The translations under genes and the position numbers were made by a program. The notes under the pieces are model-generated. The model did not search any database. It was not told the DNA's origin and saw only the letters and a program-made list of their open reading frames with translations. A DNA stretch of 36,011 nucleotides, taken from Magnetococcales bacterium (GTDB lineage Bacteria; Pseudomonadota; Magnetococcia; Magnetococcales; JADGAP01). Shown here in pieces: positions 1-36,011 of this stretch (within the stretch, counting starts at the first letter, position 1; each line of letters starts with the position of its first letter). The stretch lies in NCBI GenBank assembly GCA_015231965.1, contig JADGAP010000014.1, positions 1 to 36,011 on the forward strand. Reading direction: 5' to 3'.

Positions 1-64
1 ATGTATGATCAATGAGTTGCATGATGGGTGGCGTCTGAATCCGACAGGCTGCTAGACAGTGGGT

Positions 65-562
65 TCAGGGATTGGGAAAACGCCGAATCAACGCCAGCAG
101 ATCCTCATCGCGCACCCGGTGTCGGCTCAACCGCAATTGGTGGAGTTCCAGTTCCAGCCAGCGGGGCATGCGCCACCGCTCCTTTTCCGGATCCCCCCAC
201 CGCCGCTCCGAAGGGGTCGCCTGGGAATTGTAAAGCCCGTGGGGGGCCAGCTCCTTGAGACGCTTGACCATCATCGGGGGAACCTTCACCTCCCCTCCCG
301 GCTCGGGCAAGAGCGGTGCCCCGCCCACCGGAGCGCAGCCCAACAATTGCAGCACCTGCCCCTTGTCCAATCCCTTGCGCTGCATGAACTCCTCGAACTC
401 CCGCAACGCCTGCTGCTGTTGTTCTTTTTCAAACCGCTCATACCGTTCCCGGGCGGCTTCGATCAGCCACTCCAACGCCTCCTTGGATTGCAAACCCTCA
501 ACAAATTGCTGGATGCCGTGCCGCACCTCATTCGACTCGCCCTGCTCCATCGGTTCGTCCAT
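65..562 (-). CDS. hypothetical charged, probably coiled-coil protein
   Basis: This 165-residue protein is not one I recognise. The N-terminal third is strongly charged and rich in Glu, Gln and Arg, including a run of four Gln, and probably forms a helical or coiled-coil segment. A short stretch reading RKGLDKGQVLQLLG follows, then a basic, Trp-containing C-terminal half. There is no signal peptide or membrane segment, so it is probably cytoplasmic. I chose the ATG at 562 over one 30 bases upstream because GGGGGTG lies about 9 bases before it. A charged helix followed by a basic tail could suit a nucleic-acid-binding protein, but I see no recognisable H-NS motif, so this is speculation. It is transcribed away from nrdJb across an AT-richer gap. 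Confidence 0.6.
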   Translation of the reverse strand: MDEPMEQGESNEVRHGIQQFVEGLQSKEALEWLIEAARERYERFEKEQQQQALREFEEFMQRKGLDKGQVLQLLGCAPVGGAPLLPEPGGEVKVPPMMVKRLKELAPHGLYNSQATPSERRWGDPEKERWRMPRWLELELHQLRLSRHRVRDEDLLALIRRFPNP

Positions 563-1057
563 GTCATTATCACCCCCAATGTGGATCCACAATAGAAGTC
601 ATGCATTGAAATTCCTGATCCACCCGATGTCAAGAGACAAATCACTTCGTGTCATTCTTTTTTCCAACTCATGACGCCGGTTGATTTACCCCCCTGAAAT
701 GACGCCATTCCAGTCGACCAGGGTTGCTCTCCTCCAATGACCGTGAAATGCTTTGCGAAAGAGGTCAAACCCAGTCCTCATGGCTCCGTGATATTATATA
801 ATTAAATAGATTACATCCCAATCCGTCGACTTCATACGCCCCGTGCGTCCTCATTGTACACTCTCTTTCAATTCATTACGGTCTCGCAATGAAAAAATCA
901 TCCGCATCCTTGCCCTGTAGACGTTTTGCCATCAGGGAAGACACTCCCCATTCCTCCTCTCGGAAGCCCCCTCCGGGGCGGAGGTTCCCTCCGGCGGCAA
1001 CTTCTGATAAAGTGAATGCGGCTGAATCGGAACGTCCTGGAGAGAGCGGGGTGCGTG
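563..1057. other. AT-richer intergenic region between divergent genes
   Basis: This gap of about 495 bases separates a minus-strand hypothetical gene from plus-strand nrdJb and must hold both promoters. It contains a markedly AT-rich patch around 787-820, unlike the GC-rich genes on either side. I looked for a cobalamin riboswitch or a clear NrdR-type box before nrdJb and could not identify either. I see no tRNA or credible ORF. Confidence 0.5.
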
Positions 1058-1714
1058 ATGGCGGTTAAAATTAGCAGGAAAATCGTGGGTTACGAGGTCG
1101 TCAAACCCCAAGCGGCCCCCTCTACCCCCCCTCCCCGCGAAGAAGCGGACGCCTCCGCCGAAAAGGTGGTGGCCATGCAGCCTCTTCTCCAGCGCCCGGA
1201 GGAGCTGGAGGGCTCCACCTACAAAATCAAGACCCCCCTGTCGGAACACGCCCTCTACATCACCATCAACGACGTGGTGAGCCACCCCGGAACCCCCCAG
1301 GCCCACCGTCGGCCTTTTGAAATTTTCATCAACTCCAAAAATATGGAGAACTTTGCCTGGATCGTCGCCCTGACCCGGGTGATCTCGGCCATTTTTCGCA
1401 AGGGGGGGGACGTCACCTTCTTGGCGGAAGAGCTGCGCTCGGTCTTCGACCCCCGGGGGGGATACTACAAGCCGGGCGGCAAATACATGCCCAGCCTGGT
1501 GGCGGAGATCGGCGAGTGCATTGAAAAGCATTTGATGAAGATCGGCATGATCCAACCCCCGGAGCCCTCCCGGGAGCTGGTGGCCAAGCGGGAACAGGCC
1601 AGGGAGCAGGGGCTGGCGGGAAGCTCCCAGTGCCCCAAATGCGCCCAACTGTCGGTGGTGCGGCTGGAAGGGTGCGACACCTGCCTGGAGTGCGGCTACT
1701 CCAAGTGCGGCTGA
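1058..1714 (+). CDS. nrdJb: TSCPD-domain subunit of class II ribonucleotide reductase (NrdJb-like)
   Basis: The 218-residue product matches the small TSCPD subunit found in split adenosylcobalamin-dependent ribonucleotide reductases such as Pseudomonas NrdJa/NrdJb, where it works with the catalytic NrdJa chain to make deoxyribonucleotides. The family core is readable: KISRKIVGYEV at the N-terminus, RRPFEIFINSKN in the middle, then GGYYKPGGKYMPSL. The C-terminus carries two CxxC pairs (CPKC and CLEC) with extra Cys residues, matching the redox or zinc-binding tail of class II enzymes. I chose the ATG at 1058 because the family begins near MAVKI and a purine-rich GGAGAGAG lies upstream; GTG at 1055 is an alternative. 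No catalytic nrdJa gene is in the window. Confidence 0.85.
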   Translation: MAVKISRKIVGYEVVKPQAAPSTPPPREEADASAEKVVAMQPLLQRPEELEGSTYKIKTPLSEHALYITINDVVSHPGTPQAHRRPFEIFINSKNMENFAWIVALTRVISAIFRKGGDVTFLAEELRSVFDPRGGYYKPGGKYMPSLVAEIGECIEKHLMKIGMIQPPEPSRELVAKREQAREQGLAGSSQCPKCAQLSVVRLEGCDTCLECGYSKCG

Positions 1715-1818
1715 GCCGCTCGCGGGCGGGCGAGGCGCGAAGGGGACGAAGGACGGATCAGGGGATCGAGGGCGGGGGATCGGCGAGGCGGGAGCGTCGC
1801 GGGAGGATCCCCTTGACG

Positions 1819-1858
1819 CCGTAAACTTTGGGTTCAGGCCGTAAACTTTGGATTCAGA
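1819..1858. repeat. 20-bp tandem direct repeat (two copies)
   Basis: Two adjacent 20-base units (1819-1838 and 1839-1858), each beginning GCCGTAAACTTTGG, differ at one base (GGGTTCAG against GGATTCAG). The second copy covers the stop codon of the convergent TetR gene. The repeat sits between the 3' ends of nrdJb and tetR and has no obvious terminator structure. Confidence 0.85.
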
Positions 1859-2486
1859 CGTAACGGGGAAGGCGGCGAATTTCGTAGGAGGGACGCTGGG
1901 CGATGCTGTCGAAAAAGTGCGCCAGCACCCGTTCGGTCAAGTCGAGGCGGGTCAACGCCGCCCCGCCGTGAACGCCGGTCAGGGTGCGCCGAATGGCCCC
2001 GATGTGGTGTTCGTGAATCGCCAAGCCCACCAGGGAGAGGAACAAGGTATAGGGATTGAGGTCCGGCTCCACCTCCCGCACCAGCCGCAGCAACTCCTGA
2101 AACCGCCCCTGAAACACCTGCTCCACCAGTTGCGGCAAATGGTTTTGTCCGACCGTCAACAGCTCCCGCTCGATGAGCATGCGAAACTCATCCTCCCGCT
2201 CCAGGGACTCCAACAGCCGCTCCACAAAGGCGTGCAACTGCTCCCGGGTGGTCCCCGCCGGGGTGACGGCGGTAAAAACCTGTTGCAGCTTGTCCTGAAT
2301 GGAGAAGGTCAAGGCCCGCAAATAGAGGGTTTGCTTGTCGGGAAAATGGTGGTAGAGGGCTGCGGCGCTCATCCCCACCGCTCCGGCGATGTCCCGCATG
2401 GAGATGCCGTCGAAGCCCATGCGGGCGAACAGCGGAATCGCCTGGGTCAAAATTTGTTCCTTGCTGCGGGGATGAAGGGGCCGCAT
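1854..2486 (-). CDS. TetR/AcrR-family transcriptional regulator
   Basis: This is a 210-residue one-component regulator. Residues about 8-55 form a typical TetR DNA-binding domain: ILTQAIPLFARMGFDGISM, then the helix-turn-helix RDIAGAVGMSAAALYHHFPDK. The remainder is an all-helical ligand/dimerisation domain whose ligand cannot be read from sequence. A longer frame extends upstream, but the ATG at 2486 has AAGGAGAG five bases before it and gives the usual TetR length. It is convergent with nrdJb and divergent from fliL, about 400 bases away. Such regulators commonly control themselves and a divergent gene, but here the divergent neighbour is a flagellar operon, so the target is unclear. Confidence 0.9.
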   Translation of the reverse strand: MRPLHPRSKEQILTQAIPLFARMGFDGISMRDIAGAVGMSAAALYHHFPDKQTLYLRALTFSIQDKLQQVFTAVTPAGTTREQLHAFVERLLESLEREDEFRMLIERELLTVGQNHLPQLVEQVFQGRFQELLRLVREVEPDLNPYTLFLSLVGLAIHEHHIGAIRRTLTGVHGGAALTRLDLTERVLAHFFDSIAQRPSYEIRRLPRYV

Positions 2487-2890
2487 GGAATCTCTCCTTG
2501 CCATGACATCGATGGCGCTACGAGTTGTCGCATCATACGCCCACTCCCTGCGCCAAACAATGGCCCCACGCCACGCCTGCTTTTCCCGACGCGCTCCTCT
2601 GAACGAGTCCATTTCGCCCCGGCACCCTGTTCAATCCCCGTCGCCTCTCCCCCCACGATGATCCAGGGCGGCGAGATCAAGAAGCCTTGGGGGATATCCG
2701 CCCTTCCATCGCGGGAAAAATCCGGTTGCCCCGCCCCTCTTCCCGGGCGGGAAAGCTTGAATCCTCCCGGCGACTTTGGCAGAGTGTTAGGTTTATGAAA
2801 GCATCCATGGCCCGCCCCCCGCGCCCCGCGATCCGGCGAGCCGATGGCGCCGGATGACGCGGCGGATTCACCCCACGGAGTGTGAAAACG
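2487..2890. other. divergent intergenic region tetR / fliL
   Basis: About 404 bases lie between the TetR start and the fliL start and must hold promoters in both directions. I found no convincing sigma54, sigma28 or sigma70 pair. A TTGGCAGAGTGTTAGG stretch near 2777 resembles a -24 element but lacks a proper -12 GC. The last part carries GGAG about ten bases before fliL. Confidence 0.45.
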
Positions 2891-3403
2891 ATGGCCGCTG
2901 AAGCGGAACAGGAAGAGAAGGAAGGCGGGAGCAAGGGCGGCATCGTCAAGCTGCTGATTCTCGTCATCCCGCCGTTGCTCATCGGTCTGGGCGGCGGATA
3001 CATCGTCGGGCAGAAGATCACGATGAAGGCCGTGGAGGAGGAGAAGAAAAAGGAGCCCAAACCCGAGGAGGGGCCGTCGGCCAAGGATCCCAACGCCCTG
3101 GTGGGGCCCATCTTCAAGTTGGAACCCTTCGTGGTCAACCTGGCGGAACCCCGGGGCAATCGCTACCTCAAGGTGGCCATCTCCATGGAAATGGAGAACG
3201 ACGCCCTCAAGCCCGAAATGGAACGCCGTCAGCCGCAGATCCAAGATATCATCCTGTCGCTGCTCACCTCCAAATCGACCCAGGAGCTGCAATCCCTGGA
3301 AGGCAAGTTCCGCCTGCGGGAGGAGTTGCTCTCCCGCATCAACGCGCTCTTGGTCAATGGCAAGGTGAAGCGGCTCTATTTCACCGATTTCGTCATTCAA
3401 TAA
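2891..3403 (+). CDS. fliL: flagellar basal body-associated protein FliL
   Basis: The 170-residue product has the FliL layout: a short charged cytoplasmic N-terminus, one membrane helix at about residues 18-40 (KLLILVIPPLLIGLGGGYIVG), a charged linker, then the periplasmic domain. That domain includes LEPFVVNLAEPRGNRYLKV, a family hallmark, and ends in LYFTDFVIQ. FliL surrounds the stator units at the basal body and affects torque and motor function. The ATG at 2891 has GGAG ten bases upstream; the GTG nine bases earlier has no room for a ribosome-binding site. It leads the fliLMNOP cluster, with 63 bases to fliM. Confidence 0.93.
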   Translation: MAAEAEQEEKEGGSKGGIVKLLILVIPPLLIGLGGGYIVGQKITMKAVEEEKKKEPKPEEGPSAKDPNALVGPIFKLEPFVVNLAEPRGNRYLKVAISMEMENDALKPEMERRQPQIQDIILSLLTSKSTQELQSLEGKFRLREELLSRINALLVNGKVKRLYFTDFVIQ

Positions 3404-3466
3404 CCCGATGGCGGCGGCGCGGCGGCCCCGGCTCTAACCCCCGGAGGCGGACGCAAAAGGAGCGGC

Positions 3467-4492
3467 ATGTCGCAGATTCTGTCCAACGAGGAGATCGACG
3501 CCCTCATGGTGGGGCTGGAGGAGGGCTCCATCGACCTGTCGGAGGTGGAGGACGAAATTCCCGCCTCCGGCGTCGAGGAAAAAAAGGTCACCTCCTACTT
3601 TTTCGGACAGCAGACCGCCATCCGCGTCGGTTCCCTGCCCGGTCTGGACCTGATCAACGAACATCTGGCCTCCCAGTTGTCGTTCAAAATGAGCCAAAAG
3701 GTGGGGCGGGAGGTTCACGTTCAGCCCAAATCCACCATCAACCAAATTTTCGGTCGCTACCTGCACAGCCTGGATCCCCCCATTTTCATCAGCATCTGCC
3801 GGGTGGAGCCCTCCCAGTCCATGAGCCTGCTGTCGGTGGACGGCGAGGTGATGTATCACATGCTGGAGGGCTATTTCGGCGGCAGCGGCGAGTCGGAACG
3901 CCCCTTCCGCAACTTCTCCCCCTTCGAAATGAAGGTGACGGACCGCATCATGGACGTCTGCCGGGAGCAGATCGAACTCTCCTGGAAAAAACTCGATCCG
4001 GCCTTTCGCCTCATCTCCACCCGCTGGGAAAATCAGCCCCAGTTCGCGGCGGTGATGCCCTTGGACGAGTCGGTCTTTCTCATCTCCTTTTCGCTGGAGA
4101 TGGGGGATACCGAGGGCACCCTGACCATCTGCTTCCCCCAGGTGATCCTGGAGCTTTTCAAGCAGCAGCTCAAGTCCGGCTTCCAGCAGCGGGAGCATGT
4201 GGAGGGGGAGTCGTTCTGGGAAGCGGCCATGGTCCACGAACTCTCCTACGTGCCGTTGCGCTTCGATCCCATCGTCACCCGCATGACCATGAGCGTGCAG
4301 GAGATGCTCTCCCTCCAAATCGGCGATGTGGTGATGCTCAACGCCGACATGACCGAGGAGATGCAGATCGAGGTGGCGGGTCGGGTGAAATATTTGGGGG
4401 TCGGCGGGGTGTCCAACGGCAAACGAGCGATCAAAATCACCCAAACGGTCACCGATCCCAACCTGTATCAACGCAAGGATCACACCCTTTGA
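3467..4492 (+). CDS. fliM: flagellar motor switch protein FliM
   Basis: This is a full-length FliM of 341 residues. The N-terminal peptide ILSNEEIDALMVGL at about residues 4-17 is the conserved segment that binds phosphorylated CheY. The middle CheC-like domain contains the family motif LPGLDLINEHLASQL. The C-terminal SpoA domain (about 250-325) packs with FliN in the C-ring, where the complex sets rotation direction. AAAAGGAG lies four to five bases before the ATG. fliL precedes it by 63 bases and fliN follows after a 127-base gap containing hairpins, so it belongs to one cluster. Confidence 0.95.
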   Translation: MSQILSNEEIDALMVGLEEGSIDLSEVEDEIPASGVEEKKVTSYFFGQQTAIRVGSLPGLDLINEHLASQLSFKMSQKVGREVHVQPKSTINQIFGRYLHSLDPPIFISICRVEPSQSMSLLSVDGEVMYHMLEGYFGGSGESERPFRNFSPFEMKVTDRIMDVCREQIELSWKKLDPAFRLISTRWENQPQFAAVMPLDESVFLISFSLEMGDTEGTLTICFPQVILELFKQQLKSGFQQREHVEGESFWEAAMVHELSYVPLRFDPIVTRMTMSVQEMLSLQIGDVVMLNADMTEEMQIEVAGRVKYLGVGGVSNGKRAIKITQTVTDPNLYQRKDHTL

Positions 4493-4619
4493 TCCCTGCC
4501 GCGGGCTCCCCCGCGCCTGATGAAACCCACCCGGACGGCCCCGCACTACGCTCCTCCGGGGAAATGGACCAACGACCGCGGTTTTCCGCAACCGCGCAAC
4601 ATCTAGGAGTGGAGGAATC
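4493..4619 (+). promoter_or_regulatory. fliM-fliN intercistronic gap with two small hairpins
   Basis: Two inverted repeats are visible. CGCGGG/CCCGCG (4500-4505 with 4510-4515) lies just after fliM. A 7-bp perfect stem CGCGGTT/AACCGCG (4577-4583 with 4590-4596) lies before the fliN ribosome-binding site. Neither is followed by a T run, so these are not intrinsic terminators. They could be RNA processing or stability elements in an otherwise tightly spaced operon; that role is inferred. Confidence 0.4.
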
Positions 4620-5021
4620 ATGGCGACTCGCGGATTCGGCGACGATGAAGATTCCGGCAGCGGCCTGATGGACGAAGAACTGGAAGAGCTGGCCAAACCA
4701 AAAAAGAAGAAAACCGGGGAGATGGACCTGGATATCGGCGATCTGAACTTCGAGGCCACACCCAAAAATCTCGATCTGCTCATGGATGTGCCCCTGGACG
4801 TCTCCGTCCGGCTGGGCCACGTGCGGATGCAGATCCGGGATCTGCTCAAGCTCAACAAGGGTTCGCTGGTGGAGTTGGAAAAAGAGGCGGACGAACCCCT
4901 GGAGGTCTACGTCAACGACCGGCTGCTGGCCTACGGCGAAGTGGTGATGATCAAGGACAAGCTGGGCATCCGCATCACCGACATCGTGTCGCTGGCGGAA
5001 CGGCTGGAGAATTTGCGTTGA
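4620..5021 (+). CDS. fliN: flagellar motor switch protein FliN
   Basis: The 133-residue product has an acidic and lysine-rich N-terminal extension (about residues 1-50) followed by the SpoA domain. Readable family landmarks are DVPLDVSVRLGHVRMQIRDL, then LNKGSLVELEKEADEPLEVY, VNDRLLAYGEVVMI and LGIRITDIVS. FliN forms the lower rim of the C-ring with FliM and helps dock the export ATPase complex. A good site, GGAGTGGAGG, precedes the ATG. The fliO start overlaps the fliN stop, implying translational coupling. Confidence 0.95.
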   Translation: MATRGFGDDEDSGSGLMDEELEELAKPKKKKTGEMDLDIGDLNFEATPKNLDLLMDVPLDVSVRLGHVRMQIRDLLKLNKGSLVELEKEADEPLEVYVNDRLLAYGEVVMIKDKLGIRITDIVSLAERLENLR

Positions 5022-5440
5022 CCCTGCCCCTCTCCTCCCCTGGCGACGCGCGACGCGCTCCCCTGGCGCTCCTGGCGCTCCTGGCGCTGGGGTGGGTCGG
5101 CGCGGCCTGGGCGGGCGAGGGAAACGAGGCGGCGGTGGGCGGCGGCGCGGCGGATCCGGCGGAGTTGCTGGGTCGGCTGGTGCAGGTGTTGGGATTTCTC
5201 CTCGCCCTGGCGGTGGCCGCCGCCCTGCTGCGGCGCTACGGCAAGCGGTGGGAAGGCAAGTTTTCCGGCGGTCCCATCCAACTGCTGGCGGGCCGCAATT
5301 TCGCCCCCGGAGTGGGGGTGCGGTTGATCCGGGTGGGGTCGCGGAGCTGGCTGGTGGGGGTCTCTCGGGAGCGGGTGGTTCCCATCGCCGAGTTGACCGC
5401 CGAGGAGGTGGCCCAAGCCCTCCGGGAGCCCGGGCCATGA
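5018..5440 (+). CDS. fliO: flagellar biosynthetic protein FliO
   Basis: This small membrane protein of 140 residues sits where fliO is expected. It has an N-terminal hydrophobic signal-like stretch (about 15-32), a second hydrophobic helix at about 52-68 (LVQVLGFLLALAVAAALL), then a cytoplasmic domain with the FliO-type pattern IQLLAGRNFAPGVGVRLIRV. FliO assists assembly of the FliP ring of the flagellar type III export gate. The start is TTG, overlapping the fliN stop as TTGA, and the stop overlaps the fliP ATG as ATGA. FliO is poorly conserved, so position carries much of the call. Confidence 0.88.
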   Translation: MTLPLSSPGDARRAPLALLALLALGWVGAAWAGEGNEAAVGGGAADPAELLGRLVQVLGFLLALAVAAALLRRYGKRWEGKFSGGPIQLLAGRNFAPGVGVRLIRVGSRSWLVGVSRERVVPIAELTAEEVAQALREPGP

Positions 5441-6243
5441 CGACGCCCTCCCCCCCCTCCCTCCGAGGCTGGCGAACCCCCCGCCTCTCCCTGGCCCTGC
5501 TGTTGGGGGTCGCCGGGGCGTTGTTCGGGCTGTGGCTCGGCCTGGAACCGGCCTGGGCGGCGGAGGCCAAGGGCGGCGGCGGTCTGCCCTTCCTGAACTT
5601 CGACACCGAGCAGGATCAGGTCTCCACCTCGCTGCAAATCCTGGCGCTGATGACGGTCTTTTCCCTGGCGCCGGGAATTCTCATCATGTTCACCTCGTTC
5701 ACCCGGGTGATCGTGGTGATGTCCTTCGTGCGGCAGGCCATGGGGTTGCAAGGCCAGCCCCCCAACCAGGTGTTGATGGCCCTCTCCCTCTTCATCACCT
5801 TTTTCGTCATGGGGCCGGTGGTGGATTCGGTCTACAACGACGCCCTGCGCCCCTATCTGGACAAGCGCCTCAAGGCCGAGGAGGCCTGGGGCAAGGCCGT
5901 CACCCCGGTGCGCAACTTCATGATGCGCCAGACCCGGGAGAAGGATTTGGAACTCTTCCTCCGTCTCTCCGGCGTCACCAAGGCCCAGACCCCGCAGGAG
6001 GCCCCCATGCGCCTGCTGATCCCCGCCTTCATGATCTCCGAACTCAAAACCGCCTTTCAGATCGGCTTTCTCATCTACCTCCCCTTCCTCATCGTCGACA
6101 TGGTGGTGGCCAGCGTGGTCATGTCCATGGGCATGATGATGCTCCCCCCCCTGGTCATCTCCATGCCCATCAAGCTCATCCTCTTCGTCCTGGTGGACGG
6201 CTGGGCGCTGGTGGTGGGCTCCCTGGTGCAGTCCTTCCGCTGA
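5437..6243 (+). CDS. fliP: flagellar export gate protein FliP
   Basis: This is a 268-residue FliP with a cleavable-type signal sequence at about residues 15-40 followed by the classic core: SLQILALMTVFSLAPGILIM, MFTSFTRVIVVMSFVRQAMG, PPNQVLMALSLFITFFVMGP and the C-terminal IPAFMISELKTAFQIGFLIY with VMSMGMMMLPP. FliP forms the main ring of the inner-membrane export gate with FliQ and FliR. The ATG overlaps the fliO stop; an open frame extending far upstream is only a GC-rich read-through. In many proteobacteria fliQ, fliR and flhB follow, but here the cluster ends and an accessory island begins. Confidence 0.95.
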   Translation: MTTPSPPSLRGWRTPRLSLALLLGVAGALFGLWLGLEPAWAAEAKGGGGLPFLNFDTEQDQVSTSLQILALMTVFSLAPGILIMFTSFTRVIVVMSFVRQAMGLQGQPPNQVLMALSLFITFFVMGPVVDSVYNDALRPYLDKRLKAEEAWGKAVTPVRNFMMRQTREKDLELFLRLSGVTKAQTPQEAPMRLLIPAFMISELKTAFQIGFLIYLPFLIVDMVVASVVMSMGMMMLPPLVISMPIKLILFVLVDGWALVVGSLVQSFR

Positions 6244-6356
6244 CGCCCGCCATCCCATCCTGGACAATAATAAACATTTCGTTTACTATAGTAGTTCCAA
6301 TTGAAATTTGCACATACGGGGATTGTAGATGTAAGGAACCCATGCCCAAAATGAAT

Positions 6357-6384
6357 CGTCATTCCCGCGAAAGCGGGAATCCAG
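6357..6384 (+). repeat. inner arm of MITE A (dRS3-like palindrome)
   Basis: CGTC, then the 20-base palindrome-like ATTCCCGCGAAAGCGGGAAT, then CCAG. The core fits the ATTCCC-N8-GGGAAT pattern known as dRS3 in Neisseria. All 28 bases are identical to the arm at 18748-18775 in element B. Confidence 0.85.
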
Positions 6385-6571
6385 CCGTTGATTCCATACG
6401 CCTTACCTCATCACCACGACAAAATAGTTCCCCATAGTACCTACTCATTCTAAGAAGTACAATATAATCATCGATTAACGTAGGCCGTTCCACGGATTGC
6501 CTTTCGACGCTTGAATGAAAGTCTGTCCATTTCATCTTGGACGCAAGACTGGAGTTCCAAAGACACAAAGG

Positions 6572-6599
6572 CTGGATTCCCGCTTTCGCGGGAATGACG
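6572..6599 (-). repeat. inverted inner arm of MITE A
   Basis: This is the exact reverse complement of the 28-base arm at 6357-6384, so the two arms could form a large cruciform or hairpin about 240 bases across. The sequence after it, TTTTCGTGGGGAAAGTTGGT, resembles the corresponding flank in element B. Confidence 0.85.
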
Positions 6600-6683
6600 T
6601 TTTCGTGGGGAAAGTTGGTGGTGCCCCCCCGACGCCGCTCGATGTTATGCGCCCTTTTTAGTTGGAACGACGATATTGAGGCC

Positions 6684-6964
6684 ATGATCCGAACCTTTTC
6701 CGACAAAAAAACAGCGGCCATTTTCGCGGGACGGTTCGTCAAGGGGATCGCGCCGGAAATCACCGCTCGCGCCCGGATGCGTTTGTTGCAAATCCATCAT
6801 GCGCAAAGCGTGGAGGATTTACGCCTTCCGCCGTCCAACCTCTGGAAAGGCTCCTCGGCGACCGGGAAGGGCAATGGAGCCTCCGCATCAACCACCAATG
6901 GCGGGTCTGCTTCCGGATCGTGGATCAAGACGCCTTCGATGTGGAAATTGTGGACTACCACTGA
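6684..6964 (+). pseudogene. higB: HigB-type mRNA interferase toxin, frameshifted
   Basis: Translation from the ATG at 6684 gives a normal HigB N-terminus (MIRTFSDKKTAAIFAG, then VEDLRLPPSN). The frame then diverges after AAC at 6837-6839. The -1 frame starting near 6839 supplies the rest: LERLLGDREGQWSLRINHQW, VCFRIVDQDAFDVEIVDYH, then TGA at 6962. One missing base around 6839-6842 would restore a standard toxin of about 93 residues that cleaves ribosome-associated mRNA. As read, the toxin is broken; a sequencing error or programmed -1 shift remains possible. Intact higA follows nine bases later. MITE A ends eight bases upstream, where the promoter would be expected. Confidence 0.85.
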
Positions 6965-6973
6965 GGAACCGAC

Positions 6974-7321
6974 ATGGCCATCCCAATGGACGATCTTTCC
7001 CACCTTGACCTGGAGGACATCACCACGGGGGAGCGCATCCCGCCCGCCCATCCCGGGGATTTTTTGCGGGAGATCATGGAACAACGGGAACTCAGCCAAT
7101 ACCGACTGGCCAAGGCGCTGGGGGTCTCGGCCATGCGGATCAGCCACCTGGTTCATGGTCGCAGCCCGATCACGGCGGAGATGGCCCTGCGCCTGGGGCT
7201 GTTTTTCAACCAATCCCCGGAATACTGGCTCGGACTGCAAACCCAATACGACATGGACACGGCCAAAATCCGGCTGCTGGAACGCCTGCGCCAGGAGATC
7301 ACCCCGCTCCACGCCGCCTGA
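6974..7321 (+). CDS. higA: HigA-family antitoxin (XRE helix-turn-helix)
   Basis: This 115-residue protein has the HigA layout: IPPAHPGDFLREIMEQREL at about 22-40, then an XRE helix-turn-helix (SQYRLAKALGVSAMRISHLV, about 41-60), then ITAEMALRLGLFFNQSPEYW and a helical tail. HigA neutralises HigB and represses the operon by binding its promoter. It is intact although its toxin is frameshifted, leaving what may be an orphan antitoxin. GAGG lies seven bases before the ATG, within the higB end region. No separate promoter was seen, so expression probably comes from upstream of higB or from MITE A. Confidence 0.92.
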   Translation: MAIPMDDLSHLDLEDITTGERIPPAHPGDFLREIMEQRELSQYRLAKALGVSAMRISHLVHGRSPITAEMALRLGLFFNQSPEYWLGLQTQYDMDTAKIRLLERLRQEITPLHAA

Positions 7322-7465
7322 CGCCCTCAACGCCTCCCGGCGGATTCCTCCGCGGGTGGGAAAGGCGGAGGGACCGCCTCGCACTTGAAGATTCCGAACC
7401 TTTTCCATCCCGCCATGAACCTCGGGACGGAAAACGACGGCCCCATCGCCCCGCAACCGGAAGGA

Positions 7466-7870
7466 TCATGGGGCCTGTTCCGCCAAGGCGTCCACGATCT
7501 CCTCGATTCGACGCAACAAGACGGAAATCCGCTCGATCAGTTCCATGCGTTCCAACGGCGGATCTGGACTCTCCAACCAAGTATATCGAAGCTCGACGGC
7601 GAACGGATATAAATCGCTCCATTGCCAGAGCTCCGTCATCTCCACCCCCTGCTTCGACAGCAGGGAAAGCAGGCGGTTGATGTCATGCGTCAGGGGAAAA
7701 GTGACCCCCAATCCGGCAAGCCAAGCCTTGAGCCCCTTCTCCACCGCCTGTTGGGCGTGAAACCCGAAAATGGAGTCGGGAAAAACCTCTCGATCCACCA
7801 TGCCGGTCATCGCCCTGTGATCGACTCGGGCCAACTTCAGCAGCATCCGGGCGTGGTCAATGCCGTTCAT
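7466..7870 (-). CDS. HEPN-domain protein, partner of the MNT nucleotidyltransferase
   Basis: A 134-residue all-helical HEPN protein. Typical landmarks are SIFGFHAQQAVEKGLKAWLA near residues 33-52, then FPLTHDINRLLSLL, and a Tyr-rich segment DLYPFAVELRYTWLE. HEPN/MNT pairs act as toxin-antitoxin modules in which the MNT protein neutralises the HEPN ribonuclease. The canonical RX4-6H catalytic motif of toxic HEPN proteins is not visible, and the sequence resembles the FHAQQ..EK..KA subgroup whose activity is less clear. The ATG overlaps the upstream MNT gene by 14 bases, implying coupled translation. The pair is convergent with higA. Confidence 0.85.
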   Translation of the reverse strand: MNGIDHARMLLKLARVDHRAMTGMVDREVFPDSIFGFHAQQAVEKGLKAWLAGLGVTFPLTHDINRLLSLLSKQGVEMTELWQWSDLYPFAVELRYTWLESPDPPLERMELIERISVLLRRIEEIVDALAEQAP

Positions 7871-8192
7871 ACAGCACCCGTCCCTCCCCCAAGGCGCGGG
7901 CGATGAGATGATTCTTGGCCGTTCGCCATTGCTCCACCTCGTCGCGACTGAACAGCACGATATCCTTGGAGACGGGAAAATCCATCAACAACCGCCCCAG
8001 CCGAACCATGGTTTGGCGGCGGCTGTGGTTCAGGCCATAGGATTCGGAAGTGATCACCAGCAGATCCACGTCCGAATCTTCCCCCGCCTCGTCACGGGCC
8101 TGGGAGCCGAAGAGAATGACGCTTTCGGGATGGACCGCCTCGACAATAAGCCGGGCCATGGCTTGAAGCATTTCGTCGGAAACCGTGGACAT
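7857..8192 (-). CDS. MNT-type minimal nucleotidyltransferase (MntA-like)
   Basis: A 111-residue minimal nucleotidyltransferase. The hallmark GSX10DXD motif is intact: Gly29-Ser30, ten residues, then Asp41-Val42-Asp43 (ILFGSQARDEAGEDSDVDLL). Relatives act as antitoxins that AMPylate their HEPN toxin. I chose the ATG at 8192 because AGAGG lies about nine bases upstream; an in-frame ATG at 8237 would add 15 residues unlike the family. It is followed directly by the overlapping HEPN gene. Upstream, about 76 bases separate it from the nucleotide-sugar dehydrogenase gene on the same strand, so read-through is possible. Confidence 0.9.
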   Translation of the reverse strand: MSTVSDEMLQAMARLIVEAVHPESVILFGSQARDEAGEDSDVDLLVITSESYGLNHSRRQTMVRLGRLLMDFPVSKDIVLFSRDEVEQWRTAKNHLIARALGEGRVLYERH

Positions 8193-8268
8193 GGGGCATC
8201 GCCTCTCGCCTGAAGCTCCGAAACCTGTTTGTTCCATCCTGGCAAAATTCGCGGCAAAAGAAAAGCGT

Positions 8269-9657
8269 TCAGGCGAATCGCCCCCGCCCGACGCCCCATC
8301 CGCCGCATCCCGCCGCCGCCACTTGCTGGCGCTGCTCCGCCGTCAGCACGCCGTTGGCGTCGATCACCACGCCGCGCCACCCCGCCAGCCAGCGGCTTAA
8401 ATCCAGTTGGCGATAAAATTCGTGGGCCACGGCGAAGACCACCCCGTCGAAACCGGCGGGATCGGGCAGAGAGGGGGGAAGGTCCAGGTTCAGCTCCTCC
8501 CAGTGGCGCACCAGGGGGTCGTGACAGACCACCTCCCCCCCCTCGACCCGCACCGCCTCGACAAAGGTTTGGGAGGGGGATTGCCGGGTGTCCGCCACCT
8601 CCGGACGATAGCTCACCCCCAGCAGCAGCCACCGACGCCCGGCTAGGCTCTCCCCCCCCAGCGCCCGCCGCAGCAGCGCCAGGGTGGCCAGGGGCATGCG
8701 CTGATTCAAGCGGGTGGCCTCGCGGCAGAAGGGAAACTCCAGCCCTTCCAGCCCCAGCAACTGCCGCGCCCCCACCTCGGCGAAGAGGGTGTCCTTGGTC
8801 AGGCAGTATCCTCCCACGCCGAACCCCGGCCAGCGCATGTTGGCGTGGGTCGGACGCTGGCGAATCGCCTCCACCACCTCGAACAGATCAAAATCCGCCG
8901 CCTCGGCGAACCGCCCCCACTCCTCCATCAGGGCGATGGTGACGGCGCGAAAGCTGTTTTCCAACACCTTGGCCGTCTCCGACGCCCGCACCGAGGAGAG
9001 GCGGGTCAAGGGAAACTCCCGAACGTTGACCACCTTGGAGAGAAAGGCCTCGCAGGCGTCGGCGGCCTCCGGGGTAAGCCCGGCGTAGACCCGCCAAAAA
9101 TCGACGATGGAGGCCAGATAATCGGCCCCCGGCATCACCCGCTCGTAGGCGTGGGCCAGGAGAAAGCCCTCCTCCGGCAGCCCCCGGCGGGCGAAACATT
9201 GGGCCAGTTCCGGGGCGACCACCCGTTCGCAGGTTCCCGGGGGAACCGTGGTCTCCACCATCACCAGACATCCCGGGGGAATCCGCTCCCCCACCGTGCG
9301 CACCGCCCGGCGGAACCCTTCCAGGGCCACGGTGGGATGGTCCAGCGTCCCCCCCAGGTCCAGCCCCACGTCCACCACCACGACTTGCGCCTCCCGCAAG
9401 GCGGCGGGATCGACGGCGGCCCGCAGGTTGCCCTGGCGATGGACCTCCGCCAGGGTGCGGGTCAGACGTTGGTCGGTGTTGGGAAAGGGGAACTCCCCCC
9501 GGTTGAGTCGCGCCACCCGCTCCACCCCGGCGGGGGTGGGAAGCTCCAGTCCGGCGACCTCGAACCAGGGGTGCCCCGCCTCGTCCCGCGCCGCCGCCGT
9601 CGCCGCCGCCATCGCCGAACCGACGAAGCCCAACCCCAGCACACAGACTTTTATCAT
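8269..9657 (-). CDS. UDP-glucose/GDP-mannose dehydrogenase family protein
   Basis: A 462-residue NAD-dependent nucleotide-sugar dehydrogenase, which oxidises the C6 hydroxyl of a UDP- or GDP-sugar to a uronic acid for surface polysaccharide. The N-terminus is a Rossmann fold (VCVLGLGFVGSAMAAA). The central domain has ASETAKVLENSFRAVTIALM (about 225-244) and the catalytic-Cys motif GFGVGGYCLTKD with Cys285. The C-terminal UDP-binding domain includes LLGVSYRPEVADTRQSPSQT. The substrate cannot be decided from sequence. The ATG at 9657 begins right at the Rossmann strand. A longer frame adds 12 residues. It follows the SGNH-like gene by 88 bases, possibly in an envelope-polysaccharide cluster. 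Confidence 0.9.
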   Translation of the reverse strand: MIKVCVLGLGFVGSAMAAATAAARDEAGHPWFEVAGLELPTPAGVERVARLNRGEFPFPNTDQRLTRTLAEVHRQGNLRAAVDPAALREAQVVVVDVGLDLGGTLDHPTVALEGFRRAVRTVGERIPPGCLVMVETTVPPGTCERVVAPELAQCFARRGLPEEGFLLAHAYERVMPGADYLASIVDFWRVYAGLTPEAADACEAFLSKVVNVREFPLTRLSSVRASETAKVLENSFRAVTIALMEEWGRFAEAADFDLFEVVEAIRQRPTHANMRWPGFGVGGYCLTKDTLFAEVGARQLLGLEGLEFPFCREATRLNQRMPLATLALLRRALGGESLAGRRWLLLGVSYRPEVADTRQSPSQTFVEAVRVEGGEVVCHDPLVRHWEELNLDLPPSLPDPAGFDGVVFAVAHEFYRQLDLSRWLAGWRGVVIDANGVLTAEQRQQVAAAGCGGWGVGRGRFA

Positions 9658-9745
9658 CGCATCGCCCGCCTTTTCCCCACCGTCGGCCCTCAACCCTCCC
9701 CAAGGGAGGCGTCGCCCAACGACGCCCCCCCGGGTTTTTCCGGAA

Positions 9746-10993
9746 TCACAACGCGCCGCAGCCCTGGTTCCGTTGATCCTGCTTCAGATAGTCCGCCAAC
9801 GCCGCCCCCAACGCCTCGTACCCCTGGGGGTTGAGATGGTGCCAATCCCGGGGACCATGTATCGCCGCCTCCCGGGCCTTCTCCCGCAACGCCGGACGGG
9901 CGTCATAAAATCCCGCCCCCTCCTGCCGACTCACCATGGCCGCCAAACCGCACAGGGCGTTGCTCGCCTGGGCCGGCAGGGCGGTTTCGTACCGCTCCTT
10001 CCAATCCTTTTCATCCCGTTGGATAAACACCTGGGCACCGCTCATGGCGTAGGCGTTGACCACCGACGGCAGATAGACCACCCGCAGATCCGTCTCGGGA
10101 AAATTTTGCTTGAGATAACCCAGCACGGCGGCGAACATCCGCCCGGCGAACTGCAACTTGCCCCCCTCCATCGTCAGAGGGGGCGCGGCCAGACGATCCG
10201 GGAGAAAAACCTCTTTCCCGCCGACCGTCGCCTGATTGACCGTCCCCGCCGGGGGCGGCGCTTCCGCCCGTTTGACTTCCAGCCGTTGCAAGGCCGGGGG
10301 TTTAGCCTCCCGCAGCCGCTTGAGGAAGGCCAGGCCGGTCCAACTTTTTTCCCACGGCTCCGCCACCCGCCCCGCCAGATCCTCGCTCAAGTCCCGCCAC
10401 ACCCCATCCTCGATGGGCGTGCCCCGCATCTTGACGATCATCTCCCCCAACTGCTGCTGCATGGGGGGGCTTTGCAACAAGGTTTCAAACCCCTCCTCCC
10501 CCTCCACCGTCTCCTGGATGAAGCTCAGCAGCTCGCCGAAATCGTCGGCCTCGGAGAACAAGAGCAGCGCCTGCCGGGGAGGGGGCAGGGGATGGGGGGT
10601 GGCGCGGGACTCCTCCAACGTTCCGTACAAGGCGACCGCCGCCTGCACCGGCCCGCCTTGGGCCGCGCCGAAGGCCAGAACGTCCCGGTTCAAGGCGCGA
10701 TGCAGTGCCAGGGCCGGGGTCATGGGGCGACCGCCGGAGGCCAGGGCGGCGAGCAGTCCGTCGCCGTATCCCAGGGCGTGGCCATCCCCCAGCAGGGCGA
10801 GGTAATCCCCGGCAGGCGAGGTTCCCGCCTTGGAGGATTGGGCCAGGGGACGATCGGTCATGGCCAGCCGCTCCCCCACCCCCGCCGGAAGCCGCGAGGT
10901 CAACGCGGGATAAACCAGCCGGTCGAACCCCGCCAACAGCAGCGGAACCGCCAACAACGCCCCCCAAACCGCCCTACCGGATCGCAAAAACAC
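9746..10993 (-). CDS. membrane-anchored SGNH-hydrolase-like protein with Gly at the nucleophile position
   Basis: A 415-residue protein with one N-terminal membrane helix (about 8-24), followed by an extracytoplasmic SGNH-like domain resembling those in polysaccharide acetylation. Block I reads ALLGDGHALGYGDG (about 66-79). The usual catalytic Ser after GD is Gly71, one base away from AGC. The C-terminal block DWHHLNPQGYEAL (about 383-395) keeps the Asp-x-x-His pair. I chose the GTG at 10993 because GGAGGGG lies seven bases before it and it sits just after the surA stop; the longer open frame overlaps surA. Loss of the nucleophile suggests an inactive or binding role, or that the true nucleophile is elsewhere. 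Confidence 0.75.
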   Translation of the reverse strand: MFLRSGRAVWGALLAVPLLLAGFDRLVYPALTSRLPAGVGERLAMTDRPLAQSSKAGTSPAGDYLALLGDGHALGYGDGLLAALASGGRPMTPALALHRALNRDVLAFGAAQGGPVQAAVALYGTLEESRATPHPLPPPRQALLLFSEADDFGELLSFIQETVEGEEGFETLLQSPPMQQQLGEMIVKMRGTPIEDGVWRDLSEDLAGRVAEPWEKSWTGLAFLKRLREAKPPALQRLEVKRAEAPPPAGTVNQATVGGKEVFLPDRLAAPPLTMEGGKLQFAGRMFAAVLGYLKQNFPETDLRVVYLPSVVNAYAMSGAQVFIQRDEKDWKERYETALPAQASNALCGLAAMVSRQEGAGFYDARPALREKAREAAIHGPRDWHHLNPQGYEALGAALADYLKQDQRNQGCGAL

Positions 10994-11007
10994 CGACAGT
11001 CCCCTCC

Positions 11008-12405
11008 TCAACGCATCTCCACGAAGGAACGCATCCGCAGATCCCGCAAAAATTGCTCGAACCGCTCCTGAATGCGGGCCTCCATCAAACGCTGACGGAT
11101 GGTCTCCCGCTTGGCCCGCACCGAGTTGGGCTCCAGGGTCCGCTTCTCCTCCAGCCAAATCAGGTGCCAGCCGAAGCGGGTGCGCACTGGCCCCGCCACT
11201 TGGCCCGGCGTCATCTCCAGCAGCGCCTTTTCAAACTCGGTCACCATCACCCCTTCGCCAAACCAGCCCAGATCGCCGCCGTCCCGGGCCGACTCATCCT
11301 GGGAAAAGCGCTTGGCCAGTTCGTCAAAGGGGGAGCCGGTGCGATGCTCCCGCAAAATCTCCTCGGCCTTGAGCCGCTGCCGCTCCGCGCTATCCTCCCC
11401 CTCCCGCTTGTCCACCTTGAGGACGATATGGCGCACCTTGAACTCCGTCATCGTCTGCTGCGCGGCGTCGCCGCCCGCGCCCCGCCGGTCGAACACCTGG
11501 AAAATGTGAAACCCCTGGCGGGACTGGAAGACGTCGGAAACCCCGCCCTTGGGCAGGGAGAAGATCATCTCCTCCACCTCGGGCAGCAGCTGGCCCCGCC
11601 GCAGCCAACCCAAATCCCCCCCCTCCAGGCCGCGATGGTCATCGGAGTACTGCGCCGCCAGGGCCTGCATCGCCCCGCCCCGCTTCAACTTGCCGTGCAA
11701 CTCCTCCGCCAGTTTTTGGATCCGCGCCGCCTCCCGGGGGGCGGTGTTGGAGCCCAGGGCCAACAAAATCTGCCCCACCCGCACCTCGCTGGCCTCCCCC
11801 ACGGTGGACTCCCGCTTGAGCAGATCCTCCACCTCTTCGTCCGACACCGTGACCAGCGGGGCGATGCGCGCCTGAATGATCCGGTTGCGCAACAACTCCT
11901 CCGCCAGCTTGCGCCGGTAGTCGTCCAGCTTGATCCCCTCCTTGGCCAGGGCCTTGGGCAGGGTTCCGGGGGCCATGTTGTTGTTTTTCTCCACCACGGC
12001 CATGGCCCCGTCGATGTCGGCGTCGCTGATGGTCACCCCCGCGCCGTTGCCCTCCATCTGCAAAAGCTTGTTCATGATCAGCCGGTTGATCACCTGCTGA
12101 CGCACCCGGGAGGGGTCCACCTCCTGCCCCGAGGCCCGCAATTTGCGCAACAGCGGCTCGGCCTGGGCGTCCACCTCGGTCTGGGTGACGATCCCCTCCT
12201 CCACCGGCTCCTTGCTCACCTGCCGGTTGGAAAGAACCGCCACGATGCGATCCAGGGAGTCGGCCGCCGCCGCCGGAGACGGCCCAAAGACCTCGCCGGA
12301 GGTCGCCATCACCCCCCAAACCGCCGCCGCCCCAAGGGCACAGCGCCAAACCCGGCCATTCCATCGATGGATGCTCACGTCCCGCCACCTCGTCCGCGTC
12401 ATCAT
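11008..12405 (-). CDS. surA: periplasmic chaperone / peptidyl-prolyl isomerase SurA
   Basis: A 465-residue SurA with a signal sequence near residues 20-48, an N-terminal chaperone domain (DRIVAVLSNRQVSK, then the conserved NRLIMNKLLQMEGN) and two parvulin domains at about 206-307 and 321-421. Both carry the family signature: GGDLGWLRRGQLLPEVEE in the first and GGDLGWFGEGVMVTEFEKAL in the second. SurA escorts beta-barrel proteins such as LptD to the outer membrane, so its overlap with lptD (ATGA at 12402-12405) fits the common lptD-surA pairing. A GTG at 12378, preceded by GAGGTGG, is an alternative start that would still leave a signal peptide. Confidence 0.93.
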   Translation of the reverse strand: MMTRTRWRDVSIHRWNGRVWRCALGAAAVWGVMATSGEVFGPSPAAAADSLDRIVAVLSNRQVSKEPVEEGIVTQTEVDAQAEPLLRKLRASGQEVDPSRVRQQVINRLIMNKLLQMEGNGAGVTISDADIDGAMAVVEKNNNMAPGTLPKALAKEGIKLDDYRRKLAEELLRNRIIQARIAPLVTVSDEEVEDLLKRESTVGEASEVRVGQILLALGSNTAPREAARIQKLAEELHGKLKRGGAMQALAAQYSDDHRGLEGGDLGWLRRGQLLPEVEEMIFSLPKGGVSDVFQSRQGFHIFQVFDRRGAGGDAAQQTMTEFKVRHIVLKVDKREGEDSAERQRLKAEEILREHRTGSPFDELAKRFSQDESARDGGDLGWFGEGVMVTEFEKALLEMTPGQVAGPVRTRFGWHLIWLEEKRTLEPNSVRAKRETIRQRLMEARIQERFEQFLRDLRMRSFVEMR

Positions 12406-14591
12406 GTATTGACGCCATATCCGCCCAACCCCTGGAAGGTCAGGATAAATCCGACCCATCCGCCGCCATGGTCGCTGGTGCGGGCGGAGAGCTGCTCCCC
12501 TCCCGACAACTCCAGGGACCAGCAATCGTGCTTGTAAACCAGACCGGTGCGCCAGCTTTTCAAAGCCTCGGAGGAGAGGGAGTAGCTGGCATTTTGTCGC
12601 CAATGCCACCCCTCGGTCAGCACCACGTCGGCGTTGACCACCGCATCCTCATCCACCCCGCGGCGGAAGATATAGCCGAACACCGCCTTGTCGCCCCGCG
12701 GGGTGTTGATTCCCACCGCCCCCTCGGCGGTGCGCACCGAATCGCCGTAGGGATCATACCGGGTCGCCCCGGCCACGCTCCAAACGTCGGTGAAATGCCA
12801 CTCCCCCCGCCCCACCAGATCGGAGAAGGGGTGATCCTCCTGAAACTCCCGGCTCCCCTCGGGAGCCCAACGCTGCCCCAGGGACAAACTGCCCAGCCGC
12901 CGGGGCATGCCATCCTCCCCCCGCCCCACCAGATGGTTGGTGACGCCGTAGCTCACCCACTCCCCCTGACTGATGCGATCGACGCCGGCGAACTGGTTTT
13001 CGGCGAAAATGCTGAAGCTGTTGAGTTCGCTCTGGGCGGCGTCGTAGTCGGGGGCCAGCCCCTGACCGGTGACGGCGTTGTTCACCAACTGCACCGTGGG
13101 GATCACGGTATGACGCACCGAACGATAGGGGGCGTTCTCCCCCTCCAGGGCGTACTCCCGCTCCGCCCGACCGTCCCAGCGCAGACTGAGCAGGGAGGCT
13201 TGACGATCCAGGGCGTTGTCCGCATTCCCCCCCAACTGCGGGGCGTCGCCCTGGCTCATCCACATCGTCTCCCGCAGCCCGGCGCGAGCGGTGAGGGTTC
13301 CCCCGGGGGCGGACTGACGATGCTCCAGCACCGGAAAAAGATCCAACCGCTGGGTGGCGTCGCCGGCCAGTTGATAGTAGTTCTCCAGGCTGGCGGCACT
13401 CTTGAGTTTCCAGGGGCTCTCCTCGCCGCCGAGGGGCGAGACGTCGGCCATTTGCAGATAGGGCAGCCGCTGCACCGTGCGGTGGTCGTTGGCGGCGTCC
13501 AAATCCTGGAACCACTGGGTTCCCGTTGACAGCAGGGAGTAGCCCCCGTCGCCCCGGTTCCACATTCGCCCGGCGGAGGCCCGGCTCTCCATCACCCGGG
13601 TTCCGTCGGGGACGATGTTTTGGTGAAAGTCGTTGATGTAGTCCCGGCTGAAGCTCCGCTCCCCCCGCGCCCCCAGCCACCAACCCGCCGCGTCCTGCCG
13701 ATGCTCGAACACGGTGAGGCCCCGGTAGGCGTCCTGGGAGGTGTCGTGGATGTTTTCCGTCTCCAGATAGCTCTCCCGATGGGCCCCGATGGCGCGATAT
13801 TGCAACCGGGTGAGCAGACCCCGCTGGCTGGTGGGGTGCAGGGCGAAGGTGGCGTCCTCGTCGGGGGCGATATTCCAATAATAGGGGACATCCAGTTCCA
13901 TGCCCGCCGAACCGGTGAAACGGGGCCGAGGGACGAGAAATCCGCTCTGCCGCTCCTTGCGGGCGGGCTGACTCCACCACGGGGAGTAGAGAATCGGCAC
14001 GCCCCCCAGTTCCAGCGAAACGTTGCGCCCGGTGGCCTCGTTGCGCTCCAGGTCGATATCGATCTCGTCGCCCCGCAGGGTCCAGGGGGGGGGATCGCAG
14101 TCGCAGTTGGTGAACTCCGCCCCCTCCAGGGCGTAGCGTTGCGGCGAGCGGCGGATCACCTTCTTGGCCTTGCCCTTGCCGCCGGGGCCGTCCAGGTCCA
14201 TGGCGGCCCCCTCCAGACTGCCCTGACTGGTCACGACGTTGAAGTGCGCCCGCTCGGCGGTAAAACGATCCCGCCCCACCCGCAGCCGCACCTCGCCCAG
14301 GGCCTCCACCTCGCTGGCCCCTTCGTGATAGACGGCGTCCTTGGAGCGCAACTCCAACTCTTCCCCCTGGGTGACTTGCACATCGCCGCTGGCGCGAATG
14401 GTTCCCCGTTCCCAATCCCGCTCCAGGCGGTCGGCCTCGATCTCCACCGGTTGGGCGGGGACGGCGTCGGGTTCGGGTTCGGCGGCTGGCAGGGGGGCCG
14501 CCGCAAGGGCCAGCCAAATCCCCAGCGCCAACGGCGCGCCGCGGCGAGAAGGTGAAGATGGGTGTCGGGAATGGCGCCGTGTCGCAATCAT
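12402..14591 (-). CDS. lptD: LPS-assembly outer-membrane protein LptD
   Basis: A 729-residue LptD. After a signal peptide (about 18-37, cleavage near PAAEP), residues 48-135 form the OstA/LptA-like jellyroll domain (VEIEADRLERDWERGTIRAS). The rest is a large beta-barrel with typical LptD segments: GVPILYSPWWSQPARKERQS, SGFLVPRPRF and NIAPDEDATFALHPTSQRG. LptD with LptE inserts LPS into the outer leaflet. Cysteines are Cys163 and Cys165 (TNCDCDPPPW) and a single C-terminal Cys690 (HDCWSLEL). That is fewer than in E. coli, so the disulfide pattern must differ. The ATG at 14591 has GGAAG eight bases upstream. folC lies upstream and surA overlaps downstream. Confidence 0.93.
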   Translation of the reverse strand: MIATRRHSRHPSSPSRRGAPLALGIWLALAAAPLPAAEPEPDAVPAQPVEIEADRLERDWERGTIRASGDVQVTQGEELELRSKDAVYHEGASEVEALGEVRLRVGRDRFTAERAHFNVVTSQGSLEGAAMDLDGPGGKGKAKKVIRRSPQRYALEGAEFTNCDCDPPPWTLRGDEIDIDLERNEATGRNVSLELGGVPILYSPWWSQPARKERQSGFLVPRPRFTGSAGMELDVPYYWNIAPDEDATFALHPTSQRGLLTRLQYRAIGAHRESYLETENIHDTSQDAYRGLTVFEHRQDAAGWWLGARGERSFSRDYINDFHQNIVPDGTRVMESRASAGRMWNRGDGGYSLLSTGTQWFQDLDAANDHRTVQRLPYLQMADVSPLGGEESPWKLKSAASLENYYQLAGDATQRLDLFPVLEHRQSAPGGTLTARAGLRETMWMSQGDAPQLGGNADNALDRQASLLSLRWDGRAEREYALEGENAPYRSVRHTVIPTVQLVNNAVTGQGLAPDYDAAQSELNSFSIFAENQFAGVDRISQGEWVSYGVTNHLVGRGEDGMPRRLGSLSLGQRWAPEGSREFQEDHPFSDLVGRGEWHFTDVWSVAGATRYDPYGDSVRTAEGAVGINTPRGDKAVFGYIFRRGVDEDAVVNADVVLTEGWHWRQNASYSLSSEALKSWRTGLVYKHDCWSLELSGGEQLSARTSDHGGGWVGFILTFQGLGGYGVNT

Positions 14592-14659
14592 GAGGCTCGC
14601 TTCCGCCCCTCCAGGCTACGGAATGAATGGACGGGGGCGGGATCAAGACCCCCAGCCCT

Positions 14660-15964
14660 TCATCCTAACAGGGAACGCACCGCCCCCACCAGATGCAGCG
14701 AACCGGCGACCACCACGCGCCCCCCCCGACCCGCCGTTTGACGCGCCTCATCCAGGGCCCGGGCCGGATCGGCGGCGATGGAAACCGGCGTCCCCGCCTC
14801 GCGCCACCACGCCTCCAGTTGCTCGGCGCTCCAGGCGGGGCGCTCCCCTTCCAGGGTCACGACCACCGCCGCTTGCAGCCCATGATCCCGCAAGGTCGCC
14901 AGGGCCTCGATGCCTTCCCGGGCCTCCTTGTCGCGAAAGGCCCCCATCACCATCACCAGGGGGACGGCGGGAAGCCCCCGTAGCGCCTCGACCAGCACCC
15001 GGACGGCGGCGGGATTGTGGGCCCCGTCGAGCCAGCACTCGGGGGGACCGGGAAACCGTTCCAGCCGTCCCGGCCAGGCGACCCGCGCCACCCCTTCCGC
15101 CAAGGCCTGGTGAGAGGGCGGAGGGACCAGGGACAAACGGCGCAGCCCCGCCAGCGCCAGGGCGGCGTTGCCGTATTGATGCCCCCCCGCCAGACCCGGC
15201 GGCGGAAGATCGAGGGAACCGGCGTCATCCTCGAAGCGCCACGATCCGTCCCCCCGGCGGGCGACATGGTAATCCCGCCCGCGCAAGAACAGCGGCGCCC
15301 CCACCCGGGCCGCCGCCTCCCGGATCACCCCTTCCGCCTCGGGGGAGCCGGGATCGGCGACGCAGGGAACCCCCGGCTTCAAAATGCCCGCCTTCTCCCA
15401 AGCGATCCGTTCCACGCTCGCCCCCAGCCACGCTTGATGATCCAGGGCGATGGGGGTGATCAAGCACAGCCGGGGCGTGACGACGGTGACGGCGTCCAGT
15501 CGCCCCCCCAGCCCGGTCTCCAGCACGGTCCAGTCGGGACGGCGGCGGGCGAAGTGGTCCAGGGCGGCGACGGTGGTCCATTCAAAAAAGGTGGCGGGCA
15601 GGGCGGGCGGCCCCTCCCCCGCCTCCAGGGCGCAGCGCAGCGACTCGCCCAACGCCGCGTCGGCAATTTCCCCCCCGTTCACCCGAATCCGCTCGTGAAA
15701 CCGCTCCAGGTGGGGCGAGGTGTACAAACCGGTGGACCATCCGGCGCGGCGCAGCATCGACTCCAGAAAAGCGCAGGTGGAGCCCTTGCCGTTGGTTCCC
15801 GCCACCTGAACGAAGTTCATCCCCTGATGGGGATCCCCCAACCGGGCCAACAGCTCCGCCACCCGCTCCAACCCCAGATCGATCTCCCGGGGCGAAAGCG
15901 CGGCGGCCCGGGCCAGCAACCACGCCGTGGGATCCCCCGCCTCGCCGGACGCCTGTGGGGTCAT
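14660..15964 (-). CDS. folC: dihydrofolate/folylpolyglutamate synthase FolC
   Basis: A 434-residue Mur-ligase-type enzyme that adds glutamate to dihydropteroate and to folates. The ATP-binding loop GTNGKGST is at about residues 56-63. Further family motifs are GLYTSPHLERFHERIRVNG, TVLETGLGGRLDAV, the substrate loop ITPIALDHQAWLG and AWEKAGILKPGVP. The C-terminal domain carries WPGRLERFPGPP and CWLDGAHNPAAV. The start is the ATG at 15964, preceded by GGAGGG and overlapping the stop of the upstream glycosyltransferase gene as ATGA. An accD gene, often next to folC, is absent; lptD follows after 68 bases. Confidence 0.94.
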   Translation of the reverse strand: MTPQASGEAGDPTAWLLARAAALSPREIDLGLERVAELLARLGDPHQGMNFVQVAGTNGKGSTCAFLESMLRRAGWSTGLYTSPHLERFHERIRVNGGEIADAALGESLRCALEAGEGPPALPATFFEWTTVAALDHFARRRPDWTVLETGLGGRLDAVTVVTPRLCLITPIALDHQAWLGASVERIAWEKAGILKPGVPCVADPGSPEAEGVIREAAARVGAPLFLRGRDYHVARRGDGSWRFEDDAGSLDLPPPGLAGGHQYGNAALALAGLRRLSLVPPPSHQALAEGVARVAWPGRLERFPGPPECWLDGAHNPAAVRVLVEALRGLPAVPLVMVMGAFRDKEAREGIEALATLRDHGLQAAVVVTLEGERPAWSAEQLEAWWREAGTPVSIAADPARALDEARQTAGRGGRVVVAGSLHLVGAVRSLLG

Positions 15965-17850
15965 GATCCCTCCCGCCGCTGGCGAATCTCGATGCCGAAA
16001 CGGTTTTGCGGATTGAACGGCTCCGCCCCCACCCCCCACACCTTGTCGTAATGGGCCTTGATCCATTCCAGGGTTTTCAGACCAAAGTCTGGATGCACCC
16101 CGAAGGTGGCGTAGCCCACGGCGCGGGTGTTGCGATGGATCAACACCACGTAATCCGCCCGCCCCTTGCGCAATGCCGCCAAAATTTTCTCCTCGCCCTG
16201 GGTGCGATAAAGATGGGGCATGAAATCGGTGTGGGGGGTGGGATTGCGCCGCCGGGTGAGATAGTTGAGCAGCGCCCCTTCCGGCAACGCCGCCAGGGTC
16301 GCCCCCGACGGGGTGTTCTCCTCGATCCAGCGCCGGGCTTGATCCATGGACTCGCCCCAGTTGTCCACCTCCTGGGGAAAGTCCCGAATGGCGTCGCCGC
16401 CGCTTCCCAGGGTGAAGCTCTTGGCCCCGAAATAGACCCCGTCGAGATAAAATCCCGCCAGACAGATCCCTCCAAGATAGAGCGTCATCAACCGTCGCAG
16501 GCGATCACGAGACGCGGCGAAACGCGCCTCAAGCGCCGCCGGGGCCCATCCGGTGAGCAGCGCCGCCGTCGTCGCCAACGCCGGGGCCGCCATGTAAAAA
16601 CCGTACTCGGCCAGGGTGAGGTTGAACGCCATGCGCAACATCATCGCCAAACTGAACATGGCCCCGAGGGCCAGTTCATGCGCCTCCGCCCCCCGCCGGT
16701 TCATCATCCCCCCGGGGCGGAACCAGGAATAAAGAAAGGAGCCGACCAGGATCAGCCCCACCCACTGCAACGGCCGGACCGCCAGCGCCAAAAAATGATA
16801 GGGCGGACGAATCAGCAGCATCCACGCCGCCGCCGCCATCGCCGCGCTCAACAGCAGCAGGCGCAATCCCCGAAATGTCACCTCGCCCCCGGCAGCCGCC
16901 CACACGGTTCCCAGTCGCGCCGCCGAGGCCAGCAGCACAAACTGGAGCAACAGGCTCTTCCCCTGCGCCAGACCGTTGACCAGAGGCTGGTCGATGCCCA
17001 TGAGCCGCCATTGGAACTGTTCCACGAAGCCCGGAGCCAGGGCGGCGGTCCAGGCCCCGGCGACCGAGGACCACGCCTCGGCGGGGGCCATGCGAGGGGA
17101 AAAGTAGAGGAGGAAAAAGAGCGCCGGGAGCCCACATCCCAACCCGAAAATACCCGCCTGCCCCAAGGTGGGGCGACGCAACCCGGGGATCTTCCACACT
17201 GCCGCCCCATGGAGCGCCAGCGCCGCCACCGCCGCCGCGAACAGTTCCACCTTGGTGAGAAACACCCCGCCCAGACAGAGCCCCGCCCACAACGGCGTCC
17301 AGCCCCCCCCATGCCGGGCGTGGCGGGCCAGGAGATGGATCATCCCCGCAGCGAGAACCAGCCCATGAAGAATTTCATGGCTGTAGGGGGTGATGAGATT
17401 GAATCCCCCCTCCAGACTGATGTGGTTGAACAGGCTGAACACCAGCAACACCAGACCGGCCATCAGGGCCGGAACGGTTCCCACCCCTCGGGCGACGCCG
17501 CGAAAAACCAGCAGCAGCCAGAGCAACGACAAGAGCAGGTTGGCGGTGAACTGGGTTTGATAGGAGACGCCAAACAGTCGAAACAGCAGCGCGTTGAAAT
17601 AGTGGGAAAGAGGACCGTAAACTTGATACAAATCGGTGTAGAGAACCTCCCCCTCGCTGATGCGCCAGGGAAGGTAGAGTTCCCGCCCGAAATCGATGAT
17701 GACGTTGGGCCATGCCCGCCAGGAGAGCAGGGTGAATCCGGCGAACAGCGCGACCAACAGCCACTCCCGGCGATGCCATCCCCCCACCCGCCCCTCGGAG
17801 GGGTCGCCCCAGGGCTCGAAGGGCGGGGCCTCGCCGGGGAGGGGGGTCAC
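15961..17850 (-). CDS. polytopic GT-C / family 39-like glycosyltransferase
   Basis: A 629-residue multi-spanning membrane protein with about 10-12 hydrophobic helices and a soluble C-terminal domain of roughly 150 residues. The first periplasmic loop carries IDFGRELYLPWRISEGEVLY and DLYQVYGPLSHYFNALLF, resembling the acidic loop of GT-C (PMT/ArnT-like) enzymes. Those enzymes move a sugar from a polyprenyl-phosphate donor to a lipid or protein acceptor. The acceptor cannot be predicted. The start is GTG, overlapping the ccmH stop as GTGA, and the stop overlaps folC, so three functionally unrelated genes are translationally coupled. The soluble tail (residues about 480-629) has no motif I recognise. 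Confidence 0.75.
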   Translation of the reverse strand: MTPLPGEAPPFEPWGDPSEGRVGGWHRREWLLVALFAGFTLLSWRAWPNVIIDFGRELYLPWRISEGEVLYTDLYQVYGPLSHYFNALLFRLFGVSYQTQFTANLLLSLLWLLLVFRGVARGVGTVPALMAGLVLLVFSLFNHISLEGGFNLITPYSHEILHGLVLAAGMIHLLARHARHGGGWTPLWAGLCLGGVFLTKVELFAAAVAALALHGAAVWKIPGLRRPTLGQAGIFGLGCGLPALFFLLYFSPRMAPAEAWSSVAGAWTAALAPGFVEQFQWRLMGIDQPLVNGLAQGKSLLLQFVLLASAARLGTVWAAAGGEVTFRGLRLLLLSAAMAAAAWMLLIRPPYHFLALAVRPLQWVGLILVGSFLYSWFRPGGMMNRRGAEAHELALGAMFSLAMMLRMAFNLTLAEYGFYMAAPALATTAALLTGWAPAALEARFAASRDRLRRLMTLYLGGICLAGFYLDGVYFGAKSFTLGSGGDAIRDFPQEVDNWGESMDQARRWIEENTPSGATLAALPEGALLNYLTRRRNPTPHTDFMPHLYRTQGEEKILAALRKGRADYVVLIHRNTRAVGYATFGVHPDFGLKTLEWIKAHYDKVWGVGAEPFNPQNRFGIEIRQRREGS

Positions 17851-18374
17851 AACTCCACCTGCTCCATCTCCCGTTTGATCCGATCATGGAGCGCCCCGGC
17901 GGCGGCGCCTCCCCCGGAGGTGGCCGCGGCGGACGCAGCGGCGACGCCCCCCCCTCCGGACTCCGCCGCCCCCGTCTCGGCGGGACGACGCCAGCGGCGC
18001 AACGCCTTCCACAGCACCCCGCCCCCGATCAACAGACCGAGAAAGGGACCGGCCCACAAAATCCAGTTGCCGCCGCTTTTCAGAGGTTCCAGATAGATAT
18101 AGTCGCCGTAACGCTGGAGAAAATAGTCGCGAATCGCCGGTTCCGTCTCCCCCGCCCGCACCTTGTCGCGGATCACCCCCAGCATGTCCTTGGCCAGGTC
18201 CGAGTTGGACTCGTAGACCGACTGATTTTGACAGACGGCGCAGCGCAAATCCTTGGCAATGCGGCGCACCAGCTCCTCGGAGGGCTCCTCCCCCCGCTCC
18301 GCCGCTCCGGCGACGGCGACCAGCAGCAGGCTCCCCAACATCAACGCAACGGGCAACGGGCTCGAATGGCGCAT
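17847..18374 (-). CDS. ccmH: cytochrome c maturation protein CcmH/CycL
   Basis: A 175-residue CcmH. The signal sequence (about 6-25) is followed by the thiol motif LRCAVCQNQSVYESNSDLA with Cys45 and Cys48, which reduces apocytochrome or relays reductant before haem attachment in the periplasm. A membrane helix follows (NWILWAGPFLGLLIGGGVLW), then an Ala/Gly-rich cytoplasmic tail. I used the ATG at 18374, since AAAGG lies seven bases upstream; an ATG six bases earlier is possible. No other ccm genes are here. The c-type cytochrome at 29823-30209 would be a client of the pathway. Confidence 0.92.
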   Translation of the reverse strand: MRHSSPLPVALMLGSLLLVAVAGAAERGEEPSEELVRRIAKDLRCAVCQNQSVYESNSDLAKDMLGVIRDKVRAGETEPAIRDYFLQRYGDYIYLEPLKSGGNWILWAGPFLGLLIGGGVLWKALRRWRRPAETGAAESGGGGVAAASAAATSGGGAAAGALHDRIKREMEQVEL

Positions 18375-18456
18375 GAACATGCCTTTGCACGGCTCTCTTC
18401 GTGGATAACCCCACCCCCGCGCCCCCCATCCAGGCGAGCGGGAGTCCCTTGATCCC

Positions 18457-18657
18457 TCATCCCCCGGCGACGGCGAACTCCACGGCCCCGGGCTGCTCCA
18501 TCCGCCGACTGGCCTGGAGAATCTCCATCCCCACCACGTTTCCGGCGGCGTCGTAGTCAAGGATCATTCCTGGCTTCTCCTCGTCGCTTTCCGCCACGGG
18601 GCGGTCGTTGAACAGAATGCGAACCACATCCACCGACGGGTCATGGGTCATCTTCAT
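18457..18657 (-). CDS. DUF2283 family small protein
   Basis: A 66-residue protein with the DUF2283 pattern: DVVRILFNDRPVAES near the N-terminus, then the characteristic GMILDYDAAGNVVGMEILQA. The family is small, soluble and of unproven function; members often sit beside DUF4258 toxin-like genes and are suspected antitoxins. No DUF4258 partner is visible here. GGGAG lies six to seven bases before the ATG. MITE-like element B begins about 40 bases upstream, so a partner gene could have been lost or its promoter displaced; that is inference. Confidence 0.85.
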   Translation of the reverse strand: MKMTHDPSVDVVRILFNDRPVAESDEEKPGMILDYDAAGNVVGMEILQASRRMEQPGAVEFAVAGG

Positions 18658-18747
18658 GGGACGCTCCCTGGCCAGTCGAGTGTGGACATGGCGTAATATA
18701 GTAATTCCAAACCATTTTTACACATTGCCAGCCACAGACTTTATGCT

Positions 18748-18775
18748 CGTCATTCCCGCGAAAGCGGGAATCCAG
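18748..18775 (+). repeat. inner arm of MITE B
   Basis: This 28-base arm is identical to the one at 6357-6384, built on the ATTCCC-N8-GGGAAT pattern with CGTC before and CCAG after. Confidence 0.85.
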
Positions 18776-18863
18776 GAAAGCCGATAGGCGAATGGCTCCC
18801 TTCAAACAAACGGAAAAGGGGCTTGGCTCCTCGTGGCGACGCCTGCATTTCCCACACCCTCCC

Positions 18864-18891
18864 CTGGATTCCCGCTTCCGCGGGAATGACG
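18864..18891 (-). repeat. inverted inner arm of MITE B
   Basis: The reverse-complement arm with a single substitution (GCTTCCGC instead of GCTTTCGC in the core). It is followed by GGTTTCGTCGTGGGGGAGTT, similar to the flank in element A. Confidence 0.85.
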
Positions 18892-18978
18892 GTTTCGTCG
18901 TGGGGGAGTTGGTTGCACACCCAGACGCTGCTTGGCTTGACGTCCAAATTTCAATTGTAACGACTATTAACGGGGCGA

Positions 18979-20364
18979 TCACCCCACCGTCAGGGTCTTC
19001 TCCATGAATCCCTTCACCGAGGCGGCGTCGGCGGGCAAGATTTGGCAACGGGCGGGTTTGTCCAACAATCCCACCAGGGGCGGGGGGAGTTCCGGCTCGA
19101 ACCCCACCGCCTGCCGCACCGCATCGCCGAACTTGGCGGGATGGGCGGTGGCCAGACAAATCGCCTCCGACTCCCCTTCCGCCGCCGCCACCCCCACCGC
19201 CGTGTGGGGATCCAACAGGTAGCCGCTCTCCTGCCAAGTGCGGCGGATCCGCTCCAGGGTCTCCGCCTCCCCCACCGCCCGGGCGGTGAAAATCCCGGCC
19301 ACCTGGGCGAACTTTTCCGACGGAACGGCGAATTCTCCCTCCTGGTTCAACGCCGCCATCATCTCCCGCACCGCCGCCCCATCGTCGCCCATCAGGTGAT
19401 AGAGGTAACGCTCGAAGTTGGAGGAGACCTGAATATCCATGGAGGGGCTGACGGTGGGCACCACCTCGCCGGTGCGATAGGTTCCGCTGTGGACGAAGCG
19501 GGTGAGAATGTCGTTGCGATTGGTGGCCAGGATCAGCCGCCGAATGGGAACCCCCATCCGTTGGGCCACATATCCCGCGAAAATGTCGCCGAAATTGCCG
19601 GTGGGCACGGAAAAAACCACCTCCCGCTCCGGATCCTCCCCCGCCACCCGGCTCCAGGCGTGGGCGTAGTAGATGATCTGGGCCAAGATCCGCGCCCAGT
19701 TGATGGAGTTGACCGCCCCCAACCGCCAACGGTCGCGGAATTCCGCGTCGCCGAACAGCTCCTTGACGATGCGCTGGCCGTCGTCGAACACCCCCTGGAT
19801 GGCGATGTTGTGGACATTGTCATCCAGCACCGTGGTCATCTGCCGCTCCTGGATCGGCGACACCCGGCCATGGGGATGAAGGATGAAAATGCGGATGCGC
19901 TCCCGCCCCCTCACCCCGTGGATGGCGGCGGAGCCGGTATCCCCCGAGGTCGCCCCGAGAATGGTGAGAAAGCCCCCGTCCCGCTGGAGAAAATATTCAA
20001 ACAGCCGCCCGAGGAATTGCAGCGCCACATCCTTGAAGGCCAAGGTCGGGCCGTGGAACAGCTCCAAGATCCACTGATTCCCCACCCGGACCAGCGGCGT
20101 GATCTCCGGATGGGAGAATCCGGCGTAGGCGCGGCGAATCAACGAGGCCAAATCCCCGTCGGGAATCTCCCCGTCGACAAAGGGACGCAGGATCTCCAGG
20201 GCCAGCTCCTGGAACGACAGGCCGCTCCAGCGCCGCCGCTCCCCGGGTCCGAACCAGGGATAGCTTTCCGGCAGAAAAAGCCCGCCGTCATCGGCCAGAC
20301 CCTTCATCACGGTTTCGGCGAAACTTAACGAGGGGCTCAACCCCCGAGTGCTGATGTAACGCAA
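18979..20364 (-). CDS. thrC: threonine synthase
   Basis: A 461-residue PLP enzyme converting O-phosphohomoserine to threonine. The N-terminus MRYISTRGLSPSLSFAETVM and GLADDGGLFLPESYP are standard for the longer bacterial/fungal type. The PLP lysine is Lys111 in HGPTLAFKDVALQF. The phosphate-binding and substrate motifs ILGATSGDTGSAAIHG and SVPTGNFGDIFAGYV follow. The start is TTG, with AAGGA nine bases before it; the family N-terminus fits this start. It lies 33 bases after the CigR-like gene on the same strand, so the two may be cotranscribed. Element B begins ten bases after its stop. Confidence 0.95.
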   Translation of the reverse strand: MRYISTRGLSPSLSFAETVMKGLADDGGLFLPESYPWFGPGERRRWSGLSFQELALEILRPFVDGEIPDGDLASLIRRAYAGFSHPEITPLVRVGNQWILELFHGPTLAFKDVALQFLGRLFEYFLQRDGGFLTILGATSGDTGSAAIHGVRGRERIRIFILHPHGRVSPIQERQMTTVLDDNVHNIAIQGVFDDGQRIVKELFGDAEFRDRWRLGAVNSINWARILAQIIYYAHAWSRVAGEDPEREVVFSVPTGNFGDIFAGYVAQRMGVPIRRLILATNRNDILTRFVHSGTYRTGEVVPTVSPSMDIQVSSNFERYLYHLMGDDGAAVREMMAALNQEGEFAVPSEKFAQVAGIFTARAVGEAETLERIRRTWQESGYLLDPHTAVGVAAAEGESEAICLATAHPAKFGDAVRQAVGFEPELPPPLVGLLDKPARCQILPADAASVKGFMEKTLTVG

Positions 20365-20397
20365 CGCTTGGGTTCCTTCTCAAGACGATTCAAGGGG

Positions 20398-20964
20398 CTA
20401 CTGGCCCAGCACATCCAAAATTTCCCGGGTGGATTGGATCACCCGCACCACCTTGTCCCCCACCACCCGCACCTCATGTCCGGCGGGCAAGGGGGGCAGG
20501 CGACGCAGCACGTCCTCCGGCAAGGGATGCGACTGACGATAGAGATCCTGGTCCATCCGCTCCCCCCGCGCCAGTTTTTTTTGCCAACCGGGCGGCAACG
20601 CCTCCCCCCGGGCCGCCTTCTTCGCCAGACCAGGGGGCAGGTTCTTCCCCCCCTGGCGGCTCTCGCCGCCCCCCGAACGTCCCAGAAAATCGTCCAGCAC
20701 CCGACGGACTTCGTCGGAATCCCAGCTTCGCCCATCCCGCAACGATTTTCCCGAAGCGCCTTCCCGCCCGTCCCGGTGATCGTCCCGGCGTTGATCGTGA
20801 CGTTCGTTGTCCCGCGACTCTTGACGCTGCTGCTTTTTCCGCTGACCGGGAGGTCCGCCTCCCTCATCCTCCTCGGCGTGGGGAGGCTTGGCCCACGCCC
20901 CGTCCCCCGCCCCCAACAGCAGCAACGCCGCCACCAACATCGCCAATCCACGAGGGTGCTTCAT
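20398..20964 (-). CDS. secreted CigR/RcnB-like protein
   Basis: A 188-residue exported protein. Residues about 5-25 form a signal peptide ending near GAWAKPP. The middle (about 35-70) is a very hydrophilic Gln, Arg, Asp and His-rich stretch. The C-terminal half has the CigR-type repeat LPPGLAKKAARGEALPPGWQ, then LPPLPAGHEVRVVGDKVVRV and a closing helix. Family function is not settled: CigR is an anti-virulence effector in Salmonella, and RcnB-like proteins act in periplasmic metal homeostasis. GGGAGG lies before the ATG at 20964. It sits between the ATPase/TOPRIM-like cassette and thrC on the same strand. Confidence 0.7.
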   Translation of the reverse strand: MKHPRGLAMLVAALLLLGAGDGAWAKPPHAEEDEGGGPPGQRKKQQRQESRDNERHDQRRDDHRDGREGASGKSLRDGRSWDSDEVRRVLDDFLGRSGGGESRQGGKNLPPGLAKKAARGEALPPGWQKKLARGERMDQDLYRQSHPLPEDVLRRLPPLPAGHEVRVVGDKVVRVIQSTREILDVLGQ

Positions 20965-21020
20965 GAGGATGCCTCCCTGTTCCTGAAAAATCCCTGAAAT
21001 CCATTCACGCCCTGGGAGAT

Positions 21021-21599
21021 TCACGCATTCATCAACTCCCGCAACCGCAACCATTCGCTCCGCGCCGCCCGCAAGGAGGGCATGGCGGGCTCGTTTTCCG
21101 GGAATCGAAACGATTCGATGAAGGATCGAGCCATGTCCCGGGCATGAACCGGAAGCTCCTTGCTGTATTTATCCTTGAATTTCTTGCCCCCAAGTATCGC
21201 CTGCTCTTCGTTGGATTCACCAGTCAGAAAAAAGTGATACCAGTTCTCCAGACACCATTTCGGCGCAATGATGGCGACCGCCTCATCATTTTTCAATGGA
21301 ACCTTACCGTTTTTCTTCAGGCAGACCGCCAACTCACGGTAATGCTGTTCAACGCTCCCCTTGTCGGCATCCAACACAACAATGAGCGCAATTCTCCGGC
21401 TTCGTCCCCGAATCGAGGAAAGCGCCAAGGGATAATTATCCCGAACCCATTGTTCCGCCGACCCCTGACTTGGCGGAGCCATCCTTTTGACAATTTGATG
21501 GGGTTCCAGCCCCTTTTCACTCAGGAATGCCTTGGCGAAGCGGTAATGGTTCTCGTCCTCGCACAAGATAACCGCTCGCCATCCACCCAATCTAGTCAT
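21021..21599 (-). CDS. TOPRIM-like small protein coupled to an AAA ATPase
   Basis: A 192-residue protein I cannot place in a named family with certainty. Three spaced motifs suggest a TOPRIM-type metal site like that of DUF4276/DUF4435/RloB-type proteins: an early acidic motif ILCEDENHYRFAKAFL (Glu14), a strand ending in IALIVVLDADKGS (Asp77 and Asp79), and CLENWYHFFLTG (about 116-127). The ATG at 21599 overlaps the ATPase stop by eight bases and has GGGGGTGG seven bases upstream, so the two are translationally coupled. Base composition is lower in GC than in the neighbouring serA and thrC. ATPase plus TOPRIM pairs recur in phage defence; the role here is inferred. Confidence 0.7.
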   Translation of the reverse strand: MTRLGGWRAVILCEDENHYRFAKAFLSEKGLEPHQIVKRMAPPSQGSAEQWVRDNYPLALSSIRGRSRRIALIVVLDADKGSVEQHYRELAVCLKKNGKVPLKNDEAVAIIAPKWCLENWYHFFLTGESNEEQAILGGKKFKDKYSKELPVHARDMARSFIESFRFPENEPAMPSLRAARSEWLRLRELMNA

Positions 21600-22743
21600 C
21601 GATGATCCACCCCCATTCCACCAAGGTGGCGATGGGTAACTCATCTCCCTCCGCTTCCCTGGCGATGCGCTTGAGCCGGGTATGACCCGATCCTCCTTCC
21701 CGATAGAACCAGATCCCCCGCTCCTCGGCGAGAAAATTGATGATCCTGGGATGGTGGGAAATCAGGATGCACTGGCCCTTGGGTTCGGGAGTGTTCATTA
21801 ACTCGTCGATCCGGTCCAGCCAGGGCTGCACCTCCCGGAGCGCCAGATAGTTTTCCGGCTCATCGATAAAGAGGGTGACTCCTTCTGTTTCCTTCAAGAC
21901 GGCAAGAAGCGCGTAAAGAACGAGCAGACATTTTTGTCCATGGGAAAGCCCGTGGATAGGAATGCCCCCTCTACCTTTTCCATCGACGGAGAAAACGGAT
22001 TGCAGTTGGTAAAGTTCCCCTCCCATCTTCGCTGTTTGCATTCCCAGGAATCCGGGAAAGAGTCGGCGCAGCGTAAGTGTGAGATCAACCGCAAGATCCG
22101 CCTGGATGACATGCTGATACCATAATGCAAACCGCTCCAGGTCAAGACCTGGATTCACGAGTTGGTTCCAAACCGCCGAACCGGGTTGATAGTCCGAAGC
22201 AATAGACGAAGGATTGATCCGGATGAGCAACAGATTCGAACGCAACCATTCACGAAACCAAGACAATTTGCGATTGTCCGGCCCTTCCATCAACCACCCC
22301 ACGCCAGATCGCGACCATTCGAGATTAAATTCGGGTCCGGAACTCCCGTCATCCCTGAACAAACGCGCCTTCGGCGCTTTGAACTCAAAAAGTTGCCTGC
22401 CGTTGAAGGTCAAAGACTCCTCAAGCATATGGAAACTTCGGTAAGGTTGGGAGTGTTCAATAACCAAACGGTAGAGGTAGGCACCGCCGTTTCCATCAAC
22501 CTGCAACTCGAATATCTGCTCGGCATACTGAGTGGAGGAAGGTTCCCAGAAAGTGCAATCCTGCTTCTGGAAGATCGATTCGACCGTCTCCTGGTCCACG
22601 ACAAACCGCCGCAGTTTGTCCAGCGCGTCCATGACGGCGCTTTTGCCGGAGCCGTTCTCCCCCATCAGCAGGGCGAAGCGGTCCAACTCCAGGGTGAAGT
22701 TGACCAGGCATCGAAAATTGTCGACGTAGAGCTTCTTCAACAT
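21592..22743 (-). CDS. AAA family ATPase (SMC/RecF-like), likely defence component
   Basis: A 383-residue ABC/SMC-type ATPase. The N-terminus MLKKLYVDNFRCLVNFTLEL is the usual start of RecF/OLD-like proteins. Walker A is GENGSGKS (28-35), the signature is LSHGQK (266-271), Walker B is LFIDEPEN (291-298) and the switch His is in ISHHP (about 330). The region between Walker A and the signature is about 230 residues without a long coiled coil, similar to ATPases of two-gene anti-phage systems. No nuclease domain is fused; the adjacent TOPRIM-like protein could supply one. It starts 50 bases downstream of serA on the same strand, with GAGG before the ATG. Confidence 0.9.
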   Translation of the reverse strand: MLKKLYVDNFRCLVNFTLELDRFALLMGENGSGKSAVMDALDKLRRFVVDQETVESIFQKQDCTFWEPSSTQYAEQIFELQVDGNGGAYLYRLVIEHSQPYRSFHMLEESLTFNGRQLFEFKAPKARLFRDDGSSGPEFNLEWSRSGVGWLMEGPDNRKLSWFREWLRSNLLLIRINPSSIASDYQPGSAVWNQLVNPGLDLERFALWYQHVIQADLAVDLTLTLRRLFPGFLGMQTAKMGGELYQLQSVFSVDGKGRGGIPIHGLSHGQKCLLVLYALLAVLKETEGVTLFIDEPENYLALREVQPWLDRIDELMNTPEPKGQCILISHHPRIINFLAEERGIWFYREGGSGHTRLKRIAREAEGDELPIATLVEWGWIIDD

Positions 22744-22792
22744 GGAGCGGACCTCTCTCGCCCTCCTGACGCTGGGAAGGGCATTCCGGGGT

Positions 22793-24379
22793 TCAGTAGC
22801 GGATCTGCCGCACTTCCAGCACGTTGGTGACTTGGGCGAGGCGATCCATCACCGCTTGCGAGGCCTCCTGGTCGGTGTTGATGAAGGCGATGGCCCGGCC
22901 GCCGACGTGGTCGCGGCCCAGGTGGAAGTTGGCGATGTTGATCCCCGCCTCGCCGAGGATCGAGCCCACCCGTCCGATGAGGCCGGGGGCGTCCTGGTTG
23001 GCGATGAAGAGCATGTTGCCCTCCGGCGCGGCCTCGATGGGGATGCCGTCCATCTCCACCAGCCGGGGCTGTTCGCCGTAGAGCAGGGTGCCGGAGACCG
23101 AACGCTGCCTTTTATCGCAGATGACGGTGGCGGTGATCAGCGAGGTGAAGCCCCGTTGCGCCCGGGGTTTGGTGGAGACATCCATCTCGATGCCCCGCTC
23201 CTTGGCGATGACCGGGGCGTTGACCATGTTGACCCCCGGATCCAGCATCGGAGCCAGGATGCTCTTGAGAATGGTGGTGGTGATGGGCATGCGGTTGAGG
23301 TCCGCCACCTCGCCCTCGTAGGCCACCTCGATGCGCTTGACCCCGGTGGTGGCCATCTGCCCCAGGGTGGTCCCCAGCTTGTCGGCCAGGTTGAGGTAGG
23401 GGCGCAAGATCGGCAGCTCCTGCTCGGAAACCGACGGAATGTTGACTGCGTTCTGAATCGTCCCCTTGAGCAGATAGTCGGCGATCTGCTCCGCCACCTG
23501 CACTGCCACGTTGACCTGCGCCTCCTTGGTCGAGGCCCCCAGGTGGGGGGTCAGCACCACGTTTTCGTAGCCGAACAGGGGATGCTCCTGGGCCGGCTCC
23601 ACCTCGAAGACGTCCAAGGCGGCGGCGAAGACCTTGCCCGAATCCAGGGCCGCTTGCAGCGCCGCCTCGTCGACGATGCCGCCCCGAGCGCAGTTGACGA
23701 TGATCACCCCTTTTTTCATCCGGGCGAAGGCGTCGGCGTTCACCAGATGGCGGGTCTTGGCGTTGAGCGGGGTATGCAGGGTGAGCAGATCGATGGTCGG
23801 CCAGAGATCCTCGGGGGTTTCGGCCACCTCGACGCCCATCTCCTCGGCCCGCTGGCGGGAGAGGAAGGGGTCGTAGACCATCACCCGCATCCCCAGGGCC
23901 TTGCACCGCTCCACCACCAGCGCCCCGATGTTGCCCGCGCCGATTACCCCCACCGTCTTGTGATAGAGTTCCACCCCCATGAAGCGGTTTTTCTCCCACT
24001 TGCCCGCCTTGGTCGAGGCCGTGGCCGCCCCGATTTGACGGGCGGCGGCCATCATCATGGCGACGGCGTGTTCGGCGGTGGTGATGGAGTTGCCGAAGGG
24101 GGTGTTCATGACGATGATCCCCCGCTTGGAGGCGGCGGGGATGTCCACGTTGTCCACCCCGATGCCCGCCCGCCCGATCACCCGCAGCCGACCGGCGGCC
24201 TCCAGCAGTTCGGCGGTGAGCTTGCTGGCGGAACGAATAGCGACGCCGTCGTATTCGCCGATGATGGCCTTGAGTTCAGCGGGAGGAAGGCCGGTCTTGA
24301 CCTCCACCTCCACCCCCCGCTTGCGGAAGACCTCCTCGGCCAGGGGGGACATTTTATCGGCGATAAGCACTTTCGGCAT
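22793..24379 (-). CDS. serA: D-3-phosphoglycerate dehydrogenase
   Basis: A 528-residue long-form SerA, the first enzyme of serine synthesis, oxidising 3-phosphoglycerate with NAD. The nucleotide loop is GVIGAGNIG (about 144-152). Catalytic residues are Arg232 in NCARGGIVDE, Glu261 in DVFEVEP and His279 in TPHLGAST. Residues after about 315 form the intervening domain, and the C-terminal ACT domain (from about 455) contains GNMLFIANQDAPGLIGRVGS and GINIANFHLGRD, the site of serine feedback in this class. The ATG at 24379 has AAGGA eight bases upstream; the open frame before it is unlike the family. Confidence 0.96.
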   Translation of the reverse strand: MPKVLIADKMSPLAEEVFRKRGVEVEVKTGLPPAELKAIIGEYDGVAIRSASKLTAELLEAAGRLRVIGRAGIGVDNVDIPAASKRGIIVMNTPFGNSITTAEHAVAMMMAAARQIGAATASTKAGKWEKNRFMGVELYHKTVGVIGAGNIGALVVERCKALGMRVMVYDPFLSRQRAEEMGVEVAETPEDLWPTIDLLTLHTPLNAKTRHLVNADAFARMKKGVIIVNCARGGIVDEAALQAALDSGKVFAAALDVFEVEPAQEHPLFGYENVVLTPHLGASTKEAQVNVAVQVAEQIADYLLKGTIQNAVNIPSVSEQELPILRPYLNLADKLGTTLGQMATTGVKRIEVAYEGEVADLNRMPITTTILKSILAPMLDPGVNMVNAPVIAKERGIEMDVSTKPRAQRGFTSLITATVICDKRQRSVSGTLLYGEQPRLVEMDGIPIEAAPEGNMLFIANQDAPGLIGRVGSILGEAGINIANFHLGRDHVGGRAIAFINTDQEASQAVMDRLAQVTNVLEVRQIRY

Positions 24380-24530
24380 GGCGACGTTCCTTGGAGAGGG
24401 TGCGTGGTCAAAGGCGAAACCATCCCCCCGCCCGGAAACCCTCGCGGCCCGGGGGGACAAGACGTTGCGTGCGGCCAACACTCCCGACGGCCCGCCCGAG
24501 GGGCGCGGACCGTCGCTGGAATGACTCGGG

Positions 24531-24824
24531 TCAAAAGGGCCGCATCAGGGAGAGGGGAGCGCCCGCCCCGATGAGCAGTTCCTTGGCGTCCTGGGCATAT
24601 TGGGGGATGATCCCAAGCAGGAGGACGGTAATCACCCCCACCCCCAGAATGATGGCGATCCGGGCCATCCGGGTAAAGGCGGGAGAGCGCCAGACCAGGG
24701 GGATGGCCAGGGGGCCGGTCAATAAAATCGCCATCCAGATCACCGCCGGACGCAAATGCCAGGGCGTTGGCGCGGGAGCGGACGGGGGGGAGTCGTCGGA
24801 TGACGGACCGGGATTCCGGGTCAT
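24531..24824 (-). CDS. small two-helix membrane protein, unknown
   Basis: A 97-residue protein with a Pro/Ser-rich N-terminus (about 1-22) and two hydrophobic segments, about 27-45 (AVIWMAILLTGPLAIPLVW) and about 54-74 (IAIILGVGVITVLLLGIIP). I do not recognise a named family. GGGAG lies seven bases before the ATG at 24824, and codon use matches the neighbours, so it is probably expressed. It precedes serA by about 150 bases on the same strand and diverges from thiD. Confidence 0.7.
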   Translation of the reverse strand: MTRNPGPSSDDSPPSAPAPTPWHLRPAVIWMAILLTGPLAIPLVWRSPAFTRMARIAIILGVGVITVLLLGIIPQYAQDAKELLIGAGAPLSLMRPF

Positions 24825-24980
24825 GAAGCATCTCCCAGGGAGGGGCGCTCCGGTGAAGGGCCAGGGGGCGCTTCAAGGCGACGCGAACCATCCCTGGAAT
24901 GATATCTCATTTTACGTTGAAGGAACAGACGGCGGCGCGGTTTCCCCGTCGAGGCGTCCTGGAAAAAAAAGGGGAGGGAG

Positions 24981-25799
24981 ATGATTCCACGGGTCTTGAT
25001 CGTCGCTGGTTCGGATCCCATCGGGGGGGCGGGATTGCAGGCGGATCTGCTCACCGTCACCCATCTGGGCTGCCTGGGCATGACCGCCGCCACAGCCATC
25101 ACGGTGCAGGACACAAGCCGGGTCCAGGCGGTTCATCCCCTGCCGGCGGCGTGGGTAAGTCAACAAATGGCAGCCTGCCTGGAGGATGTGGGGGCGGATG
25201 TCATCAAGCTGGGAATGTTGGGCGACGGGGCGGTGGTCGAGGCGGTGGCGGCGATGCTGGAACGACATCCCACCATTCCGGTGGTGGCGGATCCGGTGCT
25301 GGCGGGAACCGGCGGCGGGGCGCTGCTGGACGGGGCGGGCCGCCGGGCGCTGCTGGAACGGCTGCTGCCCCGGGTGACGCTGCTCACCCCCAACCTGCCG
25401 GAGACCGAAGCCCTCACCGGGCTGCCCACCCGCACCCGCCCCCAACGGGAGGCGGCGGCCCGTCGCTTGACGGCGATGGGGGTGGGGGCGGCGCTGCTGA
25501 AGGGGGGGCACGCCGCCGCATGGGATGACGGCGAAACCAGCGGGGAGACGACAACGGGAGAGATGGCGGACCTGCTGTGGGAAGGGCGGGAGATGCGCTG
25601 GTTTTTCGCCCCCCGGCTGGACAACGGCCCCTGGCACGGCACGGGGTGCATGCTGGCCGCAGCGACGGCGGCGGGGCTGGCCCGGGGGCTGGCCCTGGTC
25701 GAGGCGGTGGAACTGGGCCGCCGCACGGTGCGCCAAGGGATGATCCACGCCCTCGCCGCCGGGAGAGGACAAAAATTACTCCGCCCCTGGGGCGAGTGA
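24981..25799 (+). CDS. thiD: hydroxymethylpyrimidine (phosphate) kinase ThiD
   Basis: A 272-residue ribokinase-fold enzyme phosphorylating HMP and HMP-P in thiamine biosynthesis. The N-terminal motif VLIVAGSDPIGGAGLQADL is typical; the usual Ser before GGAG is Ile here. Other landmarks are ATAITVQDT, DVIKLGMLGDGAVVEAVA, VVADPVLAGTGGGALLD, LLTPNLPETEALTG and the anion-hole motif WHGTGCMLAAATAAGLARG. A purine-rich GGGGAGGGAG runs directly up to the ATG. It stands alone on the plus strand between divergent and convergent neighbours, with no other thi genes nearby. Confidence 0.93.
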   Translation: MIPRVLIVAGSDPIGGAGLQADLLTVTHLGCLGMTAATAITVQDTSRVQAVHPLPAAWVSQQMAACLEDVGADVIKLGMLGDGAVVEAVAAMLERHPTIPVVADPVLAGTGGGALLDGAGRRALLERLLPRVTLLTPNLPETEALTGLPTRTRPQREAAARRLTAMGVGAALLKGGHAAAWDDGETSGETTTGEMADLLWEGREMRWFFAPRLDNGPWHGTGCMLAAATAAGLARGLALVEAVELGRRTVRQGMIHALAAGRGQKLLRPWGE

Positions 25800-25856
25800 C
25801 GCCACGGCGAAGGCGTTCGGGGCGAACCTCCCCCCCCGCGCCCCCGTCGCGAACCT

Positions 25857-26510
25857 TCAGACGATCTTTTTCAACGATTGGGCGATTTTGTCCGACATGT
25901 TGTAAATTTCGTCGATCACCCGTTCGATGTCGGCGGCCAGATCCCGGGCCACCCGGGCGGTGGTTTTGACCTCCCCCGCCACCACCGCGAACCCCTTGCC
26001 GAAATCCCCCGCCCGGGAGGCCTGGATCCCGGCGTTGATGGCCAACACTTCCAATTCGTTGGAAATTTTTTCAATGCCCAGCAGCGTGCGGGAGACATCC
26101 CGGGTATTGCGGTCGATCTCCTGACGGATGCCGCTCATGTCCTCGTAGACCTGCTTGTTGACCTCCTTGCGATGTTCATCCAACACCCCGATGAACACCT
26201 GGGCGGTCTCGCCGCTGATCAACTCGCCCCGGCTCTTGACCCGGGTGATAAGATCCCGCACCCCCTGGTTGCCCGTGGCTTCGATGATGATATCCACGGG
26301 ATCGGTCTTGAGGGCCGTCTCCACGTTCGTCAACGCCTTGACGCCCAGGGTGCGGGCCAACTGCATCCCGGGGGCCTCATTGTTCTGGTCCACCACAAAG
26401 ACGACCCGGGTCATGCCCCCTTGGGAAAAAAGTTGCAACAATTTCTCCCCGCCGCCGCTGCCGCCCACAATGCCCACCGTCTTGTTCTGCACGTTTTCCA
26501 TCGCCGTCAT
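25857..26510 (-). CDS. soluble Rossmann-like domain fused to a chemoreceptor signalling tip
   Basis: A 217-residue protein with no membrane segment. Residues 10-100 look like a dinucleotide-binding Rossmann domain: TVGIVGGSGGGEKLLQLF, a second strand ending VVFVVDQNN, then VDIIIEATGNQGVRDLI. Residues about 110-217 form a short helical hairpin of the methyl-accepting chemotaxis type, with tip LEVLAINAGIQASRAGDFGK followed by GFAVVAGEV. In enteric receptors the matching tip reads NAAVEAARAGE; here the Glu contacting CheA/CheW is Gln163. A cytosolic sensor of NAD(P)H or another nucleotide, reporting to a CheA/CheW array, is a reasonable inference. It diverges from the PilZ gene. The start codon has only a weak GGGTGA site. 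Confidence 0.8.
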   Translation of the reverse strand: MTAMENVQNKTVGIVGGSGGGEKLLQLFSQGGMTRVVFVVDQNNEAPGMQLARTLGVKALTNVETALKTDPVDIIIEATGNQGVRDLITRVKSRGELISGETAQVFIGVLDEHRKEVNKQVYEDMSGIRQEIDRNTRDVSRTLLGIEKISNELEVLAINAGIQASRAGDFGKGFAVVAGEVKTTARVARDLAADIERVIDEIYNMSDKIAQSLKKIV

Positions 26511-26819
26511 CGCCGTTCACCCAGGTGAGAGAAGCCCGGAACGATCCGGAGCGCCCATCGCTCCAAGTCAAGCAGGCGAACTTTCCGCCGAGGGCATTCA
26601 TAACACACAATCCTCCTTGGGAAAATCCCTCGTCTTGCGCGAAATGGACATCGGGCGCGATCCGGGGGGGAAAGGAAGACGCCAGTTTCACCCGAATTCA
26701 TCCCAGCCATGGAAAATGGTTCAACATTTTCTTGAGTTGGCGCCCTTTGTGATAATCTGTCATGATGCTTTGAAACAGGACCAGGAATCGGCCCAAACGA
26801 GCCGGGGGAGAGGGACGGT
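26511..26819 (+). promoter_or_regulatory. divergent intergenic region with extended -10 element for the PilZ gene
   Basis: The region has an AT-richer 3' part. TGTGATAAT at 26748-26756 matches an extended -10 (TGnTATAAT with one mismatch in the hexamer) and points toward the PilZ gene 64 bases downstream. No good -35 lies at 17 bases, though TTGAGT occurs at 26732. The other half must serve the Rossmann/chemoreceptor gene. No RNA gene was recognised. Confidence 0.35.
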
Positions 26820-27650
26820 ATGGCGATAGAACGGGGGAAAATGCTCAGTTTGCTCGACGTCTCTGGCGCCGTCCAGGAACCGGAGGCGATCCAGCGTTTT
26901 ATCCATACCGCCCTGCTGGATCACGAAGCCGTCGAGGTAACGCTGGACGACCATCCGGAGTCCTTCCACTGTTTTTTCATGGACTTTCATCCGGAAGTCG
27001 AGGGGGAGGCGACGCCCTATCGCACCGGGTCGTATTTGGAAGACCAGGAATTCCTTCTCACCACGCCGATGGAACCGGCCAAGGGCAACGCCATGATCCG
27101 CCGCGTTCAGACGGTGAAAATCCGCTTCAACGAGGGGCAGATGGGGTTGCGGGGGGAGGTGCGTTTTCTTGAAGTGGTGGCGGTGGCGGGGGCGCGGGCC
27201 CTCAAGCTCTCCTTTCCCGACAAGTTGGTGAAGTTTCAGGAGCGCAAAAGTTCCCGAGCCAAGGTGACCGACGGTCTGGTGCTCAAGGCCCATGTGCAGC
27301 GCACCGGCATCGACCCCTTCGAGGCGGATGTGGCGGATATCAGCATGTACGGCCTCTCCTTCCTTTATCCCGATGAAACCACGGAGATCGCCGATGGCAA
27401 ACGGGTGCAGATGGAGATCCGCTCGGCGGACCTGGGAACCCTCACCCTTTTCGGCGCGGTGCGCAATCAGGTCAAATCCCGGGACGTGACCGACATCTAC
27501 GCCGCCCGGCGCAAATGCGGTGTGCAGTTTGAGGAGACCTTCGCCGCCACCCTGCAAAAAAAGCTTGAGGCCCTGGTCAAGATGGTGGAACAGCGTCACC
27601 AGCAGGCGATGCAGCGCAGCAAGATGCGGTTCATGACCCGTGGCGGCTGA
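26820..27650 (+). CDS. PilZ-domain protein, probable c-di-GMP receptor (YcgR-like)
   Basis: A 276-residue cytoplasmic protein in two parts. Residues about 20-135 form a YcgR-N-like beta domain. The PilZ domain starts at about 140 with the RxxxR motif RKSSR (142-146) and continues to the D/NxSxxG motif DISMYG (173-178), the two c-di-GMP-binding elements, both intact. YcgR-like proteins slow or steer the flagellar motor when c-di-GMP rises, which suits a genome with a FliM/FliN switch, but the target is not shown here. A GAGAGGGA site precedes the ATG. The SDR gene overlaps its last 11 bases. Confidence 0.9.
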   Translation: MAIERGKMLSLLDVSGAVQEPEAIQRFIHTALLDHEAVEVTLDDHPESFHCFFMDFHPEVEGEATPYRTGSYLEDQEFLLTTPMEPAKGNAMIRRVQTVKIRFNEGQMGLRGEVRFLEVVAVAGARALKLSFPDKLVKFQERKSSRAKVTDGLVLKAHVQRTGIDPFEADVADISMYGLSFLYPDETTEIADGKRVQMEIRSADLGTLTLFGAVRNQVKSRDVTDIYAARRKCGVQFEETFAATLQKKLEALVKMVEQRHQQAMQRSKMRFMTRGG

Positions 27651-28452
27651 ATCCCCCCCGCCGGGTGACGGTGCCTCCGCCCTTTCGCTTGCCTCCCCTT
27701 CCGCCCTGGGCGAGCGCCATGTCCTGGTGACGGGGGGCAGCCGGGGCCTGGGGCTGGCCCTGGCGACGGCGCTGCTTGGTCAAGGCTATCGGGTCTCCAC
27801 CTGTTCGCGCCGCCCCTCCGAGGGGCTGGAACGGCTGGCGGAGAGCCCGGCGGGGCGGGAACGACTCTTTTGGTCGGCCTGCGAGGTGGGACGGGAGGAG
27901 CAGGAGACCGCCTTTTTCGCCCAGGCCATGGCCTGGGCCGGAGGGGCGGGCAAGCTTTTCGCCCTGGTGAACAACGCGGCGGTGGCGGGCGAGGGGGTGT
28001 TGGCCTCCTTCCCCACGGTGGACGCCGCCCGTATCCTGGAGGTCAATCTGCTGGGGGCGTTGCGCATGAGCCGTCTGGCGCTGCGGGAGCTGCTGATTCG
28101 TCCCGGACCCGGGCGCATCGTGCAGATCGGCTCCATTCTGGGCAGCCGGGGAGCCACCGGACTCACCGCCTACGCCGCCGCCAAGGCAGGTCTGGAAGGA
28201 TTGACCCGCAGCATGGCCCGGGAGGTGGGGCGGCGGGGCGTCACCGTCAACACCGTCGCCCCAGGCTTTCTCGCCACCGAGATGACCGCCGGACTCTCCC
28301 CCGAACGGCAGGCCCAGTTGATCCGCCGCACCCCCCTGGGACGCCTGGGAGAGGTGTCGGACGTGGTTCCCGTGATCCTTTTCCTGTTGAGCGATGGGGC
28401 CGCCTTCGTCACTGGTCAAACCCTGGTGGTGGATGGCGGCATGACCTGCTGA
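27640..28452 (+). CDS. short-chain dehydrogenase/reductase (FabG-like)
   Basis: A 270-residue classical SDR. The cofactor motif TGGSRGLG is at about 31-38, the NNAA structural motif (LVNNAAVAGEG) follows, and the catalytic triad is Ser in QIGSILGSRG with Tyr and Lys in AYAAAKAGLEGL. The C-terminus FVTGQTLVVDGGMTC is typical of 3-oxoacyl-ACP reductases, but neighbours give no fatty-acid context, so the substrate is open. Arg residues after the glycine motif (CSRRPSEG) favour NADPH. The GTG start at 27640 overlaps the PilZ stop by 11 bases; the first 25 residues are a low-complexity extension, and a later start cannot be excluded. Confidence 0.88.
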   Translation: MAAESPPPGDGASALSLASPSALGERHVLVTGGSRGLGLALATALLGQGYRVSTCSRRPSEGLERLAESPAGRERLFWSACEVGREEQETAFFAQAMAWAGGAGKLFALVNNAAVAGEGVLASFPTVDAARILEVNLLGALRMSRLALRELLIRPGPGRIVQIGSILGSRGATGLTAYAAAKAGLEGLTRSMAREVGRRGVTVNTVAPGFLATEMTAGLSPERQAQLIRRTPLGRLGEVSDVVPVILFLLSDGAAFVTGQTLVVDGGMTC

Positions 28453-28740
28453 ACCGAGCCCCCCCTCCGCCCCGCCCCTTCGCCAGGGGTCTCTCCGACC
28501 CGTCCTCGCCCCCCCATTGCCCACCCCCCTCGAGCCCACGGGAAACCTCCCCCGGCGTCAGGACCGCAGGCGCGGGGGGTCGACCCCAGCCCCCCGCCCC
28601 ACCCAGAAGGCGTGAACCGAAGCGCGGCGACAGCCGTCCGACGGCGCTTCACCTCGCGGAAGCGCCGACGCCAACCTCGTTTTCAAACACCGGATGAAAA
28701 TGGGAACGGACCGCCCTCAACGAAGGGCACCACGGGGAAA

Positions 28741-29007
28741 TCAGCGCAGGCGGGAGTGCTGGGGAAGGGGATGATGGGCATGAAAGGCGGGGTTCCGGCG
28801 TTGGCTCTGTTGCCAATGTTGGCGCACCCGGCGGATCAGACCGCTAACCACTTTGTAAACCCGGTCGCCCAGACGGCGGTGGACTTCCCAGGGATAATCG
28901 GTATGGTCCAAACGACGTTGGATGACGGTTTCCCGGCGGGAAAGCTCCGCCAGGGGGCGTTTTCGTTGGGAACCCTCTTGCAGCGATTCCTCGGACCAGA
29001 CGTTCAT
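28741..29007 (-). CDS. small basic hypothetical protein
   Basis: An 88-residue protein I do not recognise. It is Arg/Gln-rich and amphipathic (RRETVIQRRLDHTDYPWEVH, then RLGDRVYKVVSGLIRRVRQH) and ends in a His/Pro-rich tail. There is no signal peptide or membrane helix. I prefer the ATG at 29007 because TGGAG lies eight bases upstream; the frame stays open to 29163, giving possible longer forms. An opposite-strand frame over the same region looks like a shadow. A promoter-like pair lies upstream at 29266-29294. The 288 bases after the SDR gene (28453-28740) hold only a GC-rich hairpin (28572-28597) without a T run. Confidence 0.5.
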   Translation of the reverse strand: MNVWSEESLQEGSQRKRPLAELSRRETVIQRRLDHTDYPWEVHRRLGDRVYKVVSGLIRRVRQHWQQSQRRNPAFHAHHPLPQHSRLR

Positions 29008-29265
29008 GGTTCCAACTCCAATGGAGAACGCCGACAGGGCCGTTCCAAACCGAGCGGCGCTTCCGACGACATGGGCGTAGGCGTGATTTCCGGTCGCGAT
29101 CCCCTTCCGGGGGACGACCGCGGCGCTCACGTCCCCGAGCGCCAGCGATTGCATGCTCTCCAACGAATTCTATTCTAGCAAAAAGTGGACCTGTCCGATA
29201 TTTCAAAGTTTTAATTTATTGCACATCTTTTTATGGTTCTTCATCTCGCTTTGCTGCACCGCGAT

Positions 29266-29294
29266 TTTACATCCGACAGCCTGGGATCTGTCAA
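29266..29294 (-). promoter_or_regulatory. sigma70-like promoter for the small hypothetical gene
   Basis: On the minus strand a perfect TTGACA (29294-29289) is followed, after 17 bases, by TGTAAA (29271-29266), a four-of-six -10. The -35 overlaps the smpB stop codon, and the surroundings are AT-rich compared with the genes. It would transcribe the small gene at 28741-29007 with a leader of about 250 bases. Confidence 0.45.
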
Positions 29295-29740
29295 CCGTGC
29301 TTCATCCAGTACTCTTTCTCCCGTTGCCAATCCCGCTCTTTTTCGGTGTCGCGCTTGTCGTGGAGCTTTTTGCCTCGGCCGACGCCGATCTCCAGCTTGA
29401 CCCGCCCCTCTTTCCAGTAAACCTTCAAGGGCAAGAGGGTCAGCCCCTTTTCCTGGATGAAGCCAACGAGTCGGCGAATCTCCTGCTTATGCACCAGCAG
29501 GGTGCGGGTGCGCAGGGGATCGGGGGGGGTGATGCTGGCGAAACGGTAGGGGGAGATATTGCCGTTGAGCCACACCAACTCGCCGTTGTGGACCAAGGCG
29601 TAGGAGTCGTTGAGATTGACCCGCCCGGCACGCAGGGATTTGACCTCGGGACCGGTCAACACCACGCCCGCCTCGAACCGGTCGAGGATTTCGTAGTTGT
29701 AGAAGGCCTTGCGATTTTCCGAGATGATTTTAATGCCCAT
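29291..29740 (-). CDS. smpB: SsrA-binding protein SmpB
   Basis: A 149-residue SmpB, which carries tmRNA into stalled ribosomes for trans-translation. Family motifs are IISENRKAFYNYEILDRFEA near the start, GVVLTGPEVKSLRAGRVNLN and LLVHKQEIRRLVGFIQEKG. The C-terminal KKLHDKRDTEKERDWQREKE is the tail that reads the empty decoding channel. The ATG at 29740 fits the family start, but there is no clear Shine-Dalgarno: the bases before it are TTTTTTCACCCC, the T run of a terminator-like hairpin ending seven bases upstream. The cytochrome c gene is next upstream on the same strand. Confidence 0.95.
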   Translation of the reverse strand: MGIKIISENRKAFYNYEILDRFEAGVVLTGPEVKSLRAGRVNLNDSYALVHNGELVWLNGNISPYRFASITPPDPLRTRTLLVHKQEIRRLVGFIQEKGLTLLPLKVYWKEGRVKLEIGVGRGKKLHDKRDTEKERDWQREKEYWMKHG

Positions 29741-29746
29741 GGGGTG

Positions 29747-29777
29747 AAAAAAGGGGGCGGTGGAGGCCGCCCCCTTT
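29747..29777 (-). terminator. intrinsic terminator after the cytochrome c gene
   Basis: On the minus strand an 11-bp perfect stem (AAAGGGGGCGG with CCGCCCCCTTT, loop of six) is followed by six T. This is a textbook intrinsic terminator 46 bases after the cytochrome stop and only seven bases before the smpB ATG. It may also act as an attenuator for smpB. Confidence 0.88.
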
Positions 29778-29822
29778 CCTTTCAGCCGAAAATTCCCCGG
29801 CCCTGCCGATCCTTGGGAAGGA

Positions 29823-30209
29823 TTACTTCAGAGTCTTGAGGAACTCGATGACGTTGGCGCGCTCGGCGGCGTCCTTGAGGCCGGCGAAGGCCATCTTATT
29901 GTTGGGGATGACCTTGGCGGGGGCCTCCAGGTACTTGTCCAGGTTGGCGTCGTCCCAAGCCTTGATCTCGCCGCCGGCCTTCAGGTGATTCTCGGAGTAC
30001 TTGAAGCCCTCCACCTTGCCCAACGCGGCACCGGAGATGCCCCACAGGTAGGGACCGACCTTGTTTTGCTTCTTGGAGGTCATGTCGTGGCAGGTGGCGC
30101 ACTTTTGGGTGGCGGACTTCTGACCAGCAGCGACATCGCCGGCGGCTTGGGCTTGGGAACCCACGATGGCGAAAGCGGCGGCGACGGCGATGAGGGCGAT
30201 CTTCTTCAT
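29823..30209 (-). CDS. periplasmic class I cytochrome c
   Basis: A 128-residue monohaem cytochrome c. The signal peptide (about 1-22, MKKIALIAVAAAFAIVG, then SQAQA) directs export. The haem site is CATCH (Cys37, Cys40, His41). The distal ligand is Met106 in NNKMAFAG, and the GPYLWGISGAALG segment matches cytochrome c2/c-550-type proteins carrying electrons between bc1-type complexes and oxidases or other reductases. The strong site AGGAAGGAGAG precedes the ATG. A promoter at 30384-30412 and a terminator at 29747-29777 frame it as a single-gene transcript, probably well expressed. Confidence 0.94.
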   Translation of the reverse strand: MKKIALIAVAAAFAIVGSQAQAAGDVAAGQKSATQKCATCHDMTSKKQNKVGPYLWGISGAALGKVEGFKYSENHLKAGGEIKAWDDANLDKYLEAPAKVIPNNKMAFAGLKDAAERANVIEFLKTLK

Positions 30210-30383
30210 GGAAAAGCTCTCCTTCCTAACGGGTGGAAAATCCTGTCCTGGGTGTTTCACGGAGTTGCCGATTGGGTGCGTTGGATGTGCGCCAAAAAGC
30301 CGGAGGGCCTTATCCTTGGCAAGTCCGGCGAACACGATGGAGCGGGTTCAGGGTTGCGGAACCACCGACCCCATGCGTGAAGA

Positions 30384-30412
30384 GTTATAAACCTATTTCG
30401 AGCGTTTTTCAA
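30384..30412 (-). promoter_or_regulatory. sigma70-type promoter for the cytochrome c gene
   Basis: On the minus strand TTGAAA (30412-30407, five of six) and TATAAC (30389-30384, five of six) are separated by exactly 17 bases. The -35 overlaps the last codons of dapA. Transcription would give a leader of about 165-170 bases before the cytochrome ATG. Confidence 0.65.
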
Positions 30413-31332
30413 GAGGGGAACGCTGGATCGGACCCATCGGCCCCCAATGACGGGTTGGGCAGGGCGAGTCCCAGGGTTTCCAGGGCGGCGCGCAGGGCGG
30501 GACGGTTTTTGTCGCCCAAAGGGGTGAGAGGCAGGCGGTGTTCCGGGCCGCACATCCCCATCATGTGGGCTGCGGCCTTGACCGGGATGGGGTTGGTTTC
30601 GCAAAAAAGCAGGCGGTTGATCTCTTCCAGCGAATCGTGGGCGGCCAGGGCGGCGATGGCGTCGCCGTCATTCCAGCTCTTCCAAAGATCGACCATGCGA
30701 CCGGGCAGGATGTTGGTGGTGACGGAGATCACCCCCCGCCCCCCCACCGCCAGGAAGGGCAGGAAGGTGCCGTCGTCGCCGGAGAGCAGGGTAATGCGGT
30801 CATCGCACAGGGCGCGGATGAGGGAGGCCCGCTCCATTTTGCCGGTGGCCTCCTTGATCGAGACGATGTTCGGCATCACCGCCAGGCGGGCCACGGTCTG
30901 GGGCTCCAGGTCCACGCCGGTGCGCGTGGGAACGTTGTACAGCACCAGCGGGAGGGCGGTATGTTCCGCCACCGCCTTGTAGTGCTGAAAGAGCCCCTCC
31001 TGGGTGGGCTTGTTGTAGTAGGGGGTGATGAGCAGCGCCCCGTCGGCCCCCGCCTGCTGGGCGAAGCGGGTCAGTTCGATGGATTCGCTGGTGGCGTTGG
31101 AGCCGGTTCCGGCGATCACCTTGACCCGCCGGTTGACGATCTCCACGGTGCGGCGGATCACCAACTGATGTTCCTCGTGGCTCAAGGTGGCCGACTCGCC
31201 GGTGGTGCCGCAGGGCACGAGGCCGTCAATTCCCCCGGCGATGCCGAATTCGATGAGCCGCTCCAGGGCGTCCAGATCGACGTTGCCGTTGTGGAAGGGG
31301 GTGATGAGGGCGGTGAAGACTCCTGCGAACAT
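30409..31332 (-). CDS. dapA: 4-hydroxy-tetrahydrodipicolinate synthase
   Basis: A 307-residue aldolase-fold enzyme condensing pyruvate with aspartate semialdehyde in lysine and diaminopimelate synthesis. Catalytic residues are visible: the Schiff-base Lys160 in VSIKEATG, Tyr132 and Arg137 in VLYNVPTRTG, and Thr44/Thr45 in CGTTGESATL. LLITPYYNKPTQEGLFQHY is also typical. The C-terminus has a short Asp/Ser/Pro tail beyond the usual end. GAGG lies eight bases before the ATG. DUF4914 precedes it by 118 bases on the same strand; no other lysine genes are nearby. Confidence 0.96.
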   Translation of the reverse strand: MFAGVFTALITPFHNGNVDLDALERLIEFGIAGGIDGLVPCGTTGESATLSHEEHQLVIRRTVEIVNRRVKVIAGTGSNATSESIELTRFAQQAGADGALLITPYYNKPTQEGLFQHYKAVAEHTALPLVLYNVPTRTGVDLEPQTVARLAVMPNIVSIKEATGKMERASLIRALCDDRITLLSGDDGTFLPFLAVGGRGVISVTTNILPGRMVDLWKSWNDGDAIAALAAHDSLEEINRLLFCETNPIPVKAAAHMMGMCGPEHRLPLTPLGDKNRPALRAALETLGLALPNPSLGADGSDPAFPS

Positions 31333-31450
31333 GGCGCGGCCTCGAAGCTGGTGGTCAGTGGAACCCCTCCACTCAACAGGAAAACGGCCCCGGAGTCAAC
31401 CCGGCGCAACGCATCCGCCACCCCCGGTCCGATGAATGGTCAGGGAATGG

Positions 31451-33382
31451 TCAGGCGTAGCCGGAGGGAAGGATCGCCTCGAACCCTTCCAGGGGATTTT
31501 GCGCGAAAAAGGCCTCAAGGATCGAACGTCCCAGGGGCGACAGGTCGGGCTCCTCCAGATAGGGGCGCAGCTCTTGCTGAAAAAAGCGCCAGAGCATGGA
31601 CGCCCCCTGGTCGTAGGCCCGCAAGCCCACCTCCGTCTGATATTCCACTTGCAACAACCAGCGGGGGATGGGGGTTCCCTCCACCTGCATGGAGGTCAGG
31701 GAGTAGCCCAGCAGCGGACAGCGGGAGGGGAGGATTTGATCGGGACGGAATTTGACCCCGCCCCGCCGGGCGAGGTACTCCCGCACGATCCACTGGGGCA
31801 TGAAGCCGGTCTTCCACACCCCCAGGTGCTGGTTGGGAATGAGGACGTGGCGGGTGCGGGGGGTTTGGCGAATCTGTTCCAGCAGCAGATTGGCGTGGTC
31901 GACCTGGCGGCCGGTGGCGAAGGGCCAATAGGATCCCACCCCTTCGCTGGCCAGACCGCCGGCACCGAGGATGCTGGGGTTGTCGTGGCCCCGGGGGGCG
32001 ACCAAGCGCCAGAGCCAGGCCAACGCCGGGGGCAGCAGATGGACCATGCCCAAAATGCCGTAACTGGGACGGCTGGCGGTGCAGGGCGGGCAACGCACCC
32101 CGAAACTGCGCACATCCACCTCCACCGCCCCCTTGAAGACATCGGGAACGATGCTCCGGGGCAGGATGACCCGGGGGTTGGGGCAGGGTTTGCCGGGGCT
32201 GTCCTCCACATGCTCCCAGATCAAGGCGGTGGCCCGGGGAATGGCGTCGATGTTGAGGAAGATCAGGGGCATTTCCGGCTCGACGCAGAGCTTCTCCAAA
32301 AACGGGTCCACCCCGTAGTTGTCGATCTGGTTGACCCGCACGAACCACGCCTGCTCGGCATCGGAGACCACCAGCTTGCGGCTGTCGTTTTGCAGGCTGG
32401 GATGGGCCAGGGCCATGTCGTCGGTGACGGGGCGCAGGGCGCAGCCTTGATCCAGGGTGAGATAGCGCAACTCGTGGGTGACCACATTCTCCCCCACCAA
32501 CAGCCGCCCGTCGGGCTGGCGTTGGGGATATTGCAACATTTCGCTCTTGCCGCCGCCGCTGGCCCCCTCGTGGGTGACGACCAGCATGTTGTCGTAGGGG
32601 GTGATCACCTGCACCGTCGAGCCGTGGATGGTCACCCACCCCTCCCCCTCGCCGATGTTGAGCAGCGCCCCATAAATCCCCTTCTTGGCGCTGGGACCGG
32701 GATAGAGGTTGAGGGAAAAAATTTCGTGGGCCGCCGGGGTGCGGTTGTGGATCACCATCTGCCCGCCCTCGCAGTGGGTGTGGCGGAAGGTCGGGGCCAG
32801 ATAGACCACCGCCCGGGGCGAGAAGCTCGCCTCCTCCTGCCCTGGGAGCAGCATCCCCTGGAGATCCGCCAGGGCGGCGGCGAAAAAGGCGGCGTTGACC
32901 GGTCCCACGAAGAGGGCCTCGTAGTGATGCTCCGGGCTGCCCATCTCAAAGGGGAAGAGGATGAGCGGCTGCTCCCCCAACCAGGTGAAGATCTCCTCCC
33001 GCAACGCCGGGAAGGGTTTGGCGTAGCGCTCTTCATAGCGGGGTTTGTCGGTAGGCAGGGGATCGGCGATGACCATGCAGTCCGGATCCCGACGGCGCAT
33101 CCTGGGATCGGGAAAATTGACCCCTACCCCATTGCGACAACGCACCACCTCGGCTTCCAGAATCCGTCCATGGCCGGGAACGTCGTAGGCCACCTCGTGG
33201 GAAACAACCCCGGCACCGCCCAGGGCCAGTTCCAACAACTGCTGGCGGCTGGAAGGGATGATCACCTGGGGGGCCCGTGCCAACAGCGCCGCCAGTTCGG
33301 CGGAGGGGCGAAACCGCGCCCAGGGGGGGGAGGCGACGGGGGGCGAGGTGGGGGAAGAGGAGAACCCGTTGAACGTGGTCAT
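31451..33382 (-). CDS. DUF4914 protein, PEPCK-like P-loop kinase fold
   Basis: A 643-residue protein matching what I recall of the DUF4914 family: MRRRDPDCMVIADPLPTDKP near 95-114, HTHCEGGQMVIHNRTPAAHE, and SFGVRCPPCTA further on. The central part has a PEPCK-type P-loop, EGASGGGKSEM (272-282), and an acidic strand FLNIDAIP (about 375-382) as in the kinase-2 motif of phosphoenolpyruvate carboxykinases. The reaction is unknown; a nucleotide-dependent kinase or carboxykinase-like activity is inferred. The ATG at 33382 has AAGGAAAG upstream. TetR/SlmA-like regulation is possible, as that gene lies 150 bases upstream on the same strand. Confidence 0.85.
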   Translation of the reverse strand: MTTFNGFSSSPTSPPVASPPWARFRPSAELAALLARAPQVIIPSSRQQLLELALGGAGVVSHEVAYDVPGHGRILEAEVVRCRNGVGVNFPDPRMRRRDPDCMVIADPLPTDKPRYEERYAKPFPALREEIFTWLGEQPLILFPFEMGSPEHHYEALFVGPVNAAFFAAALADLQGMLLPGQEEASFSPRAVVYLAPTFRHTHCEGGQMVIHNRTPAAHEIFSLNLYPGPSAKKGIYGALLNIGEGEGWVTIHGSTVQVITPYDNMLVVTHEGASGGGKSEMLQYPQRQPDGRLLVGENVVTHELRYLTLDQGCALRPVTDDMALAHPSLQNDSRKLVVSDAEQAWFVRVNQIDNYGVDPFLEKLCVEPEMPLIFLNIDAIPRATALIWEHVEDSPGKPCPNPRVILPRSIVPDVFKGAVEVDVRSFGVRCPPCTASRPSYGILGMVHLLPPALAWLWRLVAPRGHDNPSILGAGGLASEGVGSYWPFATGRQVDHANLLLEQIRQTPRTRHVLIPNQHLGVWKTGFMPQWIVREYLARRGGVKFRPDQILPSRCPLLGYSLTSMQVEGTPIPRWLLQVEYQTEVGLRAYDQGASMLWRFFQQELRPYLEEPDLSPLGRSILEAFFAQNPLEGFEAILPSGYA

Positions 33383-33532
33383 GGTGCCATCTTTCCTTTT
33401 GAGCGTGAAAAAAACGGGGGCTCCCCTCCCGGAGTCGCCAACAACGCCGCCAAGGCATGACGCACCGGCGCGACGTTGCGGACGATCCGGGATGAAATGC
33501 CGTTCCAAGTCCCAGGAAGCGGAGGAAGAGCA

Positions 33533-34225
33533 TCAATCGTCGTTGGCGTGAACGGTCTCGGAAAAGAGGATGGCGCGCAGGAAAAAGTTCCACCACTCCG
33601 AACCGTGGCGGGGGGGATGGTCTTGAAAACCGCTGACAATATATTGCAGGGTCCGTGCCTGGATCAACCCCACGAACAGGAGGGCGGCGCTCTCCACCGG
33701 CAGATGGGGGGGAATCTCCCCCTCGGCCTGCCCACGACGCAACAGCTGCTTGACCTGACTGGTATATTTGCGATGCAACGCAACCATCCGCACGCCGATG
33801 GAGGCCGCCTCGCCGGAGACCCCCTCCACCAGAAAGAGGCGGCAAAGTCCGGGGTGTTCGTCGAAAAAGCGCAGATGATAGTCAAACAGCCGGGCCAATT
33901 GGGTCAGCGCCGATTCGCCGCTGTCCATCATCTGGTTGACCGGGTGGAGCAGATGGCTCTCCAGATACTCTCCCAGGGCCTGGAACATCGCCTCCTTGCC
34001 CCGAAAGTGACGATAGAGCGCCGCCTCCGACAGCCCCAGCCGCTCGGCCACGGCGGCGGTGGTCACTTTGCGCCCCCCCTCCTCCATCAGACTGGAAACC
34101 GCCTGAAGAATCTCGATTTTCCGTTCCGGGCGGCGGCGGCGGTCGGCGCGGGGGGGCGACTCCTTCCCCTCCGTCTCGGGCTCCAGGCCGGGTAGCGATT
34201 GTTCACCCTCCGTGGGCGTTTCCAT
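33533..34225 (-). CDS. TetR-family regulator, SlmA-like DNA-binding domain
   Basis: A 230-residue TetR protein. After an acidic and proline-rich N-terminal extension (about 1-30), the DNA-binding domain reads [18 protein letters not shown], then [29 protein letters not shown]. This is close to the nucleoid-occlusion factor SlmA ([20 protein letters not shown]). The C-terminal part (about 80-230) is helical with [19 protein letters not shown]. Whether it blocks FtsZ like SlmA or is an ordinary repressor is not decided by sequence. GGGAG lies eight bases before the ATG. It diverges from the Bax-inhibitor-1 gene, whose promoter region has an inverted repeat. Confidence 0.88.
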   Translation of the reverse strand: [230 protein letters not shown]

Positions 34226-34286
34226 CCCAAAATCTCCCGAACCGACGCCGAAGCTTGATCGTGGCTGAACGCCGTGGGGGTAGCTC

Positions 34287-34314
34287 TTGCATTTCCCCCG
34301 GGCGTGCCTATATT
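34287..34314 (+). promoter_or_regulatory. sigma70-like promoter for the BI-1 family gene
   Basis: TTGCAT (34287-34292) and TATATT (34309-34314) are separated by 16 bases, about 100 bases before the BI-1 start. Both hexamers match four to five of six positions. Confidence 0.5.
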
Positions 34315-34318
34315 CTGG

Positions 34319-34336
34319 TCACAAGAAAGTGTGTGA
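34319..34336. promoter_or_regulatory. inverted repeat, possible operator
   Basis: TCACA and TGTGA are separated by eight bases, a dyad lying over the expected transcription start of the BI-1 promoter. The divergent TetR/SlmA-like regulator is the obvious candidate to bind it, but this is inference from position only. Confidence 0.35.
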
Positions 34337-34412
34337 ATCAATACTTACCCTCAGAAAATCGGCGGCGGACCCATTTCCCGGGCCGCGCCACCTTGCAGCC
34401 AGGAGACGAACC

Positions 34413-35108
34413 ATGCCAGCCAAAGGCAATCCCTTCCAATACCAGACGAAAGTAGCGGCGCGCGGTGCCCCCGGAGCGGCCGGGATCCTCTCTGTCGAGG
34501 CAGCGGCCTATCTCAAGCAGATCTACGCCCTGGTGGGTTCCAGCATGCTCTTGGCGGTGGCGTCGGGCTACACCGGGATGCATTCCGCCTGGGCCATGGA
34601 GCATCCCATCCTGATGATGGTGCTGTTCATTGGATCGGCGCTGCTGGCGATGTTCGTGCGCAACACCGCGACGCTGTTTCTCTTCGCGGGCGTTTCCGGC
34701 TTTTCCATCGGGCCGGTGATCGCCCATTATGTCAGCCACGGCATGGCCGGGGCGGTGGGCCAGGCCCTCTTCTCCACCGGTGCCGCCTTTGGCGGACTCA
34801 CCCTCTACTCCCTGACCACCCGGCGGGATCTCTCCCGCATGGGGGGCATCCTCTTCGCCGGACTGATCGTGCTGATCGTGGGCGGATTGGTGAATATGTT
34901 CGTCCAATCCTCGGCGATGGTCTTCGCCTTGTCGGCGGGCGGGGCGGTGATCTTTTCCGGGCTCATCCTGTGGGAGACCCAGCAGTACAAGGAAAATCCC
35001 TGGGCTCTCCCCCCGGCGGCGGCGGCCTTGAGCCTCTACCTCAACGTTTTCAATCTCTTCCTCAATCTGCTGCAACTCTTCGGCCTGTTCGGCGGCAAGG
35101 ATGAGTAA
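34413..35108 (+). CDS. Bax inhibitor-1 / YccA family membrane protein
   Basis: A 231-residue protein with a hydrophilic N-terminus (about 1-35) and about seven membrane helices. Family-like segments are SVEAAAYLKQIYALVGSSML, SGFSIGPVIAHYVSHG, the loop FGGLTLYSLTTRRDLSRMGG, and the C-terminal ALSLYLNVFNLFLNLLQLFG. Bacterial members (YbhL, YccA) are inner-membrane proteins; YccA modulates FtsH, and related BI-1 proteins conduct calcium in a pH-dependent way. AGGAGACGAACC precedes the ATG at 34413. The L,D-transpeptidase gene overlaps its stop by eight bases. Confidence 0.92.
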   Translation: MPAKGNPFQYQTKVAARGAPGAAGILSVEAAAYLKQIYALVGSSMLLAVASGYTGMHSAWAMEHPILMMVLFIGSALLAMFVRNTATLFLFAGVSGFSIGPVIAHYVSHGMAGAVGQALFSTGAAFGGLTLYSLTTRRDLSRMGGILFAGLIVLIVGGLVNMFVQSSAMVFALSAGGAVIFSGLILWETQQYKENPWALPPAAAALSLYLNVFNLFLNLLQLFGLFGGKDE

Positions 35109-35685
35109 GACGAGGAACCCGCCGGAAGCGGGGGTTTGTCTCACGCTTCCGGCGGCGCTGGCGTCGGCTCTGGTGCGGTTGCGGGACGGGGGGTGGGACG
35201 CCTCCCGTCCCGCCGTTGTGGTGGACGGGGGGAGCCAGCGGTTGTGGCTGGTGGAAGAGGAAGGGGGCGCGCCCCTCGCCTCCTGGGCGGTTTCCACCGG
35301 GGCGGCGGGGTTTGGGTGCGTCGCCGACAGCGGCTGCACCCCCACCGGGCTCCATCGCATCGCCGCCTGTTTCGGGGCGGACGCCCCCCTGGGGGCGGTG
35401 TTCAAGGCCCGGGAGTTCACCGGACGGATTATCCCACCGGGGGAGGATCCAGGTCCGGGGGATTTCATCACCACGCGGATTCTCTGGCTGGAGGGGTTGG
35501 AGCCGGGGGTCAACGCCGGAGCGGGGGTGGACAGCCGGGAGCGATACATTTACATCCACGGCACCCCCCGAGTGGACCGCCTGGGAACGCCCGCCTCCGC
35601 TGGATGCGTTCGCATGGCCGACGCCGCCATCGCCGATCTCTTCCAACGGGTCGGCGAGGGAACCCTGGTTCTGTTGCTGGGGTGA
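35101..35685 (+). CDS. L,D-transpeptidase (YkuD domain)
   Basis: A 194-residue YkuD protein. The catalytic motif is intact: His153 in YIYIHGTP, then TPASAGCVRM with Cys169 and Arg171. The first strand (RPAVVVDGGSQRLWLVEEEG) and the Pro-Thr-Gly segment CTPTGLHRIAACFG are typical. The family forms 3-3 peptidoglycan cross-links or attaches proteins to peptidoglycan in the periplasm. No signal peptide is visible at the N-terminus, which is unusual for that location; a start further upstream is blocked by the BI-1 frame, so export may be non-standard or the role cytoplasmic. It overlaps the BI-1 gene by eight bases. Confidence 0.9.
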   Translation: MSKTRNPPEAGVCLTLPAALASALVRLRDGGWDASRPAVVVDGGSQRLWLVEEEGGAPLASWAVSTGAAGFGCVADSGCTPTGLHRIAACFGADAPLGAVFKAREFTGRIIPPGEDPGPGDFITTRILWLEGLEPGVNAGAGVDSRERYIYIHGTPRVDRLGTPASAGCVRMADAAIADLFQRVGEGTLVLLLG

Positions 35686-35781
35686 AGCGTCACGCCCCTC
35701 CCCCACATGGAGAGTCCTCGCCCCGAATAATAATATTAGATATTAATTCACCCCTGGGGCCTTGCAGCCCGCATGGCGTCG

Positions 35782-35818
35782 AAAAATCCCCGACCCGCCG
35801 CCGGAGGGGGGCGACGGG
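35782..35818 (-). terminator. weak terminator-like hairpin after the polyproline gene
   Basis: On the minus strand CCCGTCGCC and GGCGGCGGG form a 9-bp stem (one G-U pair) with a seven-base loop, followed seven bases later by five T. The spacing makes it a weak intrinsic terminator. The rest of the convergent gap holds an AT-rich patch at 35727-35750. Confidence 0.35.
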
Positions 35819-35879
35819 CCGGGCGTCCGGCCCCGCCTGGGAGAAGGCGAGACCGGACGATGGCTTCACGAAAACCCCA

Positions 35880-36011
35880 TTAAACCTTGGGCGGGGTTCC
35901 CGGAGGAGGAGGCGGAGGCACCGTTCCACCCGGAGGAGGCGGCGGCGGAGCCATTCCCGGAGGAGGAGGCGGCGGCGGAGCCATTCCCGGAGGAGGAGGA
36001 GGCGGCGGAGC
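35880..36011 (-). CDS. C-terminus of a polyproline repeat protein (partial)
   Basis: The last 43 codons of a gene running off the right edge of the window. Read on the minus strand it gives repeated blocks of six to seven prolines separated by Gly-Met-Ala (APPPPPPPGMA twice, then a six-Pro block ending GGTV), closing with PPPPPPGTPPKV and TAA. The repeat unit is about ten residues and is nearly identical at DNA level. Such tracts occur in formin-like, cell-surface or scaffold proteins, and seven-Pro runs normally need EF-P for translation. The family cannot be named from this fragment. Confidence 0.75.
   Translation of the reverse strand, partial: APPPPPPPGMAPPPPPPPGMAPPPPPPGGTVPPPPPPGTPPKV

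Follow-up and report, generated by a model that had tools for sequence, protein, structure and literature searches.

A patchily distributed ATPase-TOPRIM gene pair in the Magnetococcales: a probable defence module whose effector resembles RloB and DUF4276 proteins

An ATPase gene accompanied by a gene for a small TOPRIM protein is the plan of RloA-RloB and AbiL (AbiLi/AbiLii), AbiLii being of the RloB type, and also of HEC-01, where an ATPase is paired with DUF4276 (PF14103); our literature search brought up no experimental work on either HEC-01 or DUF4276. In PARIS (AriA-AriB, class 4 OLD), the OLD-type ATPase and the TOPRIM protein are likewise encoded by separate genes, both genes and both active sites are required (PMC9122126), and AriB is a two-metal tRNase (PMC12409363). 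The OLD nucleases and GajA of Gabija join an ABC ATPase and a TOPRIM domain in one polypeptide, and OLD and Gabija are DNA nucleases (PMC10568477). OLD-ABC plus TOPRIM conflict systems were catalogued earlier as an architecture (PMC12839542).

The two genes described here, A and T (Table 1), lie in a 36,011-nucleotide stretch of a Magnetococcales contig (hereafter the window) and share the two-gene plan of these systems. Unlike the fused OLD and GajA proteins, A and T are separate ORFs in all eleven pairs and, unlike in Gabija, no helicase gene is adjacent to them in the window. An earlier note on this DNA had proposed an anti-phage system of PARIS-like or RloAB-like layout, a reading which is partly supported by our data: the two-gene ATPase-TOPRIM plan stands, with T nearer to RloB and DUF4276, whereas no DUF4435 was found and no PF13707 cut-off was passed. 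Among other reasons, this grading reflects the fact that the window copy is alone among housekeeping genes, outside any recognisable defence island.

Table 1. Positions of the A-T pair and of its flanking genes in the window
Feature	Position	Strand	Description
Gene A	21592..22743	-	383-aa OLD/Rad50-like ABC ATPase, presumed sensor/regulator
Gene T	21021..21599	-	192-aa TOPRIM-like protein, presumed nuclease effector
A/T overlap, 8 nt, ATGACTAG	21592..21599	-	T start and A stop
serA homologue	22796..24379	-	Flank, outside the system
Predicted secreted protein, gap between T and thrC	about 20398..20970	-	Flank, outside the system

The T ORF as listed (21644-21021, minus strand) is open as far as an earlier ATG, at 21644; the ATG at 21599 is the start that agrees with the homologues and, judged by this agreement, is likely the true one, giving the length in Table 1. 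It is also the start that fits the residue numbers E14 and D77 of the earlier note. With it, the two genes overlap as had been claimed, and the shared ATGACTAG suggests translational coupling of A and T; in each of the 11 pairs, a possible T start lies within -11 to +17 nt of the end of A. The flanks had been given as serA and thrC. Indeed, serA is the immediate upstream neighbour, 52 nt from A on the same strand; thrC, however, is separated from T by an ORF for a predicted secreted protein, which has an N-terminal hydrophobic stretch and for which a Pfam scan gave no match.

The cassette has a lower GC content than its neighbours, as the 28 G or C in the 60 letters of line 21181-21240 had indicated: A and T have 53.8% and 53.4%, respectively, against 65.7% for serA and 64.6% for thrC. 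At 53.7%, against a median of 64.5%, the cassette falls below every 1,723-bp segment sampled in the 36 kb, and its GC3 is 0.63-0.65 versus 0.84-0.90 for comparison. No terminal repeats or tRNA marking an element boundary were found around the pair, and a promoter scan at the locus gave a result no better than chance. The short element GATTCCCGCTTTCGCGGGAATGAC is present in the window in four copies (none expected), arranged as two inverted pairs (6358-6381 and 6575-6598, 18749-18772 and 18867-18890), and related copies also occur close to a homologous A-T pair (L012).

Protein A is an ABC ATPase of the OLD/Rad50/PtuA kind with every nucleotide motif, as had been read from the letters: Walker A GENGSGKS (about residues 28-35), Q76 and the signature LSHGQ (266-270), followed by Walker B/Glu LFIDEP (D294/E295) and the H-loop SHHP (H330). 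The key residues of Walker A, signature, Walker B and H-loop are invariant in the 11 homologues aligned, and a fused TOPRIM domain is absent from A. The best PADLOC match is AbiLi (4e-21), with further matches to HEC-01A, mad3 and AriA, and HEC-01A is matched by all 11 A proteins. Foldseek analysis of the predicted model (pLDDT 82.6) leads to Rad50, OLD nuclease and Septu/retron PtuA at about 1e-11, reaching OLD 6p74 at 6e-12. Above the Pfam cut-offs, A scores 61.4 bits with AAA_21 and 58.6 bits with AAA_15, and both values also exceed the thresholds by which PARIS is detected (AAA_15 at least 32 or AAA_21 at least 27 bits, with a DUF4435 (PF14491) partner of at least 27 bits; PMC9122126). For the partner, DUF4435 is not among the families matched by the 11 T members, and a DUF4435 search of the window's own genome gave no match. 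In the class of OLD-ABC ATPases with a separate TOPRIM protein, A has the expected Walker A/B, signature and H-loop motifs, and T, according to its model, would be the neighbour that carries E and DxD in fold order.

The small protein had been described as having Glu, DxD and E-N-W motifs in TOPRIM order, and both alignment and model bear this out. All 11 T proteins have E14, D77, D79, P113, E118, W120 and E131 unchanged, and the ten homologues share 27-34% identity with the window T. In the AlphaFold2 model (pLDDT 87.9, pTM 0.86), the predicted order of elements is beta1-E-alpha1-beta2-alpha2-beta3-DxD-alpha3-beta4, with E14 lying past strand 1 and ahead of helix 1, the DxD in the step from strand 3 to helix 3, and E118/W120 on the helix that follows strand 4; this order of E, DxD and later Glu is that of TOPRIM domains. 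The best BFVD match of the model, a weak one, is an RloB-like phage protein (E 0.009, probability 0.93), and Foldseek against the PDB gave none below E 0.006, with lumazine synthases first and retron Eco2 at rank 16. Since the PDB fold matches are weak, the TOPRIM call for T is based on the order of its motifs and structural elements and on the comparison of profiles. A PDB sequence search with the T profile returned chance-level matches only, and neither the window copy nor the family passed a curated cut-off of Pfam or NCBIfam, so the protein stays without a name, as the earlier note had left it. PADLOC likewise offered no usable name for T when scanned with the single protein. COR-A and 4TM Effector, both weak matches without the motif logic, were rejected as the identity of T.

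An HMM-HMM comparison of T with DUF4276, RloB and DUF4435 had been suggested, and it places T near the first two. Among the small TOPRIM proteins of the same order, hhalign gave probabilities of 72% with the DUF4276-like group, 90% with L097, 47% with L080 and 40% with RloB, against at most 0.5% for reversed-profile controls, the hhalign E-values being those of single comparisons with no database calibration. The alignments with the DUF4276-like group and with RloB are in register through E, DxD and ExW, that with L080 covers E, DxD and the E118 region, and that with L097 begins past the first Glu. Because a few wrongly chosen ORFs (e.g. L132, L151 and L121) are present in the wider DUF4276/RloB alignments, weight is placed on the comparison with the DUF4276-like group and on the RloB row. 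RloB and DUF4276 reach 35% with each other. For DUF4435, to which the PARIS effector belongs, the value with T is 0.5%, near the reversed control of 0.1%. On these profile-profile scores, T appears to be nearer to RloB and DUF4276 than to DUF4435, and looks like a sister family of the former two.

The likeness to RloAB and AbiL concerns both genes, as AbiLi is the best PADLOC match of A, an RloB-like protein is the best viral structure match of T, and the RloB and T profiles align in register. Unlike RloB, however, no member of the T family reaches the PF13707 cut-off, T has LCED where RloB has (I/V)CEG and PxxNxExW where RloB has SNPCFELW, and an RloB search of the window's own genome finds another locus. 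HEC-01B gives weak matches in up to five of the 11 T proteins (best 1.5e-4), and the best DUF4276 match is 0.2; neither HEC-01B nor DUF4276 matches the window T, which stays below the PF14103 cut-off, and DUF4276 genes distinct from T are far commoner in genomes of the order. It is a tentative suggestion, and one that may well not hold, that T forms a distinct TOPRIM effector lineage, separated from both RloB and DUF4276 by a distance like that between the two, and with its own trigger and substrate; A-T would then add another class to the split OLD-type defence systems.

Small TOPRIM genes are abundant in the order, with DUF4276 in 37 and RloB in 34 of the 61 genomes searched; up to five DUF4276 matches occur per genome, and four in the window's own. 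That genome also contains a second T-like ORF (L035, 9617-10336), which hhalign aligns with the T family at 96%. It lacks the N-terminal Glu motif, EAD replaces DAD, V replaces the E of ExW, and a repetitive Pro/Glu tail reaches the contig end. By its residues, this ORF is likely an inactivated or repurposed paralogue.

Ten homologous A-T pairs were found, nine of them spread over eight genomes of the order and the tenth in a Spirochaetaceae MAG. The T search took in 100 relatives; within the order it gave ten places, distributed over nine genomes with the window's own included, and the Spirochaetaceae contig was found separately. A search with the A profile (E <= 1e-30) recovers exactly the same ten places in the order. 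In all 11 pairs the gene order is A then T, every T lying directly downstream of an A homologue. This constant adjacency, together with the identical outcome of the A-only and T-only searches, makes A and T an obligate pair in all data seen. Over 399 genomes of the phylum, the T profile at 1e-6 found nothing beyond the order and one weak second match in the window's own genome. No copy of the pair was present in the phage and plasmid records searched, nor of T in a scan of viral contigs. A survey of variable loci, also proposed earlier, shows the pair in 9 of 48 genomes of the order, patchily and at differing sites, mostly solitary among housekeeping genes and not in defence islands; one genome (G026) carries two diverged pairs. 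The two outcomes named in the earlier note as contrary to its reading did not occur; the T model keeps the TOPRIM element order and the pair does not occupy a constant, core-gene-like site.

Cyanobacterial ATPase matches were set aside as outgroup ATPases, and L079 (E 3.6e-4) was dropped, as no A homologue is found there. L077, an A-like ATPase with a different small partner, was not counted as a member; on this cyanobacterial plasmid the ATPase is followed by a 164-aa protein (5101-5595) that has no Pfam match and shows a possible PED...DFD pattern; it is perhaps another small TOPRIM partner. In L016, a 1785-aa WD40-repeat protein (3957-9856), preceded by an HTH gene with an MqsA-like match, is encoded a few kb from the A-T pair.

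A and T travel together from genome to genome, with turnover and transfer of the pair. The A proteins of L015, L017 and L020, which belong to three families, are 61-75% identical, and their serA 73-77%; between non-sister copies inside one genus, the values are 30-45% for A and 86-92% for serA. The A-T phylogeny is discordant with that of serA, tree support being limited. At the sole shared site (L013/L014), A and T are 56% and 54% identical and rank last among 13 syntenic genes; the others are 68-99% and both immediate neighbours 88% identical. The dN values there are 0.34 and 0.38 for A and T versus 0.007-0.26 for the others, with dS near saturation, and allelic replacement would look alike. 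In the serA loci of 29 relatives, neither A, T nor thrC was found within up to 1.5 kb downstream of serA, where other genes are located. A different ATPase plus DUF4276 pair lies on the 3' side of serA in another genome (G036; L078 6309-8056), between purF and serA. Pairs of an ATPase and a small TOPRIM protein may have landed repeatedly in the neighbourhood of serA, homology of the sites being judged from serA alone.

We regard A-T as probably a mobile defence module of two genes, one for an ATPase that acts as sensor and one for a TOPRIM nuclease that it gates. A RecF/Rad50-like ATPase and a TOPRIM nuclease could also form a chromosomal repair or maintenance module that acts on host DNA and has no defence role, comparable to archaeal Cran1, an OLD-family protein with a cell-cycle role and apparently none in antiviral defence (PMC12796447). 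Indeed, A is as much like Rad50, RecF and RecN as it is like defence ATPases, and the L020 copy adjoins sbcD, with sbcC near (genes named by eye). Cran1, however, is conserved throughout its order (PMC12796447), unlike A-T, and proved impossible to delete, and the presence of the pair in just nine of 48 genomes, its variable sites, serA-discordant phylogeny and fast evolution render a repair function unlikely.

Two overlapping genes that are patchy and mobile would also suit a mobile element's toxin-antitoxin or addiction module, kept by post-segregational killing, with T as toxin and A as its ATP-dependent neutraliser. Directly downstream of A-T in L012 is a pair encoding an NTase-substrate-binding protein and a nucleotidyltransferase (MNT-HEPN-type; 10362-11098), and a gene with MqsA-like/HTH matches is situated about 10 kb from the pair in L016. 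We nevertheless consider such a module improbable, given that the plasmid records searched hold no A-T copy and that, in PARIS, deleting either gene is non-toxic, which excludes toxin-antitoxin there (PMC9122126); this explanation also overlaps with defence. Furthermore, T might be no nuclease but sense nucleotides or nucleic acids through a domain of TOPRIM-like or other Rossmannoid type, which would be consistent with the weak PDB fold matches headed by lumazine synthases and with the altered motif residues of the T-like ORF of L035. However, invariance of the acidic residues in 11 proteins only about 30% identical is difficult to account for if they have no part in catalysis or metal binding, and we find a non-nuclease role very unlikely.

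By analogy with the described systems, the pair most likely serves in defence against phages or plasmids as a TOPRIM nuclease gated by an ATPase; for A-T, we infer binding, gating, nuclease activity, substrate, trigger and defence alike. In such a module A, compact and without a nuclease domain of its own, would dimerise via its nucleotide sites, bind T and sense a signal from a phage or other invader, T being inactive or sequestered as long as the signal is absent. Once triggered, T would act as a small two-metal TOPRIM nuclease, using E14, D77/D79 and probably E118 and E131, and would cut either tRNA, like AriB, or DNA, like OLD and GajA. This cleavage would stop phage growth through abortive infection.

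T represents a predicted nuclease family which no database model names yet, within an architecture that is already known; what is new here is the effector family and its distribution. Split ATPase-TOPRIM pairs are recurrent in bacterial immunity, with the sensed signal and the cut target known for few, and in the A-T family the effector is compact, eleven natural pairs have diverged from one another, and the residues to mutate are clear. PADLOC, Pfam and NCBIfam models miss lineages with the ATPase-TOPRIM architecture, here in genomes that are rich in DUF4276 and RloB genes.

Follow-up and report, generated by a model that had tools for sequence, protein, structure and literature searches.

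A putative soluble mini chemoreceptor with a Rossmann head and an altered tip in Magnetococcales

Introduction

To our knowledge, soluble chemoreceptors that read the interior of the cell are poorly understood, and many of them have no known ligand. A gene at positions 25857..26510 on the minus strand of a 36,011-nucleotide stretch of DNA from a Magnetococcales bacterium (contig JADGAP010000014.1 of assembly GCA_015231965.1; the whole stretch is called the window here) encodes a protein of 217 residues and raises the question of what so small a protein might sense and to which partner it might report. The initial annotation, made from the sequence, described a soluble protein in which a Rossmann-like domain, resembling those that bind dinucleotides, precedes a very short MCP hairpin, suggested a role in redox or energy taxis, and called for structure prediction and for a search of other genomes. 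Soluble chemoreceptors as such are already known; what is new here is a mini form that has a Rossmann head, lacks methylation sites, and carries a tip altered in a fixed way.

The gene and its predicted structure

The open reading frame starts with ATG, comprises 217 codons and has no internal stops. The orthologues begin at an ATG that corresponds to residue 4 of the window protein, and a Shine-Dalgarno-like GGGTGA, read by eye, is located 6 bases upstream of the first ATG. Thus, both starts are possible, i.e., position 26510 for a protein of 217 residues or, as in the orthologues, position 26501 for one of 214 residues. Since the same architecture is kept in 33 of 48 Magnetococcales genomes (see below), a chance origin of the reading frame is excluded. 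The hydropathy of the protein, averaged over 19 residues, reaches a maximum of 0.78; hence, a transmembrane segment is absent, and the protein is soluble, as had been proposed.

Pfam recognizes the C-terminal half of the protein, where MCPsignal matches residues 119-215 (E-value 7.7e-19; 68.6 bits at a cut-off of 34.6), the match covering only positions 15-111 of the 172 in the profile. In residues 11-95, matches to Rossmann families are weak and below cut-off (GFO_IDH_MocA, 0.0017; Semialdhyde_dh, 0.0019), with GFO_IDH_MocA scoring 19.4 bits against a cut-off of 24. An NCBIfam search agreed with this picture, and phmmer found confident matches in the PDB to the MCP part only.

An AlphaFold2 model built on 32 orthologues (model numbering is that of the window protein minus 3) had a mean pLDDT of 90.0 and a pTM of 0.62. 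Strands and helices alternate up to model residue 96 and are followed by a helix from 97 to 213. Model residues 5-103 align on the NAD domain of an acetaldehyde dehydrogenase (4lrs_B; Z 12.8, 94 residues, 1.5 Å). Residues 97-214 align on a soluble receptor of Thermotoga (3g67_B; 118 residues, 1.7 Å) with a Z of 12.0, which, like any value below ~13 for helical bundles, may reflect just a common arrangement, so that the MCP assignment is carried by the sequence match. From residue 115 onward, the model also aligns on the tip of E. coli Tsr (6s1k_E; 100 residues, 1.4 Å), and these two alignments indicate that the long helix turns back on itself to form a hairpin. As predicted, the protein is thus a Rossmann fold followed by an antiparallel helical hairpin: an input module of residues 10-99 (26214..26483, minus strand), for which VIA-align gave Z-scores up to 12.8 to NAD domains, and a hairpin of residues 100-216 (25863..26213, minus strand). 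The model and the structural alignments support both halves and, together with the MCPsignal match, bear out the architecture originally described.

Known proteins resemble one or the other half. The NAD domain of the acylating acetaldehyde dehydrogenases (4lrs, 1nvm) has the same fold as the head, with a profile match of 1.3e-7, but the catalytic domain of these enzymes is absent from the window protein, and the second glycine of its glycine loop is changed. The Thermotoga maritima receptor 3g67 is likewise a soluble MCP hairpin, but its solved chain of 212-213 residues has no Rossmann head. When the model was compared with the PDB by Foldseek, the best match was 9a72_A, an integrative model of YfmS with CheW (E 2.1e-4). 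B. subtilis YfmS is also a soluble receptor, and the hairpins align over 119 residues at 1.4 Å; however, at 286 residues YfmS is ~70 residues longer, and the comparison concerns the hairpin. YfmS is referred to in the literature as another soluble chemoreceptor (PMC7542364). PMC10090944, which probably is the publication behind the YfmS-CheW model, mentions neither YfmS nor CheW in its main text.

Distribution and conservation

The hairpin was used as the query against 61 genomes at a threshold of 1e-14; 48 of them, the genome of the window included, are members of the order, an assignment that rests on named orthologues and MamK. Matches were found in 33 of the 61 genomes, all inside the order, in frames of 215-292 residues. 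Among the order members with at least 90% completeness and at most 5% contamination, 21 of 27 contain the gene (counted by hand from the table of genomes). It is absent from all seven genomes of one genus (g17), from four of the five of one family (f9), and from four further genomes (G005, G009, G013, and G045). A first-look search found 10-52 MCP-like candidates in each g17 and f9 genome without the gene, and thus its loss does not equal a loss of chemoreceptors. At 23 of the 27 named loci, the relatives belong to Magnetococcales MAGs (51-61% identity); the other four are from Syntrophomonas, another member of the Bacillota, Lachnospiraceae, and Eubacteriaceae. The genome of the window has a single copy, its 27 other matches being ordinary MCP tips (29-38% identity for those at or below 1e-5), and 16 matches to the CheW domain. 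A single genome, G011, additionally contains a divergent, fast-evolving copy (L122, 1307-2041) with 61% identity in the hairpin.

The search that had been called for also extended the architecture to the Bacillota, where a mini form of 222-246 residues is present in 9 of 13 genomes of one order (L146, of 233 residues, L147, of 232, and L177-L185). These proteins resemble the window protein in length, in layout, and in a Leu at the equivalent of T375 (Tsr numbering, see below), but they have Glu at 385 in 9/9 and an intact GxGxxG, and their hairpin is much less conserved. Two of them (L183 and L184) carry a 3-residue insert exactly at the turn, the length of which does not vary among the other tips of the comparison. 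In a hairpin tree, L146, L147, and the Magnetococcales proteins form one group apart from 46 others (SH-aLRT 100), a grouping that is indicative, since it is based on few alignment columns and the branches are long. In a tree of the Rossmann part, L146 and L147 share one side with the Magnetococcales proteins and most GGDEF fusions (SH-aLRT 97). Longer soluble Rossmann-MCPs of the Bacillota (279-337 residues; L138, L149, L151, and others) have the same module followed by an MCP hairpin, but their arms are longer, their tip is canonical with Glu at 385, and their GxGxxG is intact. For a model of one of them, L151, the YfmS-CheW model is also the best PDB match (32% identity over 167 columns).

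The two halves of the protein are conserved to very different degrees. Among 32 distinct orthologues, 8 positions are invariant in residues 1-95, none in residues 96-118, and 61 in residues 119-217, and pairs of orthologues are on average 48% identical (at least 29%) over residues 7-98 vs. 91% (at least 69%) over residues 119-217. Judging from the alignment, it is the hairpin rather than the sensor that selection holds, a point absent from the initial annotation. Perhaps, then, the hairpin is the working part, a soluble component that tunes the size, stiffness, or kinase coupling of the CheA array, and the head is vestigial or a handle for dimerization or a partner. The imbalance in invariant columns (61/99 in the hairpin vs. 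8/95 in the head), the extension of conservation along the two arms to regions far from the tip, and the combination of fixed unusual tip residues with a drifting ligand site (see below) would all fit. However, the head is predicted to fold well, three of its residues (G13, G16, and Asp41) are the same in 32/32 orthologues, and a hairpin profile found no free-standing copy among 398 same-phylum genomes at 1e-16: orthologues score at least 186 bits, one paralogue 139 bits, and the next matches, in frames of 381-811 residues, at most 66 bits. Overall, this reading is considered rather unlikely.

The hairpin tip

The tip is nearly invariant over residues 146-189 (25944..26075, minus strand). It was compared with 46 canonical tips, of which the own genome contributed 19 and Bacillota relatives 27, and among which are duplicate pairs; positions are given in what we take to be Tsr numbering, set by anchoring the motif. 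The equivalents of N381, R388, G390, G393, G395, F396, V398, V399, A400, and E402 are unchanged in 32/32 orthologues, so that most tip residues are present, with E385 and A387 as exceptions. The E385 equivalent is Glu in 46/46 canonical tips and Gln in 32/32 orthologues; the Gln163 for Glu that had been noted in the window protein (codon CAG, 26022..26024, minus strand) thus proves to be a fixed property of the Magnetococcales orthologues. Likewise, the orthologues have in 32/32 cases Ser for A387 (Ala in 46/46 canonical tips), Gly for A383 (Ala in 40/46), Leu for T375 (Thr in 44/46), and Glu for Q374 (Gln in 41/46). An ionic lock between E385 and R388' of receptor trimers is described in PMC8144572, and half of this pair is left in the orthologues: the Arg stays, and the Glu is gone. 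With E385 replaced by Gln and A387 by Ser, ordinary receptor trimers may not form; in the reading preferred below, the Magnetococcales proteins are a sub-type of their own, and their altered tip (E385Q, A387S, A383G, and Glu-Leu for Q374-T375) probably makes separate teams instead.

A strict methylation consensus, which we take to be the appropriate motif, was found in 0/32 orthologues vs. 15/18 MCP frames of the own genome. Loss of the trimer-contact Glu and of recognizable methylation sites might suggest that the protein is a receptor-like regulator that does not belong to the CheA pathway, with the hairpin serving as a protein-binding coiled coil. Tls, reported in PMC12623472 to regulate flagellar gene expression in E. 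coli, offers a precedent, and the turn insert in two Bacillota mini forms likewise speaks for this alternative. However, if the usual partners were missing, the presence of most conserved tip residues in 32/32 orthologues would be difficult to understand, and we regard this alternative as very improbable.

The Rossmann module and its ligand

The window protein has a glycine loop, G16-G-S-G-G-G21 (26448..26465, minus strand), in which Ser takes the place of the second Gly of GxGxxG. Nevertheless, G20-G21 is present, and so is EATGN after β4 (residues 77-81; 26268..26282, minus strand), the second part of the nucleotide site, which varies in the orthologues. Asp41 at the end of β2 (26388..26390, minus strand), presumably the usual position for binding the NAD ribose, is found in 32/32 orthologues, 32/32 Bacillota relatives, and 17/18 other same-phylum relatives. 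A complete GxGxxG occurs in 12/32, 32/32, and 16/18 of these sets, and its combination with the T/S-G/N pair after β4, with Ala allowed at the third Gly, in 9/32, 32/32, and 13/18; the sequences being related, these figures are counts and not tests.

The possibility that NAD(H) binds to the module and that the NAD(P)H or NAD redox ratio sets the state of the hairpin, thus serving energy taxis, has to be considered in this light. The closest folds are NAD-binding domains, profile matches include, besides the acetaldehyde dehydrogenases, the Rex redox repressor (0.004), Asp41 is invariant, and both motifs are present in all 32 Bacillota relatives and also, as read by eye from the alignment, in the nine Bacillota mini forms. 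In contrast, the incomplete motifs of most orthologues, the Ser of the window protein, and the occurrence in whole orthologue clades of GADKDG loops, or of a lost T-G after β4, are difficult to reconcile with such a sensor, as loops like GADKDG would be unfit for a diphosphate in the classical way. Of the dinucleotide-binding claim, the Rossmann fold and the invariant Asp41 stand, whereas the motif does not hold across the orthologues; with GxGxxG intact in only 12/32 orthologues, redox or energy taxis is a guess, and we regard it as improbable. For the family as a whole, the fold is indicative of a dinucleotide, and the data suggest that the site is relaxed in the Magnetococcales branch. Since it has drifted, the ligand there may differ from the NAD(H) expected from the fold.

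The same module is found on other proteins. A profile of it (A2), whose weak matches include true dehydrogenases, matched in 116 of 398 same-phylum genomes at 1e-6 and in 60 of 199 genomes of the Syntrophomonas phylum at 1e-9. The best whole-module match was 2.5e-36, but the top two (L074 and L075) are themselves rows of the profile; from outside these rows, L146 matched at 4.4e-30 and L115 at 2.2e-22. Of 20 same-phylum places fetched, two (L131 and L132) resemble acetaldehyde dehydrogenases and were left out. In 15 of the remaining 18, the module is fused to GGDEF, PAS-GGDEF, or GAF-kinase-REC-GGDEF; two are short and stand alone (L126 and L127), and one is the paralogue L122, the architectures of proteins outside the domain scan being read by eye. 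Two of the GGDEF fusions, those of G009 and G011, are from Magnetococcales. The Bacillota set (L135-L170, with the fragments L140 and L142 excluded) contains, besides the soluble MCPs and two mini forms, MCPs of 491-523 residues with an unassigned middle and PAS-sigma54 proteins of 568-626 residues. Pfam confirmed GGDEF, GAF-kinase, PAS-sigma54, and MCP partners on ten representatives from both phyla, and gave for the module itself just a marginal match to GFO_IDH_MocA or similar.

Since the same module heads MCP, GGDEF, GAF-HisKA-REC, and PAS-sigma54 proteins, it is an input module, and the mini receptor is a member of a wide family, which the initial annotation had missed. This family extends beyond the Magnetococcales and is apparently undescribed: text searches of open-licence papers, as far as their text was accessible, returned no description of the module, and the accessible portion of a paper on Magnetospirillum receptors (PMC12442639) mentions neither Rossmann, NAD, nor Magnetococcus. 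Many small-genome same-phylum relatives of family f18 (L115-L134) have 1-4 Rossmann-headed proteins each, those read being GGDEF or kinase proteins. In a Syntrophomonas genome (G398, C27; L140/L142), a Rossmann-MCP gene looks interrupted, with the halves of the module in different short frames.

Genomic neighbourhood

A divergent gene for a PilZ-domain protein adjoins the mini receptor gene (26820..27650, plus strand; Pfam), as originally described. The functional link proposed for the pair did not hold up: with the PilZ protein as query, tblastn gave no match in any of 23 named orthologue loci, of which some extend less than 5 kb on one side. In the same loci, ThiD was found in one and SerA in two, and clustering of their open reading frames yielded no partner common to all. 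The serA and thiD genes are located downstream of the mini receptor gene in the window (22793-25799); a faint shared neighbourhood is seen in L062, where both lie within ~5 kb of the orthologue, and in L072, with serA. No che gene is present among the window neighbours examined. A search for a flagellar sigma28 promoter, using what we take to be its consensus, upstream of the 32 orthologues gave best scores no better than those of shuffled sequences.

A link to magnetotaxis was considered and rejected. MamK is over cut-off in 46 of the 61 genomes, including six of the seven g17 genomes, which lack the mini receptor gene; hence, the two do not track each other. The own genome (G000) encodes MamK at C110:20828-21829. 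A separate MreB match was not found in this 96% complete assembly, and many relatives show a second actin-like match.

Proposed function and implications

The reading we prefer, and to which we give about even chances, is that of a soluble, dimeric, non-methylated mini chemoreceptor that reports a cytoplasmic, lineage-variable signal through CheW and CheA. The N-terminal Rossmann module would bind a small molecule in the cytoplasm, the resulting change would pass via the helix leaving the last Rossmann strand into the hairpin of ~67 + 46 residues, and the tip of a presumed dimer would dock on CheW/CheA, alter the kinase output, and so affect the motor. As HAMP, membrane segment, and methylation sites are all absent, adaptation by CheR and CheB would not occur, and the report of the internal state would be steady and unadapted. 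The chemoreceptor reading is favored by the MCPsignal match over cut-off, by the tip residues kept in 32/32 orthologues (N381, R388, G390, G393, G395, F396, V398, V399, and E402), by the retention of the gene in 33/48 genomes with a hairpin at 91% identity vs. 48% for the Rossmann part, by the 16 CheW-domain matches in the own genome, and by YfmS-CheW as the best PDB match. Against it stand the exchanges of E385 for Gln and A387 for Ser, the presence of both ligand motifs in just 9/32 orthologues, the absence of the gene from genera rich in chemoreceptors (0/7 in g17), and the lack of che genes among the neighbours examined.

A bolder proposal, which we advance as a speculation with the odds well against it, is that magnetotactic cocci use this methylation-free mini receptor as a fixed, diffusible modulator of the CheA array, which forms its own teams via the E385Q/A387S/A383G/Q374E/T375L tip, that the ligand of the head changes per lineage, and that the head is a general, unnamed metabolite-sensing module that bacteria use for chemotaxis, c-di-GMP synthesis, histidine kinases, and sigma54 activation.

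Being small and without membrane part, HAMP, and methylation, the protein could serve as a minimal system in which to examine the control of CheA by a receptor tip, and its fixed Gln where 46/46 canonical tips have Glu is a natural experiment on trimer contacts. Seven PAS-sigma54 activators of the Bacillota (L154, L157, L159, L162, L163, L167, and L170) carry the same Rossmann head, and a ligand found for one of these would inform all. If the module binds one class of metabolites, a ligand could be guessed for many proteins (MCPs, diguanylate cyclases, kinases, and sigma54 proteins) that have heads without a Pfam name.
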